Shown here: piece after piece, positions 1 to 64,000 of the stretch
Layout of the letters: each line of letters starts with the position of its first letter
Numbering within the stretch: the first letter of the stretch is position 1
Assembly (NCBI RefSeq): GCF_000814025.1
Contig: NZ_JWLL01000006.1
Span: forward strand, 558,001 to 622,000
Length of the DNA stretch: 64,000 nt
From: Tateyamaria sp. ANG-S1
GTDB taxonomy: Bacteria > Pseudomonadota > Alphaproteobacteria > Rhodobacterales > Rhodobacteraceae
Direction of reading: 5' to 3'
Position numbers and translations under genes: made by a program
The notes under the pieces: generated by a model
Seen by the model: only the letters and a program-made list of their open reading frames with translations
Database searches by the model: none
Told to the model about the DNA's origin: nothing

Positions 1-468
1 GCGCTTGGCAAGCAGTTCATCATCTGGCCCGTGGGCTTTGGTCTGATGGAGCTGGCAGAGCAGGCGCCTTGGGTATTCGAGACGCTCAAATGGATCTCTG
101 CGGCCTATATCATCTGGCTGGCGTGGAAGGTGTCGCAACTGCGGCTTGGCCCGTCCGATCACGCACCCAAGGCGCCGGGCTTTCTGGCGGGGTTGATCGT
201 GCACCCGCTGAACCCCAAGGCGTGGGCGATGATCGTTGCGGGCTTTACGGGCTTTGTCGCCCCGGGCACCGATCCCGTTATCGCAACCGCAACCATTGGC
301 GGGATACTGCTGGCCACACAGATGGTTTTGCATCCGCTTTGGACACTTGCCGGTGATCGCATTGCGCGCACCCTCGCAGGGACGCCGGCGGAACCTTATC
401 TGATGTATAGCCTTGCGGCGCTGACCGTCGCATCGGTCCTGTTTGTTTTGTTCGGAGGAGGGACATGA
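1..468 (+). CDS. LysE/RhtB-family exporter, 5' end outside window
   Basis: Inner-membrane amino-acid or metabolite efflux protein of the LysE/RhtB type. The open frame runs from base 1, so the N terminus is missing; about 155 codons are present. Visible are the family's hydrophobic helices and the HPLNPKAW segment followed by a Gly-rich helix, which matches the conserved central NPK region of LysE proteins. The C terminus ends in a hydrophobic helix and GGGT. The stop overlaps the start of the next gene by 4 bp (ATGA), so the two are probably co-transcribed. The exported substrate cannot be told from the sequence. Confidence 0.8.
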   Translation, partial: ALGKQFIIWPVGFGLMELAEQAPWVFETLKWISAAYIIWLAWKVSQLRLGPSDHAPKAPGFLAGLIVHPLNPKAWAMIVAGFTGFVAPGTDPVIATATIGGILLATQMVLHPLWTLAGDRIARTLAGTPAEPYLMYSLAALTVASVLFVLFGGGT

Positions 469-1007
469 CGATGGAAATGGAGAAAATCGTGACCCAGGAT
501 GTGATCGAGACCGAGCGCTTTGTGCTGCGGCCCTTGCGCAAATCCGACATGGGCCTGATCGACATGTATGCCAGCGACAAGCGCGTGGCATACATGACGG
601 CATCTATTCCACATCCCATGCCACCCGGATCGACCGAGGCGTTTGTCGCGCGCGCAATGACCGATGAACGCGACGAAGACGTATGGGCGATGGATGGTCA
701 CAAGGCTGGCGGGACAGAGGTGATGGGCCTGATCTCCCTCACACGCATGGACCGCAACCAGTCCGAAGTGGGCTATTGGGTTGCGCCGCCGTTCTGGAAC
801 ACGGGGCTCGCGTCCGACGCCGTGCAGGCACTGGTCGAGGCAAACCCGATGGGCAACGACACCATGTTCGCGAGTGTCTTTCAGGACAACCCGGCCTCGG
901 CCCGCGTGCTGACCCATTGCGGGTTCGAATATCTGGGCGATGCAGAAAGCTTCTCGGTCGCGCGGGACGCCACGGTGCCAACCTGGACGTACAGCCGCAA
1001 GCTTTAG
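465..1007 (+). CDS. GNAT-family N-acetyltransferase (RimJ/RimL-like)
   Basis: Predicted acetyl-CoA-dependent N-acetyltransferase of 180 residues. It starts ETERFVLRPLRKSD, typical of the RimJ/RimL subgroup that acetylates protein N-termini or small amines. It continues with the EVGYWVAPPFWNTGLAS segment (the W-x-x-G-[LY]-[AG] acetyl-CoA loop) and the late NPASARVLTHCGF motif, which is diagnostic of the subgroup. The start overlaps the exporter stop by 4 bp. A GNAT gene just before obgE is a common arrangement in Rhodobacterales as I recall it. The substrate is not predictable. Confidence 0.88.
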   Translation: MTMEMEKIVTQDVIETERFVLRPLRKSDMGLIDMYASDKRVAYMTASIPHPMPPGSTEAFVARAMTDERDEDVWAMDGHKAGGTEVMGLISLTRMDRNQSEVGYWVAPPFWNTGLASDAVQALVEANPMGNDTMFASVFQDNPASARVLTHCGFEYLGDAESFSVARDATVPTWTYSRKL

Positions 1008-1018
1008 TCGCTCTTCAA

Positions 1019-1046
1019 CTTCCCTGTTTGAAAAAAATCCCGGGGG
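1019..1046 (+). repeat. Intergenic repeat element, copy A
   Basis: The stretch beginning CTTCCCTGTTTGAAAAAAAT and ending in CCGGGGG lies just after the GNAT stop codon. It closely matches the reverse complement of about 18680-18717 (CTTCCCTGTTTCAAAAAATC then CCGCCGGAGG) and resembles, more loosely, copies at 3283, 7188, 17384, 22217 and 26026. The shared layout is CTTC, a T-rich/A-rich run, then a G-rich block, always between genes. The family assignment is by eye. Confidence 0.5.
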
Positions 1047-1084
1047 TCGCCATTGTGCGCCATTGGTTCAAGCACAATGGCGAC
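1046..1084 (+). promoter_or_regulatory. 13-bp perfect hairpin upstream of obgE
   Basis: A perfect inverted repeat has arms 1046-1058 and 1072-1084 (core CGCCATTGTGC / GCACAATGGCG) with a 13-nt loop. It sits between the GNAT stop and obgE, about 70 bp before the obgE ATG. What follows is GGGCTTTTCCCCC, a short T-run, so it could be a weak terminator or attenuator controlling read-through into obgE, or an operator. The stem is seen directly; the role is inferred. Confidence 0.6.
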
Positions 1085-1143
1085 GGGCTTTTCCCCCGGT
1101 TCCGCGGCCGATCCCCGTTCCAATCCACTCCAATCTGGACTAA

Positions 1144-3281
<2,138 letters not shown>

Positions 3282-3282
3282 T

Positions 3283-3315
3283 CTTCTTCTGACTATAAAT
3301 ACCACCGCCGGAGGC
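3283..3315 (+). repeat. Intergenic repeat element, copy B
   Basis: A short match to the window's intergenic repeat: CTTCTTCTGACTATAAATAC followed by CACCGCCGGAGG, between proB and proA. Its head matches the reverse complement of the element at 7188-7240 (CTTCTGGCTGAAAATAC) and the copies at 22217 and 26026 (CTTCTTCTCTTT, AAATACGG). It lies in the proA leader. Confidence 0.45.
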
Positions 3316-3357
3316 ATGGAAATCCTTCGGTGTACCGCCTGCAAAGGACGCGACACA

Positions 3358-4623
3358 ATGAAAGACTTCGCTGACATTCCCACGTTGATGGCCGATATCG
3401 GCGCGCGGGCCAAGGCTGCCGCCGCCACGCTTGCCTTTGCGAGTGCGGAACGCAAACATGCGGCCCTGATCGCCGCGGCTGACCATGTCTGGAACAGCCG
3501 TGACGCCATCATCGTGGCCAATGAAAAGGATATGACCTTTGGCCGCGACAAGGGCCTGAGCGACGCCATGATGGATCGTTTGCGCCTTGATGAAGAGCGT
3601 ATTCGGGGCATCGTGGACGGTTTGCGGGCTGTGGCGGAGCAGGCTGACCCGGTTGGTGAGGTCCTGGCCGAGTGGACGCAACCCACCGGGCTCAACATCC
3701 AGCGTGTGCGCACGCCTCTGGGCGTTGTCGGCGTGATCTATGAAAGCCGCCCCAACGTGACGGCGGATGCCGGGGCCCTTTGCTTGAAGGCGGGCAATGC
3801 GGTGATCTTGCGGGGCGGCAGCGAGAGTTTCCATTCCTCCGCCGCGATTCATGCGGCGTTGCAGGCGGGTCTGCGCGATGCCAACCTGCCCGAAGATGCC
3901 ATTCAACTGGTGCCGACCCGCGACCGGGCCGCGGTCAGTGAAATGCTGATCATGACGGACACCATTGACGTGATTGTGCCCCGTGGCGGCAAGGGATTGG
4001 TTGGCCTTGTCCAGCGCGAGGCGCGTGTCCCCGTCTTTGCCCATCTTGAGGGCATCGTGCACATCTATGTCGACAAGGATGCCGACCCCGAAAAGGTGCT
4101 GAAGGTTGTCCTGAACGCCAAGACGCGGCGCACCGGGATTTGCGGTGCGGCCGAATGCCTGCTGATACACGCGGATATTGCGCCGACCATCGGGCAAGGT
4201 GTGGTGAAGGCGCTGATGGACGCGGGCGTCCGGGTGCATGCCGACGTCGGACTTCAGACCATCGAGGGCGTACTGGCCGCGTCCGACGCGGACTGGGGCA
4301 AGGAGTATCTGGACATGGATATTGCAGCGCGCATTGTGGCTGATATCGACGCGGCTATCGATCACATCCGGACCTATGGGTCAAACCACACCGATTGCAT
4401 CCTGACCGAGGATGCGGGCGCTGCGGCCCAGTTCTTTGAACAACTGGACAGCGCGATCCTGATGCACAACGCCTCCACCCAGTTTGCCGATGGTGGCGAG
4501 TTCGGGATGGGCGCAGAGATCGGGATTGCCACTGGCAAGATGCACGCGCGCGGTCCGGTGGGTGCTGCGCAGCTGACCAGTTTCAAATACCTGGTGCGCG
4601 GCGACGGCACCGTACGGGCATAG
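3358..4623 (+). CDS. proA: Glutamate-5-semialdehyde dehydrogenase (gamma-glutamyl phosphate reductase)
   Basis: NADPH-dependent reductase that makes glutamate-5-semialdehyde, the second step of proline synthesis. The frame is open upstream to 3265, but ATG 3358 gives [21 protein letters not shown], the normal family N terminus, and a protein of 421 residues. Seen are [25 protein letters not shown] for cofactor binding, the catalytic cysteine C262 in [12 protein letters not shown], and [21 protein letters not shown] at the C terminus. It pairs with proB upstream and ends 3 bp from the convergent chpT gene. Confidence 0.98.
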
Positions 4624-4626
4624 CGG

Positions 4627-5220
4627 TCAGAACCGGATCGACAGCCTGTCGGGTGCGATATCGGTGCTGAGGGGGCGGTTTGCATCTTTTGCAACTTCAT
4701 GCAGGAGCGCAAACTGAACGTGGGCCGGGGCAAGTTCGTCCACCTCATTCCCCTCCAGCAGGCCCCAGAGGCCAGCATCCACGCTTTGCTTGGCCGAATG
4801 CCCCGAGATGTCCCAGGTGCCATTGGCGTGGGCCATTTCGATCCGACCGCCATAGGGCAGGCTGGTTTCCAGGCATTGCACCGCGAGAAAGGCCATGCGG
4901 ACAGCCCAGCGGGGTTGCGCATCAAGCGGGCCATAAACGACCTTGAGCCGCTCGCCCCGCATGCTGTCAGACAGGATCGACACCACTTCCGCGCGCCCCA
5001 GGGATTGATCACTGGCAGCGCCATAGGCGATACGGAAGAACCGGATGCGGGCGCTGGCATTGCCAACACTTTCCGAGATCAGGTCGAGCTCCGGCCCCTC
5101 GCGCGCGTCGGACATCCCCAGCAGTTCAAGGCCATTGTTGATCGCCCCAATCGGGGATATGAGATCGTGGCAGATCCTGCTGCCGATGAGAGCGGCCAGG
5201 TTGATGTTACTTTGGCCCAT
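4627..5220 (-). CDS. chpT: Histidine phosphotransferase ChpT
   Basis: Predicted phosphotransfer protein that relays phosphate from the hybrid kinase CckA to CtrA (and CpdR), controlling motility, cell cycle and gene-transfer agents in alphaproteobacteria. It has 197 residues. The dimerisation helix carries the expected motif SRICHDLISPIGAINNGLEL with H18 as phospho-acceptor. The rest is a degenerate HATPase-like domain without ATP-binding motifs, as known for ChpT. It converges on proA and is divergent from the DUF3553 gene, 38 bp away. CtrA-like boxes elsewhere in the window (40937 and 49928) fit an active CckA-ChpT-CtrA pathway. Confidence 0.9.
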   Translation of the reverse strand: MGQSNINLAALIGSRICHDLISPIGAINNGLELLGMSDAREGPELDLISESVGNASARIRFFRIAYGAASDQSLGRAEVVSILSDSMRGERLKVVYGPLDAQPRWAVRMAFLAVQCLETSLPYGGRIEMAHANGTWDISGHSAKQSVDAGLWGLLEGNEVDELAPAHVQFALLHEVAKDANRPLSTDIAPDRLSIRF

Positions 5221-5258
5221 CAGCGGCCCCCCAGTTCAGAATATGGGAAGGCCCTGTC

Positions 5259-5441
5259 ATGGAAGATCTGAACGCCATTCTGGCCCCCGGTATGTTGGTG
5301 CGTCACCCGCAGCATGAAGACTGGGGAACAGGTCAGGTTCAAAGCAACATCGCGGGCAAAGTCACCGTGAATTTTCCCAATGAGGGCAAGGTGGTGATCG
5401 ATGGGACGCGGGTTGCACTGATCCCGGTGTTTGATGCCTGA
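5259..5441 (+). CDS. DUF3553 domain protein
   Basis: A small soluble protein of 60 residues. The sequence MLVRHPQHEDWGTGQVQS..GKVTVNFPNEGKVVIDG is the DUF3553 signature, a small beta-barrel-like fold with W-G-x-G-x-V-Q-S that resembles domains found at the end of UvrD-type helicases. Its cellular role is not established. It is divergent from chpT and lies 95 bp before olsB. Confidence 0.8.
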   Translation: MEDLNAILAPGMLVRHPQHEDWGTGQVQSNIAGKVTVNFPNEGKVVIDGTRVALIPVFDA

Positions 5442-5536
5442 ACATCCTTTCTGAATTGTTAACGTGTTGCAACCTGTGGTCGCATCTGCATTGGAATGCC
5501 TATCCAATTTCAAATGATCTCGCTAAACGGCCTGCG

Positions 5537-6298
5537 ATGACCCTGACCCACGCGCCTGAATTCCGCATAGCACTCGCCGACACTGACGCAGATCTGCAGG
5601 ACGCGCAGCGCCTGCGCTATGATGTGTTTGTGCGCGAGCTGGGTGGGGGTGGGCCGCTGGTTGACCATGAGGCCGGGCTGGAGCGGGACCGGTTTGATCC
5701 GTTCTTTGACCACCTTCTGTTGCATGACGATGCCGTGGGGCAAGTGGTGGCCGTCTACCGGATGCTGCGTCCCGAACAGGCCGAGGCGGCCGGGCAGTTC
5801 TATTCCGAGGATGAGTATGATCTGGCGCCCCTGCGCGCCACGGGGCGCCGCCTGTTGGAGTTGGGGCGGTCCTGTGTGCATGCGGATTATCGCGGCGGGC
5901 CTGCGATGTTCCATCTTTGGAACGGTTTGGCGGACTATATCGACCGGCACGGGATCGAGATTCTGTTTGGTGTTGCGTCCTTTCATGGCACCGACACGGG
6001 GCGTCTGGCGCAACCCTTGTCGTTACTGCATCACCGGCATCTCGCGCCGGAGCACCTGCGCGTACGGGCCCGTCCGCCCCATGCCGTTTCCATGAACCTG
6101 CTGTCCGAAGCCGAGATCGACAGGCGGGCTGCCATGCTGGAGGTGCCCGCGCTGATCAAGGCCTACCTGCGTCTGGGCGGCGTTGTGGGGGAAGGGGCGT
6201 TTGTGGATCATGGCTTTAACACCACTGATGTTTGCCTGATCATGGACACGGCCGCGATGTCGGAGCGACAGAAACGCATCTACGGGGCGCAGGCATGA
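5537..6298 (+). CDS. olsB: L-ornithine N-alpha-acyltransferase (lyso-ornithine lipid synthesis)
   Basis: Predicted to transfer a 3-hydroxyacyl group from acyl carrier protein to ornithine, the first step of ornithine-lipid synthesis. ATG 5537 gives MTLTHAPEFRIALADTDADL and 253 residues; the open frame extends to 5456 without a convincing start. Family features are the RYDVFVRELGG segment, DHEAGLERDRFDPFFDHLLL, ELGRSCVHADYRGG, and GVASFHGTDTG. The stop overlaps the olsA ATG (ATGA), the usual olsBA pairing. Ornithine lipids replace phospholipids under phosphate limitation, but I see no Pho box upstream. Confidence 0.9.
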   Translation: MTLTHAPEFRIALADTDADLQDAQRLRYDVFVRELGGGGPLVDHEAGLERDRFDPFFDHLLLHDDAVGQVVAVYRMLRPEQAEAAGQFYSEDEYDLAPLRATGRRLLELGRSCVHADYRGGPAMFHLWNGLADYIDRHGIEILFGVASFHGTDTGRLAQPLSLLHHRHLAPEHLRVRARPPHAVSMNLLSEAEIDRRAAMLEVPALIKAYLRLGGVVGEGAFVDHGFNTTDVCLIMDTAAMSERQKRIYGAQA

Positions 6299-7152
6299 GT
6301 ATTACATGGGACGGTGCGCCGCCGCCCGCGCATATCAAGCTGGGGCCGCTTGCGGTCCTGCGCGTGGTTTGGCGGGGCCTGGGCATTCTGTTGATCATTC
6401 TGGCGGGCCTTGCGATTTTGCTGCCGCTGAGGCTGATTGAGCGCCCCTTGTTTGGTCTGCATCGCCCGTGGACGCCCTGGATCACGCAGGTCGTGTGCCG
6501 CCTGTCCCTGTTCTGGCTTGGGTTGGCCTATCGTCGCAGTGGCAAGCCGATGAAGGGGCAGGGGGCGATTGTGGCGAACCATTCGTCCTGGCTGGATATT
6601 TTTGTGCTGAACGCGGCTGACCGCATCTATTTCGTGTCGAAGTCCGAAGTGGCAGGTTGGCCCGGGATCGGGACATTGGCACGCGCGACGGGCACGCTGT
6701 TCATCGCCCGCGATCGGCGGGAGGCCAAAGCGCAGACGGAGCTGTTTCAGGAGCGTTTGCTGGCCGGTCAGCGGCTGCTGTTTTTTCCCGAGGGTACCAG
6801 CACCGATGGGCAGCGTGTCTTGCCATTCAAGACGACGCTTTTTGCGTCTTTCTTTGCCGATGACCTGCGCCCGCGCGTGGCTGTGCAACCCGTCACCGTT
6901 GTCTATCACGCGCCACGGGGGCGCGACGCGCGGACTTATGGGTGGTGGGGAGATATGGAATTTGGCACGCATCTGTTGGCCACGCTTGCGTTGCCGCGCC
7001 ACGGTCATGTCGAGGTGATCTATCATCCGGCGATTGCGGTGTCGGATGTGGCGGATCGCAAGGCGCTGGCGGCGGCGGCGGAGGCGGTTGTGCGGGACAG
7101 TCACCGGCTTGCCTCGGATGAACAGGGCGTTACAGAAAGCACTGTCACTTAG
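6295..7152 (+). CDS. olsA: Lyso-ornithine lipid O-acyltransferase (PlsC family)
   Basis: Membrane-associated acyltransferase that adds the second fatty acid to lyso-ornithine lipid; some homologues also act on lysophosphatidic acid. ATG 6295 gives 285 residues and a 4-bp overlap with olsB. A hydrophobic helix spans about residues 28-46. The catalytic HX4D motif is NHSSWLD (H96, D101) and the FPEGT motif is at 164-168, both typical of PlsC enzymes. Pairing with olsB is the main reason for OlsA rather than a generic PlsC. Confidence 0.88.
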   Translation: MSITWDGAPPPAHIKLGPLAVLRVVWRGLGILLIILAGLAILLPLRLIERPLFGLHRPWTPWITQVVCRLSLFWLGLAYRRSGKPMKGQGAIVANHSSWLDIFVLNAADRIYFVSKSEVAGWPGIGTLARATGTLFIARDRREAKAQTELFQERLLAGQRLLFFPEGTSTDGQRVLPFKTTLFASFFADDLRPRVAVQPVTVVYHAPRGRDARTYGWWGDMEFGTHLLATLALPRHGHVEVIYHPAIAVSDVADRKALAAAAEAVVRDSHRLASDEQGVTESTVT

Positions 7153-7187
7153 CCAAAGGCCGCGCGGACGCGCGACGACATGTTTTA

Positions 7188-7240
7188 GGGGGCTCTGCCC
7201 CGTCCTGCGGACTCCCCGAAGTATTTTCAGCCAGAAGAAT
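7188..7240 (-). repeat. Intergenic repeat element, copy C, with GC hairpin
   Basis: Read on the minus strand this runs ATTCTTCTGGCTGAAAATAC, a G-rich block, then a GC-rich end that folds as GGGGC-TCT-GCCCC (7189-7201). It has the same architecture as copies at 17384-17430 (also with a GC hairpin) and 3283. It lies between olsA and the rpsB leader; it could serve as a terminator for olsBA. Confidence 0.5.
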
Positions 7241-7419
7241 GGGAGTTGCGGTTGGTGGGGCATTTGGGGCTTGTCAATTGGGGGCGGCTGCCGTAAGGCC
7301 CGCGCATCAATCCGCAGTTCGGGGCGGGCAGATGGGGGAGACATCCCCAGATGTCCACCGGTTGACGCATCCGCGTTGATACCCCGGGCAAGGCGAAAAC
7401 CGGAAAAAGGATAAAGCAC
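7241..7419 (+). promoter_or_regulatory. rpsB upstream/leader region
   Basis: About 180 bp without a gene before rpsB. It should hold the rpsB-tsf promoter and leader. A small hairpin TGGGG/CCCCA (7333-7349) is visible, and a good Shine-Dalgarno sequence (AAAAAGGATAAAG) sits just before ATG 7420. I could not identify a confident -35/-10 pair or match a known S2 leader RNA. Confidence 0.4.
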
Positions 7420-8220
7420 ATGGCTCTTCCCGAGTTCACCATGCGCCAGCTGCTGGAAGCAGGCGTTCACTTTGGTCACCAGACACAGCGTTGGAACCCG
7501 CGCATGTCGCCGTTCATCTACGGCTCGCGGAATGGCATCCACATCATGGACCTGACGCAGACCGTTCCCATGCTGGACCAGGCTCTGCAAGCGATCCGCG
7601 ACACCGTCGCCAAGGGCGGCCGCGTTCTGTTTGTGGGTACCAAGCGTCAAGCCTCCGGCCCCGTGGCCGAAGCAGCTGAGAAATGCGCGCAATACTACAT
7701 GAACCATCGCTGGCTGGGTGGCACGCTGACCAACTGGCAGACCGTGTCGCAGTCGATCAACCGTCTGAAGTCGATCGACGAGCAGGCCGAGACCGGCTTT
7801 GAAGGTTTGACGAAGAAAGAGCGTCTGGGCATGGAACGTGACCAGGGCAAGCTGCAAGCCTCGCTTGGCGGTATCCGCGAGATGGGCGGTCGTCCCGACC
7901 TGCTGTTCGTCATCGACGTCAAGAAAGAGGCATTGGCCGTCGCAGAAGCCAACAAACTGGGCATTCCGGTTGTGGCTGTGGTCGATACCAACTGCTCGCC
8001 CGATGGTGTGGACTACATCATTCCCGGCAACGACGACGCGGCCCGTGCCATCGCGCTCTACTGCGATCTGGCATCCCGCGCGGCTCTGGACGGTATGAGC
8101 GCCCAACTGGGTGCGGCTGGCGTTGACCTGGGTGCGATGGAAGAAGCACCGGTCGAGGAAGCTGTGGCCGAAGAGGCGCCCGTCGAGGAAGCCGCAGCCG
8201 AAGCGCCTGCCGAGAGCTGA
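7420..8220 (+). CDS. rpsB: 30S ribosomal protein S2
   Basis: Structural component of the small ribosomal subunit, needed for S1 binding and initiation. It has 266 residues. The start [22 protein letters not shown] and segments [46 protein letters not shown] and [27 protein letters not shown] are classic S2. The last ~28 residues form an acidic Ala/Glu/Val tail (repeats like EEAPVEEA) beyond the E. coli-type end. It is followed by tsf after an intercistronic hairpin. Confidence 0.99.
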
Positions 8221-8240
8221 AGCGTCACGGAACTGACATA

Positions 8241-8264
8241 TGCGGCAGGCTAAGCCCTGCCGCA
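8241..8264 (+). promoter_or_regulatory. rpsB-tsf intercistronic hairpin
   Basis: A perfect 9-bp stem (TGCGGCAGG, 8241-8249, with CCTGCCGCA, 8256-8264) with a 6-nt loop lies in the 73-bp gap between rpsB and tsf. No T-run follows, so it is more likely an attenuator, processing or mRNA-stability element that sets the S2:EF-Ts ratio than a full terminator. Confidence 0.65.
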
Positions 8265-8293
8265 GCACACACCTATTTGAGGAGAGCCGAGAG

Positions 8294-9169
8294 ATGGCAA
8301 TCACAGCAGCATTGGTGAAAGAACTGCGCGACAGCACCGGCGCAGGCATGATGGACGCGAAAAAGGCGCTGACCGAGACCGGTGGCGACATGGAAGCCGC
8401 CGTGGACTGGCTGCGCACCAAGGGTCTGGCGAAAGCGGCCAAGAAGTCTGGCCGTACGGCTGCCGAAGGTCTGGTCGCCGTCGTCGTTGACGGTGGTACC
8501 GGCGTTGCGGTCGAGGTGAACTCGGAAACCGACTTTGTTGGCAAGAACGCTGAGTTCCAGGAAATGGTGTCGGGTATCGCCACCGCCGCTCTGGGCGTTG
8601 ATGATGTGGACGCGCTGGTGGCTGCTGACATGGGCGGCAAGTCCGTGGCTGACGTTGTGACAGACAAGATCGCGACCATTGGCGAGAACATGTCTGTGCG
8701 TCGCATGGCAAAGATCTCCGGCGGCACTGTTGTGTCGTATGTCCACAACGCCGCCACGGCGGGCATGGGCAAGATCGGCGTTCTGGTCGCCATGGATGGC
8801 GGTGACGAGGCGTTTGGCAAGCAGGTTGCGATGCACATCGCTGCTGTGAATCCTGCCGCGCTGTCCGAGGCTGACATGGACCCCGCCGTGGTCGAGAAGG
8901 AAAAGCAGGTCCAGATGGACATCGCCCGCGAAAGCGGCAAGCCCGAGCAGGTCATCGAAAAGATGATCGTGGGCCGCATGAAGAAGTTCGTCGCCGAGGC
9001 GACGTTGCTGAACCAGTCCTTCGTGGTGAACCCTGACCTGACGGTTGAGGCCGCAGCCACCGAAGCCGGGGCAACCATCACCGGTTTTGCCCGTCTGGAA
9101 GTGGGTGAGGGCATCGAGGTCGAGAAGGAAGACTTTGCAGCCGAGGTGGCCAAGGCCGCTCAAGGCTAA
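8294..9169 (+). CDS. tsf: Elongation factor Ts
   Basis: Guanine-nucleotide exchange factor for EF-Tu. ATG 8294, preceded by GGAGAG, gives 291 residues, normal for alphaproteobacteria. The N-terminal UBA-like domain contains [34 protein letters not shown], and the core contains the TDFV motif ([16 protein letters not shown]). The open frame reaches 8240, but the upstream residues do not fit the family. It is followed by a strong terminator at 9192. Confidence 0.99.
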
Positions 9170-9191
9170 GCTTCTCCTTGCATTGAGTTCG

Positions 9192-10153
<962 letters not shown>

Positions 10154-10164
10154 AGAAACAAGGT

Positions 10165-10203
10165 GGGCGGGACTGCGTTTGGGGTCGCAATCCCGCCCTT
10201 TTG
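10165..10203 (+). terminator. Rho-independent terminator after the broken peptidase gene
   Basis: GGGCGGGA (10165-10172) pairs with TCCCGCCC (10191-10198), with an inner TGCG/CGCA pairing in the loop, followed by TTTT. It lies 11 bp after the pseudogene stop. Confidence 0.85.
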
Positions 10204-10522
10204 TCGGCGTCCTTGGCCACGGGGATGAGACACGTGGACGCTACAAATCCGACCCACCTGCCGATCAATAAGCAGGCGAGTCGGTTCCGGATAACCGGTC
10301 GAAACGAAGAGCCCCCGATATCGCGAGGGGTCCGCCCCGCTGTTCCCTGGCTAAAGCCACCACTCACGGAACTTGGCCACAATGCCAAATTTAGTCGGGA
10401 ATGGCAAAGTGGGGGATTCCTTACCCGACAGTCAAATGTTTCTAATGACGTAGGGTTTGTTGCATTTTTGTTTCGGATCGGACACGTGAAACGGAGTAGA
10501 GGTGCGCCTGAACACCTTTGTT
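10204..10522. other. Gene-free stretch, about 320 bp
   Basis: No open frame here looks like a protein on either strand. It contains GGGTTTGTTGCA (10453-10464), which resembles the inverted-repeat end of IS6-type elements, but no partner end or transposase remnant was found. A small hairpin AGGTG/CACCT lies at about 10500-10517. I assign nothing else. Confidence 0.4.
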
Positions 10523-11122
10523 TTATAGGCGAAAGTGACCTTCGAGGGACTGCCATTCACTATTGATTTCAAGTGTTTCACGGTCGAACATGAGAAGATT
10601 TCCGCCACCGCCGGGCCCCTGATCGTAGTCGCGGCTGATGGGATGCCCCTTGGCTGCACAAAAAAGCAGCGTTCCGACGGCACCATGTCCGACGATCAAC
10701 ACATCACCGTCCGGTGCTTCGCTTAATACGTGTTGGACACTGCGCAGAATCCGGGTCTGAGCATCGACCGCGCGCTCCCAACCGCGAACAGATTCTCCGG
10801 GTCTTCCAAAGAAAGCATCGGCCGTCTTTTCGAATTCAGCCGGGGGCAGGAAGCCGGTGGATGAACGGTCATTCTCGTAGCTGTCATCGGCAATTCGGAC
10901 CGGCATGCCAAGGGCTTCGGCAATCGGTTCGGCGGCCTCGCGGGCCTTGCGTTCCGGGCTGGAGTAGATGGCCGTTGTCCCTGCCAGCCTGTTGGATGCG
11001 ACAGCCGCGAGCGCGTAGATCCGTGCGCGCCCGACGTCATTCAGCGACCATTCGGTGATTTCAACAGCGGGATCGATCTGAACCTGGGGGTGGCTCAGAT
11101 ACCGCAACACGGATTTTGGCAT
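10523..11122 (-). CDS. Histidine phosphatase family protein
   Basis: A phosphoglycerate-mutase-like (branch 1) phosphatase of 199 residues. The N-terminal catalytic motif appears as YLSHPQV rather than the usual RHGE. The rest fits the family: WSLNDVGRARIYALA, YSSPERKAREAAEPIAEALG, and VLIVGHGAVGTLLF with the second catalytic His. It follows the LuxR-type gene by 3 bp and may be its operon partner. The substrate is unknown. Confidence 0.8.
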   Translation of the reverse strand: MPKSVLRYLSHPQVQIDPAVEITEWSLNDVGRARIYALAAVASNRLAGTTAIYSSPERKAREAAEPIAEALGMPVRIADDSYENDRSSTGFLPPAEFEKTADAFFGRPGESVRGWERAVDAQTRILRSVQHVLSEAPDGDVLIVGHGAVGTLLFCAAKGHPISRDYDQGPGGGGNLLMFDRETLEINSEWQSLEGHFRL

Positions 11123-11125
11123 GGG

Positions 11126-11875
11126 CTAGGCCTCGAGGATAAACATCTGGTTGGCGAAGGCCGCCTTGAGCACGGCTTGTGCCGTGGTTTCCACCGCCAG
11201 CGCTTCGCGTGCAAGGCGCAAATGCTTTTCCACGGTGGCAGATGTCAGGCCCATGAGGACTGCAATATCTTGCATGGTTTTGCCGTCCCCGACCCATTCC
11301 AACGCTTCGCGCTGCCGCTTGGTCAGGGACCGGTTGGGCGCGCTGTAGGGCAGGGTGAGGATCTTGAGGTGCGCGACGTTGTTCATCAGGTGAATGTCGC
11401 GCCCATGTTCAGCCCAGATGGCATCGACGTCTTCCTGGCTCGTCCCTGCGCGGGCTGTCAGAGCGATGGCCCCTTTGGACCGGGCGGACACGGATTTGAA
11501 ACTGATCGTGTAGCCGGCGGTCACGCCCATAGAGAAGTTGAACTCCAGCACACGCTGTTCGGATCTGGTGAGCGTTTGGGTCGACTGCATCTGGCGCAGA
11601 ATACCCCAACTGCAAGCACCCTCGTTGTTGAGCGCCCAGTTGACCATGGGGGCGTGCACATAGTGCTGCTCCCCCAGGAACGTGTCGGTGTATTCCTTGG
11701 CGTGGTTCGTCAGGATGATGAAGTCTTCGGGATCGCCCAGCGACGTGCCAGAGCGGTAGCGCGTAAAGCCGTAGATCAGCCGGTCAAACCCGTACTCTTC
11801 CATCTTGCGCGTGTGGGCTTCCCACAACTCTTCGATGGTCTGGCAGTTTGACAACCTGTGCAGATAGCTTTTCAC
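11126..11875 (-). CDS. LuxR-family regulator with autoinducer-binding domain (LuxR solo)
   Basis: Two-domain transcription factor. GTG 11875 overlaps the aroQ stop (GTGA) and has GGGGG upstream, giving 249 residues; the frame extends further upstream inside aroQ without a better start. Residues 1-165 are the acyl-homoserine-lactone-type binding domain and about 183-243 the GerE/LuxR helix-turn-helix (LTKRQREALEWVGDGKTMQDIAVLMGLTSATVEKHL). No luxI-type synthase is in the window. In the ligand domain W90 is kept, but the position of the usual ligand-contacting Asp is A75, and nearby Trp/Tyr positions are Y62 and F66, so a canonical AHL ligand is doubtful. The alignment to LasR is from memory. 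Confidence 0.88.
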   Translation of the reverse strand: MKSYLHRLSNCQTIEELWEAHTRKMEEYGFDRLIYGFTRYRSGTSLGDPEDFIILTNHAKEYTDTFLGEQHYVHAPMVNWALNNEGACSWGILRQMQSTQTLTRSEQRVLEFNFSMGVTAGYTISFKSVSARSKGAIALTARAGTSQEDVDAIWAEHGRDIHLMNNVAHLKILTLPYSAPNRSLTKRQREALEWVGDGKTMQDIAVLMGLTSATVEKHLRLAREALAVETTAQAVLKAAFANQMFILEA

Positions 11876-12315
11876 GTGCGTCCCCCAAGATGCCCGATCA
11901 ATGCGTCCAGAGCCAGAGTATACCCAGCAACGCCGAAGCCGCAAATCATACCAATGGCCACAGGGGAAATGTAGCTTTGGTGGCGGAATGCCTCGCGCGC
12001 GTGGATGTTGCTGAGATGCAGTTCGACCACCGGCAGTTCTGTGCTGAGGATCGCGTCATGCAGCGCGATGGAGGTGTGCGTGTAGGCACCAGCGTTCAGG
12101 ATGATGCCGCCATGCGTGCCCTTGGCCGCGTGAATTGCATCTACCAACGCGCCTTCGTGATTGGATTGGTCGCAGGTGACGTCACAGCCATTGGCAGCGC
12201 CGTGATCACGGCACATCTGTTCGACCTGCGGCAGCGTTGTAGCGCCGTAGATTTCAGGTTGGCGCGTGCCCAACAGATTGAGGTTGGGCCCATTGAGAAC
12301 CAGAACGGAAGTCAT
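11872..12315 (-). CDS. aroQ: 3-dehydroquinate dehydratase, type II
   Basis: Converts 3-dehydroquinate to 3-dehydroshikimate in the shikimate pathway. The 147-residue protein has the type II signature VLVLNGPNLNLLGTRQPEIYG (catalytic Tyr at its end), NHEGALVDAIH, IILNAGAYTHTSIALHDA and VELHLSNIHAREAFRHQS with the catalytic His. It is first in a minus-strand run aroQ-luxR-phosphatase. A class II DAHP synthase of the same pathway is at 41802. Confidence 0.97.
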   Translation of the reverse strand: MTSVLVLNGPNLNLLGTRQPEIYGATTLPQVEQMCRDHGAANGCDVTCDQSNHEGALVDAIHAAKGTHGGIILNAGAYTHTSIALHDAILSTELPVVELHLSNIHAREAFRHQSYISPVAIGMICGFGVAGYTLALDALIGHLGGRT

Positions 12316-12356
12316 CGAAATTACCTTGATGTTCCCGAGGTGTTAGCGAGTCTGGA

Positions 12357-12848
12357 CTATGCCTGTCCAGAGATACGTTGATGCAATTGTGCAAAGACCG
12401 CCAACCCAAGCCATTCTGCAACAAGGGCAGGGGTTTCGACGCCTTCGATCTGAATTGTCAGATCGAAGCTGCGCAACAACTCGGTTGGGCTGCGTTTGCT
12501 GACATCGCGCAGGGTAAAGCGCCCGCGCAGCTGTTGCCCCGGACGCACGGGTGTCAGAAACCGCAGGCGGTTAAAGCCGTAGTTGATGCCCATGCTTTGC
12601 CCCGGCAGGAGCGGGAAGCAGTCGTAGGCGAATCGCGATGCGAGGCTGAGTGTCAGGAAACCGTGCGCGATGGTGCCGCCCAGGTCGCTGTCGGCGGCAC
12701 GCACGGGGTCAATGTGGATCCATTGGTCGTCACGGGTGACGTCCGCAAATCGGTTGATCATGGGTTGGTCGACGGTGATCCAGTTGGATACGCCGACCTC
12801 GGACCCGATTTGTGCTTGGAGCGCATCGAATGCCGCCTCGATGCTCAT
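12357..12848 (-). CDS. MaoC-family hot-dog dehydratase
   Basis: Predicted enoyl-CoA hydratase of the MaoC type, 163 residues. The active-site region is present: FADVTRDDQWIHIDPVRAADSDLGGTIAHGFLTLSL, containing the D-x-x-x-x-H hydratase motif. ATG 12848 overlaps the stop of the upstream oxidoreductase gene (ATGA). Together with the neighbouring thiolase and SDRs it fits a CoA-linked degradation route, where it would hydrate an enoyl-CoA. Confidence 0.88.
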   Translation of the reverse strand: MSIEAAFDALQAQIGSEVGVSNWITVDQPMINRFADVTRDDQWIHIDPVRAADSDLGGTIAHGFLTLSLASRFAYDCFPLLPGQSMGINYGFNRLRFLTPVRPGQQLRGRFTLRDVSKRSPTELLRSFDLTIQIEGVETPALVAEWLGLAVFAQLHQRISGQA

Positions 12849-13846
12849 GGATCGGCGCCCACGCGCACCATGCGCTTGCCGGTATTGTCGCCGTTTAGCA
12901 GTCCGATCAGCGCGTGCGGCGCGTTTTCGAGGCCATCCACGATGTCTTCGGTCACCTTGATCTTGCCCTGTGCGACCCATTCCTGCAGGGCGCGCGTTGC
13001 CTTGGCGTCGTCGCGGGCGAAGTCCATGACGATGAACCCTTCCATACGCAGGCGTTTCACAACAACAACGCCCGGCAGGTTACGTGGTCCAGTCGGGTTT
13101 GTCGTGTCGTACTGACTGATGGCACCGCAGCACACAACGCGCCCGCGTTCGTTCATCAGGCCTAGCGTTGTTTCGAGGATCTCGCCGCCGACATTGTCGA
13201 AATAGACGTCGATGCCATCGGGGCAGGCGGCGCGCAGCGCTTTGAACACGCCGTCCGCACGATAATCGACGCAGGCGTCAAAGCCGAGTTCTTCGGTAAC
13301 AAACGCGCATTTTTCGGGGCCACCCGCGATACCCACGACCCGACAGCCCAGTGCCTTGCCGATTTGACCTACATAGCCGCCCACTGATCCTGCCGCCGCG
13401 CTGACCACGATCGTTTCACCGGCCAGCGGTTGGCCGATCTGCATGAGCCCGTGAAAGGCTGTTTTGCCCGCGATGCCGTAGACGCTGAGTAGGTGGCTGA
13501 GTGGCTGCACCTTAGGCAGTTTCTGCACCTTGTGGGCGGGGCGCGTGACATGATCGGCCCAGACGCTTTCGGCAGCGACGATGTCACCGGGGCTGAGGCG
13601 GGGGGACGTGCTCTCCATCACTTCGCAGATGGCGTAGGTCGGCATGGGATCGCCTGCGTTGACCGCGTCGCGGTAGGTGGCGCCCTGCATCCACGAGCGG
13701 TTGGCGGCGTCGATGCTCATCAGGATGGTGCGCAGGAGCACCTCGCCGTCCTGGGGCTTGGGCATGGGCCCCGTCTGCAGTTCGAAATGATCCGGGCTGA
13801 GGGAGCCCTGCGGCAGTTCGGCGACGACAATCTGGCGGTTGGTCAT
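12845..13846 (-). CDS. NADP-dependent MDR oxidoreductase (zinc-independent, CurA/LTB4DH-like)
   Basis: A medium-chain reductase of 333 residues that likely reduces an enone or enoyl double bond with NADPH. It starts MTNRQIVVAELPQGSLSPDHFEL at ATG 13846 with GGAG upstream. Seen are the MSIDAANRSWM segment, TAFHGLMQIGQPLAGETIVVSAAAGSVGGYVGQIGKALGC for NADP binding, and FDNVGGEILETTLGLMN. No zinc ligands are present. It is translationally coupled to the MaoC gene. Confidence 0.88.
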   Translation of the reverse strand: MTNRQIVVAELPQGSLSPDHFELQTGPMPKPQDGEVLLRTILMSIDAANRSWMQGATYRDAVNAGDPMPTYAICEVMESTSPRLSPGDIVAAESVWADHVTRPAHKVQKLPKVQPLSHLLSVYGIAGKTAFHGLMQIGQPLAGETIVVSAAAGSVGGYVGQIGKALGCRVVGIAGGPEKCAFVTEELGFDACVDYRADGVFKALRAACPDGIDVYFDNVGGEILETTLGLMNERGRVVCCGAISQYDTTNPTGPRNLPGVVVVKRLRMEGFIVMDFARDDAKATRALQEWVAQGKIKVTEDIVDGLENAPHALIGLLNGDNTGKRMVRVGADP

Positions 13847-13872
13847 ATGGTGGCTCCTGTGTATGAGGGGGC

Positions 13873-14535
13873 ATGACGAAAGAGTACCGCCAGCCCGTCT
13901 ATGCGCCGCCCGCGGGGGCGGCTGATCTGTTGTTGATCCGGCACGGTGAGAGCGCGCCCGCGCGCCCCGGCGTGTCGTTTCCGATGAAAGATGGGCATGG
14001 CGACCCGCCATTGCACCCGCAAGGGGAGCGGCAGGCTTTGGCCGTGGGTGATCGTTTGAAAGGTGAAGCCTTTGCAGCGCTTTACGTGACGAAGTTGACG
14101 CGAACACATCAGACGGCGGCGCCGCTTGCTGCGCATCTTGGGCTGACGCCGCAGGTGAACCCCGACCTGCATGAGGTGAGTCTTGGCGATTGGGACGGTG
14201 GTTTGTATCGGATCAAGGCGGCTGAAGGCGATCCGATCTACCGCAAGGTTGTTGATACACAAGACTGGTCGCCTATTCCAAACGCCGAAACCCGAGACAG
14301 CTTTTTTGGTCGCGTGCGCAAAGGGTTGCTGGACATTGCTCAGGCGCATGCGGATCAGAGGGTTGCCGTGTTCGTACATGGCGGCGTGATCGGAGCCGCG
14401 ATGGCCATCGCCTCGGGCTCCGAGCCATTTGCTTTTCTCGGGGCTGCCAACGGGTCGATCAGCCGGTTGGTGATCACCGACGGTCGGATGAGGGTGCTCG
14501 GGTTCAATGATACGCAGCATCTGGCGCACCTCTAG
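13873..14535 (+). CDS. Histidine phosphatase family protein
   Basis: A phosphoglycerate-mutase-like phosphatase of 220 residues. The catalytic core is LLIRHGES, with LHPQGERQALAVGDRL, the YVTKLTRTHQTAAPLA block, LHEVSLGDWDG, and FVHGGVIGAAM with the second catalytic His. It is divergent from the MDR gene and converges on the next gene, sharing the palindromic CTAG at the stops. The substrate is unknown; some relatives act as alpha-ribazole or broad phosphatases. Confidence 0.85.
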   Translation: MTKEYRQPVYAPPAGAADLLLIRHGESAPARPGVSFPMKDGHGDPPLHPQGERQALAVGDRLKGEAFAALYVTKLTRTHQTAAPLAAHLGLTPQVNPDLHEVSLGDWDGGLYRIKAAEGDPIYRKVVDTQDWSPIPNAETRDSFFGRVRKGLLDIAQAHADQRVAVFVHGGVIGAAMAIASGSEPFAFLGAANGSISRLVITDGRMRVLGFNDTQHLAHL

Positions 14536-15527
14536 GTGTTGGTCAGCACCACTTTGCCCAACACCTTTCGGTCCGCGATCAAATTCAGCGCCTTAGCAGC
14601 GTCCTGCATCGGAAAGCTGGCAGAGATGCGCGGTTTGACCTGACCTTTTGCATACATATCAAAGAGCTCCGCGACATTCTGCATGTGTCCAGCGGGGTCG
14701 CGGTAGATGGATGCGCCCCAAAAGACGCCGACGACCTGGCAAGATTTCAACAGTGTCAGGTTGAGGGGGATCGACGGGATACCTGCTGGAAAGCCGACAA
14801 CAAGAAACCGGCCGCCCCACGCCATGGAGCGGATCACCGGCTCGGCATAGTCACCACCCACCGCGTCGTATGCGACATTGACGCCATCCGGGCCGGCGAT
14901 CTTCTTGATCTCCACCGACAGCGCCTTTTGCGCGTCGCGGTCCATCTCGCGTGGATAAACAATCGTGTCGTCAGCGCCCAGCTCTTTGCAAAAATCCGCC
15001 TTGTCCTGTGAACTGACCGCAGCGATCACGTGGGCATCCGCAGCCTTGCCCAATTCGATGGCCGCAGCGCCTACGCCACCTGCGGCCCCGAGGATGAGCA
15101 GAGTTTCACCGGATTGCAATTCCGCACGGTTTTTCAATGCATAATGGGACGTTCCGTATGTGAAGATAAAGCAGGCAGCATCTTCGAAAGGCATGTCATC
15201 CGGGATTTTAACGCAGGCTATGGCTTGCGCGCAGAGATGGGTGGTAAAGCCGCCAAAGCCGGTCATCGCCAGCACCCGGTCGCCTTCGGCCAGATGCGAC
15301 ACGCCTTCGCCAACGGCTTCGACCACGCCAGCAACCTCGCCACCCGGTGCAAAGGGACGCGGCGGTTTGACCTGATAGAGATCGCGAATGATCAACGTGT
15401 CGGGGAAGTTCACGCCCGCCGCCTTGACCGCGATCCGGACCTCACCCTTCTTCGGCTCAGGGGTCGGCCCTTCGGTCCATTCCAGCGTTTCGGGTCTGCC
15501 GGGCGCGGTGCTGAGCATGGCGTGCAT
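14532..15527 (-). CDS. NADPH:quinone oxidoreductase-like MDR protein
   Basis: A QOR-type zinc-independent medium-chain reductase of 331 residues. ATG 15527 gives MHAMLSTAPGRPETLEWTEGP with GGGAGG upstream. Motifs are AAGVNFPDTLIIRDLYQVKPPRPFAPGGEVAGVV, YGTSHYALKNRAELQSGETLLILGAAGGVGAAAIELGKA for NADPH binding, and AYDAVGGDYAEPVIRSM. Proteins of this type in acyl-CoA clusters often act on enoyl substrates. It is divergent from the SDR pair. Confidence 0.87.
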   Translation of the reverse strand: MHAMLSTAPGRPETLEWTEGPTPEPKKGEVRIAVKAAGVNFPDTLIIRDLYQVKPPRPFAPGGEVAGVVEAVGEGVSHLAEGDRVLAMTGFGGFTTHLCAQAIACVKIPDDMPFEDAACFIFTYGTSHYALKNRAELQSGETLLILGAAGGVGAAAIELGKAADAHVIAAVSSQDKADFCKELGADDTIVYPREMDRDAQKALSVEIKKIAGPDGVNVAYDAVGGDYAEPVIRSMAWGGRFLVVGFPAGIPSIPLNLTLLKSCQVVGVFWGASIYRDPAGHMQNVAELFDMYAKGQVKPRISASFPMQDAAKALNLIADRKVLGKVVLTNT

Positions 15528-15665
15528 ATCGGGTCCTCCCTCCCGTGACGTTACGGCAGGGGTGCAATGTGCCTGCCTTTGTCTCATCCTGCAGTTGAGG
15601 AGGCGCCGCTGTAAAGCGGCTGGGCCGGGCGACGTAGCGGTAGCCCGCGCAAGGGAGGAAAAGCG

Positions 15666-16490
15666 ATGGACCCCAGGACCCTGTTTTCGTTGGAGGGCAA
15701 GGTGGCCCTTGTGACCGGTGGTGCGACCGGCATTGGGCGGATGGCCGCCACCGGGCTGATGATGGCCGGTGCGCGTGTTTTGATTGCGAGCCGCAAGGGC
15801 GATGCCTGCGAAGCGGTCGCGGCGGAGTTGAACGCCATGGACGCCCCGGGCTCAGTCGAGGGCTTTGCCGGAGACATTGGCAGCGAGGAGGGAATCGCAA
15901 CCCTCGTGGCTGAGGTAACCGGGCGAACGGATTATCTTCATATCCTGATGAACAATTCTGGCGTCACCTGGGGTGCGCCTATGGGCCAGTTCCCCCATGC
16001 CGCCTGGGAAAAGGTGATGAATGTGAACGTGGCCGCGATGTTCCATCTGACGCAATCGCTGCTGCCTGTGCTGATCAAGACCGGTACCGCCGATGATCCG
16101 GCGCGCGTGGTCAACGTGGGCTCTGTCATGGGCGAGGTGCCGCTTGGGGATGGGGCCTATTCCTATGCCGCATCCAAGGCCGCTGTGCTGCATATGACCA
16201 AGATCATGGCCAAGGAACTGGCGTCGCATCATGTCACCGTGAATGCGCTGGCGCCGGGGCCGTTCGTGTCTAACATGACGGCCTTTGCCACCGCTGACGA
16301 GGATATGCGTGAAAAAGTCGGTGCCGATGTGCCGCTGGGGCGCGTGGGCCGGGATGAGGACATCGCGGGCTGTATGCAATTCCTCTGCGGGCGCGGAGGC
16401 GCGTATTTGACAGGGGCGGTGCTGCCGGTGTCGGGTGGTGTTCAGGTCATGACCGGACCGAACCTGTTCCGCGCGGCCTTGGGCGGATGA
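15666..16490 (+). CDS. SDR-family oxidoreductase
   Basis: Classical short-chain dehydrogenase/reductase of 274 residues. It has the cofactor motif TGGATGIG (residues 17-24), NNSG in place of NNAG, the catalytic YxxxK as YSYAASK, and a C-terminal GAVLPVSGG. A strong Shine-Dalgarno sequence (GGGAGG) lies before ATG 15666. The stop overlaps the next SDR start (ATGA). Likely role: a 3-hydroxyacyl-CoA or 3-oxoacyl-CoA dehydrogenase step, inferred from the thiolase downstream. Confidence 0.9.
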   Translation: MDPRTLFSLEGKVALVTGGATGIGRMAATGLMMAGARVLIASRKGDACEAVAAELNAMDAPGSVEGFAGDIGSEEGIATLVAEVTGRTDYLHILMNNSGVTWGAPMGQFPHAAWEKVMNVNVAAMFHLTQSLLPVLIKTGTADDPARVVNVGSVMGEVPLGDGAYSYAASKAAVLHMTKIMAKELASHHVTVNALAPGPFVSNMTAFATADEDMREKVGADVPLGRVGRDEDIAGCMQFLCGRGGAYLTGAVLPVSGGVQVMTGPNLFRAALGG

Positions 16491-17371
16491 TCCGCTTCGA
16501 CGATCAGGTTGCGATCGTCACCGGGGCGGGCGCAGGATTGGGCCGGTCCCACGCCCTTGGGCTTGCGTCCAGGGGTGCGAAGGTCGTGATCAACGACATG
16601 CACGCGGCAGGCGATATCGTGGCCGAGATCGAAAGCGCAGGGGGCGAAGCGTTCGCTATAGCGGCAGACATCTCCGACACACAGGCCGTCGCCGATATGG
16701 TCGCGCAGGTCATGGAGCGCTGGGGCCAGATCGATATTCTGATCAACAATGCGGGCATCCTGAGGGACAAGACCTTTGCCAAGATGGACATGGCTGATTT
16801 CGCCAAAGTCATAGAGGTGCACCTGATGGGCACGGCGCTGTGCTGCCATGCGGTCTGGCCGATCATGCGGGCGCAGGGGTACGGCCGGATCGTTCTGACG
16901 TCATCCGGGTCCGGGCTTTACGGGAATTTCGGCCAATCGAACTATGCAGCGGCCAAGGCCGCGATGGTTGGGTTGATGAATACGCTTCATCTGGAGGGCG
17001 CACGCGACGATATCCGCGTGAATACGCTGGCCCCAACCGCCGCTACGGCAATGACCGAAGGGTTGCTGCCGGACGCGGCACTTGCTCTTTTGCAGCCGGA
17101 AACGATCACACCCGGCGTTCTGTATCTGGTGAGCAAGAACGCCCCGAGCCGCACGATCCTGTCGGCGGGCGGTGGCACCTTTGCCGTGACGCAGATCACC
17201 GAAACAAAAGGCGCGCTGATCGACGGTGACGTCACACCGGAAGCCGTGGCGGCTGCATGGTCGACGATAACCGACCCGACGGGTGCCGAACCGCTTGAAA
17301 ACGCCTTTGCACAAACCCGCAAATACGCCCTTCGGGCAGCCGCAGCCAAGGGGGTGGACCTTGACTGGTAA
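16487..17371 (+). CDS. SDR-family dehydrogenase similar to peroxisomal multifunctional enzyme type 2
   Basis: A 294-residue SDR with TGAGAGLG (residues 12-19), NNAGILRDKTFAKM, and catalytic SNYAAAK, plus an extended C-terminal part. The AGAGAGLGRSHALGLASRG and ILRDKTFAKM features match the (3R)-hydroxyacyl-CoA dehydrogenase domain of MFE-2-type enzymes. It overlaps the previous SDR by 4 bp and precedes thiolase, which supports a beta-oxidation-like role. The substrate is inferred, not shown. Confidence 0.88.
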   Translation: MIRFDDQVAIVTGAGAGLGRSHALGLASRGAKVVINDMHAAGDIVAEIESAGGEAFAIAADISDTQAVADMVAQVMERWGQIDILINNAGILRDKTFAKMDMADFAKVIEVHLMGTALCCHAVWPIMRAQGYGRIVLTSSGSGLYGNFGQSNYAAAKAAMVGLMNTLHLEGARDDIRVNTLAPTAATAMTEGLLPDAALALLQPETITPGVLYLVSKNAPSRTILSAGGGTFAVTQITETKGALIDGDVTPEAVAAAWSTITDPTGAEPLENAFAQTRKYALRAAAAKGVDLDW

Positions 17372-17383
17372 GACCCCAATCCC

Positions 17384-17430
17384 CTTCATCTTGCCAAGTA
17401 AACTCCGGGGTCCGGGGCAGCGCCCCGGTC
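17384..17430 (+). repeat. Intergenic repeat element, copy D, with GC hairpin
   Basis: CTTCATCTTGCCAAGTAAAC, then CTCCGGGGTCCGGGGCAGCG, ending in a hairpin CCGGGGC-AGC-GCCCCGG (17412-17428). It lies between the second SDR and the thiolase. Layout matches copy C at 7188-7240. It may act as a partial terminator. Confidence 0.5.
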
Positions 17431-17461
17431 CTGACCTCTCAAAACACAAGGACATCTGATC

Positions 17462-18658
17462 ATGCGCGACGCCGTTATCGTCTCCACCGCCCGCACGCCC
17501 ATCGGCAAGGCATACCGTGGCGCATTCAATGCAACGCCGCCGCAAACGCTCGCGGCCCATGCCATCGAACATGCGGTCAAGCGGGCAGGCCTTAACGGGG
17601 CCGAGGTGCAGGATGTCATTATGGGGGCCGCACTCCAACAGGGCCACCAGGCGGGCAACGTGGCACGACAGGCCGCGATCCGGGCGGGGCTGCCCGTGAC
17701 CGTGGCGGGGATGAGCGTGGACCGGCAGTGCGCCTCGGGCATGATGGCGATTGCGACCGCGTCGAAGCAGGTGGTGCATGACGGGATGGAAGTTGTCGTC
17801 GGTGGCGGGGTCGAGTCCGTGTCGATGGTGCAGACGCAGGAGATGCGGACCCATGCAGACCCGTGGCTGAAGCAGAACAAGCCCGAGATTTACATGACCA
17901 TGCTTGAGACAGCCGAGACTGTTGCGGCCCGGTACGGCGTGAGCCGTGAGGCGCAGGATCGCTACGCCGTGCAGAGTCAGGCACGCACCGCAGCAGCACA
18001 GGAGGCGGGCAAGTTCGATGATGAGATCGTGCCGCTTTCCACGGTGATGAAGTTCCAGGACAAGGAGACTAAGGCGATCTCGGAGCACGAGGTGACGCTC
18101 GACAAGGATGAGGGCAATCGGCCCGAAACAACCTACGAGAACGTCGCTGGGCTAAAGCCGGTTTTCGCGAATGGCATTCATGTTGAGCAGGGTGAATACA
18201 TCACTGCGGGCAATGCCTCGCAGCTGTCTGATGGGGCGTCTGCTGCTGTTGTGATGGAGGCGTCGCTCGCCGAGAAGAAGGGGCTTTCGCCCTTGGGCCG
18301 GTGTGTCGGCGTCATGGCCGCCGGGTGCGAGCCGGACGAGATGGGAATTGGACCCGTCTTTGCCGTGCCCAAATTACTTGAGGCGCATGGGCTGGGCATG
18401 GACGATATTGGCCTTTGGGAATTGAACGAGGCCTTTGCGGTTCAGGTGCTCTATTGCCGCGATACGCTCGGCATTCCCGACGAGCTGTTGAACGTCAACG
18501 GCGGGGCGATTTCCATCGGACACCCATATGGCATGTCGGGCGCGCGGATGGTGGGCCATGCGCTGATAGAGGGCAAACGGCGGGGAGCCAAGCATGTGGT
18601 CTGCACCATGTGTGTGGGTGGCGGCATGGGGGCGGCTGGTCTGTTCGAGGTGCTGTGA
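17462..18658 (+). CDS. Acetyl-CoA acyltransferase (thiolase)
   Basis: Thiolase of 398 residues that cleaves a 3-oxoacyl-CoA with CoA, or runs the reverse condensation. Catalytic residues are visible: C90 in DRQCASGMM, the [16 protein letters not shown] histidine motif, and [15 protein letters not shown] with the second Cys. The start [20 protein letters not shown] is typical. It follows the two SDRs in the same direction, so the set could carry an acyl-CoA through hydroxyacyl oxidation and thiolysis. Confidence 0.95.
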
Positions 18659-18675
18659 CCGTGGCTTGGTTTGAG

Positions 18676-18718
18676 GGTGCGGGAGCCTCCGGCGGGGATT
18701 TTTTGAAACAGGGAAGGA
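18676..18718 (-). repeat. Intergenic repeat element, copy E
   Basis: The reverse complement reads CCTTCCCTGTTTCAAAAAAT then CCCCGCCGGAGGCTCCCGCA. The first part is almost identical to copy A at 1019-1046 on the other strand. It lies between thiolase and the nitronate monooxygenase gene and overlaps that gene's probable ribosome-binding site (GGGAAGGA). Confidence 0.5.
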
Positions 18719-18725
18719 TGGACCC

Positions 18726-19730
18726 GTGGCGCGAGATATGATGGCTGACCGACACTTGCCTGCCGCTTTGCAGGGCTTGCGGATTCCCATGATCGCGGCA
18801 CCGCTGTTCATCATTTCAGTGCCGGAACTGGTCATCGCGCAGTGCAAGGCGGGTATTGTCGGGTCGTTTCCGGCGTTGAACGCGCGGGAGGCCGAAGGCG
18901 AGCCGCCGCTGCTGGAAGCTTGGCTGACGCAGATTTCGGAAGAGCTAGATCGCCATAACCAGGCACATCCGGACCGGCCGGCGGCACCTTTTGCCGTAAA
19001 TCAAATCGTGCATCGTTCGAACGCGCGGCTGGACCGCGATCTGGAGATTTGTGTGCGTCACAAGGTGCCGATCTGGATCACCTCGCTTGGCGCGCGGGTC
19101 GAGGTGAACGAGGCCGCCCATTCCTGTGGCGGTGTGGTCTTGCACGATGTCATCAACAATACTTTTGCCCGCAAGGCCATCGACAAGGGCGCGGACGGCC
19201 TTGTCGCCGTGGCGGCAGGGGCCGGTGGACATGCGGGCCAGCAATCACCCTTTGCCCTGATCCGCGAAATTCGCGAATGGTTTGACGGACCGCTTGCCTT
19301 GTCCGGCGCCATCGCGACGGGCGAGGCACTGTTGGCAGCCCGCGCCATGGGTGCTGATTTCGGCTATGTCGGCTCGCCCTTTATCGCCACGGACGAGGCC
19401 AACGCCGTGCAAGGATACAAGGACATGATCGTCGAAAGCGGGGCGGAAGATATCGTCTATTCGTCCCTGTTTACCGGTGTTTGGGGCAACTATCTGCGCG
19501 GATCGGTAGAGGCTGCGGGGATGGACCCCGACAATCTGCCAACGGCAGATGCCTCGTCCATGAACTTCGCGTCTGGTTCTTCCAAACCGAAGGCGTGGAA
19601 AACCATTTGGGGATCGGGGCAGGGTATCGGTGCGGTCACATCCGTGGGTCCGGCGGGCGCAATTGTAGACCGTATGGCGGATGAGTATGCGGCTGCGGGC
19701 GCACGGCTTGCGCGGGATTTTGTGGGGTAG
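18726..19730 (+). CDS. Nitronate monooxygenase family protein
   Basis: FMN-dependent oxygenase/oxidoreductase (2-nitropropane dioxygenase-like) of 334 residues. It shows RIPMIAAPLFIISVPELVIAQCKAG, then VKHKVPIWITSLG-type strands, GADGLVAVAAGAGGHAGQQSPFALI, and LSGAIATGEALLAARAMGADFGYVGSPF for the flavin phosphate site. GTG 18726 follows AAGGA at a suitable spacing; ATG 18738 or 18741 are alternatives. In catabolic clusters such proteins may act as flavin reductases or detoxifiers; the actual substrate is unknown. Confidence 0.87.
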   Translation: MARDMMADRHLPAALQGLRIPMIAAPLFIISVPELVIAQCKAGIVGSFPALNAREAEGEPPLLEAWLTQISEELDRHNQAHPDRPAAPFAVNQIVHRSNARLDRDLEICVRHKVPIWITSLGARVEVNEAAHSCGGVVLHDVINNTFARKAIDKGADGLVAVAAGAGGHAGQQSPFALIREIREWFDGPLALSGAIATGEALLAARAMGADFGYVGSPFIATDEANAVQGYKDMIVESGAEDIVYSSLFTGVWGNYLRGSVEAAGMDPDNLPTADASSMNFASGSSKPKAWKTIWGSGQGIGAVTSVGPAGAIVDRMADEYAAAGARLARDFVG

Positions 19731-19732
19731 TT

Positions 19733-20761
19733 ATGGACACGCAAACACTCGATACCGTGGCTGTTGCGCACTTTCTCAGGGACAAGCTGCCCGGGTTCGA
19801 TACGGCCATCACGGCGACGAAGTTCACAGGCGGGCAGTCCAACCCGACATTCCTGCTGGAGACGGGCGCGGGAAACTATGTCCTGCGCCGCAAGCCGCCG
19901 GGACAATTGCTCAAGTCTGCGCACGCCGTCGACCGCGAGTTTCGTGTCCAAAAGGCCCTGCATGGCTCTGAGGTGCCCGTCGCCAAGATGCATGTGCTGT
20001 GCGAGGATGCTTCTGTGATCGGTTCGGACTTCTATGTGATGGATCACGTGAAAGGTCGCAATTTCAATGAGCCGACGATGGAGGGGCTGACCAACGCCGA
20101 CCGTACCGCGGTGATTTCAGACATGAACCGGGTTCTGGCAGCCCTGCATGACGTGGATGTGGACGCCGTTGGGTTAAGCGATTACGGCCCGCCCGGGCAC
20201 TATCTCGAACGGCAGATCGGGCGCTGGACCAAGCAATACCGCGCCTCGGAAACGCAGGACATCCCGGCCATGAACAGTCTCATCGAACGGCTGGCGGCCG
20301 ATATGCCGGAGGATGATGGGCAACGAACGCTCGTGCATGGCGACTACCGGATCGACAATATGATCTTTGAGGCGGAGGGCACTCGCTGCCTTGCCGTGCT
20401 GGACTGGGAGCTGAGCACCATCGGTCATCCCAATGCTGATCTGGCATCTGTCATCATGCAATGGCAACTGCCCGCTGGATCAGAGGGCCGCGGGTTGATG
20501 GGCGTAGATCGAGGGGGGCTCGGCCTGCCCACGGACGCGGAATTTGTGGCGGAATATTGCCAACGCCGCGGGTTAGAGCGGGTGGACCGCTTCGGCTTTT
20601 TCGTCGCTTTTTGTTTTTTTCGCATGGGCGCGATCATCCAGGGGGTGCTGAAACGGGCGCTGGATGGCAATGCGTCGAACCCGAAACGTGCCATGCAACT
20701 TGGTGCCTTTGTTTCGGTCTTTGCTGAGAATGGTCTGAAGGCACTGGAAAATGATGTTTAG
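19733..20761 (+). CDS. Phosphotransferase family protein (ACAD10/11-like kinase domain)
   Basis: A protein of 342 residues with the aminoglycoside-phosphotransferase fold. Seen are FTGGQSNPTFLLETGAGNYVLRRKPPG for nucleotide binding, the catalytic loop LVHGDYRIDNMIF, and VLDWELSTIGHPNADLA for metal binding. This subgroup resembles the kinase domain fused to acyl-CoA dehydrogenase in ACAD10/11, which phosphorylates 4-hydroxyacyl-CoAs to allow their breakdown. It begins 2 bp after the nitronate monooxygenase. An acyl-CoA dehydrogenase partner is not in the window. Confidence 0.88.
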   Translation: MDTQTLDTVAVAHFLRDKLPGFDTAITATKFTGGQSNPTFLLETGAGNYVLRRKPPGQLLKSAHAVDREFRVQKALHGSEVPVAKMHVLCEDASVIGSDFYVMDHVKGRNFNEPTMEGLTNADRTAVISDMNRVLAALHDVDVDAVGLSDYGPPGHYLERQIGRWTKQYRASETQDIPAMNSLIERLAADMPEDDGQRTLVHGDYRIDNMIFEAEGTRCLAVLDWELSTIGHPNADLASVIMQWQLPAGSEGRGLMGVDRGGLGLPTDAEFVAEYCQRRGLERVDRFGFFVAFCFFRMGAIIQGVLKRALDGNASNPKRAMQLGAFVSVFAENGLKALENDV

Positions 20762-20942
20762 CAATGGTTTGCGATGCTATCCTTATGTGTTACCTGAAGT
20801 AGCTTGCCGCGCCATGCTGAACGCAAACGGATTCAACCTAGACGCTTGACTTATCCTGTACCTGTGCAACGCTGGACTTATCCCGCCTCGCAAACTGGCC
20901 CGAAGAGGCCGCTTGGCGGACCGCGTTCTAGGGAGGAACATC

Positions 20943-22184
20943 ATGCGCACCAAGACCATGCTGGGGCTGACGACAGCCCTGACACTTGCCGTCAGTGCCT
21001 TTGCCGCTGGCGCTGACACCATCAAGATCGCCTTTATCGATCCGCTCAGCGGACCCTTCGCCGGGACGGGCACCAACGGGTTGCACCAGTATGAATTCGC
21101 GGCCGAAGAGCTGGTGAACAAGAAGGGCGGCGTGCTGGATGGCGACATGTTCGAGATTGTCGCCTTCGACAACAAAATCAGCCCAAAAGAGTCCCTGATC
21201 CAGTTGCAGGTCGCGATTGACCAGGGCATCCGCTACATCGCACAGGGCAATTCGTCCGGCGTTGCCAACGCCCTGACCGAAGCCATCAACAAGCACAATC
21301 GTCGCAATCCAGACGACCGGGTGCTGTTTCTGAACTATTCGGCCGTCGATCCTGCGCTGACCAATGACAAGTGCAATTTCTGGCACTTCCGGTTTGATGC
21401 CAATGCCGACATCAAGATGGACGCCCTGACCGACAGCATCGTCAGTAATGACGAGATCGAGAAGGTCTATATCATTGGTCAGGACTACAGCTTTGGCAAA
21501 GCGGTTGCTTCGGCGGCGGTAAGGTATCTGGGTGAAAAGGCCCCCGAAATCGAGATCGTCGGGAATGAGCTACACCCCATCGGCAAGGTCAAGGATTTCA
21601 CGCCGTACAGCCGCAAGATCGTGGCATCCGGCGCGGATGCGGTGATCACCGGAAACTGGGGCGCAGACATGGTGGGCCTTGGCAAATCGGTGCTTGAGAA
21701 TGGCTTTACCGGTCCGATCTACACCTACTATGCCGCCGCAGACGGGATCACCGCCGCCTTTGGCGATGCAGGTGTGGGCAGTCTGCGCCTGGTGGCTGAG
21801 GGCCAGTTGAACCCGCCGCCGAACGACCGTGCGTCGGAATACATCCAAGCGTTCAAAGCCAAATATCCGGATGGCAATCTGAGCCAGGCGCGGATCACCA
21901 ACGTGATTGAAATGCTCGCCAAGGCCATCAATGAGGCGGGCACAGCTGATGATGTGGTGCCCGTGGCCTACGCTCTGGCCGGGATGGAGCATGAAAGCCT
22001 GTGGGGTGGTAACCTGATGATGCGCGAAAGCGATCACCAGCTGATCCAGAACGTGCATATCATGGAACACACCAGCGACGTGGTGCACGACCATGACAAC
22101 TCCGGCTTCGGCGTAAAGGTCGTCAAAACAGTCGAGATGGCGGCCGCAGACAGCCCAACGACGTGCGAGATGCGTCGCCCGTAA
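20943..22184 (+). CDS. Branched-chain amino acid-type ABC transporter, substrate-binding protein
   Basis: Periplasmic type I binding protein of the Liv family, 413 residues. ATG 20943, with GGGAGGAA upstream, gives a signal peptide (MRTKTMLGLTTALTLAVSAFAAGA) and mature TIKIAFIDPLSGPFAGTG. Conserved segments include AIDQGIRYIAQGNSSGVANAL, VYIIGQDYSFGK and ADAVITGNWGADM. It heads a livHMGF set after a 135-bp gap. The 180-bp region upstream (20762-20942) presumably holds the promoter. The ligand is unknown; the catabolic neighbours suggest a carboxylate rather than an amino acid. Confidence 0.93.
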   Translation: MRTKTMLGLTTALTLAVSAFAAGADTIKIAFIDPLSGPFAGTGTNGLHQYEFAAEELVNKKGGVLDGDMFEIVAFDNKISPKESLIQLQVAIDQGIRYIAQGNSSGVANALTEAINKHNRRNPDDRVLFLNYSAVDPALTNDKCNFWHFRFDANADIKMDALTDSIVSNDEIEKVYIIGQDYSFGKAVASAAVRYLGEKAPEIEIVGNELHPIGKVKDFTPYSRKIVASGADAVITGNWGADMVGLGKSVLENGFTGPIYTYYAAADGITAAFGDAGVGSLRLVAEGQLNPPPNDRASEYIQAFKAKYPDGNLSQARITNVIEMLAKAINEAGTADDVVPVAYALAGMEHESLWGGNLMMRESDHQLIQNVHIMEHTSDVVHDHDNSGFGVKVVKTVEMAAADSPTTCEMRRP

Positions 22185-22216
22185 ACGGTGCGCACGGGGT
22201 GCAACCACATCCCGTG

Positions 22217-22314
22217 CTTCTTCTCTTTCCAAATACGGTGGGGAGTTTGAGGGGTGAAACCCCTCATTCCTCAAACATGAATCGTTTCGCCGCACGGCGT
22301 CCTTTGGATCACAG
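22217..22314 (+). repeat. 98-bp direct repeat, first copy, before livH
   Basis: Starts CTTCTTCTCTTTCCAAATAC and ends CCTTTGGATCACAG. It contains a perfect 6-7 bp hairpin GAGGGG-TGAAA-CCCCTC (22249-22265) and a second one CGCCG-CA-CGGCG. A second copy at 26026-26122 is about 90% identical. This copy fills the binding-protein to livH gap and ends 5 bp before the livH ATG, so it makes up the livH leader. Confidence 0.85.
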
Positions 22315-22319
22315 CTGAT

Positions 22320-23276
22320 ATGGACCTCATTCTCGTCAATCTCATCGACGGACTTGTCACTGGCCTCCTGCTTTTCATGCTGTCGGCGGGTCTCACGCTC
22401 ATCTTTTCGATGATGGGTGTACTCAATTTTGCCCATGCGAGCTTTTACATGCTGGGGGCCTATTTCGCCTTCCAGATCAGCCTTTACCTCGGCTTTTGGA
22501 TGGGTCTGCTGATCGCTCCATTGGTTGTAGGCGTGCTGGGGGCAGGGGTCGAACGATATGGCCTCAGGCGGGTGCATCAATACGGTCACGTGCCCGAGCT
22601 GATCTTTACCTTCGGCCTTGCCCTGCTGATCGAAGAGCTGGTGCAGTTCATCTGGGGCAAGAACCAGATGCCCTATGCCACGCCCGAGATCCTGCAATTC
22701 ACTGCCTTCTCCATCGCGGGCAATTCGATCCCGGCCTACAAAATCTTCATGATCTTCATCTCCATCGCGATCTTCATCGGGCTCTTGTATGTGCTGACGC
22801 GCACACGGGTGGGCATGATCATCCAAGCAGCGCTGACCTATCCCAAGACGGTCGAGGCTTTGGGCCACAACGTGCCGCTCATCTTCATGGGAGTGTTCGG
22901 CGTGGGCACAGCACTGGCCGGTGTTGCAGGCGTAATCGCAGGTCCGGTCTTGGGCACGTTTCCGGGCATGGCCTTCGTCCTCGGCTCCATCGTCTTTGTC
23001 ACCATTGTCATCGGGGGGCTTGGCAGCCTCTGGGGGGCGCTGGTGGCCTCTCTGCTCATCGGATGGATCACGACATTCTCCAAAGCCTACAACCTGCGGA
23101 TGGAGGATCTGCTCACCTGGCTCGGCTTCACCAAGCCGGAACCCATCTGGGACAGTGCGTGGCGTGACCTCTGGTCGATCACCAGCCCGCAGATTGCAGA
23201 CATCCTGCCTTACATCCTGATGGTGCTGATCCTGATCTTCCGCCCCTATGGCCTGTTCGGAAAGCGTGACGCATGA
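22320..23276 (+). CDS. ABC transporter permease, LivH type
   Basis: Inner-membrane permease of 318 residues with about eight hydrophobic helices. The LivH signature ILVNLIDGLVTGLLLFMLSAGLTLIFSMMGVLNFAHASFYMLGAY is at the N terminus and the EAA-like GVAGVIAGPVLGTFPGM...VFVTIVIGGLGSLWGALVASLLIG is near residues 200-245. It overlaps livM by 4 bp. The ATG lies 5 bp after a repeat element and no strong Shine-Dalgarno sequence is visible. Confidence 0.93.
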   Translation: MDLILVNLIDGLVTGLLLFMLSAGLTLIFSMMGVLNFAHASFYMLGAYFAFQISLYLGFWMGLLIAPLVVGVLGAGVERYGLRRVHQYGHVPELIFTFGLALLIEELVQFIWGKNQMPYATPEILQFTAFSIAGNSIPAYKIFMIFISIAIFIGLLYVLTRTRVGMIIQAALTYPKTVEALGHNVPLIFMGVFGVGTALAGVAGVIAGPVLGTFPGMAFVLGSIVFVTIVIGGLGSLWGALVASLLIGWITTFSKAYNLRMEDLLTWLGFTKPEPIWDSAWRDLWSITSPQIADILPYILMVLILIFRPYGLFGKRDA

Positions 23277-24571
23277 CAGATCAGCTGACCACCGACCCGA
23301 CCAAACCTGCCCAGCGGATTGGGGCAGGGTCCCTGACCGTCCCCCTCATCCCTTGGGTACTGGCCGCGGCGCTGTTGATGGTCCTTCCGTTCATCTTCAC
23401 AGCCAATTCCGCCATCACGATCATGAATCAGATGGCGATCACCATCATCTTTGCTTTGGCCTACAACATGCTTTTGGGGCAGGGCGGGATGCTAAGCTTT
23501 GGCCATGCCGTCTACGCCGGCGTCGGCGGCTTTGCCTGCGTTCACATCATGAACATGGACGACTTTTTTGCGCAGATCCCGCTGCCACTGCTACCGATCT
23601 TTGGCGGGTTGATGGGCATGGGGCTCGCGACGATCGTGGGCGCCTTTTCGACCCGTAAAGCAGGCACAGTCTTTGCCATGATCTCGCTGGGCGTGGGCGA
23701 GTTGATCGCAGCCTGTTCGGTGATCATCGTCGCCTTCTTTGGCGGGGAAGAGGGTATTTCCGGCGACCGCACCTACGGCATGCCATTCTTCGGCGTCGAG
23801 TTCCTGCAACAGATCGAGGTGTATTACCTGATTGCGGCGTGGCTGCTGATTTCGGCTGCGCTGATGTATCTCTACTCCCGCACACCGCTGGGCCGGATGG
23901 CAAATGCCGTGCGCGACAACCCAGAACGTGCAGAATTCCTTGGCTACTCTGCCCGCTGGGTGCGTTTCTTTTCCTTCGTCGCATCCGGCTTTTTCGCAGG
24001 TGTCGCGGGCGCACTCTTTGCCATCAACTACGAAATCCTGACCGAAGAGAACCTGAACACCACGCAGTCCGGGCTGATCCTTCTGGCCACCTTCCTTGGT
24101 GGCGTGGGCTTTTTCTTTGGGCCCATCCTTGGGGCCATCGTCTTCACGTTGGTCCAGACCGTGCTGAGCCTGCAAACTGAACTCTGGGCCTTTTATCTGG
24201 GCATCGTCTTTGTCGTCACAGTGATGTTTTTCCCCGGCGGGCTGGCAGGTCTCTTGATGATGCATGTGCCTGCCATGCGTCTGGGCAAGCTGGGCCGGTT
24301 GGGTGTGCCGTACCTGAAAACGCTCGGGTCAGGTGCAATCGGATGCCTCGGGGCCGCGGGACTGATCGAAATGACCTTCCATCTGCGCCATGCAAGCGCG
24401 GGCGATCACAGCATGACCCTGTTCTGGATCACATTCGACAGCCACACCATCTTGCCTTGGATCGTCGCGATCGCGGTCACCTTCGTGGGCTTGGGCATTG
24501 CGCGCCGCACAGCCCCCGCACTGGCTGAGGCATGGAACGAGGCCAACACACCTGACGGAGCCCCAAGATGA
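23273..24571 (+). CDS. ABC transporter permease, LivM type, with C-terminal membrane extension
   Basis: Second permease of the importer. The LivM core includes MAITIIFALAYNMLLGQGGMLSFGHAVYAGVGGF and GLILLATFLGGVGFFFGPILGAI. At 432 residues it is about 100 longer than typical LivM. The extra part, from about residue 340 on, adds a charged linker and apparently two more hydrophobic helices (SGAIGCLGAAGLIEM; ILPWIVAIAVTFVGLGIA). It overlaps livH and livG by 4 bp each. Confidence 0.92.
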   Translation: MTDQLTTDPTKPAQRIGAGSLTVPLIPWVLAAALLMVLPFIFTANSAITIMNQMAITIIFALAYNMLLGQGGMLSFGHAVYAGVGGFACVHIMNMDDFFAQIPLPLLPIFGGLMGMGLATIVGAFSTRKAGTVFAMISLGVGELIAACSVIIVAFFGGEEGISGDRTYGMPFFGVEFLQQIEVYYLIAAWLLISAALMYLYSRTPLGRMANAVRDNPERAEFLGYSARWVRFFSFVASGFFAGVAGALFAINYEILTEENLNTTQSGLILLATFLGGVGFFFGPILGAIVFTLVQTVLSLQTELWAFYLGIVFVVTVMFFPGGLAGLLMMHVPAMRLGKLGRLGVPYLKTLGSGAIGCLGAAGLIEMTFHLRHASAGDHSMTLFWITFDSHTILPWIVAIAVTFVGLGIARRTAPALAEAWNEANTPDGAPR

Positions 24572-25323
24572 CCGCCGCGCTCGAACTCGATGGGCTCAAG
24601 AAGTCCTTTGGCAAGACCGAGATCATCCGCGGCGTTGACCTGAGTATTGGCAAGGGCGAGCGGCACGCGATCATCGGGCCGAATGGCGCGGGCAAATCCA
24701 CGCTGTTCAACCTGATCACGGGGCGCTTTCCGCAATCCGAAGGCCATATCCGCATGCACGGGCAGGATCTGGCGGGCAAGGCCCCGTTCCAGATCAATCG
24801 CATGGGCCTGTCGCGCAGTTTCCAGATCACCAACATCTTTCCCAAGATGTCGGTTTTTGAAAACGTGCGCTGTTCACTGCTGTGGTCGATGGGCTACCGC
24901 TATAATTTCTGGTCCATGGTGGGCCGGTCCCGGGCGTTGACCGAAGGGACGGACAGGATCCTCGACCAGATCAACTTGACCGCCCGACGTGATCTGCCCG
25001 CCGGTGTGCTTAGCTATGCCGAACAGCGCGCGCTCGAGATCGGGATCACCATTGCGGGTGGCGCGGATGTGATCATGTTGGACGAACCCACGGCCGGGAT
25101 GAGCCACTCGGAAACCGATTACATTGTTGAGCTGATCCGCGCCGTGACCGAGGGCAAGACATTGATCATGGTGGAACACGACATGGGCGTTGTCTTTGGC
25201 CTCGCTGATCAGATCAGCGTGCTTGTCTATGGCGAGATCATCGCGACCGGCACACCTGAAGCCGTGCGCGCCAACCCAAAGGTGCAGGAAGCCTACCTTG
25301 GCGAAGCGATGGAGGTGCACTGA
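24568..25323 (+). CDS. ABC transporter ATPase, LivG type
   Basis: Cytoplasmic ATPase subunit of 251 residues. Walker A is GPNGAGKST, the signature is LSYAEQR, Walker B is VIMLDEPTAGMS, and the H-loop is IMVEHDMGVVF. All catalytic residues look intact. The stop shares one base with the livF start (TGATG). Confidence 0.95.
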   Translation: MTAALELDGLKKSFGKTEIIRGVDLSIGKGERHAIIGPNGAGKSTLFNLITGRFPQSEGHIRMHGQDLAGKAPFQINRMGLSRSFQITNIFPKMSVFENVRCSLLWSMGYRYNFWSMVGRSRALTEGTDRILDQINLTARRDLPAGVLSYAEQRALEIGITIAGGADVIMLDEPTAGMSHSETDYIVELIRAVTEGKTLIMVEHDMGVVFGLADQISVLVYGEIIATGTPEAVRANPKVQEAYLGEAMEVH

Positions 25324-26024
25324 TGCTCGATGTCACTGATCTGCATGCCTATTACGGCAAGTCTCACATCCTTCAGGGTGTGAACATCCAGATCGCCGAA
25401 GGGGAGATCGTCGCGTTGTTGGGCCGCAACGGGGTCGGGCGCTCGACCACCTGCAAGGCGGTGATGGGCGAGGTTGAGCCGTACGGCTCCGTCAGGTTCC
25501 GGGGGCAGGAGATTGCAGGCAAGAAGGCCTATGAGGTGGCCAATATGGGCATCGGCTACGTGCCAGAAAACCGCGATATCTTTCCCGGTCTGACAACGCG
25601 GCAGAACCTGATACTTGGTCTCAAGCCCGGCCAGAAGGATGGGGAAGGGCGCTGGTCCATGCAGGACATGTTCGACATGTTTGAAAACCTCGAACGCCGT
25701 GCAAACGTCGAAGCGTCTGTCCTGTCGGGAGGCGAACAGCAAATGCTGACCATGTGCCGCACCCTGATGGGCGATCCAGACCTCGTGATGATTGACGAGC
25801 CGACCGAGGGGTTGTCACCGCAGATGGTGCAGCGTGTTGCGCAACTGCTGCAAGAGATTGCCAAGCGCGGGATTGCGACGCTGCTGGTGGAACAGAAGCT
25901 GTCCATTGCCCTCGACATCGCGCATCGCGTCTACGTGATGGGTCACGGACAAGTGGTGTTCGAAGGCACGCCAGCCGAGCTCAAGGCGCGCGACGATGTG
26001 CGCAAGGAATGGCTGGAAGTCTAA
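25323..26024 (+). CDS. ABC transporter ATPase, LivF type, Walker A Lys replaced by Arg
   Basis: Second ATPase subunit, 233 residues. The P-loop reads GRNGVGRST (residues 34-42), so R40 stands where the catalytic Walker A lysine is expected. The rest is normal: LSGGEQQ signature, LVMIDEPTEGLSP Walker B, and LLVEQKLSIAL. If hydrolysis at this site is impaired, LivG would carry the canonical site of the heterodimer; alternatively Arg may be tolerated in this subfamily. It ends the liv operon and is followed 1 bp later by the second 98-bp repeat. Confidence 0.93.
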   Translation: MLDVTDLHAYYGKSHILQGVNIQIAEGEIVALLGRNGVGRSTTCKAVMGEVEPYGSVRFRGQEIAGKKAYEVANMGIGYVPENRDIFPGLTTRQNLILGLKPGQKDGEGRWSMQDMFDMFENLERRANVEASVLSGGEQQMLTMCRTLMGDPDLVMIDEPTEGLSPQMVQRVAQLLQEIAKRGIATLLVEQKLSIALDIAHRVYVMGHGQVVFEGTPAELKARDDVRKEWLEV

Positions 26025-26025
26025 C

Positions 26026-26122
26026 CTTCTTCTCTTTGGAAATACGGTGGGGAGTTTGAGGGGTGAAACCCCTCATTCCTAAATATGGATCGCGTCGCCG
26101 CAAGGCGTCCTTTGGATCACAG
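26026..26122 (+). repeat. 98-bp direct repeat, second copy, after livF
   Basis: CTTCTTCTCTTTGGAAATAC to CCTTTGGATCACAG, about 90% identical to 22217-22314, with the same GAGGGG-TGAAA-CCCCTC hairpin and CGCC-GCAA-GGCG in place of CGCCG-CA-CGGCG. It follows livF by 1 bp, and its last bases include the stop codon of the convergent GST gene. It may act as a terminator for one or both genes. Confidence 0.85.
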
Positions 26123-26728
26123 AGCCGCAGCTTTTTCATAAGCAGGGCGGGCCGTCAGCCGTGCAACATAGGCAGAGAGATGCGGCATGTCTGACATATC
26201 AATGCCGATCCCCTTGGCAGAGATTGCCGCCGAACCTGTCATGATGTCAGCCGCTGAAAAATCCCCTGCAAGATAGTCGCGCCCCTGCAGTGCAGCATCG
26301 ACCGGCACCAGCATTTGACCCATCAGCTTCGCCGCCCGTTTGGCATGCACCTCTGATCGCCGCTCCGGGGGCAAAAAGAACGTCTCCACCATATAGCTGT
26401 TCACCTGCGGCATGATCATGCCCTCGGAGTAGTGCAGCCACTGCAGATAGGCCGGGTAGTCTGCGCTGTCGGGCAGGGGGCGAAAGCGCCCGTCACCGTG
26501 CCGTGTCAGCAGGTATTCGAGGATCGCGCCGCTTTCCATGACCTGCACATCGCCATCGACAAGCACCGGCACGCGCCCCACTGGATGCACCTGCTCTCGA
26601 AAGTCTGCGCTGCGCATGGCCGGATCGCCAAGGGCGTAGGACACAAGGTCATAGCCCAACCCCATTTCTTCCAACAACCAAGCCACCCGGACCGCGCGGC
26701 TGCGCGGTGCAAAGTAAAGTTTCAGCAT
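26117..26728 (-). CDS. Glutathione S-transferase family protein
   Basis: Cytosolic GST-fold protein of 203 residues. ATG 26728, preceded by GGGAGGA, gives MLKLYFAPRSRAVRVAWLLEEMGLGYDLVSY, a thioredoxin-like N-terminal domain with PVGRVPVLVDGDVQVMESGAILEYL for glutathione binding. The helical C-terminal domain contains GRDYLAGDFSAADIMTG. The frame extends 5 codons upstream without support. It could detoxify or conjugate an intermediate of the surrounding pathway; the substrate is unknown. Confidence 0.88.
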   Translation of the reverse strand: MLKLYFAPRSRAVRVAWLLEEMGLGYDLVSYALGDPAMRSADFREQVHPVGRVPVLVDGDVQVMESGAILEYLLTRHGDGRFRPLPDSADYPAYLQWLHYSEGMIMPQVNSYMVETFFLPPERRSEVHAKRAAKLMGQMLVPVDAALQGRDYLAGDFSAADIMTGSAAISAKGIGIDMSDMPHLSAYVARLTARPAYEKAAAL

Positions 26729-26805
26729 TCTGTCCTCCCTCAAGACAAAGGCTAGCCATGATGCTTTTGCCTTGGCAAGGCCGCACAGCCCCGTATCGTG
26801 GCGGC

Positions 26806-28014
26806 ATGCCCTTGACCCTTGATCCCGCCCGTCTGTCTCGTATTCAAACCTGGGCCGACGGGTACGTGGGGGCGGAGAAGTTCGCGGGACTATCTGTTCT
26901 CATCCACCAGCACGGCAAGGAAGTTTTGTTCGTTCAATCCGGGGTTCGTGACCTCGACACCGGCGCGCCCTTTGATCGAGACACGGTCGCGCGCATCTAT
27001 TCGATGACCAAACCCATCACCTCGTTTGTTCTGATGACATTGGTTGAGGAGGGGCGCGTGCATCTGGACGCGCCGCTATCCCGTTTCTTGCCCGCGTTCG
27101 AGGATATGCGCGCGCTTCGGTCTGGTGCTACCGACATCACGCACACAGATCCGTGCGCGACGCCGACATTGCACCAGTTGCTCACGCACCGCTCCGGTCT
27201 GAGTTATCCCTTCAATCCCGGCGTATTGCCCCAAGCGATGGAGGCGTTGGATCTTCTGTTCAAACCCACGGCTGGCACATTGGCGGAACAATGTGATCTG
27301 TTGGCAACGCTGCCGCTGGCTTTTGCGCCTGGGCAGCGCTGGGAATACTCCGTCGGGATCGACGTTATTGGCCGTGTGATTGAAGTGATTACTGACGAAA
27401 CACTCGATCAGGTGTTTCGTGACCGGGTGCTAGGACCCTTGGGGATGGTCGACACGGGCTTTGCAATTCCTGACAGCGCGCTTTCACGGTTTGCCAGCCT
27501 GTACACGCCGCTGGCAGGGGACGCGATGAACCTGAACGCTTCTGCGGACGGCGATACGACCTTGCGTATGTTCGATGATGCGGCGGGCTCTCCGTTTCGG
27601 CACACGACTTGTTTCAGCGGCGGCGGCGGTCTTGTCGGCAGCATTGATGACTATATGGCCTTTGCCGAATGCTTGCGGCGGCGGGGTCAGGGGCTGATCT
27701 CACCCTCGACGGCGGACTTTATGATGTCGAACCACCTGCCCGGAGACATCGCAAGCCTTGGCCCGGCCAGCTTTGCCGAGCAACCGATGGAGGGGATGGG
27801 GTTCGGCATCGGCGGCGCCGTCGTCATCGACCCGGCGCGCAGCCGCGTGCCGTCTTCCATTGGGGATTTCAGCTGGGGCGGTATGGCGTCGACCTTTTTC
27901 TGGGTGGACCGTGTGCATGATTTCAGCGTGGTGATTTTCACGCAGCTCAGCCCGTCCTCAAGCTACCCGGCCCGGGCAGAACTCAAGGCGCTGGTGCATG
28001 GCGCATTGATGTGA
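26806..28014 (+). CDS. Serine hydrolase of the beta-lactamase/EstB family
   Basis: A class C beta-lactamase-like hydrolase of 402 residues; relatives are esterases rather than antibiotic-resistance enzymes. The nucleophile motif is SMTK (in RIYSMTKPITSF), and the usual Y-x-N position reads YSVG. ATG 26806 (MPLTLDPARLSRIQTWADGYV) fits the family N terminus; the frame is open upstream to 26707 and ATG 26758 is an alternative. No clear signal peptide is seen. It is 13 bp before the thioesterase gene, so the two may be co-expressed. Confidence 0.85.
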   Translation: MPLTLDPARLSRIQTWADGYVGAEKFAGLSVLIHQHGKEVLFVQSGVRDLDTGAPFDRDTVARIYSMTKPITSFVLMTLVEEGRVHLDAPLSRFLPAFEDMRALRSGATDITHTDPCATPTLHQLLTHRSGLSYPFNPGVLPQAMEALDLLFKPTAGTLAEQCDLLATLPLAFAPGQRWEYSVGIDVIGRVIEVITDETLDQVFRDRVLGPLGMVDTGFAIPDSALSRFASLYTPLAGDAMNLNASADGDTTLRMFDDAAGSPFRHTTCFSGGGGLVGSIDDYMAFAECLRRRGQGLISPSTADFMMSNHLPGDIASLGPASFAEQPMEGMGFGIGGAVVIDPARSRVPSSIGDFSWGGMASTFFWVDRVHDFSVVIFTQLSPSSSYPARAELKALVHGALM

Positions 28015-28027
28015 CAGGACAGCGCCC

Positions 28028-28906
28028 ATGACAGATGCACATCAAACCTTGCTGGATCTGCTAGCCGTCGAGCGGCTGGAGGTCGATCTATTTCGCGGCA
28101 CAGGGCAGGGGGGTGAGACCCCGACCCGCATCTTTGGCGGACAGGTGATCGGGCAAGCGCTGGCCGCAGCCTATCTCACGGTCGAAGACCGGCTGTGCCA
28201 TTCGCTGCACGCCTATTTCATTCGGCCCGGTGACCCGTCGATCCCCGTCATCTATCAGGTCGACCGTGCCCGCGACGGGGGCAGTTTCACCACCCGCCGC
28301 GTGGTGGCAATCCAGCATGGGCGACAAATCCTAAACATGTCGGCCTCGTTCCACGCGGACGAGGATGGGTGGTCGCACCAGCATCCGATGCCCGAAGTCG
28401 AAGGGCCCGAGCACCTGCGCGACCGCAAGGAGTTGCGTGAAACCGTCGTCGATCGCATTCCGGAGAAGTATCACGAGGAATTCCTGCGCCCGCGTCCCAT
28501 CGACATCCGCGAGGTGGCGCCGCGCGATTTCTTCACGCCAGAGCCGATGGACGACCGCAGCCATCTGTGGTTCCGCATGGCGGCTGCACGCGGCATCAGC
28601 CCGCAATTGCAGCATTGTCTGCTGGCCTATGCCTCTGACCTGAACCTGCTGGGCACAGCGCTGCGCCCGCATGGACAGACATGGTTTACGGGCCGCGTTA
28701 TGGCGGCGAGCCTTGACCACGCCATGTGGTTTCACGCGCCAGCGACGTTCTGCGACTGGCATCTTTACACGATGGACAGCCCTTGGTCCGGTAAGGGCAG
28801 GGGCTTTAACCGAGGAATGATCTACGACAAGGACGGCACGCTTGTTGCTTCCGTTGCGCAGGAAGGGCTTATTCGCCCGATCACGCCCAAGGATCAGCCC
28901 GAATAG
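28028..28906 (+). CDS. Acyl-CoA thioesterase II (TesB-like)
   Basis: Double hot-dog thioesterase of 292 residues that hydrolyses acyl-CoA to free acid and CoA. Family features are LDLLAVERLEVDLFRG, RIFGGQVIGQALAAAY, SLHAYFIRPGDPSIPVIYQVDRARDGGSFTTRRVVA, and the C-terminal SLDHAMWFHAP with DW..LYTMDSPWSGKGRGFNRG. Its last codons overlap the convergent SDR gene by 13 bp. It would serve as a release valve for CoA intermediates. Confidence 0.94.
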   Translation: MTDAHQTLLDLLAVERLEVDLFRGTGQGGETPTRIFGGQVIGQALAAAYLTVEDRLCHSLHAYFIRPGDPSIPVIYQVDRARDGGSFTTRRVVAIQHGRQILNMSASFHADEDGWSHQHPMPEVEGPEHLRDRKELRETVVDRIPEKYHEEFLRPRPIDIREVAPRDFFTPEPMDDRSHLWFRMAAARGISPQLQHCLLAYASDLNLLGTALRPHGQTWFTGRVMAASLDHAMWFHAPATFCDWHLYTMDSPWSGKGRGFNRGMIYDKDGTLVASVAQEGLIRPITPKDQPE

Positions 28907-29658
28907 GCGCGGTTCAGCTTTTGCATCCCGGCAATCCAGCGGTCGTAGTCGGCTGTCTTGAGTTGCATGTATTTGCGCACATTGGCGTGCGGCAGAACCA
29001 GAAACGCCTCGCTGCGGATGGCATCGATACATGCATTGGCCGCGTCCGCCGGTTCAAGCATCCCGTCGATTGCGGCCACATGATCCTCGTGCCCCTCGGT
29101 CATCGCGGTGCGCACCGCCTGAGGACAAAGAACCGAAACCTTGATCCCAGCATCGCCATGTGTGATCGCCAGCCACTCGGCAAGCCCGACGGCAGCGTGT
29201 TTGGTGACGCCATAGGGCGCTGACCCGATCTGGTTCAGCAGACCTGCGGCGGAGGCCGTGTTCAACAAATACCCGCCACCGCGTTCGATCATACGTGGAA
29301 CCACATGGCGCGCCGCCCAGACATGCGCCATGACATTTATGTCCCAAAGCCGCTGCCAGTCTGCATCCGGCGCGTCTGCGCCACCTTCGACCAGCACGCC
29401 CGCGTTTGAACAAAAGATGTCGATGGGACCAACGGACTGTTCGACATCCGCAATCAGATTGGCAATCTCAGCCTCGTGGGACACATCAACTGTCCTGGCT
29501 ATCCCATTGATTGAGAATGCTGTTTCTTCGGCGCCATTGGCGTCGATATCCGCACAAACAACCGTGCGCGCGCCTTGGGCTGCAAAAGCGCTGCACAGCG
29601 CGCGGCCGATACCGGCTGCAGCGCCTGTGACGACGACAACCTTGTCCTTGATGTCCAT
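28894..29658 (-). CDS. SDR-family oxidoreductase
   Basis: Short-chain dehydrogenase of 254 residues. ATG 29658 gives MDIKDKVVVVTGAAAGIGRALC; the frame is open to 29775 but the added residues do not fit. It has TGAAAGIG, CSNAG (for NNAG) and the catalytic YGVTK. It converges on tesB. The substrate is unknown. Confidence 0.88.
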   Translation of the reverse strand: MDIKDKVVVVTGAAAGIGRALCSAFAAQGARTVVCADIDANGAEETAFSINGIARTVDVSHEAEIANLIADVEQSVGPIDIFCSNAGVLVEGGADAPDADWQRLWDINVMAHVWAARHVVPRMIERGGGYLLNTASAAGLLNQIGSAPYGVTKHAAVGLAEWLAITHGDAGIKVSVLCPQAVRTAMTEGHEDHVAAIDGMLEPADAANACIDAIRSEAFLVLPHANVRKYMQLKTADYDRWIAGMQKLNRAYSG

Positions 29659-29867
29659 TGCTGTTCCTTGAACGGCGGTACTCGTTAGGAACAACCCTAG
29701 GATGCACAGAATGATGTGCCAAGGGACGAGGGCGCTTGGACACAAACCTGACGGAACGTCATGGATGATCGACATTTGATGCAGTTGTGCCTAAACCTTA
29801 TAATCCAAATTATGTAAATTATAGGAGTGACTAAAAGCATGTAGAACAGCTGCTTATAGTGCTTAAC
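29659..29867. other. AT-rich gap between the SDR promoter side and the phoB end
   Basis: About 210 bp with no gene. Its middle (29790-29830) is markedly more AT-rich than the window and includes CCTTATAATCC and TAAATTATAGG, roughly mirrored. It must contain the promoter for the minus-strand SDR. No Pho box and no clear terminator for phoB were found. Confidence 0.4.
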
Positions 29868-30557
29868 TCATCCAAGTGCGTATCCGGCGCCCCGGACCGT
29901 CCGCACCGGATCTGCACCGCCAAAATACGTCAAAGCCTTGCGCAAGCGACCGATATGCACGTCCACGGTCCGCGTATCAACGTAGATGTCGCGGCCCCAA
30001 ACACGGTCCAGCAATTGCTCGCGGCTCCACACGCGCCCCGGCTTCTCCATGAACGTGCTGAGCAAACGGAACTCTGTTGGTCCAAGTTTCAACTCATCCG
30101 CACCGCGCGTCACCTTGTGGCTTTCGGCGTCCAACACGATGTCATCAAATTCAAGCCGCTGGCCCACGGTTGACGGCCGCACGCGGCGCAACTGGCTGCG
30201 CACCCGCGCCATCAACTCGATCACCGAATACGGTTTGACCACGTAGTCGTCCGCACCGGTTTCCAGCCCGCGCACCTTGTCCACTTCCTCGGAGCGTGCG
30301 GACAGCATGATGACCGGAATGCCGCGCGTCTCTGGCTTGATCTTCAGCCTGCGACACACTTCGATCCCCGACAGGTTCGGCATCATCCAGTCCAGAACGA
30401 TGATGTCCGGCATGTCTTCGTCCACGAGCAAAAGCGCTTCGTCGCCGTTCTGCGCGCGGCTGACGGCAAAGCCTTCGGCCTCTAAGTTATACGCAAGCAC
30501 TTCGCGTTGTGCCGGCTCATCTTCGACAACCAGAACTCGGGGCTGATCGGCGGACAT
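29868..30557 (-). CDS. phoB: Phosphate regulon response regulator PhoB
   Basis: OmpR-type transcription factor of 229 residues that activates phosphate-starvation genes after phosphorylation by PhoR. The receiver domain has VVEDEP and phospho-acceptor D56 in VLDWMMPNLSG, and the C-terminal winged helix includes LKLGPTEFRLLSTFMEKPGRVWSREQLLDRVWG and RTVDVHIGRLRKAL. It is last in the minus-strand operon pstSCAB-phoU-phoB, 12 bp after phoU. Its likely target is the Pho box at 36124. Confidence 0.97.
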   Translation of the reverse strand: MSADQPRVLVVEDEPAQREVLAYNLEAEGFAVSRAQNGDEALLLVDEDMPDIIVLDWMMPNLSGIEVCRRLKIKPETRGIPVIMLSARSEEVDKVRGLETGADDYVVKPYSVIELMARVRSQLRRVRPSTVGQRLEFDDIVLDAESHKVTRGADELKLGPTEFRLLSTFMEKPGRVWSREQLLDRVWGRDIYVDTRTVDVHIGRLRKALTYFGGADPVRTVRGAGYALG

Positions 30558-30569
30558 TGGACTGTTCTC

Positions 30570-31271
30570 CTAGGCCTGAAGCGAGGTTTTGTCCGCCTTC
30601 TGGCGGTTTTCGTCGGGTGTTGTGCCGGTCACCAGATACACGACCTGTTCGGCGATGGATGTGACGTGATCGCCCATCCGTTCGATGTTCTTGGCGATGA
30701 AATGAAGGTGCATACACGCCGTGATGTTGCGCGGGTCTTCCATCATAAAGGTCAGGAATTCGCGGAAGAGCGCATTGTACATCTGGTCGACTTCGGTGTC
30801 TCGATCGATCACATCCTGTGCCAGTTCCGCATCGCGCGCCACGTACGCATCAAGGGCGTCCTTCAGCATCCGTTCAACCTCTTTCGCCATGCGGCGCAAG
30901 GCGGCGGCACTGTCGTTCACCGGCGCCATCTGGGACAGAACGCTGGTGCGCTTGCCCATGTTTTTGGCATAGTCTCCAATGCGCTCCAGGTTGGCGCTCA
31001 CCTTGATCACAGACAGCACGAGCCGCAGATCGATGGCCGTAGGCGCACGCAGCGCGATAACGCGCGCGGCTTCCTCGTTGATCAGCTCTTCCAGCTCATC
31101 AATTGCCTTGTCGCCCTTACGGACCTGTTCGGCACGCTCTTCGTCGCGCGTCTCAAGGCTGATGGCGGCTTCGAGAATGGCGTTCTCGACCAGCCCGCCC
31201 ATTTTCATGATCTGCGCCTGGATCGCTTCGAGGTCCCGGTCAAAGGCCGACGCAATGTGTTGGTCTTGCAT
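30570..31271 (-). CDS. phoU: Phosphate transport regulator PhoU
   Basis: Helical PhoU of 233 residues that couples PstSCAB to PhoR and keeps the regulon off when phosphate is plentiful. Two PhoU repeats are visible, with metal-binding EXXXD-type motifs (for example ERIGDYAKNMGK and ERMGDHVTSIAE). It lies 12 bp after pstB and 12 bp before phoB. Confidence 0.97.
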   Translation of the reverse strand: MQDQHIASAFDRDLEAIQAQIMKMGGLVENAILEAAISLETRDEERAEQVRKGDKAIDELEELINEEAARVIALRAPTAIDLRLVLSVIKVSANLERIGDYAKNMGKRTSVLSQMAPVNDSAAALRRMAKEVERMLKDALDAYVARDAELAQDVIDRDTEVDQMYNALFREFLTFMMEDPRNITACMHLHFIAKNIERMGDHVTSIAEQVVYLVTGTTPDENRQKADKTSLQA

Positions 31272-31283
31272 ATGTTCTGCTCC

Positions 31284-32081
31284 TTAGCCGATGCGGCCAG
31301 TGATGTAGCTTTCGGTGCGCGGATCGTTCGGGTTGGTAAAGATTTGACCCGTCTCACCATATTCCACGAGATTGCCGAGGTGGAAGAAGGCCGTCTTTTG
31401 GCTCACCCGCGCTGCCTGCTGCATGGAGTGCGTGACGATCACCACCGAATAGCTTTGACGCAACTCGTCGATCAGTTCCTCAACCTGCGCCGTTGCGATC
31501 GGGTCGAGGGCCGAGCATGGCTCGTCCATCAGCAGCACCTCAGGTTCCGTCGCCACAGCCCGCGCGATGCACAGGCGCTGCTGCTGACCACCAGACAGGC
31601 CAGTTCCAGGCGCATCGAGACGGTCCTTAACCTCGTCCCAGATCGCTCCGCGACGCAGAGATTTCTCAACCAATTCATCAAGTTCCGCCTTGTTCTTCGC
31701 AAGGCCGTGGATGCGCGGGCCGTAGGCAACATTGTCATAGATCGACTTCGGAAACGGGTTGGGCTTCTGGAACACCATCCCGACCTTGGCACGCAGCTGT
31801 ACCGGATCGACCTTAGGGTCATAGATGTCTTCGCCGTCGATATGGATGTCACCGACCACGCGGCATACATCAATTGTGTCGTTCATCCGGTTGATACAAC
31901 GTAGAAAAGTCGACTTGCCACAGCCCGACGGTCCAATGAACGCGGTCACTGTCTTGTCTTCGATCTCGACATCCACGTCCTTGATCGCGTGATTGTCCCC
32001 ATAATAGACCTGCACGCCCTTGGCCGCGATCTTGACGTCGTTTTGCTGCACGTCTCTCTCCACAATTCTCATGTCGTTCAT
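31284..32081 (-). CDS. pstB: Phosphate ABC transporter ATPase PstB
   Basis: ATPase of the high-affinity phosphate importer, 265 residues. Walker A is GPSGCGKST (50-58), the signature is LSGGQQQR, Walker B is [12 protein letters not shown], and the H-loop is [14 protein letters not shown]. The C terminus [31 protein letters not shown] end is typical of PstB. It is 10 bp after pstA. Confidence 0.97.
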
Positions 32082-32091
32082 GGGCTTGCCC

Positions 32092-33423
32092 CTACCAGCG
32101 GCGTTCGAACCGGCGCCGCAGGATCACGGCGATGGTGTTCATGGTGACCAGGAACAAGAGCAGCACAATGATGCCGCCCCAGGCCTTTTCGGTAAAGACC
32201 GCGTCGGAACGCGCGGCCCAGTTGTAGATCTGCGCAGGCACGGCCGAGTTCGGTTCAAGGAACCCTTCGAGGAACGTGTCCGGATAGCGCGCCACGAAAC
32301 CGACCATCCCGATCAGCAGCAATGGTGCGGTTTCCCCCAACGCCTGGGCCAGACCGATGATGGTGCCGGTCAGGATACCGGGCGCGGCCAGCGGCAGCAC
32401 ATGGTGGAACACGGCCTGCATTTTTGAGGCCCCTACCCCAAGTGCCGCATCCCGGATCGACGGCGGCACCGCCTTGAGCGATGCGCGGGTCGAGATGATG
32501 ATCGTCGGCAATGTCATCAGCGTCAGCACCAGCCCACCAACCAGCGGCGCGGATTGCGGCAGATGCGCAAACTGAATGAACACAGCAAGGCCCAGGATAC
32601 CGAACACGATGGACGGCACGGCAGCAAGGTTTGCGATGTTGATCTCGATGAAGTCGGTAAAACGGTTCTTGGGTGCAAATTCCTCAAGGTAGATGGATGC
32701 CGCCACACCAATGGGCAGGCTCAGGACCAGCACCACCAGCATCATGAAGAACGAGCCCAAAACCGAGGCGCCGATCCCTGCGCCACCGGGGTTGTCCACG
32801 CCAGTGTCGACGCCCGTGATGAAGTTCCAGTTGAACACCTGTTTGATCAGACCAGCCTCTTTCATGGCGTCGATCAGATCGAAATCTTCGGGCATGAAGA
32901 AGCGGTTGCCGCCTTGCAAGTCTTCGCGGGTAAAGGTGCCTTTCAGATACCGGTCCACGCGCGAGGACGCAGCCAGCTCAAATTCAATCTCTTCCCCGAT
33001 CTGATCCGGGTTGTCGCGAAAATGCGAACGCAGATCGCCACCGACCTTGCCCAGAAGGCGCTCAACAGCGTCTTCATCGAACTTGATCTGCACACCTTCG
33101 GCCTGCATCGTGTTCGACAGCGATGTGATGAAGTAATTGGTGTAGATCGCAGTCTTCAGCATCGCCTCTTCGGCTTCGTCATGCTGTTCTTGCGTCAGGG
33201 TAAAGGGCACTTCGACCACAGCCTGGCGGAAGGCGGGCAGCCCTGCGCTGAGGATTGCGGCCAACAGGGCCAACAAGAAGAACAATCCAGTGCAAATGGC
33301 GGCGATGCCGTAGGCGCGGAACCGGCGCTCGGATGCGTTGCGTTTCTTGGTGCGCGCGTCTTCCTGCGTCAGTGATCTGGGCGCACGCGCGTTGTCTGGG
33401 GAGTTGAGGCTTGCGTCAGTCAT
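32092..33423 (-). CDS. pstA: Phosphate ABC transporter permease PstA (long form with N-terminal domain)
   Basis: Inner-membrane permease. At 443 residues it is about 150 longer than E. coli PstA, because a DUF3333-type domain precedes the permease core: one N-terminal helix ([22 protein letters not shown]) and then a soluble, charged region. The permease core includes [45 protein letters not shown] and the EAA motif [27 protein letters not shown]. It shares one base with the pstC stop (TAATG). Confidence 0.95.
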
Positions 33424-34895
33424 TACTCGTATTGCTCCCGATATTTGCGCACGATGTAGAGGGCGAGAACGTTCAACCCGAGCGTCATGATGAACAGCGT
33501 CATGCCGAGGGCGAAGGCCACCAGCGCCTCGGGCGAGGCGAAGTCGCTGTCGCCGGTCAATTGCGATACAATCTTGGCGGTTACGGTCGTCATGGCCTCA
33601 AACGGGTTGAGGCTGAGCCGGGCCGCGGCCCCTGCCCCAAGCACAACGATCATCGTCTCGCCAATCGCGCGGCTGGCGGCCAGAAGAACAGCGCCCACAA
33701 TGCCGGGCAAGGCGGCTGGCAGCACCACCTGCTTGATGGTTTCGGACTTCGTTGCGCCTAGGCCATAGGATCCGTCGCGCATCGCCTGTGGCACAGCGTT
33801 GATGATGTCATCAGACAGCGAACTGACAAACGGGATCAACATGATGCCCATCGCCAATCCGGCCGTCAGAACAGCGCGTTGCCCCTGCATCCAACCCAGA
33901 CCGTCATTGCCAAAGACCGACAACAGGATCGGCCCGATGGTGAGAAGCGCAAACAGGCCGTAGACGATGGTCGGGATGCCGGCGAGCACCTCCAGCAGCG
34001 GCTTGGCGATGCTGCGCATCCTGGGACCTGCATATTCCGATAGGTAGATCGCCGCAAAGAGCCCGATAGGCACAGCGACGAGCAGAGCCACGAACGAGAT
34101 GTAAAGCGTGCCCCAAAGAAGCGGGATGATCCCGAGGCTCGAAGCCCCGCCGCGACCCGAGAAGCTGGGCGCCCATTCCAGCAGGAAAAAGAATTCGGAG
34201 GCTGGGTACAGCCGGAAAAACTCGACCGTGTTGAAGATCAGAGACAGCACAATTCCAACCGTCGTCAGGATCGCGACAGAGGCTGCGGCGATCAGCAGTG
34301 CCAGCACGCCCTGTTCCACAGTGTTTCGCGCGCGAAAGGTTTTCTGCCCCTCGCTCGCGCCCCAAACCGCCCCTGCGAGCGCCACGATCAGCACCGCAAT
34401 TGTCATCAGCAGGTTCGATGTTCCGCTGAGCGCGCGATAGGCTTGCGCGGCTTCCAGAACAGGCTGTGTGATCTGGCCCGTCACCACCTGCCCAGCATCG
34501 CGCAGGATCTGCGTCAGTTCGGCGACATCCGATTGACCGTTTCGTGCGGCATCATTGTCCAGCAAACCCGCCGCAACGGCGTTCTCAAGACCATCGGCGG
34601 TCCGGCGCACTTCTGCCATCACCAGCCCAATGTTCGACCCTTCGGCAATTCCGGCCTCGGGGATCATCTGGGCGATGCGGTTGTCGATGAACAGCGGTTG
34701 CGCCAGCAGCCACAAAACCATCAGGCCAAATGCAGGCACGATCGATTTCATCAGGGCGTTTGAGCCATAATAGATCGGCAGCGAGTGCAGGTTACGGCTG
34801 TCGCCATCCGCACTGGCCAGCGCGCGACGGCGTCCCAGAACGAACCCGACAACCGAGATCGCCAGAACGATCAGCGTGAGCCAGATGACAGGCAT
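33423..34895 (-). CDS. pstC: Phosphate ABC transporter permease PstC (long form)
   Basis: Partner permease of PstA. ATG 34895 gives MPVIWLTLIVLAISVVGFVLGRRRA and 490 residues; the frame is open to 34958 but those residues look like leader sequence. The N-terminal ~200 residues add helices and a soluble part beyond E. coli PstC. The core holds AVPIGLFAAIYLSEYAGPRMRSIAKPLLEVLAGIPTIVYGLFALLT and the EAA loop RDGSYGLGATKSETIKQVVLPAALPGI. It is separated from pstS by 111 bp containing a terminator-like hairpin. Confidence 0.95.
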   Translation of the reverse strand: MPVIWLTLIVLAISVVGFVLGRRRALASADGDSRNLHSLPIYYGSNALMKSIVPAFGLMVLWLLAQPLFIDNRIAQMIPEAGIAEGSNIGLVMAEVRRTADGLENAVAAGLLDNDAARNGQSDVAELTQILRDAGQVVTGQITQPVLEAAQAYRALSGTSNLLMTIAVLIVALAGAVWGASEGQKTFRARNTVEQGVLALLIAAASVAILTTVGIVLSLIFNTVEFFRLYPASEFFFLLEWAPSFSGRGGASSLGIIPLLWGTLYISFVALLVAVPIGLFAAIYLSEYAGPRMRSIAKPLLEVLAGIPTIVYGLFALLTIGPILLSVFGNDGLGWMQGQRAVLTAGLAMGIMLIPFVSSLSDDIINAVPQAMRDGSYGLGATKSETIKQVVLPAALPGIVGAVLLAASRAIGETMIVVLGAGAAARLSLNPFEAMTTVTAKIVSQLTGDSDFASPEALVAFALGMTLFIMTLGLNVLALYIVRKYREQYE

Positions 34896-34940
34896 ATGTC
34901 CCCCAAAGTGCGAGGCGCGCGTCTCAGGCGGCCTTGAAAG

Positions 34941-34970
34941 CAGAAAACCGGGCGACATAGGCGCCGCCCG
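34941..34970 (-). terminator. Attenuator-like terminator between pstS and pstC
   Basis: On the minus strand CGGGCG (34965-34970) pairs with CGCCCG (34949-34954) over a 10-nt loop, followed by GTTTTCTG. A 6-bp stem with a short T-run suggests partial termination, which would make the binding protein more abundant than the membrane components. Confidence 0.55.
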
Positions 34971-35006
34971 ATTGTGTGTTTTGGCATGAGATGATCCGTA
35001 CTCAGA

Positions 35007-36047
35007 TCAGGAACCGCTGCCCATGGTCTGTTCTTCGGCTATCATGGCTTGCGTTTCCGCCAGCTCAGGGTCGGACACGAGGCCATAGGCGGCCAACGGA
35101 CCGTCAGGACCTGCCAGAGCGTCCGAGACGAAGAATTCTGCGAATTCCTTGAGGCCAGGGATCACGCCGATATGCGCCTTCTTGATGTAGAAGTAGAGCG
35201 GACGTGACACGGGGTACTCACCGGCTGCGATGGTTGCGGTGGTCGGCTCAACACCCGACATGGTCGCCACTTTCAGCTTGTCGGTGTTGTTTTCGTAGAA
35301 GGCCAGACCAAACACACCGATGGCGTTAGCATTGGCGTCGATCGAGGCCAGCGTTTCGGTGTAGTCACCGTCGATGTCGACCGAACGGCTGTCGGTGCGA
35401 ACGCTCAGGCAGGCATCTTCGGCGTCATCCTCGGACATGCCGCCCGCGATCATTGCTTCCATCGCGCCTGTGGCTTCGCAGCCTGCCGCAATCACCTTTT
35501 CCTCGAACACTTCACGTGTGCCGTGCTTGGTGCCGGGGATGAAGGCCAGGATGTCCGCTGCAGGCAGGTCGGCGTTGAAGTCGGACCATTGCGTGTGCGG
35601 GTTGTCGACCAGCGCGCCATCGACCATCACCTGGGGTGCCAGCGCGTTGAAGATGTCGGAGGGTGTGAAGGCCGTGAATTCGGGGCCTGCGATCTGGCTG
35701 GCGAACACGATGCCGTCATAGCCGATGCGCACTTCGATGATGTCGGTCACTCCGGCTTCGGCACAGGCCTTGATTTCCTTGTCACGGATCGCACGCGAAG
35801 CATTCGCGATGTCGGTGTGCTGGGTGCCAACGCCCTGGCAGAAGCGCTTGAGGCCAGCCGAGGAGCCACCTGATTCCACAACCGGTGTCGGGAAGTCGGA
35901 GTTGTCGCCGAAGAGTTCCGCAACGATGGATGCGTACGGAAGAACGGTGGACGACCCGGCAACTTGAACCTGGTCACGCGCCACAGCGGCAGTTGCAGCC
36001 ATGGCCGAAAGGGCCAGCGCCGATGTGGTGAGTTTCACGAAGGACAT
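35007..36047 (-). CDS. pstS: Phosphate ABC transporter substrate-binding protein PstS
   Basis: Periplasmic phosphate-binding protein of 346 residues. ATG 36047, with AGGAG upstream, gives a signal peptide (FVKLTTSALALSAMAATAAVA) and mature RDQVQVAGSSTVLPYASIVAELFG. Phosphate-contacting segments include AGSSTVLP, ESGGSSAGLKRFCQG and HGTREVFEEKV. It is the first gene of the transport operon, directly behind the Pho box at 36124-36158. Confidence 0.96.
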   Translation of the reverse strand: MSFVKLTTSALALSAMAATAAVARDQVQVAGSSTVLPYASIVAELFGDNSDFPTPVVESGGSSAGLKRFCQGVGTQHTDIANASRAIRDKEIKACAEAGVTDIIEVRIGYDGIVFASQIAGPEFTAFTPSDIFNALAPQVMVDGALVDNPHTQWSDFNADLPAADILAFIPGTKHGTREVFEEKVIAAGCEATGAMEAMIAGGMSEDDAEDACLSVRTDSRSVDIDGDYTETLASIDANANAIGVFGLAFYENNTDKLKVATMSGVEPTTATIAAGEYPVSRPLYFYIKKAHIGVIPGLKEFAEFFVSDALAGPDGPLAAYGLVSDPELAETQAMIAEEQTMGSGS

Positions 36048-36123
36048 GAATGTCTCCTGTCTGAACATTTCTCTTGATCCCCCCTATGGGAACCTTGCCG
36101 CCCATCTAGGGACCGTGCGCAAT

Positions 36124-36158
36124 GCTTTTGTGACAGATACGTAACAGTTTTATGACAG
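36124..36158 (-). promoter_or_regulatory. Pho box (PhoB binding site) upstream of pstS
   Basis: On the minus strand three 7-bp half-sites, CTGTCAT, CTGTTAC and CTGTCAC, repeat with an 11-bp period, separated by AAAA and GTAT. This is close to the enterobacterial Pho-box consensus (two CTGTCAT units 11 bp apart). It lies 77-111 bp before the pstS ATG, the expected place for PhoB activation. Confidence 0.88.
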
Positions 36159-36177
36159 GCCGCAGAATGCCCTGACG

Positions 36178-37239
36178 TCAGCGCAAATTTTCCTGCATCG
36201 GCAGAACGACGGTAAATGTCGCGCCCTCTCCCAGAGTGCTTTCCACGCGCAACCGCCCACGGTGCCGGTTGATGATGTGCTTGACGATGGCAAGGCCGAG
36301 CCCCGTGCCGCCAAGCGCGCGACTGCGGTGATCATCGGCCCGGTAAAAACGTTCGGTGATGCGTGGCAGGTGGACCGGGTCGATGCCCGGTCCATAGTCC
36401 ACGATCTGCACCCGTACACCGGGCGCGCGCAGCGCAGGTTCGCGCGCGCTGGTGGTGACACGCACCGTCACACGCCCGCCAGTGCCGCCATATTTGATCG
36501 CGTTTTCAATGAGGTTGGTGAACACCTGCTTCAGCTGATCTGCGTCGGCCATGATGTGCACCGGATCGCCGTTGAACTCCCGTTCGAACGTGACACCTGC
36601 CTCTTCGGCTAACGACCTTAGGGTGCGCAATGTCGAATCCAGGATGTCATTCAACACCACAGCCTCGGTCGGGCGCACACGCTCGTCGCCTTCGACCCGG
36701 TTGAGCGACATCAGATCACCCACAAGCCTGTTCATGCGCTCGGCTTCGTCCTGCATGATGTTCAGGAACCTCTCGGCCGCCGCGGGATCGTTGCGGGCGG
36801 GGCCGCGCAACGTCTCGATGAAGCCCATCAGGGCCGTCAACGGTGTCCGCAATTCGTGGCTGACATTGGCCACAAAATCGCGCCGCATCTGGCTGGCCTG
36901 TTCCACATGGGTGATGTCCTCGAACACCAGCACGACCGCCCCTGCCGCATTGCGGCCCATACCGGGGACCGCTCGCACACTCACGCGGAACGTTGTATCC
37001 TGTGCGCCGTCATTGCCCAGATAGCTGGTGCCGCGCGGCTGCCCGTCCTGCAAGGTGGCCTCGATCGCGTCCAGCAGCGCGGGTTGGCGCAGCATTGTGA
37101 CGTAGTTCCGGTCAAGGGCCTGTTGCCCGATCAGCGTCAGCGCCTCAGCATTGGCCGCAATGATGCGTTCGGTGCCGTCAATGGCGAGTGTCGGCAGCGG
37201 AAATGCCGACAGCAGCGCGTCCAGAACATCATTTCCCAT
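36178..37239 (-). CDS. phoR: Phosphate regulon sensor kinase PhoR (soluble form)
   Basis: Histidine kinase partner of PhoB, 353 residues. An N-terminal PAS domain (about 1-110) is followed by HisKA with H128 in FVANVSHELRTPLTALMGF, and HATPase motifs FTNLIENAIKYGG (N box), VDYGPGIDP (G1), and GGTGLGLAIVKHI (G2). It lacks the N-terminal membrane helices of E. coli PhoR; no hydrophobic segment is visible. It must therefore reach the PstSCAB-PhoU complex by protein contacts. It precedes pstS, with the Pho box between them, and ends 13 bp after the metC-like gene. Confidence 0.95.
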   Translation of the reverse strand: MGNDVLDALLSAFPLPTLAIDGTERIIAANAEALTLIGQQALDRNYVTMLRQPALLDAIEATLQDGQPRGTSYLGNDGAQDTTFRVSVRAVPGMGRNAAGAVVLVFEDITHVEQASQMRRDFVANVSHELRTPLTALMGFIETLRGPARNDPAAAERFLNIMQDEAERMNRLVGDLMSLNRVEGDERVRPTEAVVLNDILDSTLRTLRSLAEEAGVTFEREFNGDPVHIMADADQLKQVFTNLIENAIKYGGTGGRVTVRVTTSAREPALRAPGVRVQIVDYGPGIDPVHLPRITERFYRADDHRSRALGGTGLGLAIVKHIINRHRGRLRVESTLGEGATFTVVLPMQENLR

Positions 37240-37251
37240 TGGCCTGCTCCT

Positions 37252-38439
37252 TCAACCGGACGCTGCCTCGACCGCGCGGCTGAATACCTCGCACAGTGTC
37301 GTGGGGTCTTCGAGACCGACAGAGACGCGGAAGAACCCTTCGGACATGCCCAGCTCCGCCCGCTGCTCCGATGTCAACGCGCGGTGAGAGGATGACGCCG
37401 GGTGTGATATGGTCGTGCCCACGTCCCCAAGCGTCGGTGCGAAATTCAATCCTTCGGCCCCACGGGCAAAGGCATTCGCCGCCGCGCGCCCGCCGTCGAT
37501 TTCAAAGCTGACCATGTTGCAATACTGGCCCTTCAGCAGCGCCTCGGCCCGCCCGTGATCGGGATGATCCCGTCGCGCCGGATAGATGACGCGCTTGACC
37601 CCTGGCAGATCGGCCAAGTGTTCGGCCAGCACAGCAGCCGTTGCCTGTGCCCGGTCATAGCGCAGATCGAAGCTGAGCAGCCCGCGTTCGGCCAGCCAAC
37701 AGTCGAACGGGCTGGGCGTCATGCCTGCGGTCACGGTGAACACGCGCAAGCGGTCGTTGACCTCTTTGTCCTTGGCCGCAACGTAACCCAGCATAACGTC
37801 GGAGTGCCCTGACAGAAGCTTTGTCAGCGAATGGATCACGATGTCCGCCCCATGATCGAACGCCTTGAACGCGCGCGGCGTGGTAAAGGTGTTGTCGATG
37901 ACGAAGAAAACCCCGGCTTCCTTGGCCAGCGCGGATAGCCCCAGCACATCGGCGACGCGCAAGGTCGGGTTGGAGACGACTTCGACCAGGATCATCTTGG
38001 TTTCAGGCCGCAATGCAGCCCGCACAGCCTCGACATCACCGGGATCGACCATTGAGGTTTCGATCCCCAGTCGCGGCAGATCCTCAGCCATCATCCGCAG
38101 GCTGCGTCCGTAAAGCTGGTTCCCACCAATGACGTGGTCCCCGGACTTAAGCAGGCCGAGAAGAACAGCAGACACGGCGCCCATACCTGATGAGGTCAAC
38201 ACACCCAGATGCGGCGCATCTTCCATGCGGTCGATGGCTTTGGCGACGACATCTGCATTTGGGTGCCCTTCCCGGCTGTACGTGTAGCCATGCAGATCAC
38301 CGTCATACTGCGCATCCAGCATGTCAGGCGTGTCCGAAGCGTAAACAACCGACGGGCTGAGCGGTGTGACCACTGGGCGCGAGGCACTTTCGGGCAAGGG
38401 CGTGGGACGCGTGAGCGACCCCTTGGTGTTCGAGGTCAT
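37252..38439 (-). CDS. Trans-sulfuration family PLP-dependent enzyme (cystathionine lyase-like)
   Basis: Cys/Met-metabolism PLP enzyme of 395 residues. ATG 38439 overlaps the upstream stop (ATGA). Motifs: YSREGHPNADVVAKAIDRMED, SSGMGAVSAVLLGLLKSGDHVIGGNQLYG, VFFVIDNTFTTPRAFKAFDHGADIVIHSLTKLLSGHSDVMLG with the PLP lysine, and a C-terminal SVGLEDPTTLCEVFSRA. Cystathionine beta- or gamma-lyase, methionine gamma-lyase and related activities cannot be separated by eye. Confidence 0.87.
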   Translation of the reverse strand: MTSNTKGSLTRPTPLPESASRPVVTPLSPSVVYASDTPDMLDAQYDGDLHGYTYSREGHPNADVVAKAIDRMEDAPHLGVLTSSGMGAVSAVLLGLLKSGDHVIGGNQLYGRSLRMMAEDLPRLGIETSMVDPGDVEAVRAALRPETKMILVEVVSNPTLRVADVLGLSALAKEAGVFFVIDNTFTTPRAFKAFDHGADIVIHSLTKLLSGHSDVMLGYVAAKDKEVNDRLRVFTVTAGMTPSPFDCWLAERGLLSFDLRYDRAQATAAVLAEHLADLPGVKRVIYPARRDHPDHGRAEALLKGQYCNMVSFEIDGGRAAANAFARGAEGLNFAPTLGDVGTTISHPASSSHRALTSEQRAELGMSEGFFRVSVGLEDPTTLCEVFSRAVEAASG

Positions 38440-38759
38440 TCCAGGAACTCCGTATGATATGTCTGGGAACTGAAGGTGATGTCGACGCTCAACCAGCAAG
38501 GCCGCGGCAAATGGGCCGAGATCACGTCGACCAATTCCTTCTGCAACGCGGCGGTGAACGCCGCGCCACGGTGCGGTTTGGCCAGCAGTGCAACGGACGC
38601 CTTCATGTGCGTATGCAAAAACGCGACCGCGGGATAGGCGCGGCCTTTGGTCTGTCCTGCTCCGTCGTCGTGGCGCAGAATGCAGGCCTCGACTTCGGCC
38701 AGAATAGCCTTGGCGTCGATGTTCAGGTCACCGGAATAGCTGAGGTCGCAATGCGGCAT
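38436..38759 (-). CDS. CHMI-like protein (5-carboxymethyl-2-hydroxymuconate isomerase family)
   Basis: A small protein of 107 residues. It begins [15 protein letters not shown], so Pro is exposed as residue 1 after Met removal, as in the tautomerase superfamily; the overall pattern (HDDGAGQTKGRAYP, HTHMKASVALLAKPHRGAAFTAALQKEL) suggests the CHMI (HpaF) family. No other homoprotocatechuate genes are in the window, so the substrate is open. It shares one base with the gamma-carbonic-anhydrase-like stop and overlaps the PLP enzyme gene by 4 bp. Confidence 0.65.
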   Translation of the reverse strand: MPHCDLSYSGDLNIDAKAILAEVEACILRHDDGAGQTKGRAYPAVAFLHTHMKASVALLAKPHRGAAFTAALQKELVDVISAHLPRPCWLSVDITFSSQTYHTEFLE

Positions 38760-39286
38760 CAGCCCGTAACCTCGACCATTGTGTCGCGGAACCTGCGCAT
38801 GTTTTCCTGGTAGTGCAGCGCCGAGGCGCGCAGCCCCTGAATGGCCTGTTCGTTCAGTTCGCGCACGACTTTGCCGGGCACGCCCATCACAAGCGACCCA
38901 TCCGGGATTTCCTTGCCCTCTGTGATCAGCGCCCCTGCCCCGATCAGGCAGTTCTTGCCGATCTTGGCACCGTTCAGAACTGTGGCCCCCATACCAATCA
39001 GGCTGTTTTCACCAATCGTGCAGCCATGCAGCATGACCTTGTGTCCGATGGTGCAGCCGGGCCCGATGGTCAGTGGAAAACCGGCATCGATGTGCATCAC
39101 GCAGTTTTCCTGCACGTTGGTGCCTGCGCCAATGCGTATATCCTCGTGATCGGCACGGATGGTACAGCCAAACCAGACACTCGCCGCCTCTTCCAAGATG
39201 ACCTTGCCGATCAGGTTGGCATCGGGTGCAACCCATGTATCATCTGCGATCTGCGGGCGGTCATCGCCAAGTGCGTACAGGGTCAT
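38759..39286 (-). CDS. Gamma-carbonic anhydrase family protein
   Basis: Left-handed beta-helix (hexapeptide repeat) protein of 175 residues. Repeats such as [71 protein letters not shown] are typical, with the three metal-ligand histidines in MHID, GHK and LHG. Relatives bind zinc or iron; carbonic anhydrase activity is often absent. It overlaps gmk by 4 bp. Confidence 0.92.
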
Positions 39287-39933
39287 GCCAACTCCTCGAA
39301 CTCGGATTGCAGGTCACGCACGTGGTCGGTCAGCTGTGGCTGCTGCTGGCGCCGAAGCCGCGTCGCGCTGATGATAGTTTTCAACTGGTTTTCGGTCGCG
39401 TCCAGATCATCGTTGACCAAAACGTAGTCATATCCGCCCCAATGGCTGATCTCGTCCCAGCTTTTCTGCATCCGGCGCGAGATTGTATCCGCGTCGTCCT
39501 GTGCGCGGGTTTCTAGCCTGCGACGCAGTTCGGCAATGGAGGGCGGCAGGATGAAGATCGACAGCGTATGCTGCCCAAGGGCCGAATTGGTGATCTGCTG
39601 TGCCCCTTGCCAGTCGATGTCAAAAAGCACATCGCACCCCCGGTTGATCGCCTCTTCGACTGGACCCTTGGGGGAGCCGTAGAAATTTCCGAACACATGG
39701 GCATGTTCCAGCATCTCGCCTGCGGCCACATCGCTTTTGAATTCCGCCTCGGTGACGAAGCGGTAGTGTTCACCATCCACCTCACCGGGCCGCGGTTTGC
39801 GCGTTGTCGCGGACACCGAAAACCCAAGGTCGGGATCCCAGTCACGCAAACGGCGTGCCAGGGTGCTTTTGCCGGCTCCGGATGGTGAGCTGAGGATGAT
39901 CAAAAGACCACGTCGGGTCAGCGTTTCGGTCAT
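39283..39933 (-). CDS. gmk: Guanylate kinase
   Basis: ATP:GMP phosphotransferase of 216 residues. P-loop [15 protein letters not shown], the GMP site [21 protein letters not shown], and IDWQGAQQI are classic. It lies 3 bp after yicC, the usual yicC-gmk pairing. Confidence 0.98.
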
Positions 39934-39936
39934 CTG

Positions 39937-40851
39937 CTATTCCACGTTCTGAACTTGTTCGCGCATTTGGTCGATCAGCGCCTTCAAAGCCAACCCTACT
40001 GCGGTCAAATCCGTGCTTTGCGCCTTGGAGCAGAGCGTGTTGGCCTCGCGGTTGAACTCCTGCATGAGGAAATCAAGCTTGCGTCCGACCGGTCCGCCAT
40101 CATTCAGCAGCGCATGTGCGGCCTGCACATGGGTTTGCAAGCGGTCAATTTCTTCGGTGACGTCGGCTTTGACTGCGATCAGCGCGAGTTCCTGCGCCAC
40201 CCGGTCCGCATCGGCCCCGTCGGAGTTGTCCAGAACGCGCGCAAGATTCCGCTTCAGCGCAGCCGCCATGTCGTCCTGGCGCGCAGCCGCCAGCGTCGCA
40301 GCCTGTGCGGTCAGCGCCTGGACGTCCGACAATTGACCCAGAAGAACCTCGCGCAGCGCGGCCCCTTCGCTGGCGCGCATCTCATCAAAGGCATCCAGCA
40401 GTGTCGGGACCTCTGCCAGCAGTGCGGCGCGCAGGGGGGCTGGGTCGTCTTGAGCCGGTCCGGCATCCATGACGCCCCGCATCGCAGCGATATCGATGGC
40501 GCGCGATGGCTCCAGCGCCAGTCCCTGCTCTTTCGCTTCTGCTTCGATCTCGAGAAGGGTCGCGATCACCGCGCGCATCGTGTCAGTGTTCAGGGCCAGA
40601 CCGGTCGCCGCATCATCGCGGGTGATGCGCAAGGACAGAGTGACGTTGCCGCGCTTGGCACGTGCCGAAACCAACGGGCGCAACGCCGCTTCAAGCCCGT
40701 CAATCCAATCGGGCACCCGCAAACGCAAATCCATGCCCTTGCCGTTGACACTTCGAATGTCCCACGCCCAGCGAAACGGCTGTGACGCGCCGGTCAGAGC
40801 TGCAAACCCGGTCATCGACCGCACGGTAGCATCTTGGCGTTTTTTCGTCAT
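39937..40851 (-). CDS. yicC: YicC family protein (putative endoribonuclease)
   Basis: YicC/DUF1732 protein, about 304 residues. The N-terminal core is RSMTGFAALTGASQPFRWAWDIRSVNGKGMDLRLRVP and the C-terminal domain includes DRLQTHVQAAHALLNDGGPVGRKLDFLMQEFNREANTLCSKAQS, the conserved end of the family. E. coli YicC has been linked to RNA cleavage. The start is uncertain: ATG 40851, GTG 40824 (VRSMTGFA, which best matches the family) and 40899 are all in frame and none has a good Shine-Dalgarno sequence. Confidence 0.92.
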   Translation of the reverse strand: MTKKRQDATVRSMTGFAALTGASQPFRWAWDIRSVNGKGMDLRLRVPDWIDGLEAALRPLVSARAKRGNVTLSLRITRDDAATGLALNTDTMRAVIATLLEIEAEAKEQGLALEPSRAIDIAAMRGVMDAGPAQDDPAPLRAALLAEVPTLLDAFDEMRASEGAALREVLLGQLSDVQALTAQAATLAAARQDDMAAALKRNLARVLDNSDGADADRVAQELALIAVKADVTEEIDRLQTHVQAAHALLNDGGPVGRKLDFLMQEFNREANTLCSKAQSTDLTAVGLALKALIDQMREQVQNVE

Positions 40852-40936
40852 GTCCAAGCGTTTAGGGGGAAGTGCGTGGCTGGGCAAGCCATCAGACATA
40901 TACCCGCGGGAACAGACTGCGGTTCATCAACAGTGG

Positions 40937-40951
40937 TTAACCAATCGTTAG
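40937..40951 (+). promoter_or_regulatory. CtrA-like binding site upstream of the PAS protein
   Basis: TTAA-CCAATCG-TTAG, one base off the alphaproteobacterial CtrA consensus TTAA-N7-TTAA. It sits in the divergent gap between yicC and the PAS-domain gene, 90 bp before the latter's ATG. Chance matches at this level do occur. Confidence 0.45.
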
Positions 40952-41040
40952 CTTTCTGCGCGCGAAGCCCCTCAAATTTGATATGTTTTGCATCAGAGGC
41001 GCCTGAACAGGCCCGGATGCAGTAGTGAGAGTATGTACCG

Positions 41041-41742
41041 ATGGACAAATCAAAGCTGAACCCGCACAATGTGTTGGCTATGACAGAGTTTCGTGCAGAA
41101 ATTGGTTTTTCCGCGATTTCGCAGGTGGAGGCCTATTGGGAGGGCCTGCGCGGTGCACGGCTGATGCCAAAGCGGTCGGAAATTGACCCGCGTGGGATCG
41201 AGTCTGCTCTGGAATACACTTTTGTCCTTGAACGGATTGCACCGGGCATGGCGCGTATCCGCATTGCGGGCAGCCACCTGGGTGATTTGATGGGGATGGA
41301 AGTGCGTGGAATGCCGCTGACATCACTGATCACCCCGCCCTGCCGCCGGCAGATTGCGGACGCTATCGAAGATGTGTGCCAACGCCCAGCCGTTTGCGAG
41401 CTGCGGATGAGCGCCGAGACAACGGTTTCAAAGCCGCATATGGAAGCAAGGCTGCTTCTTTTGCCGCTCAAGAGCGATTTGGGCGATGTAAGCCGTATCC
41501 TTGGCTGCATGGTCGCAAATGGAGAGATCGGCCACACGCCGCGGCGCTTCAATGTCGTCGGCGCGCGTATCAGGCCCATTTCGGCGCCATCAACTGCGCC
41601 CGCACCGGTCAAACCGACAGTCCAACAGGAAGCACAACGCGCCAAGGTCGATGGCTTTGCCGAAAGCCAGAAGAGTTTTGAAACGACGACACCGCGGTCG
41701 GATGTTCCGTACTTGCGTTTGGTCAAGTCGGACGACCGCTGA
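41041..41742 (+). CDS. PAS domain-containing protein
   Basis: A protein of 233 residues with one N-terminal PAS-like domain (about 20-165: VEAYWEGLRGARLMPKRSEIDPRGIESALEYTFVLERIAPGMARIRIAGSHL...) of the PAS_5 type common in Rhodobacterales and Rhizobiales. The C-terminal ~60 residues are Pro/Ala/Thr-rich and probably disordered. There is no output domain, so it may be a small adaptor. A CtrA-like box lies upstream. The function is unknown. Confidence 0.8.
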   Translation: MDKSKLNPHNVLAMTEFRAEIGFSAISQVEAYWEGLRGARLMPKRSEIDPRGIESALEYTFVLERIAPGMARIRIAGSHLGDLMGMEVRGMPLTSLITPPCRRQIADAIEDVCQRPAVCELRMSAETTVSKPHMEARLLLLPLKSDLGDVSRILGCMVANGEIGHTPRRFNVVGARIRPISAPSTAPAPVKPTVQQEAQRAKVDGFAESQKSFETTTPRSDVPYLRLVKSDDR

Positions 41743-41762
41743 TCCAAACCTCTTTTTGAGAC

Positions 41763-41798
41763 AAACGCGCCGAACCGAAAGGTCCGGCGCGTTTGCGT
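41763..41798. terminator. Bidirectional terminator between PAS gene and DAHP synthase gene
   Basis: AAACGCGCCG (41763-41772) and CGGCGCGTTT (41785-41794) form a 10-bp stem with T-rich and A-rich flanks on the two sides. It lies in the 59-bp convergent gap, so it can serve both genes. Confidence 0.8.
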
Positions 41799-41801
41799 TT
41801 G

Positions 41802-43175
41802 TCAGCTTGCCGCGCGCGCCTTGGCGCGGGTGGACCGCAGTTGGGACAACTCCTCGGCCACCAGGAACGCGAGTTCCAGCGACTGCGAGGCATTCAGGCG
41901 CGGATCACACGCCGTGTGGTAGCGGTCGCTCAGGTCCTCTTCGGTTACGGCGCGCACGCCGCCGGTGCATTCGGTGACGTCCTGTCCCGTCATCTCGAAA
42001 TGCACACCGCCGGGGACTGTGCCCTCGGCCGCATGGACGCCGAAGAATTCGCGCACTTCGCGCAGGACCGAGTCAAATGGCCGGGTCTTGTAGCCGGTCG
42101 ACGACTTGATCGTGTTGCCGTGCATCGCGTCGCACACCCAGACAACATTCGCGCCCTCTTCCTGAACCGCCTTGATCAAGCGTGGCAGATGTTCGCCCAC
42201 CGATCCGGCACCAAAGCGTGCGATCAGTGTCAGGCGACCTGCCTCGTTTTCCGGGTTCAGTTTCGCCATCAGAACCTTGAGGTCTTCTGTCGTCATGCTT
42301 GGACCGCATTTGAGACCGATGGGGTTCTGCACACCACGCGCGAATTCTACATGTGCGCCATCGGGCTGGCGCGTGCGGTCACCGATCCAGATCATGTGAC
42401 CCGAGCCCGCCAGCCATTTGCCGCTGGTCGAGTCGATGCGCGTCAGCGCTTCCTCGTATTCCAAAAGCAGGGATTCATGGCTTGTGTAGAACTCCACGGA
42501 CGAAAACTCGTGCGTGGTGTCGGCATCAATGCCAGCCGCGGCCATGAAGTCGATCGTGTCCTGAATGCGTGTTGCGATCTCGCGATACTTCTCGGTCCCT
42601 TGCCCGTCTGCAAAGCCAAGCGTCCAGGAATGCACCATGTTCATGTCGGCGAAACCGCCGGTCGAGAACGCGCGCAGCAGGTTCAGGGTCGCGGCGGCCT
42701 GGGTGTAGGCTTGCAGCATCTTCTGCGGGTTGGGAATGCGCGCCTCGGACGTGAAGGCGAGTTCGTTGATGATGTCACCGCGGTAGCTGGGAAGTTCCAC
42801 GCCGTCCACAACCTCGGTCGGGGCCGAGCGCGGCTTGGCAAACTGACCGGCCATGCGGCCCAGTTTGATCACCGGCACTTTGGCGCCGTAGGTCAGTACC
42901 ATTGCCATTTGCAGCATGACCTTGAAGGTGTCACGGATGCTGTCGGCGCTGAACTGGTCAAACGCTTCAGCACAATCGCCACCTTGCAACAAAAAGGCGT
43001 TGCCACGGGATGCATCGGCGAGATGAGCCTTTAGCCGCCGCGCCTCGCCTGCAAAAACCAGCGGAGGATACTTGGAAAGCTGCGCCTCAACCGCGTTCAG
43101 TGCCGCAGTGTCGGTATAATCGGGCATCTGGATCCGGGGCTTGGCGCGCCAGTCAGATTTCGTCCAATCGCTCAT
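41802..43175 (-). CDS. Class II 3-deoxy-7-phosphoheptulonate (DAHP) synthase
   Basis: First enzyme of the shikimate pathway, joining PEP and erythrose 4-phosphate. The 457-residue length and motifs [75 protein letters not shown], and [19 protein letters not shown] define the plant-like class II. It is divergent from a GlxA-type regulator, with a 14-bp palindrome in the gap. It has no aro neighbours; aroQ is 30 kb away. Confidence 0.96.
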
Positions 43176-43203
43176 CTTCTCTCTCTCCGCAATAAGCTGT
43201 TAG

Positions 43204-43217
43204 CGGTCACGTGACCG
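43204..43217. promoter_or_regulatory. 14-bp perfect palindrome in divergent promoter region
   Basis: CGGTCACGTGACCG is a perfect palindrome located 29 bp from the DAHP synthase start and about 126 bp before the regulator gene. Such sites are often operators for dimeric regulators; the regulator here is unknown. AraC-type proteins usually bind direct repeats, so the neighbouring GlxA-like protein is not an obvious match. Confidence 0.5.
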
Positions 43218-43342
43218 TAGGCCTCTATACAAAAGGTATCTAACGGACACCATATCACAATTGCAGCCTCTTGACGTAGCGTTTGGCCCGTGATCAGGCT
43301 GGCAAAACATCCGGGCGGCTCACACCCGGCAACGACAACAGG

Positions 43343-44359
43343 ATGTGCGCCGCGATGTCGCTTTCTCGCCAGGCAAATCAGACCCGCCAAGAGGTCGATA
43401 AACCCAAGCGTTTCGTTTTTGTCCTGCTCGACAATTTCACAATGCTTTGCTTTTCGGCGGCGCTCGAAAGCCTGCGCATTGCCAACCGTATGGCGGACCG
43501 AGAGCTGTATGCCTGGAAGATCATCGGCGAAGGCGGCGACGTTGCATATTGTTCCGCCGGGACCGGTTTCAAGTTGGACGGTGATCTGGACGAGTTGACG
43601 CGTGATGATGTGGTCATGGTCTGCGGCGGTATCGATGTGCAGGCGGCAACGACCAAACGCTTGCTTGGCTGGCTGCGGCGCGAGGCCCGCAAGGGTGTGC
43701 CGATGGCGGGCCTTTGCACGGCGGCCTATTCACTTGCCAAAGCAGGGCTGCTGGATGGCAGGAAGGCGACCATACATTGGGAAAACCAGGACAGCTTTTC
43801 CGAAGAATTTCAGGAAGTTGAGCTGACAAAGTCCGTGTTCGTCGTCGATGAAAAGCGTCTGACCACGGCTGGCGGCACGTCCTCGATCGACCTGATGCTG
43901 AAATTGATCGCTGATGATCATGGCGAGGATTTGGCCAACGCCGTGGCGGATCAGTTGATCTATTCCTCGATCCGCACCGATCAGGACACGCAGCGCCTGT
44001 CTGTTCCGACACGCATCGGCGTGCGCCATCCCAAGCTGAGCCAGGTCATCCAGATCATGGAACAGAACATCGAAGAGCCGATCAGCCCCTCAATTCTGGC
44101 CAAGGATGTCGGCATGTCGACCCGGCAGCTTGAACGGCTGTTTCGCCGTTATCTCAACCGCAGTCCCAAGCGTTACTACATGGAATTGCGGCTGCAGAAG
44201 GCCCGTAACCTGCTGATGCAGACAGATATGAGTGTAATCAACGTCGCACTTGCCTGCGGATTTGCGTCCCCTTCGCACTTTTCGAAGTGTTACCGGGCGC
44301 ATTACGACACGACCCCATATCGGGAACGTGGAACACACGCAGCCCGCCTGTCGATTTGA
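43343..44359 (+). CDS. GlxA-family transcriptional regulator (DJ-1/PfpI domain plus AraC-type HTH)
   Basis: A regulator of 338 residues. The N-terminal amidase-like domain contains VLLDNFTMLCFSAALESLRIANRM and GLCTAAYSLAKAGLLDGRKATIHWENQ, with Cys at the elbow. The C-terminal AraC-type double HTH includes MSTRQLERLFRRYLNRSPKRYYMELRLQKARNLL and VINVALACGFASPSHFSKCYRAHYDTTPYRER. Relatives control choline, carnitine or glycine-betaine use (GbdR-like). ATG 43343 is a choice; the frame is open to 43283 and ATG 43355 is an alternative. Confidence 0.9.
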   Translation: MCAAMSLSRQANQTRQEVDKPKRFVFVLLDNFTMLCFSAALESLRIANRMADRELYAWKIIGEGGDVAYCSAGTGFKLDGDLDELTRDDVVMVCGGIDVQAATTKRLLGWLRREARKGVPMAGLCTAAYSLAKAGLLDGRKATIHWENQDSFSEEFQEVELTKSVFVVDEKRLTTAGGTSSIDLMLKLIADDHGEDLANAVADQLIYSSIRTDQDTQRLSVPTRIGVRHPKLSQVIQIMEQNIEEPISPSILAKDVGMSTRQLERLFRRYLNRSPKRYYMELRLQKARNLLMQTDMSVINVALACGFASPSHFSKCYRAHYDTTPYRERGTHAARLSI

Positions 44360-44428
44360 TTGCGATACGCCACGCCTTTGCCATTTCGTTTTCATTCTTG
44401 AGCCGGATTGCGCACGCAGGCTGCGCAT

Positions 44429-44587
44429 ATGAAACCAATTCTGCCGAATGTCACAGCGCATATGCGACTGTTCGAATTGATGCGCCAACAACGCCTTGCG
44501 AAGGTGGCGGCATCCCACCCGGACCGGGAGGACGGCGACGCCTCGACCAGACTTCAGGCTGCGGCACTCGCTTCGTTTCAACGGTGA
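44429..44587 (+). CDS. Small protein, paralogue of the next ORF
   Basis: A 52-residue ORF beginning MKPILPNVTAHMRLFELMRQ. It aligns without gaps over 35 residues, then with one 5-residue gap, to the ORF at 44726: shared are P6, H11, R13, F15-E16-L17, R19-Q20, A24, V26, D32, E34-D35, and the end R-L-x-x-x-A-L-x-S-F-x-R. Such parallel conservation suggests both are real genes or remnants of a duplicated gene. No strong Shine-Dalgarno sequence is visible; an inverted TGCGCA pair precedes the start. I recognise no family. Confidence 0.5.
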   Translation: MKPILPNVTAHMRLFELMRQQRLAKVAASHPDREDGDASTRLQAAALASFQR

Positions 44588-44725
44588 TGCACTTGTTTTG
44601 GCCGACACGCTATGAATTGCGCTCACTCCAAGTCGAAGCCGTACATCGGCTCTTGAAGCGCGGTTGGACTTGCCCAACGCTGAAACCAAACGCTCCTGCC
44701 GAAAAGCATCTTTGCCGACCGCCGC

Positions 44726-44950
44726 ATGTCACTGCACGATCCCAAATCGCCGCGCCACCGCCGCGTCTTCGAATTACTGCGCCAAAACGACAGCGCCTTG
44801 GTCGTGACGCTGACGCAAGACGTTGAGGACACCGCGCAAGCGCCGCGCGTGGATTTTGAGCGTCTCAAGTCGACCGCGCTGCAATCTTTTGAACGTGCAG
44901 GATCAATCAGCGCTGCCACGAAACCCGGTCGCAACCACAAACTTCTCTGA
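44726..44950 (+). CDS. Small protein, paralogue of the preceding ORF
   Basis: A 74-residue ORF beginning [20 protein letters not shown]. Residues 1-57 match the 52-residue ORF at 44429. The remaining 17 residues are basic and overlap the 3' end of rlmE on the other strand (44903-44950). It is rich in Arg, Asp and Glu, with no membrane segment or signal peptide. Codon use has many G/C third positions like its neighbours. No ribosome-binding site is obvious. The function is unknown. Confidence 0.5.
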
Positions 44951-45637
44951 ACTGTCGGCGCGCGACGCCGGAGGTTTGACATTCGCCACTTTGGCAAAGC
45001 GCTGCTTGAGCAGTTTTTGCAGGCTCCCTTCCGCACCGCCAGCCAGCACTTTGGCGACGAATGTGCCGCCATCATCCAGCGCGTCGAAGGCGAAATATGC
45101 CGCCGCTTCGCACAGCGAGATGATGCGCAGGTGGTCGGTCTGTTTGTGCCCGGAGGAGGCAGCCGCCATGTCGGACATGACAACATCGGCCTTGCCGCCC
45201 AACCATTCCTTGACCTTGAGGTCGGCGTCATCTTCCATGAAGTCCAACTGGTGCAATTCGCAGCCCGCAATCGGCTCCATCTCCTGCAAGTCGATGCCGA
45301 GAATCGTACCCACCGCCTTGCCAGATTTTTCGCCTAGGGCGTTCACACGCTTGACTGCCACCTGGCACCAGCCGCCGGGCGCCGCCCCCAGATCAACAAC
45401 GCGCGCACCGGGGACCAGAAAGCGGAACTTGTCATCCAGTTCCATGATCTTGAACGCTGCCCTGCCCCGGTATCCTTCGGCCTGGGCGCGTTTGACATAG
45501 GGATCGTTCAACTGCCGTTGCAGCCAACGGGTGGAGGACAGCTTGCGTCCGCGGGCGGTCTTGACCTTGACCTTCAGATCGCGCTGCCCGCGTCCGGATG
45601 TGTTCTTGCCTGTGGGTGTCTTGGCCACTGTGCTCAC
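44903..45637 (-). CDS. rlmE: 23S rRNA (uridine-2'-O-)-methyltransferase RlmE (FtsJ/RrmJ)
   Basis: SAM-dependent methyltransferase that modifies the 23S rRNA A-loop. The core is [35 protein letters not shown] (catalytic Lys), [15 protein letters not shown] (SAM motif I), [20 protein letters not shown], and [20 protein letters not shown] 45637 has AGGAC upstream and gives 244 residues; GTG 45628 is an alternative. A basic N-terminal extension ([20 protein letters not shown]) is present. It follows the Ppx/GppA gene by 104 bp. Confidence 0.95.
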
Positions 45638-45741
45638 CTGTCCTGTTCGACATCGCGTTACCGTGCCGCGCGCATCAAGAGAAGTGCAATATAGATGTTT
45701 TTGCGCCGAATTGCAGGCCCCAGACCTGCACGGCACCCGCG

Positions 45742-46866
45742 TCAGGCGGTCTGATCCTCCAGAACGCCATCGGCGCTCATTTGAGCATACAACAACCCTT
45801 CGCGTAGGCCCCGGTCAGCAACAGACAGTCGGTTTGTCGGCCAGCACCGCATCAGCGCCTGCAGGATCGCCGCCCCCGACATAATCAGGGCGTGCCGGTC
45901 CGACCCGATCCGTGGATCGGCCTGCCGCCCGCCTGGCCCCATGGCAAGGTAGGAGCGAATAACCTTGTCGATCTGCTCGGACGTCATCCGCAAACCGTCC
46001 ACCTTGGTCCTGTCGTAGCGCTTGAGACCCAGATGGGATGCAGCAACCGTGGTGACTGTGCCCGATGTCCCGATGATCTGGAAGCGCTCGGTCGGTTCGG
46101 TTGCGTGGTATGGGGAAAAATCGGCCAGGTTTTCCTCAAAAAACCAACTCATTAGGGCAAATCGCGCAGAATCGTCCTCCACATCGTTGAATTGCTCGCG
46201 CAACGTGGCAACGCCCAAGGGCACACTGATCCAGTCGACAACACGCGCTTCGGGGATCTCTGATGCGGCCTGCGTGAAGCCGGAATGCAAACGCATGATG
46301 GCCTGCGGGCGATCCTCGCGTGCGACAGCGGACAGGTCGATCCACACCAACTCGGTCGAGCCGCCGCCGATATCGACCACCAGCAGGTTCTCGGTCTTCG
46401 GACTGACAAGCGGCGCGCAGGAGATCACGGCGAGGCGCGCCTCCTCCTCCGGTTCGATGATATCGAGACGCAGACCCGTCTCGCGATGCACACGCTGTAC
46501 GAATTCGCGTGCGTTTACCGCTCGGCGGCATGCCTCGGTCGCGACAAGACGCATGCGCCTGACCTTGTGACGCTTCAATTTCTGCTGACAGATACGCATG
46601 GCTTGCACCGTGCGTGTCATGGACCCGCGCGACAGCTTGCCGGACATCTCAAGACCAAGACCCAGTTGCACCGACTTCGAGAAACTGTCCACAACATGAA
46701 AGCCCGCGCCTCGCGGCTCGGCGATCAACATGCGACAACTGTTCGTACCCAGATCAAGCGCGGCATAGAGCTCGGGCGATCCTGGGGCACGCGGCACGGG
46801 CTTGCCCCTGTCACGGGGGCCTTTGGTCTTTGTCGCGCCCGCACCTTGGGGACGCTGTGGCGCCAT
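45742..46866 (-). CDS. Ppx/GppA family phosphatase
   Basis: Exopolyphosphatase/guanosine pentaphosphatase family protein of 374 residues. It carries [15 protein letters not shown] (phosphate 1), [19 protein letters not shown] (phosphate 2) and [10 protein letters not shown]. The basic N-terminal ~30 residues ([18 protein letters not shown]) are an extension. It forms a minus-strand pair with rlmE. Polyphosphate versus pppGpp activity cannot be decided. Confidence 0.93.
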
Positions 46867-47333
46867 ATTCTGCGCCTTTCATAACGGGTTAGTTTGACGA
46901 TATGTTCTGTGACCCATTCACGCAAGAGGGTTGGAGCCCAAGTCGTTCATAAGGTTTCGCGGCGCATAGTAACCCCACTATTTGCGGCATATGCTCCACC
47001 CCGTTTCAGGGGTTGTGCAACACGCGAAGATCCGTTCATCCCGGTGTCCGCCGCGCGTTCGAGATGATTAAACGATCCGATGTCTCGTCCGATCTTTGAC
47101 GAAGCCGCCGACAGCTACGTTTGAACATTGCGGAGATGGGCATCTGGTGCAGCTGGCCGGTGCAAAGAGCCATCTCCCTGGATAAAAGGCGCGCGGAATC
47201 CGCAAAATGGGCGACACCATCGCAAAAATGTTCACAACCTGGCGCGTCGCAAGTGCAGCTTTGTTTGTCGAAAACGGGCTGCTGTGTCCCTATGTCCTCG
47301 CGTATGCAGGGCCATCATCCACGGAGGAATCAC
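46867..47333. other. Divergent intergenic region, about 470 bp
   Basis: Lies between the Ppx/GppA gene (minus) and the one-carbon genes (plus) and should contain promoters for both. I see a small hairpin ACCCC-GTTTCA-GGGGT near 46996-47011 and GGAGGA just before ATG 47334. No cobalamin, SAM or SAH riboswitch signature was recognisable despite the downstream methyl-transfer genes. No ORF here looks real. Confidence 0.4.
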
Positions 47334-47630
47334 ATGCCTGACGTCACCATCGTTTTCTGGCGGGACATCCCGGCCCAGGTGATCGTGGGCAAGGGGCGTC
47401 GTGGGGCAAAACGCCAGCTTGAGGAACGCTTCGAACAGGCCATCGACCGCGCTGCGATGAAAGTGAACGCCAAGGACGCTGATGCCTATCTGGCCGAGTG
47501 GCGCAAAGCGGCCCCCTACCCCGTCGACGGGGATCCGGCAGAGGTGGCAGAGGCCGAAGCCGTCAGGCTGGAAACAGAATATGATCAGACCCGTATCAAG
47601 GCGCTGATCGACAATGAAGGGTGGGCCTGA
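47334..47630 (+). CDS. Virulence factor domain protein
   Basis: A 98-residue protein of the small 'virulence factor' Pfam family, recognised from VTIVFWRDIPAQVIVGKGRRGAKRQLEERFEQAIDRAAMKVNAKDADAYLAEWRK. ATG 47334 has a strong GGAGGA. In Rhodobacterales, as I recall, it usually precedes a MetF-like reductase, as here (32-bp gap), so a link to one-carbon metabolism is more plausible than virulence. Its biochemical role is unknown. Confidence 0.8.
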   Translation: MPDVTIVFWRDIPAQVIVGKGRRGAKRQLEERFEQAIDRAAMKVNAKDADAYLAEWRKAAPYPVDGDPAEVAEAEAVRLETEYDQTRIKALIDNEGWA

Positions 47631-47661
47631 CCCCAGGTCCCGGCAAGTGGGAGGTGCCGCC

Positions 47662-48591
47662 ATGGCATTGCTGAATTTCAAACGCGACGACGGCCCGGTG
47701 GCTGGAACACTGTCGCCCGAGGTCGAGGCCTTTCTGCAAGGGTACTCGATCGAGGTGATGCCACGCACAGCGCAAAAGGTCGAAGACTTCCGCGCCATCC
47801 TGCCCGCCGGAACGCGCGTTTACATTGCGCATATCGAGGGCACGCCAATCGCAGACATGGTTGCAACGGCTAAACGCCTGACAGCCGAAGGCTTCCCTGT
47901 CATGCCGCACTTTCCAGCGCGCATCATCAAGGATCAGGCGACGCTTGAGGATTGGATTGCCCGATATCAGGGCGAAGCAGGCGTTAACCAGGCCCTGCTC
48001 CTGGCAGGTGGCGTTGATCAACCACACGGCGACTTTCACAGCTCCATGCAGTTGATGGAAAGCGGCGCCTTCGACCGGGCGGGCTTCAAACGCTTGCACG
48101 TCGCCGGGCATCCGGAGGGCAACAAGGATATCGACGCCGACGGCAGCATGAAGAACGTCGATGAAGCGCTTCAATGGAAACAGAAATTCTCTGACCGAAC
48201 CGATGCCGAGATGGCGATCGCAACCCAGTTTGCATTCGAGGCCGGTCCGATCATCCAATGGGCCGATGCCCTCAAGAGGGCCGGCATTGATCTGCCCATT
48301 CACATCGGAATTGCCGGTCCGGCGAAACTGCAAACCATGATCAAGTTCGCCATCGCCTGCGGTGTCGGCCCCTCGCTGCGTGTGCTGCAACGGCGGGCGA
48401 AGGATGTGACCAAGCTGCTGGTGCCGTTCGAACCGACAGATGTGATTTCGGAACTGGCCGCGCACAAGGCCGCGCATCCGGACTTCAATATCACTCAGGT
48501 CCATTTTTTCCCCCTTGGCGGCATCAAGACCAACGCCAACTGGGCCATCGAGAACGGTGGGGCGTCCGCTGTGCCAGCCGCCGCAGGCTAA
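47662..48591 (+). CDS. Methylenetetrahydrofolate reductase-like protein
   Basis: MetF-family flavoenzyme of 309 residues expected to interconvert 5,10-methylene-THF and 5-methyl-THF. ATG 47662 follows GGGAGG. Features: GTRVYIAHIEGTPIADMVATAKRL, HFPARIIKDQATLEDW, LLLAGGVDQPHGDFHSSMQLME, FKRLHVAGHPEGNKDIDADGS, and ATQFAFEAGPIIQWADAL. It is an atypical branch compared with E. coli MetF and resembles the paralogue linked to methyl-THF:corrinoid methyltransferases. It lies between its two cluster partners. Confidence 0.88.
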   Translation: MALLNFKRDDGPVAGTLSPEVEAFLQGYSIEVMPRTAQKVEDFRAILPAGTRVYIAHIEGTPIADMVATAKRLTAEGFPVMPHFPARIIKDQATLEDWIARYQGEAGVNQALLLAGGVDQPHGDFHSSMQLMESGAFDRAGFKRLHVAGHPEGNKDIDADGSMKNVDEALQWKQKFSDRTDAEMAIATQFAFEAGPIIQWADALKRAGIDLPIHIGIAGPAKLQTMIKFAIACGVGPSLRVLQRRAKDVTKLLVPFEPTDVISELAAHKAAHPDFNITQVHFFPLGGIKTNANWAIENGGASAVPAAAG

Positions 48592-48756
48592 TCTGCCTCA
48601 TAACCGTCCTGAAAAGGTTTCAACCCTGTCCCTCTCGCGCAGGTCGCCGCTGCGCGGTAGGTGTCTTATCCAATCCGCGAGATGTCGTTTTGACCTGCGC
48701 AGCAGCACGGGAATCGGACGAACACTTCGCTCATCACATGCACAAAGGCCGCGCCC

Positions 48757-49836
48757 ATGACCCGCACCGTCGTCGAATCCAAAACCAAGACCGCGCTCAT
48801 CGGTTTTTACCAACCGTTTTGCGTGATCGGCGAACGGATCAATCCTACGGGCCGCAAGATCCTGAATGAGGAGCTCGAGCGCGGCGATTTCAGCCGCGTG
48901 CAGGCGGATGCAATCGCGCAGGTCGAAGCGGGTGCGACCGTGCTGGACGTCAATTCCGGCGCAGTCTTTTCAAAGAAAATGGCCGAGGATCCGCGCTACG
49001 CTGACAACAACTTTGTCGAACCGGAGTTGATGAGACAGCTTGTTGAAACCGTACAGGCGGTCACCGACTGCCCACTTTGCATCGACAGTTCGGTACCGGG
49101 TGCGCTCGAAAACGGCCTCGCGGCCGCCGAAGGGCGTCCGCTGCTGAACTCTGTCACCGGTGAAGAAGAACGTCTGGAACTGGTTCTGCCGCTGGTCAAA
49201 AAGTACAACGTGCCGGTCGTCGCCATCTCGAACGATGACACCGGCATTTCCGAAAACCCCGATGTCCGCTTCGCCGTAGCCAAAAAGATTGTCGAACGGG
49301 CCGCCGACTTCGGCATTCCGGCCCACGACATCGTGGTTGATCCACTCGTAATGCCCATTGGCGCGATGGGAACGGCCGGTTTGCAGGTCTTCACCCTCGT
49401 GCGGCGCTTGCGTGAGGAGTTGGGTGTGAACACGACCTGTGGTGCCTCCAATATCTCGTTTGGATTGCCGAACCGGCACGGCATCAACAATGCTTTCCTG
49501 CCGATGGCCATGGGCGCAGGCATGACCTCGGCCATCATGAACCCGGTTGCCCTGCCCGTCGGCCCGAAGAAAATCGCCGAAAAGCGCGCCGAGATCGCAG
49601 CGTCAGGCATCGTTTTACCTGACGGGATGGATGACGAAGCTTTTGTCCAGATGTTCGGCATGGGCTCGACCAAACCGCGTGCGGGCAAGGAAATGGAAGC
49701 GATCCGCGCCGCCAACTTCCTAACCAACAATGACGAGGGCGGTGGCGAATGGATCAAATTCAACAGGGCACCGGCAAAAGCAGGTGAAGAGGGCCGTGGA
49801 CGTGGTGGACGCGGGGGGCGCCGGCGGCGCGGCTGA
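48757..49836 (+). CDS. Methyltetrahydrofolate:corrinoid methyltransferase (pterin-binding family)
   Basis: TIM-barrel pterin-binding methyltransferase of 359 residues, moving a methyl group between corrinoid and tetrahydrofolate. Core motifs are VIGERINPTGRKIL, VLDVNSGAVFSKKM, CPLCIDSSVPGALENGLAA, LLNSVTGEEERLELVLPLV, VVAISNDDTGI, and GASNISFGLPNRHGINNAFLPMAM. The C-terminal ~16 residues are an Arg/Gly tail (GRGRGGRGGRRRRG), possibly for RNA or protein contact. No corrinoid protein gene is next to it in the window. Confidence 0.9.
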   Translation: MTRTVVESKTKTALIGFYQPFCVIGERINPTGRKILNEELERGDFSRVQADAIAQVEAGATVLDVNSGAVFSKKMAEDPRYADNNFVEPELMRQLVETVQAVTDCPLCIDSSVPGALENGLAAAEGRPLLNSVTGEEERLELVLPLVKKYNVPVVAISNDDTGISENPDVRFAVAKKIVERAADFGIPAHDIVVDPLVMPIGAMGTAGLQVFTLVRRLREELGVNTTCGASNISFGLPNRHGINNAFLPMAMGAGMTSAIMNPVALPVGPKKIAEKRAEIAASGIVLPDGMDDEAFVQMFGMGSTKPRAGKEMEAIRAANFLTNNDEGGGEWIKFNRAPAKAGEEGRGRGGRGGRRRRG

Positions 49837-49864
49837 CGCGTCTTTTCACTGCCTTGAACACGTT

Positions 49865-49893
49865 CCGCCCGGGCTCATCCCCCGGGCGGTTTT
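49865..49893 (+). terminator. Rho-independent terminator after the methyltransferase gene
   Basis: CCGCCCGGG (49865-49873) pairs with CCCGGGCGG (49881-49889) over a 7-nt loop, followed by TTTT. It separates the one-carbon genes from the chemotaxis operon. Confidence 0.9.
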
Positions 49894-49927
49894 CAGTTGT
49901 TGTCGCGGCGCTATCAGCACAGTTTCG

Positions 49928-49942
49928 GTAACCCAGTCTTAA
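49928..49942 (+). promoter_or_regulatory. CtrA-like binding site upstream of the chemotaxis operon
   Basis: GTAA-CCCAGTC-TTAA, one base off TTAA-N7-TTAA, located 86 bp before the first chemotaxis gene. CtrA control of motility and chemotaxis genes is known in Rhodobacterales, which makes this site more credible than the sequence alone. Confidence 0.55.
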
Positions 49943-50028
49943 CGGAGCGTCCGCTACACGGGGCAGCGTAGTCGCAATCCGGAGGGACAGGATACGCCGC
50001 CGCTCAGGCGTAGCTTTCCGCATAAACC

Positions 50029-50307
50029 ATGAATGACGTGATACCCCTGCCCGTCCGGCTTGATGCCGCCACCGCTCCGCTCTTGGCGGCTGAGTTGCTC
50101 ACATGCGATCCCCACGCTGACATGCGGCTTGATGCGGGCGAAACAGTGCATATTGGCGCACTGGGGGCGCAGGTGCTTGCAAGTGCGCGGCAGACCACTG
50201 TCGCCAACGGCACGACGCTGATCATCGCCAATCTGCAACCGCGCGCCAGCCAACAGCTGACCCTGATGGGCCTGACTGAATTGACAACCCCAAAGGAAGT
50301 GACATGA
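50029..50307 (+). CDS. STAS-domain protein heading the chemotaxis operon
   Basis: A 92-residue STAS-like protein: LPVRLDAATAPLLAAELLTCDPHADMRLDAGETVHIGALGAQVLASARQ. The site where phosphorylatable STAS proteins carry D-S reads IGALG, so the usual phospho-Ser appears to be absent. It overlaps cheY by 4 bp. Small STAS proteins occur in several alphaproteobacterial che operons; their role is unclear. Confidence 0.75.
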   Translation: MNDVIPLPVRLDAATAPLLAAELLTCDPHADMRLDAGETVHIGALGAQVLASARQTTVANGTTLIIANLQPRASQQLTLMGLTELTTPKEVT

Positions 50308-50669
50308 GCCTTGAAATCCTCGCGGTGGATGACAGCCGCACAATGCGGGACATGATACGCTTGGCGCTTGAACCGGTCGGTTTCACAGTGCACACCGCAG
50401 ACGATGGCGTCCATGGGACAGAAGTGCTGGCCGACATCGACCCCGACGTGATCATCACCGACATCAACATGCCACGTATGGATGGTTTCGGCTTCATCGA
50501 CGCGGTCCGCGAAGGCGCAAAGCACAAAATGACCCCCATTCTCGTCCTGACCACAGAAGCCGCGCCGGAAATGAAGATGCGCGCGCGGACGGCAGGTGCC
50601 ACTGGTTGGATCGTCAAACCGTTCGACCCCACCAAATTGGTCAAAGCCCTGCAAATGGTCGCGGGATAG
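50304..50669 (+). CDS. cheY: Chemotaxis response regulator CheY
   Basis: Single-domain receiver of 121 residues. It has ILAVDDSRTMRDMI (acidic pocket), the phospho-acceptor Asp in VIITDINMPRMDGF, the Thr in ILVLTTEAAP, and the Lys in GWIVKPFDPTKL. Phosphorylated by CheA, it would act on the flagellar switch or as a phosphate sink. It is 8 bp before cheA. Confidence 0.95.
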   Translation: MSLEILAVDDSRTMRDMIRLALEPVGFTVHTADDGVHGTEVLADIDPDVIITDINMPRMDGFGFIDAVREGAKHKMTPILVLTTEAAPEMKMRARTAGATGWIVKPFDPTKLVKALQMVAG

Positions 50670-50677
50670 ATCCACTC

Positions 50678-52777
50678 ATGTCGTCCACGGACCCCATGGC
50701 AGAGATCCGCGCCTCATTTTTTGTTGAGTGTGAGGAGCTTCTCGAAGCGTTGCAGGACGGCCTTTGCGCCTTGGAGAATGGAAGCGACGATGGCGAAACC
50801 ATCCATGTCGTCTTCCGAGCTGTGCATTCGATAAAAGGGGGCGCGGGCGCGTTCGGGTTCGACCATTTGGTACAGTTCTCCCACCAGTACGAGACGGTAC
50901 TGGACGCGGTTCGGGACGGGCGTCTGCCGGTCACGCCTCAACTCCTGAACCTGTTTTTCAGAGCGGCCGATCACCTTTCGGACATTATCCGCGCCGCGCG
51001 GGAGGAGGAGAACTTTCCCGTCCAGACCAGCGCTGCCATTCTGGCAGAGTTAGATGCCCAGGTTACCGATGCAGCACCACAATCGCCGCCAGAAGAGATT
51101 GCATTTGCGCCGGTTGCACTCAATCTAGATCTCAACATTGCAGATGACGTTGCACTACATGATGATGCGCAAGCCAAGCGGTTCATCATCCAGTTCACGC
51201 CCGAGCCTGAGCTTTTTGAAACAGGCAACGACGTGCCGCACATCTTTGCAGCGCTCGCCGAACTGGGGACGCTCGACGTTCAATGTGATACCGGCCGTAT
51301 TCCAACGCTGGATCTTTTGGTGCCAGAAGCCGTCTACCTCAGCTGGTCCCTTGTATTGCAGACCGACGTGGATGAAGCCGAAATCGCGTCAACGTTCGAG
51401 TTTGTCGAAGGATTGTGCGATCTACAGATACTGCCTGAACCAATGGCTGAAATGGGCGCGCCATATCCCGAAAACAAATCCAAATTGCCGAGCAGTGATG
51501 CGCCCAACGCGGCTCCACTGCAGGTAGATCAGCCCGCACCGTCAACACCAACAGACACCAAAAAGAAAACCGTCATTCGTGTCGATATCGAACGGGTCGA
51601 ACGGCTTGTGAACCTGGTGGGCGAACTGGTCATCAACCAGGCCATGCTGTCACAAAGTATGCAATCCGCAGGGCTATCTCCGCATTCCGACGCGATGAAC
51701 GGCCTTGAAGAATTCCAGCGCCTCACACGGGATATTCAGGACAGCGTCATGATGATCCGTGCGCAACCCGTGAAATCCCTGTTCCAGCGCATGTCGCGCA
51801 TCGTCCGCGAGACGTCTGCCTCCGTGTCAAAGGACGTCCGCCTGATCACGGAAGGCGAAACCACGGAGGTGGACAAAACAGTCATCGAGCGCCTGGCCGA
51901 TCCGCTAACACATATGATCCGCAACGCGGTGGATCATGGGATAGAAAGCGCACAGTCAAGGGTGGCAAACGGCAAGCCCGCACACGGCGAAGTCCGCCTG
52001 AAGGCATCACATCGGTCTGGCCGCGTGGTGATCGACATCTCAGACGATGGTGGCGGCATTGACCGCGACCGCGTTCTTGAGATCGCAAAAACAAAGGGGC
52101 TCGTCCCTACCGACGCCAAACTGTCCGACACGGAAATCGACAATCTGTTGTTTATGCCCGGATTTTCGACGTCATCCAATGTGTCCGACCTTTCCGGCCG
52201 CGGTGTCGGTATGGATGTTGTCAAAACGGCTATTCACGCATTGGGCGGTCGAATTGCGATCCAGTCAACCATGGGGCTGGGCACCTCCTTCAGCATATCG
52301 CTGCCGCTCACGCTTGCCGTGCTGGACGGAATGGTGGTGGACGTCGAAGGTGAAACACTGGTTGTGCCTCTGAACGTCGTGTCCGAGACCGTGACACTTA
52401 CGGACCAAAACGTCGAGATGGTGCGCTCCGGCTGTTCGATTGTACGAAATCGCGGTGGATTTCTGCCACTCCTCGATCTGGGTGAACTCCTTGGCTACCG
52501 CGACGTAACAAATTGCTTCGTTGATCGGATCGCCCTGCTTTTGACGTTAGACGACGATATGTGCGTGGCCCTTGTCGTCGATGAAATCCACGATCAGCGA
52601 CAAGTTGTGATCAAGGGACTTGATGACAGTTTCTATCGCGCGCCTGGGATCGCCGCCGCCACCATTCTTGGCGACGGTCAGATCGCGCTGATCCTCGATC
52701 CAGCAGATATCGTGGCCCATGCGGGCACATCCGAAAAAACATTGAGCAAACACCAAGTATTGGAGGCGCATGCATGA
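50678..52777 (+). CDS. cheA: Chemotaxis histidine kinase CheA
   Basis: Cytoplasmic kinase of 699 residues. ATG 50678 gives MSSTDPMAEIRASFFVECEELLEALQDGL. The Hpt domain has H50 in FRAVHSIKGGAGAFGF. A variable linker/P2-like region follows (about 140-310), then dimerisation (VERLVNLVGELVINQAMLSQ), the ATPase core (DPLTHMIRNAVDHGIE; DDGGGIDRDRV; LSGRGVGMDVV) and a C-terminal CheW-like domain. It overlaps cheW by 4 bp. No chemoreceptor gene is nearby. Confidence 0.98.
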   Translation: MSSTDPMAEIRASFFVECEELLEALQDGLCALENGSDDGETIHVVFRAVHSIKGGAGAFGFDHLVQFSHQYETVLDAVRDGRLPVTPQLLNLFFRAADHLSDIIRAAREEENFPVQTSAAILAELDAQVTDAAPQSPPEEIAFAPVALNLDLNIADDVALHDDAQAKRFIIQFTPEPELFETGNDVPHIFAALAELGTLDVQCDTGRIPTLDLLVPEAVYLSWSLVLQTDVDEAEIASTFEFVEGLCDLQILPEPMAEMGAPYPENKSKLPSSDAPNAAPLQVDQPAPSTPTDTKKKTVIRVDIERVERLVNLVGELVINQAMLSQSMQSAGLSPHSDAMNGLEEFQRLTRDIQDSVMMIRAQPVKSLFQRMSRIVRETSASVSKDVRLITEGETTEVDKTVIERLADPLTHMIRNAVDHGIESAQSRVANGKPAHGEVRLKASHRSGRVVIDISDDGGGIDRDRVLEIAKTKGLVPTDAKLSDTEIDNLLFMPGFSTSSNVSDLSGRGVGMDVVKTAIHALGGRIAIQSTMGLGTSFSISLPLTLAVLDGMVVDVEGETLVVPLNVVSETVTLTDQNVEMVRSGCSIVRNRGGFLPLLDLGELLGYRDVTNCFVDRIALLLTLDDDMCVALVVDEIHDQRQVVIKGLDDSFYRAPGIAAATILGDGQIALILDPADIVAHAGTSEKTLSKHQVLEAHA

Positions 52778-53232
52778 GCGATGGCGACATGAAACAGCCC
52801 ATTGAATTGCTGACATTCAAATTGGGAGATCAGGAATACGCCCTTGAGATCATGTCCGTTCGCGAAATCCGTGGCTGGACCAAGGCAACACCGATGCCGC
52901 TTGCTCCCAGCTTCATGCGCGGTGTGATCAACCTCAGAGGAACAGTTTTGCCTGTCATCGACCTGGCTGAACGGCTTGGCCTTCCCAAATGCGGCCAGAA
53001 CAATCGAAACGTGATCATCGTCGTAAAGCTCGAAGGTCATATGACCGGGCTCCTTGTCGATGCGGTGTCGGACATCGTGGCGCTTGGCAATAGTGATCTG
53101 CAGGATCCGCCGGACGCCGCCGGCGGGAATGGAATGCACGTTATCAAGTCACTCACCGTGATAGACGAGCGCATGATACGGGTGCTTGATCTGGCCCAGG
53201 TCGTTGTTCAGGCCGAGAGCGACGCCGCCTGA
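52774..53232 (+). CDS. cheW: Chemotaxis coupling protein CheW
   Basis: Adaptor of 152 residues linking receptors to CheA. Typical segments: LTFKLGDQEYALEIMSVREI, ATPMPLAPSFMRGVINLRGTVLPVIDLAERLGL, VVKLEGHMTGLLVDAVSDIVAL. It shares one base with the cheR start. Confidence 0.97.
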   Translation: MSDGDMKQPIELLTFKLGDQEYALEIMSVREIRGWTKATPMPLAPSFMRGVINLRGTVLPVIDLAERLGLPKCGQNNRNVIIVVKLEGHMTGLLVDAVSDIVALGNSDLQDPPDAAGGNGMHVIKSLTVIDERMIRVLDLAQVVVQAESDAA

Positions 53233-54095
53233 TGCGCCAACCGGTGAGCCCACCTCAGATAGACGACCAGCAATTCGACAGGATTGCGGCGCTGACGTAC
53301 CGCGAAAGCGGTATAAAACTCGTGCCAGAAAAACGGGCTATGGTGCAATCACGTTTGCGCCACCGGCTAAGGGCTCTGAATATCGAGGGTTTTTCATCAT
53401 ATGCCGATCACGTGACATCGACGCAAGGCGCCGATGAAAGACGCTTCATGATCTCGGCTCTGACCACAAACGTCACACAGTTTTTCCGCGAGGCGCAGCA
53501 CTTCGAGGCACTCTGCCGAGCAATGCTGCCAGAATTTACAGAGCGTGTATCAACCAAGAGACGGATCCGGATCTGGTCCGCCGGATGCTCAAACGGTCAA
53601 GAGCCTTACTCCATCGCCATGCATCTTCTGGCTCAGGAGCCAAAGCTCGCCCTCGCCGACTTTCGCATCTTGGCGACAGACATTGATCCTCGCGTGATCA
53701 GTTTTGCGTCCAAGGGACAGTACAGTCCGGCGCAACTTAGCGAATTGCCTCAGGAACACCTGGAATGCTTTACGACCGAACGGCCCGATCAAACAGGTGA
53801 CAGGATCATAAATGACACGCTGAAATCTATCGTGTCCTTTCGAGAACTCAACCTGTTTTCGGATTGGCCCATGCAGTTCCAGTTCGACGCCATTTTCTGC
53901 CGCAATGTCGTGATCTATTTCGACCAGACCATGCAAGAAAAACTGTGGCCACGTTTCAGTCGCGCCCTGCAACCTGGCGGTCTATTTTTTCTCGGTCACT
54001 CTGAACGCATCGCAGATCCAAGCGCGTATGGATTTCGATCCTGCGGAACAACCGCGTACGTCAAATCGACGCCTCAAAATTTCAAAGCGCAGTAG
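53232..54095 (+). CDS. cheR: Chemotaxis protein methyltransferase CheR
   Basis: SAM-dependent glutamate methyltransferase for chemoreceptors, 287 residues. It has an N-terminal helical domain, then TTNVTQFFREAQHFEAL, IRIWSAGCSNGQEPYSIAM (SAM site), ILATDIDPRVISFA, and FDAIFCRNVVIYFDQTMQEKL. The stop is 10 bp before the second cheY ATG. Confidence 0.97.
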   Translation: MRQPVSPPQIDDQQFDRIAALTYRESGIKLVPEKRAMVQSRLRHRLRALNIEGFSSYADHVTSTQGADERRFMISALTTNVTQFFREAQHFEALCRAMLPEFTERVSTKRRIRIWSAGCSNGQEPYSIAMHLLAQEPKLALADFRILATDIDPRVISFASKGQYSPAQLSELPQEHLECFTTERPDQTGDRIINDTLKSIVSFRELNLFSDWPMQFQFDAIFCRNVVIYFDQTMQEKLWPRFSRALQPGGLFFLGHSERIADPSAYGFRSCGTTAYVKSTPQNFKAQ

Positions 54096-54105
54096 GAGAT
54101 CCACA

Positions 54106-54492
54106 ATGGCACTGCGAGATCAAATCCGAATAATGGTCGTTGATGACATGTCCACGAGCAGAGGGCTTCTTGTGCAGGCGCTGGAGGCTTTGGGCATTCG
54201 CCACATATTCACGGCACCCGACGGTGCCAGCGCGGTTGGGCTCTTGGCCAAAACACCTGCACATCTCGTGATATCGGACTACAACATGCCGAACATGGAT
54301 GGGCTCAAACTACTGCACACGTTGCGCAGTGGCACCAAAACCCGCGGTATCGGCTTCATCCTGATCACCGGCAGAGCGGAACATCAGATCATAGATCATG
54401 GTCGGAAACTGGGTATGAACAACTACCTCAAAAAGCCATTTGCAGCGACGCAGCTAAGACAATGCATAGAAACGGTCGTCGGTCCGCTCTGA
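54106..54492 (+). CDS. CheY-like response regulator
   Basis: A second single-domain receiver, 128 residues. ATG 54106 has AGGAGA upstream; the open frame extends into cheR without support. Motifs: IMVVDDMSTSRGLL, phospho-acceptor Asp in LVISDYNMPNMDGL, ILITGRAEH (Thr), and NYLKKPFAATQL (Lys). It could be the flagellar CheY or a phosphate sink; a gene for an unknown helical protein is coupled to it (TGATG). Confidence 0.93.
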   Translation: MALRDQIRIMVVDDMSTSRGLLVQALEALGIRHIFTAPDGASAVGLLAKTPAHLVISDYNMPNMDGLKLLHTLRSGTKTRGIGFILITGRAEHQIIDHGRKLGMNNYLKKPFAATQLRQCIETVVGPL

Positions 54493-54836
54493 TGCATCCC
54501 GAACCGGACGCTGCCACTCGACTGGCCCTGTTGCGCATGTCCAAACTGTTGTGTTCGTTGAAAAACGACATGTCCTCTGTGACAGATCTGGTGTCGGAAC
54601 TGGTGTTAGGGCAGGGCGCGGCGTTGGAGGGTGCACAGCTTGAACAGTTGCAAAAACTAGATCGGTTGGACCAATCACTGCGCGACCTGTCCATCGTTTC
54701 CGAGATACTCGCCGACGGAATGAACGATGTGACACAGCGACAAAATCAACTGAGTCTGTCTGAAACGCGCGCGATCCTGTACGGCGATCCTGCCGCAAGC
54801 GTGCCCAAACCTTCTGGAGAAGTTGAACTGTTCTGA
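54492..54836 (+). CDS. Unknown helical protein at the end of the chemotaxis operon
   Basis: A 114-residue protein whose ATG overlaps the preceding cheY-like stop by one base. It is predicted mostly helical by eye, with heptad-like Leu spacing (LRMSKLLCSLKNDMSSVTDLVSELV; AQLEQLQKLDRLDQSLRDLSIVSEILADGMNDVTQRQ). No signal peptide or membrane segment is seen and I recognise no family. Tight coupling to a CheY suggests a partner or regulator of that CheY. It lacks the CheZ active-site motif I would expect (a QDxTGQ-type motif). Confidence 0.75.
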   Translation: MHPEPDAATRLALLRMSKLLCSLKNDMSSVTDLVSELVLGQGAALEGAQLEQLQKLDRLDQSLRDLSIVSEILADGMNDVTQRQNQLSLSETRAILYGDPAASVPKPSGEVELF

Positions 54837-54856
54837 CGGCGGTACGTCAGCAGGTG

Positions 54857-55369
54857 CTAGAAGAGTTCCAGGCCGTTTCCTTTGGGCATCTGCACGTTTG
54901 CCGCTGTGTCCTGGACAATCGCGTCCGTCATCCGCTGCAGCACCCGGCCTGTCCCCGGCCAAAACCGTATGTTGCGGGCCAGCGTGCCCCCCAAGGAATG
55001 CGTGACAAGCTGGATACCTTCCTGCTGCAGATACTCCCTCAGAAAGTTCGCGTTCTGCATCCCGATATCGGACAGCCCTGATATCATTCTCGAACCGCCA
55101 AATGCCTTGGCTCTCAACCGCGTGCGGTCAGCGCCAAGTTTGACCAGATCATTGATCAACAGCTCCATGGCATTGATGCCCGACAGCGTTCTGTGCGTAG
55201 TCTGTCCGCTCGCATGCGCCAGCAACATGTGGTTCATGCCTCCGACCTTTGTTGTTGGATCCCATAGGCAACAGGACACGCAGGATCCAAGCAGCGTGGC
55301 GATCACCACATCCGGCCCGGTTCCGGTGGCGTGTTCTCCTTGCGTGATATGGATATATTGCTCTGTCAT
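54857..55369 (-). CDS. cheD: Chemoreceptor glutamine deamidase CheD
   Basis: Deamidates receptor glutamines; 170 residues. It contains the catalytic Cys in VIATLLGSCVSCCLWDP and the His in GGMNHMLLAH, and the G-x-G-RTRLRAKAFGGSRM segment. It is translationally coupled to cheB (ATGA overlap) and converges on the plus-strand che operon. Confidence 0.95.
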   Translation of the reverse strand: MTEQYIHITQGEHATGTGPDVVIATLLGSCVSCCLWDPTTKVGGMNHMLLAHASGQTTHRTLSGINAMELLINDLVKLGADRTRLRAKAFGGSRMISGLSDIGMQNANFLREYLQQEGIQLVTHSLGGTLARNIRFWPGTGRVLQRMTDAIVQDTAANVQMPKGNGLELF

Positions 55370-56400
55370 GGGGCAGCTTCACCACCAAACAGCAGATGCG
55401 CCATGCGCGATGGCATGGCCGCAAGGTCCAGCTCCTCATCGACGGCATCCATTGCCAGGGCAGCCGCTGGCATGCCATAGACAGCGCATGTCCGTTCGGA
55501 TTGGCCAAGCGTCCGGGCCCCGTTGCGGCGCAGCATCAGCAACCCCTTGGCGCCATCATTGCCGAGCCCCGTTAGGATCATTGCACCAACCTGATGCCCC
55601 CAAGGGGCCGCAGACCCGAAAAGCACATCAACAGAGGGACAAAACACGTCATCGCGCCCGCGCCTGATGGATTGCACATGCCATGCACCACTGTGCCAGG
55701 TTAGGCTGGTCTGCATGGTCTCGGCACGCGCCAACCGAACCTGACCTGCTCTCAACCGTTCGCCATCTGCGGCAAAATCCACGCAACGATCCAGTTGTCG
55801 ATCCAACCGTTCGATGAAACGGTTCAGAAACGCATGCGGCATATGCTGCGCAATCACGATGGGAGGGCCGTCTGCCGGGAAGCAAGGCAGAATGCTCTCC
55901 AGCGCAGTCACACCACCGGTCGATGCACCGATGAGAATGATCTTGTCTGACTTCGCCCAACGCTCATGCTCTGCGCCATCTTCATGACGTGCAGCCGCAA
56001 CAATGCTGTCGCAGAGGCGTTCCAGCACCTCGGGCGTCGGTATAGTTGGCTTGGACAGACAGGCCGCTGCACCCAAGGCGCGTGCGCGCTGCGCCTGTGG
56101 GTCGTTTCTGCGCATACGGCTGCTCAGCATCACGACGGGCATGGGACGCAAACGCATCAGGTGGGACAAAAACTCTATCCCATCCATTCCCGGCATCTCG
56201 ACATCCAGCGTCAACACATCCGGATTTGTACTTTTGATCACATGCCGCGCTTCATCGGCCGAAGCTGCGGTTCCCGCCAATTCAAGGCGCGGATCAGTGG
56301 AAATCATGCTTCCCAACCAGCGACGCATCACGTTTGAGTCGTCAACGACGACAACCCGATGCGGCTTGTGATCATGCGTGTTGTAAGGCCGCGCAGACAC
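55366..56400 (-). CDS. cheB: Chemotaxis methylesterase/glutamine amidase CheB
   Basis: Response-regulator methylesterase. The receiver domain has VVVVDDSNVMRRWLGSM and phospho-acceptor Asp in LTLDVEMPGMDGIEFL; the esterase domain has IGASTGGVTALES (nucleophile Ser), IAQHMP and GLGNDGAKGLL. GTG 56400 gives 344 residues (VSARPYNTHDHKPHRVVVVDDS). The frame is open to a TTG at 56478, but the added residues do not fit and would cover an inverted repeat; no start has a good Shine-Dalgarno sequence. Confidence 0.95.
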   Translation of the reverse strand: MSARPYNTHDHKPHRVVVVDDSNVMRRWLGSMISTDPRLELAGTAASADEARHVIKSTNPDVLTLDVEMPGMDGIEFLSHLMRLRPMPVVMLSSRMRRNDPQAQRARALGAAACLSKPTIPTPEVLERLCDSIVAAARHEDGAEHERWAKSDKIILIGASTGGVTALESILPCFPADGPPIVIAQHMPHAFLNRFIERLDRQLDRCVDFAADGERLRAGQVRLARAETMQTSLTWHSGAWHVQSIRRGRDDVFCPSVDVLFGSAAPWGHQVGAMILTGLGNDGAKGLLMLRRNGARTLGQSERTCAVYGMPAAALAMDAVDEELDLAAMPSRMAHLLFGGEAAP

Positions 56401-56465
56401 AAAGCTAAACCGCTGTTCCAGCGCGCATACACGTATCAATTCGTGAGACTGAAAAGAGCAAGGTG

Positions 56466-56504
56466 ACCTGTCCACCAAGATGCCGGTACATTTGGCGGAC
56501 AGGT
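56466..56504. promoter_or_regulatory. Inverted repeat upstream of cheB
   Basis: ACCTGTCC (56466-56473) and GGACAGGT (56497-56504) form perfect 8-bp arms 23 bp apart, between cheB and the sulfopyruvate decarboxylase genes. It could be an operator for cheBD or a processing or terminator stem for comE. The role is inferred. Confidence 0.4.
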
Positions 56505-56570
56505 TAGGCCAACACGCATGAATGCTGTGTTAATAACCCTGCTTTGAGAAGGGCAAACCGACCTTTAAAA

Positions 56571-57125
56571 TCAGGCGCTGACGGCCTTCATAAACCGGTC
56601 CTTGATGACGACGGGGTCCATTGTGATGACTGGCATCTTGGCATTCCCGCTGTCGCACTTGACAACCATGACAGTCATCTTGCGTTCGGCTATGGCCTTT
56701 TCCAACGCGGGCCCAGTGTCGACATCCATAACCTCAACCACGTTTTCACACCCGGCGGCGCGTGCCATCCCGGCAAGCGACGTCTTCTTTCCGGTGTAGG
56801 TCGGCTGATCACCGGTAGAGCCGTAAGAGCCGTTGTCGATAATCATCAGGATGTAGTTGTCAGCCACATTGTTCGCGATCGTTGGCAGCGTGCACAGGTT
56901 GGTCAGCACCGACCCGTCCCCATCAATCGAGATGACGGTCTTGTCCTGCGCCAGCGCAAGGCCCAACCCAATGGACGACGCCAGGCCCATCGTGCCAAGC
57001 ATGTAGAAATTCGTCGGCTGGTCGTCGATAGCGTGCAGTTCCTGACTGGGGATACCGATGTTGCAGGCTACGAGTTGGTCACGCAGGATCGGAGCAATTT
57101 CCTTTAGGATTTCAGAACGGATCAT
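56571..57125 (-). CDS. comE: Sulfopyruvate decarboxylase, beta subunit
   Basis: TPP-dependent subunit of 184 residues. ATG 57125 overlaps comD (ATGA). The TPP-binding motif is ISIDGDGSVLTNLCTLPTIANNVADNYILMIIDN and the start region has SEILKEIAPILRDQLVACNIGIPSQELHAI. With ComD it decarboxylates 3-sulfopyruvate to sulfoacetaldehyde, known in methanogens for coenzyme M synthesis and in roseobacters for sulfonate catabolism. It ends an operon with an HpsN-like gene, which points to catabolism here. Confidence 0.9.
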   Translation of the reverse strand: MIRSEILKEIAPILRDQLVACNIGIPSQELHAIDDQPTNFYMLGTMGLASSIGLGLALAQDKTVISIDGDGSVLTNLCTLPTIANNVADNYILMIIDNGSYGSTGDQPTYTGKKTSLAGMARAAGCENVVEVMDVDTGPALEKAIAERKMTVMVVKCDSGNAKMPVITMDPVVIKDRFMKAVSA

Positions 57126-57628
57126 TGGTCGCCATAGCCTCCCCAGAAGTTGGCGTCGGTCAGGATCGCCACGGGTTTGTTGCACATGAAAGTGTATTTC
57201 AGGATCATATCCAGCTCTTCCACGTCCTTTTGATGGTGGAAGTGGTAGGTCGGGATGTTCAACTGCGCGAGCAGCGCTTTGGTGTGCACCGCCATTTCGA
57301 CCTGGCAGGCCACGGGTTCGCGCAGCTCACCCCGGTAGCTAATCAACATGGGCAGCGGCATCCGGTAGTATTGGATCAGCGTCGCCAACGTATTGATCGT
57401 CACGCCAATGGCCGTGTTCTGCATGATGATGGCGGGGCGCTTGCCGCCCATCCATGCGCCCGCGCACAAGCCCATCCCCTCGTCTTCCTTGTTCGACGGG
57501 ATGTGGAAAATGTCATCGCGGTTGTCGATTTCCTCGATCACACCGGCCAACTGCTTGCAGGGCACCGTAGTCACGAATGAAATGTCATTCGCCACCAGGT
57601 CGTCAGTGATCTTCTTGTCTATGTCCAT
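57122..57628 (-). CDS. comD: Sulfopyruvate decarboxylase, alpha subunit
   Basis: Pyrimidine-binding-type TPP enzyme half of 168 residues. ATG 57628 gives MDIDKKITDDLVANDISFVTTVPCKQLAGVIEEID; SNKEDEGMGLCAGAWMGGKRPAIIMQNTAIGVTINTL holds the conserved Glu for TPP activation. It is 19 bp after the zinc dehydrogenase and overlaps comE. The sulfoacetaldehyde product is normally taken on by Xsc, which is not in the window. Confidence 0.9.
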   Translation of the reverse strand: MDIDKKITDDLVANDISFVTTVPCKQLAGVIEEIDNRDDIFHIPSNKEDEGMGLCAGAWMGGKRPAIIMQNTAIGVTINTLATLIQYYRMPLPMLISYRGELREPVACQVEMAVHTKALLAQLNIPTYHFHHQKDVEELDMILKYTFMCNKPVAILTDANFWGGYGDQ

Positions 57629-57647
57629 CTGTGAGCAATCTCCGGCA

Positions 57648-58622
57648 TCAGGGGTGCAGAATAATTTTCGGGGCGGCGACGCGCCCGGCGCGCAGGTCGG
57701 CGAAAGCATCAGCCCCGTCCGACAGGCTGCGCTGTTCCGTCCAGTCGAGCGGGCCCAAACGACCGTCGAATATGGCGGCACAGGTATCGCGGAAATCCTT
57801 GGGTGTGTAGGTATAGGTGCCTATGAAGGTGATCTCTTGCAAGGTCATGCGGCGGATGTCGAGACCGCCAAGGTCCTCGCCCAAACCGATATGCACGATC
57901 ACACCGCCCGGTTCCGTGAGTGATGAGGCGATGTCGCGTGTTGAGGCGTAGCCAACCGCGTCCACGACCATCCCGAACTGACCTGTCCCCGCGGGGACAG
58001 ATGAGATAAGGCATTGATTTTCCACAAACAGGCGCCGGGTTTCGTTGGGTTCAGCAATGACCACATCGTCCAGCCCCTGCGCTTTGAGCGCAAGAGCGGC
58101 AGCGACCCCAATTGCGCCGCCCCCAAGCACAAGTGCTGACCTGCTGGCTCCGGGATCAAGTGCTGCAAGCCCAAGGCGAACAGAATGCCAACTGACCGCC
58201 AGCGGTTCCGCCAATGCCGCTTTGTCAAAGGGCACGTGATCGGGCACCGTCACGAGGTTTTCAGGCCGCATCGCAACCAGCTCGGCAAAGGCACCCTCGC
58301 GGGGTGGCATCGAGATGATTTTACGTTCAGGGCACAGGTTTTCCCGGCCCGAGGTACAGTACTGGCAGGTCCCGCATCCTACGAGCGGATTGATCGTCAC
58401 CCGTTCCCCGTCTCTCGCGCCGCCAATGATTGTACCTGCGGCCTCGTGGCCGAGGATCAGAGGGGCCGGACGACGATCATCATGGCCCAGATAAGCGTGC
58501 ATGTCGGACCCGCATATGCCTGACGATGCGATGCGGACCAACTCTTGATCCGGCGCAGCGATGGCGTCAGGGACGTCCCTAAATATCAGGGTTTCTACCC
58601 CGTCATAGACCAGCGCTTTCAT
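57648..58622 (-). CDS. Zinc-dependent alcohol dehydrogenase in sulfonate operon (sulfolactate or DHPS dehydrogenase candidate)
   Basis: Medium-chain zinc dehydrogenase of 324 residues. Catalytic zinc ligands C37 (GICGSD), H59 and E60 (GHEAAG) and structural zinc Cys C83, C86, C89, C97 (GCGTCQYCTSGRENLC) are visible, plus a Rossmann VLGGGAIGVAAALALKAQG. Between hpsN and comDE, it probably oxidises sulfolactate to sulfopyruvate, or a DHPS isomer as HpsO/HpsP do. The exact step is inference. Confidence 0.88.
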   Translation of the reverse strand: MKALVYDGVETLIFRDVPDAIAAPDQELVRIASSGICGSDMHAYLGHDDRRPAPLILGHEAAGTIIGGARDGERVTINPLVGCGTCQYCTSGRENLCPERKIISMPPREGAFAELVAMRPENLVTVPDHVPFDKAALAEPLAVSWHSVRLGLAALDPGASRSALVLGGGAIGVAAALALKAQGLDDVVIAEPNETRRLFVENQCLISSVPAGTGQFGMVVDAVGYASTRDIASSLTEPGGVIVHIGLGEDLGGLDIRRMTLQEITFIGTYTYTPKDFRDTCAAIFDGRLGPLDWTEQRSLSDGADAFADLRAGRVAAPKIILHP

Positions 58623-58676
58623 GCTTTGGCCTTCCCACCGCTTCCACGGCGGTGACCACAGCCGGGTGAGCCGAAA

Positions 58677-59984
58677 TCACTCATTGGCACTCAGATCGAA
58701 ATTCTCGCCCGGGAAATACTTGGCAAGGCGCACATCGGCAGCGCGCGCGTGGCCCTCCATCCCTTCGAGACGGGAAATACGTGCGGTCGCCTCGGCAACC
58801 CGTTTGGACCCCTCGCGTGTCGCGCGCTGCCAGGTCACGATCTTCATGTATTTGTGGACGGACAGGCCGCCGGTGTAGTTCGCGGCGCGGGATGTGGGCA
58901 GAACGTGGTTTGTGCCCGACGCCTTGTCGCCATACGACACCGTCGTTTCCTCACCCAGAAACAGCGAGCCGTAACACGTAAGCCGGTCGAGCCACCAATC
59001 GAGATCGTCAGCCTGCACTGTCAGGTGTTCAGGTGCATAGTCGTCAGAACACGCCGCCATCTCTTCCCGGTCTGCGCACAGAATGACTTCGGCATAATCG
59101 CGCCATGCGGCGGTCGCGTTCTCGCGGTTTACCTCTGGCAGGTCGTTGATGAGCTTCGGCACCATCTCCATCACCGTCTCCGCCAGATCTCGGCTGTCAG
59201 TGACCAGCCAGACGGGAGAGTTGTAGCCATGTTCGGCCTGACTGACCAAATCAGTTGCAACGATATGCGCGTCAGCCTGACTGTCGGCAAGGATCAGGCT
59301 GTCTGTCGGTCCCGCAATCATGTCGATGCCGACGCGACCAAAGAGGATGCGCTTGGCTTCCGCCACGAACTGATTGCCCGGTCCGACAAGGATGTTCGCC
59401 TTGGGCAGCCCAAAGAGGCCAAAGGTCATGGCGGCCACGCCCTGCACGCCGCCCATCGCCATGATCTTGTCTGCGCCGCAGATGTGTGCGGCATACACGA
59501 TGGCGGGGGCCACGCCGACGCCGGGACGCGGGGGCGAACAGGCGGTGATGTGTTTGCATCCTGCGACTTTGGCCGTGGTTACAGTCATAATAGCGCTCGC
59601 CACATGACTGTAGCGCCCGCCGGGGGCGTAGCAGCCTGCCGCATCGACCGGGATGGCCTTTTGACCTGCGATCAGGCCCGGCACGACCTCCATCTCGACA
59701 TTCGCAACCGTCTGTTTCTGAGTTTCAGCAAAGCGTCGAACGTTGTCATGGGCGAACTGAATGTCTGCCTTCAGCTTCTCTGGGACCAGCGCACAGGCGG
59801 CTTCGATCTCTGCGTCGGTTAACAGGACATTGCCGCCATACTTATCGAACTTTGCAGCATACTCCAGGGCCGCTTCGTCCCCCCGCACTTCGATGTCGTT
59901 CAGGATGCCGGTGACGATGTCATGAACGTCAGACGCGCCGGAGGTCGCCGTGAGTGTTGCTTTTTTGAGGTATTCGCGTGCCAT
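58677..59984 (-). CDS. hpsN: Sulfopropanediol 3-dehydrogenase HpsN-like (histidinol dehydrogenase family)
   Basis: Histidinol-dehydrogenase-fold enzyme of 435 residues. Motifs: VDAAGCYAPGGRYSH, ITACSPPRPGVGVAPAIVYAAHICGADKIMAMGGVQGVAAMTFG, ILVGPGNQFVAEAKRILFG, MIAGPTDSLILAD, LVSQAEHGYNSPVWLVTDS, and SGTNHVLPTSRAANYTGGLSVHKYMK. There are no other his genes nearby, and the comDE neighbours favour HpsN, which oxidises (R)-2,3-dihydroxypropane-1-sulfonate to (R)-sulfolactate with two NAD+. It is first in the operon; 203 bp lie upstream. Confidence 0.83.
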   Translation of the reverse strand: MAREYLKKATLTATSGASDVHDIVTGILNDIEVRGDEAALEYAAKFDKYGGNVLLTDAEIEAACALVPEKLKADIQFAHDNVRRFAETQKQTVANVEMEVVPGLIAGQKAIPVDAAGCYAPGGRYSHVASAIMTVTTAKVAGCKHITACSPPRPGVGVAPAIVYAAHICGADKIMAMGGVQGVAAMTFGLFGLPKANILVGPGNQFVAEAKRILFGRVGIDMIAGPTDSLILADSQADAHIVATDLVSQAEHGYNSPVWLVTDSRDLAETVMEMVPKLINDLPEVNRENATAAWRDYAEVILCADREEMAACSDDYAPEHLTVQADDLDWWLDRLTCYGSLFLGEETTVSYGDKASGTNHVLPTSRAANYTGGLSVHKYMKIVTWQRATREGSKRVAEATARISRLEGMEGHARAADVRLAKYFPGENFDLSANE

Positions 59985-60087
59985 TGAGTGCCCTGATCAA
60001 CCGGTCGTTGGCCGCACGCTAGGGCCAGGTCACAGGCAGGTGCAAGGCCCGCGCCGAGGCCTTTGACGAGTTTCAGAAAGAGATCGC

Positions 60088-60114
60088 CCCACCTTTCGGT
60101 TTTCGAAAGATGGG
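60088..60114 (-). terminator. Terminator-like hairpin between icd and hpsN
   Basis: CCCACCTTTCG (60088-60098) and CGAAAGATGGG (60104-60114) form an 11-bp stem with one mismatch and a 5-nt loop. On the minus strand it follows icd by about 75 bp. The T-run after it is weak. The 59985-60187 gap also has to contain the hpsN promoter; no clear operator was seen. Confidence 0.55.
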
Positions 60115-60187
60115 CCGGTGTTTTGTCTCAGTTTTAGCTACTTTGCACCCGCAGCATTCACATCCTGAATACTGCAGGCCGGCCAAA

Positions 60188-62413
<2,226 letters not shown>

Positions 62414-62688
62414 GGGGCGGTCTTTCGCTTGTTTCGGGTTCCGGGCGCTTGGTGTGACGTTCTGCACACCATTGTATACCGCGCACATACCGACTTCGGC
62501 CAAAAGGCTCAATGCCAGTCATGAAGGCGCGACAATTGTATCCGCTTCCTTTGTATGGCTCGCGCAAAGTGTAGCCTGACCGATTGCCAGTGCTCAAACC
62601 CACATGATCCACCCGCGAAGATTGAAATCAGTCAAAGTTTTCATATCGCACAGTTGACGGACGTGTTTTCTGGCGCAATGCTCAAGAA
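62414..62688. other. Divergent intergenic region upstream of icd
   Basis: About 275 bp with no convincing gene. It must contain the icd promoter and that of the small secreted protein. ACAATTGTAT and TTGTATACCGCG are the only AT-rich promoter-like stretches; no regulator site is recognised. Confidence 0.4.
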
Positions 62689-63072
62689 ATGAGCGGAATA
62701 AAAACGATAATGACCGCCGGAGCAGTCACATTAATCATGGCAGGCGCGGCAGTCGCACATGACACACTAGCCTACACCTTCGCCGAGTGTGCAGGACGCT
62801 TTTCAGCAGAAATGGAACATGCGTGGCTGATGAATGACCTCGGCGCGTCGGATCATGAAACGGACCGGGCGTCTTTTTCAATGCTCACATCTGCCACAAT
62901 GGCACCGAATGAGGGGCGCGACATTCTCAATCACCGGATTGAGGTGAAACTGGCACATGCAGCCCTGTTGCAGCAGGCAAGTTTCGGGACCACACCCCAG
63001 CGGGCTCAGTCCGCGCAGAAGGTGGCCAAACAACATATCGCTGCCTGCCGAACCCTGCTTCTGGGCAGCTAG
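62689..63072 (+). CDS. Hypothetical secreted protein
   Basis: A 127-residue protein with an N-terminal signal peptide (MSGIKTIMTAGAVTLIMAGAAVA, cleavage near AVA-HD). The mature part contains AECAGRFSAEMEHAWLMND and KQHIAACRTLLLG, with two cysteines that could form a disulfide, and is mostly helical. It is probably periplasmic. I recognise no family. It ends 4 bp from the convergent PNPOx-family gene. Confidence 0.8.
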   Translation: MSGIKTIMTAGAVTLIMAGAAVAHDTLAYTFAECAGRFSAEMEHAWLMNDLGASDHETDRASFSMLTSATMAPNEGRDILNHRIEVKLAHAALLQQASFGTTPQRAQSAQKVAKQHIAACRTLLLGS

Positions 63073-63076
63073 TCGG

Positions 63077-63631
63077 TTACGGCGCGCGCCAGGTCCCCGC
63101 CCAATCGTCCTGTCGCACATATTCAGCGCGGCGGTGCCGTTCGCCAAGATGCACCAGATCGATATGGTCGATCACGCAACGCAGAACTGCAAAGCGGTCG
63201 CGTTCTGGCGGCTTGTCATACGCATAGACGTGATCAATCGCTGTGCCCGGATCTGGCACAGTGCCGTAAGACACGCGCGAGGCAGGTGGCACTTTGGCCC
63301 ACGCCACGTTGACCTGATCACCGGTCAGGATCTCGACACGTGCCGTCAGCCGGATCTGCAAGTTCGATTTCGGTATCCAGACATGCAAGGCCGCCACAGG
63401 AAACGCGCGCAAGGCAGTCACCTTCGGCGTGACGATATCCGTGTGAACCTCAACCACAGCCTCCGCCTGCGATGCATGCCGCAGCGCAACCGTTCGCGCT
63501 TCGGGGACGCCCGAGGGCGACACTGTGGCAAAGGTGGGATACCGCGCGGGCGATCGGCTGTCGGCCACCCCCCGGCGCAAGAGTTGCCAGGCCTCACCCA
63601 GAAAGGCCGACAAATCGTTAGGATCACTCAT
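63077..63631 (-). CDS. Pyridoxamine 5'-phosphate oxidase family protein
   Basis: Split-barrel FMN-binding protein of 184 residues. Visible are SPARYPTFATVSPSGVPEARTVALRHA, KVTALRAFPVAALHVWIPKSNLQIRLTARVEI and a C-terminal FAVLRCVIDHIDLVHLGERHRRAEY. It resembles the flavin-binding PNPOx-like proteins rather than true PdxH. It overlaps the next upstream gene by 8 bp. Confidence 0.87.
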   Translation of the reverse strand: MSDPNDLSAFLGEAWQLLRRGVADSRSPARYPTFATVSPSGVPEARTVALRHASQAEAVVEVHTDIVTPKVTALRAFPVAALHVWIPKSNLQIRLTARVEILTGDQVNVAWAKVPPASRVSYGTVPDPGTAIDHVYAYDKPPERDRFAVLRCVIDHIDLVHLGERHRRAEYVRQDDWAGTWRAP

Positions 63632-64000
63632 ATCCCGTCATCTCCAAATACCCGACGCCTGTGTGGCTGCCCGAGACACGCACCGGTCCTTCCCAATACG
63701 GGATGCTCAGCGGCATCCAAGCGTTCGGGTTCAACGCTTCCACCCGGACATCCACGCCCCGGTCCGGCAAACGCACCTGCCACGCAGTGGGCACATCCCG
63801 CCCGGCGACGGACGTCGTTTCAAGCGGTTCGGCACGGAACGCGCCGTCGGGATAAGGCGTCGTCGATCCATCCGGCTCAATCCATGTCGAGGCGGTGAAC
63901 CGGCTGCCGTCGCGCTGTCGCAACTGAAAACCCATCATCTTGTCCCCGCTGTCAAAAGACAGTGAAAACCAATCCCACCCAGTCTGGTTCTCCGACAAAG
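63624..64000 (-). CDS. AttH/CrtC-like lipocalin domain protein, 5' end outside window
   Basis: C-terminal ~125 residues of a two-lipocalin-domain protein of the AttH (hydroxyneurosporene-synthase-like) family. GWDWFSLSFDSGDKMMGFQLRQRDGS and STWIEPDGSTTPYPDGAFRAEPLE are family features, as is the end YWEGPVRVSGSHTGVGYLEMTGYE. The frame runs off the right edge, so the apparent internal Met at 63998 is not the start. Most AttH proteins are exported; the function is uncertain. Confidence 0.8.
   Translation of the reverse strand, partial: LSENQTGWDWFSLSFDSGDKMMGFQLRQRDGSRFTASTWIEPDGSTTPYPDGAFRAEPLETTSVAGRDVPTAWQVRLPDRGVDVRVEALNPNAWMPLSIPYWEGPVRVSGSHTGVGYLEMTGYE

Follow-up and report, generated by a model that had tools for sequence, protein, structure and literature searches.

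The window analysed here, a 64,000-nucleotide stretch of the genome of Tateyamaria sp. ANG-S1, contains two small open reading frames, ORF1 and ORF2, which lie in tandem behind the gene for a GlxA-type regulator and run tail-to-tail into the gene for an FtsJ-like methyltransferase (Table 1). The latter gene we take to be rlmE, the family itself being PF01728. Both reading frames were found exactly where the original prediction had placed two adjacent ORFs; ORF1 begins ~70 bases 3′ of the regulator gene and, like it, is read from the + strand. The true start of the regulator is probably downstream of the one listed, and the same can probably be said of rlmE from its alignments, since most of its relatives align from about residue 33–37. 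A promoter scan returned no site, and terminator-like sites numbered 2 against 1.5 expected.

Table 1. Positions of the small-gene pair, its neighbours and a repeated DNA stretch within the window.
Feature	Position	Strand	Description
Repeated DNA stretch, first occurrence	22217-22314		~100 bases
Repeated DNA stretch, second occurrence	26026-26122		~100 bases, 3.8 kb from the first
GlxA-type regulator	43283-44359	+	DJ-1/PfpI and AraC HTH (PF12833, PF01965); upstream neighbour
ORF1 (copy A)	44429-44587	+	52 aa; family member ending right behind the AxxSF block
ORF2 (copy B)	44726-44950	+	74 aa; family member
Overlap of ORF2 and rlmE 3′ ends	44903..44950	opposite strands	48 bases
FtsJ-like methyltransferase (rlmE)	44903-45736	-	PF01728, E 6.1e-53; convergent neighbour of ORF2

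The two predicted products resemble each other in the way first described, with 14 ungapped identities over the first 35 residues and a second block that follows a 5-residue gap. BLASTP aligns them at 29.3 bits (E 2e-7, 20/52 identities, one 5-residue gap), and their Smith–Waterman score of 69 was reached by none of 20,000 shuffles of ORF1 (maximum 58). When the 370 window ORFs of 40–100 aa were compared with one another, BLASTP reported 1494 non-overlapping pairs at E ≤ 10, among which ORF1/ORF2 ranked second (E 6.6e-5), behind a pair that is the product of a repeated DNA stretch. The two occurrences of that repeat agree at 95% over 58 nt and at 88% over 42 nt, include a hairpin-like GAGGGG...CCCCTC core, and yield two small ORFs that look alike because the DNA itself is repeated. 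It could be argued that the likeness of ORF1 and ORF2 is a matter of chance and both ORFs are spurious, as many ORFs had been compared by eye and this one repeat-driven pair scores higher; but each ORF has its own orthologues in other species, under purifying selection, and we find such a coincidence scarcely credible. It is these orthologues, and not the ORF1/ORF2 pair alone, that settle the coding status of the two frames.

Among the 61 genomes searched, orthologues of ORF1 occur in G005 (73%), G003 (67%) and G001 (54%), and those of ORF2 in G001 (63%), G018 (50%), G006 (47%) and G014 (42%), in each case in the matching position, flanked by the same pair of genes. The ATG that opens ORF1 is matched by an ATG throughout an alignment of six genomes, and the MSxHDPxxPRH start of ORF2 is common to four congeners. 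The original prediction was to be judged by persistence of the reading frame in relatives and by dN/dS among orthologues, and both came out in its favour: an open family frame is present at the locus in 14 of 19 congeners (G017 included), and changes between orthologues are mostly synonymous. Against this conservation of the frame, five of the 19 congeners are without a copy, and in several the second copy is decayed or deleted. For ORF1, three pairs gave dN/dS values of 0.14, 0.11 and 0.13 (dS 1.41, 0.85 and 2.72, respectively), the other three being saturated at synonymous sites (pS 0.75–0.89 versus pN 0.17–0.30). For ORF2, the G000/G001 pair gave 0.09 over the first 57 codons (dS 3.4, close to saturation) and 0.25 when all 74 codons were counted, the last of which overlap rlmE. 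Further pairs gave 0.07 (L113/L114) and 0.18–0.48 (six pairs among L081, L083, L084 and L096).

Purifying selection in the sense frame is thus a feature of the family with the exception of the three pairs containing L081, in which the synonymous excess of the antisense +1 frame equals or exceeds that of the sense frame. This antisense signal, the overlap of the ORF2 and rlmE 3′ ends and the weak ribosome-binding site of ORF2 (no clear Shine–Dalgarno sequence was seen upstream of it) are what might be expected if the conserved stretch were untranslated and acted as RNA, for example as the 3′ UTR of rlmE or as a region antisense to it. Yet when the six frames are compared, synonymous excess peaks in the sense frame in every one of the seven Tateyamaria pairs, the protein motif retains invariant residues despite low overall identity, and an Rfam search of positions 43000–46000 gave no match at E ≤ 0.1, such that an RNA role of this kind is extremely improbable. 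Both copies of the small gene, ORF1 and ORF2, are intact and subject to purifying selection.

The pair belongs to a wider family, the members of which carry two blocks, RHxRLFELLRQxxxA towards the N-terminus and [LF]xxxAxxS[LF] towards the C-terminus, with a variable stretch between. ORF1 contains these blocks as AHMRLFELMRQQRLA and LQAAALASF, and ORF2 as a 15-residue first block and LKSTALQSF; both are rows of our alignment A1, and the A1 profile retrieves both from the genome. ORF2 overlaps the end of rlmE and ORF1 lies one copy further off. A narrow profile made from 17 Tateyamaria copies only was run on the 14,039 ORFs present at 78 non-Tateyamaria rlmE loci (a set of 80 minus two from Tateyamaria), and found the gene in place and on the strand opposite rlmE at 35 of the 78 at E ≤ 1e-3. 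Reversed proteins, used as a control for this profile, gave no match at E ≤ 0.1, one at E ≤ 1 and 12 at E ≤ 10. The A1 profile has a match at E ≤ 1 at 62 of these loci, among them weak matches and, at L115, a misplaced one, and none at the other 16, a result that is partly circular because A1 contains 26 of the 78. With the narrow profile, four further matches (L048, L052, L103, L111) were obtained at a distance of 0.5–1.9 kb from the rlmE end, with side and strand unchanged, as though intervening DNA had separated the family gene from rlmE. At Ruegeria loci such as L119, L067, L097 and L098, small ORFs beside rlmE keep a C-terminal LLLQ..A..SLREQ block and differ in the N-terminal half, as though these loci had exchanged or lost the first motif.

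Searches of whole genomes with the A1 profile, blind to location, point to the same neighbour. Matches were obtained in 35 of 198 genomes of the family Rhodobacteraceae, this genome included, and not in the other 163; among 142 genomes drawn from the class, the only matches were in this genome and in one other of the same family. We examined 31 of the loci so found, namely ORF2 of this genome and 30 others, leaving out six weaker matches from the family draw. A convergent rlmE is present at 29 of the 30, within 160 bp at 28 and 1.3 kb from the match at L148, and at L144 there is no rlmE in the fetched stretch. Identity to any profile row is at most 67% for 29 of the 30, the other (L127) being identical to a row, and at four loci (L128, L131, L141, L144) the match crosses a stop at its very end. 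The original claim, which concerned a pair at one locus, holds as regards the duplicated gene and is to be amended in that the gene family spans many Rhodobacteraceae genera beside rlmE. So far the family has been found only in Rhodobacteraceae, in many marine bacteria of the Roseobacter type, usually as one copy convergent with rlmE. Taken by themselves, the gene, the family and the duplication seem to us almost certain.

Pfam-identified flanks and the orthologues together bear out the original reading, in which a small-protein gene belonging to no recognised family has been duplicated in the interval from a GlxA-type regulator to rlmE. This setting holds in Tateyamaria, where the regulator was found in 20/20 genomes; in other genera the regulator is no constant partner. 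The upstream genes selected at ten of 24 loci were of eight kinds: a BrkB-type membrane protein (two loci), a lipid A acyltransferase (two loci) and, at one locus each, a multihaem cytochrome/TPR protein, a transporter permease, a PAS protein, an AraC/DJ-1-type regulator (L056, Marivita), a molybdopterin dehydrogenase subunit and a glyoxalase-like protein. Distant AraC/DJ-1-type regulators (30–34% identical) occupy this place at three of the 78 non-Tateyamaria rlmE loci (L056, L058, L059) and at two of the 30 further loci (L150, L154). The regulator is accordingly neither unique to Tateyamaria nor constant, and because the gene on this side varies it is rlmE that is the constant neighbour. A second homologue of the regulator, 46% identical, is encoded elsewhere in this genome (G000:C28:217141-218094), and similar second matches occur in the majority of the remaining 19 genomes of the genus.

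One could suppose that the small genes are an accessory of the GlxA-type regulator, lying in Tateyamaria within its transcript and modulating it, given that the regulator is upstream on the same strand in all 20 genomes, with copy A close behind it in the window, and that distant regulators recur at this place in the few other loci just listed. However, most other genera have another upstream gene, sometimes on the opposite strand, and five Tateyamaria genomes have the regulator without a copy, so that we hold this to be very unlikely. Membership of a regulator operon was dropped as the main reading owing to the variable upstream neighbour, the few loci with similar regulators notwithstanding.

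Copy number varies within Tateyamaria. Two intact copies are present in four genomes (G000, G001, G006, G014), copy A alone in five (G003, G005, G008, G010, G015) and one B-like or single copy in five more (G007, G009, G013, G016, G018), making ten with one copy. Five have none (G002, G004, G011, G012, G019): in these the flanking genes end 38–98 bp apart, and no copy was found elsewhere in the genome at E ≤ 0.1. G017, in which copy A is present and rlmE is outside the fetched stretch, is counted apart. In aligned DNA, a deletion runs across copy B in both G003 and G005, whereas a C-terminal part survives in G015, and G008 has a weak possible remnant (E 0.014). A tree built from regulator and rlmE DNA scatters the two-copy genomes over the genus, and the two genomes nearest the midpoint root (G019 and G011) are both without a copy. 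The pattern fits one old duplication with repeated loss as the simplest reading, a regulator/rlmE tree alone being unable to separate gain from loss. An old tandem duplication in Tateyamaria would have produced the rlmE-proximal copy B (ORF2) and, behind the regulator, copy A (ORF1), after which copies would have been lost several times. In the protein tree, copy-B sequences cluster (89/91) and lie near single copies of other genera. AU tests rejected neither a topology with copy A held together (p 0.58) nor one with all Tateyamaria copies as one clade (p 0.30). We only lean towards B as the ancestral and A as the derived copy, given a weak protein tree in which a single Tateyamaria clade is not rejected.

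The 34 members of the family that were aligned have a median length of 63 aa and a median pI of 10.5, with 30 of the 34 above pI 8; one F and one S (F14 and S53 in Leisingera numbering) are invariant throughout, and a membrane helix is not expected, as the highest 19-residue mean hydropathy among them is 1.0. AlphaFold2 models a 62-residue Leisingera member with a helix from residue 2 to 55 (mean pLDDT 85.5, pTM 0.46). Two short blocks on a basic helical protein, the variable stretch between them and the turnover of copies fit a small soluble adaptor. The product would be a soluble, basic, mainly helical protein of 50–75 residues, the two conserved blocks of which may form a contact surface for a larger partner (protein or RNA); through this surface the putative adaptor would bind and modulate that partner. 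Loss of the gene in several species suggests that its role could be dispensable, tuning dosage or specificity. Against an adaptor of this kind, the Leisingera model is a single continuous helix and not two blocks packed together. As a whole, from gene, family and duplication through to the adaptor mechanism, this statement is offered tentatively, as possible rather than probable.

The constancy of rlmE could instead reflect a basic helical protein that cooperates with RlmE or acts on the large ribosomal subunit, a role that would keep the gene beside rlmE while upstream genes change. The contrast between a convergent rlmE at 29 of 30 location-blind loci and eight upstream kinds in ten is consistent with this, as is the basic product. 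Convergent genes are not co-transcribed, though, and the 48-base overlap, or ends that nearly touch, can preserve linkage passively; moreover, a quarter of the Tateyamaria genomes (5/20) keep rlmE and have no copy. On balance we consider such a role unlikely. The fuller version, a Rhodobacteraceae-specific accessory factor for ribosome biogenesis or rRNA modification, encoded tail-to-tail with rlmE and duplicated in Tateyamaria into two specialised forms, we consider distinctly unlikely. A phage or anti-phage defence protein was also considered and set aside: PHROGs gave three single-member matches only (E 0.086–0.088), no PADLOC family was matched, and phage records searched with ORF2 returned no match. 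Plasmids searched with the Leisingera member likewise returned none.

For the adaptor reading, which we prefer, as for any other, the close relatives with two, one or no copies leave function open to comparison and deletion. A conserved unnamed gene is now mapped in an ecologically important marine bacterial family, and the pairing of its motif with rlmE as constant neighbour offers an easy way to recognise it where standard gene calling and searches with one sequence miss it. Such genes were predicted to escape annotation, and this holds in part, as some relatives are annotated as 'hypothetical protein'. A protein search with ORF2 alone recovered three database proteins, ORF2 itself among them, while 41 match the A1 profile at E ≤ 0.01, their names, where given, being 'hypothetical' or 'uncharacterized'. 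These proteins of Leisingera, Tateyamaria, Sulfitobacter and other Rhodobacteraceae (P0004–P0044) are of the same family as ORF1 and ORF2, several being close to A1 rows; their entries give no Pfam domain for any of the 41 and no family name, rlmE link or duplication. No family in Pfam or NCBIfam covers the 34 members, the best of the single-member matches having E 0.012 in each, and a PDB profile search gave no match. Among the literature matches listed, in so far as their partial texts extend, there is no description of an rlmE-convergent family, which is no proof of absence. The find is best regarded as a conserved, overlooked family of Rhodobacteraceae small proteins, present here as a tandem pair.

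The closest parallel in manner of action is with DUF1127 proteins, which are basic in make-up. The DUF1127 Pfam model matches 0/34 of our family members at E ≤ 0.1. The DUF1127 small proteins, YjiS and its alphaproteobacterial relatives, are reported to act by direct contact with a larger partner, PhoR (PMC12501420). These small proteins are a precedent for the putative adaptor and not its relatives.
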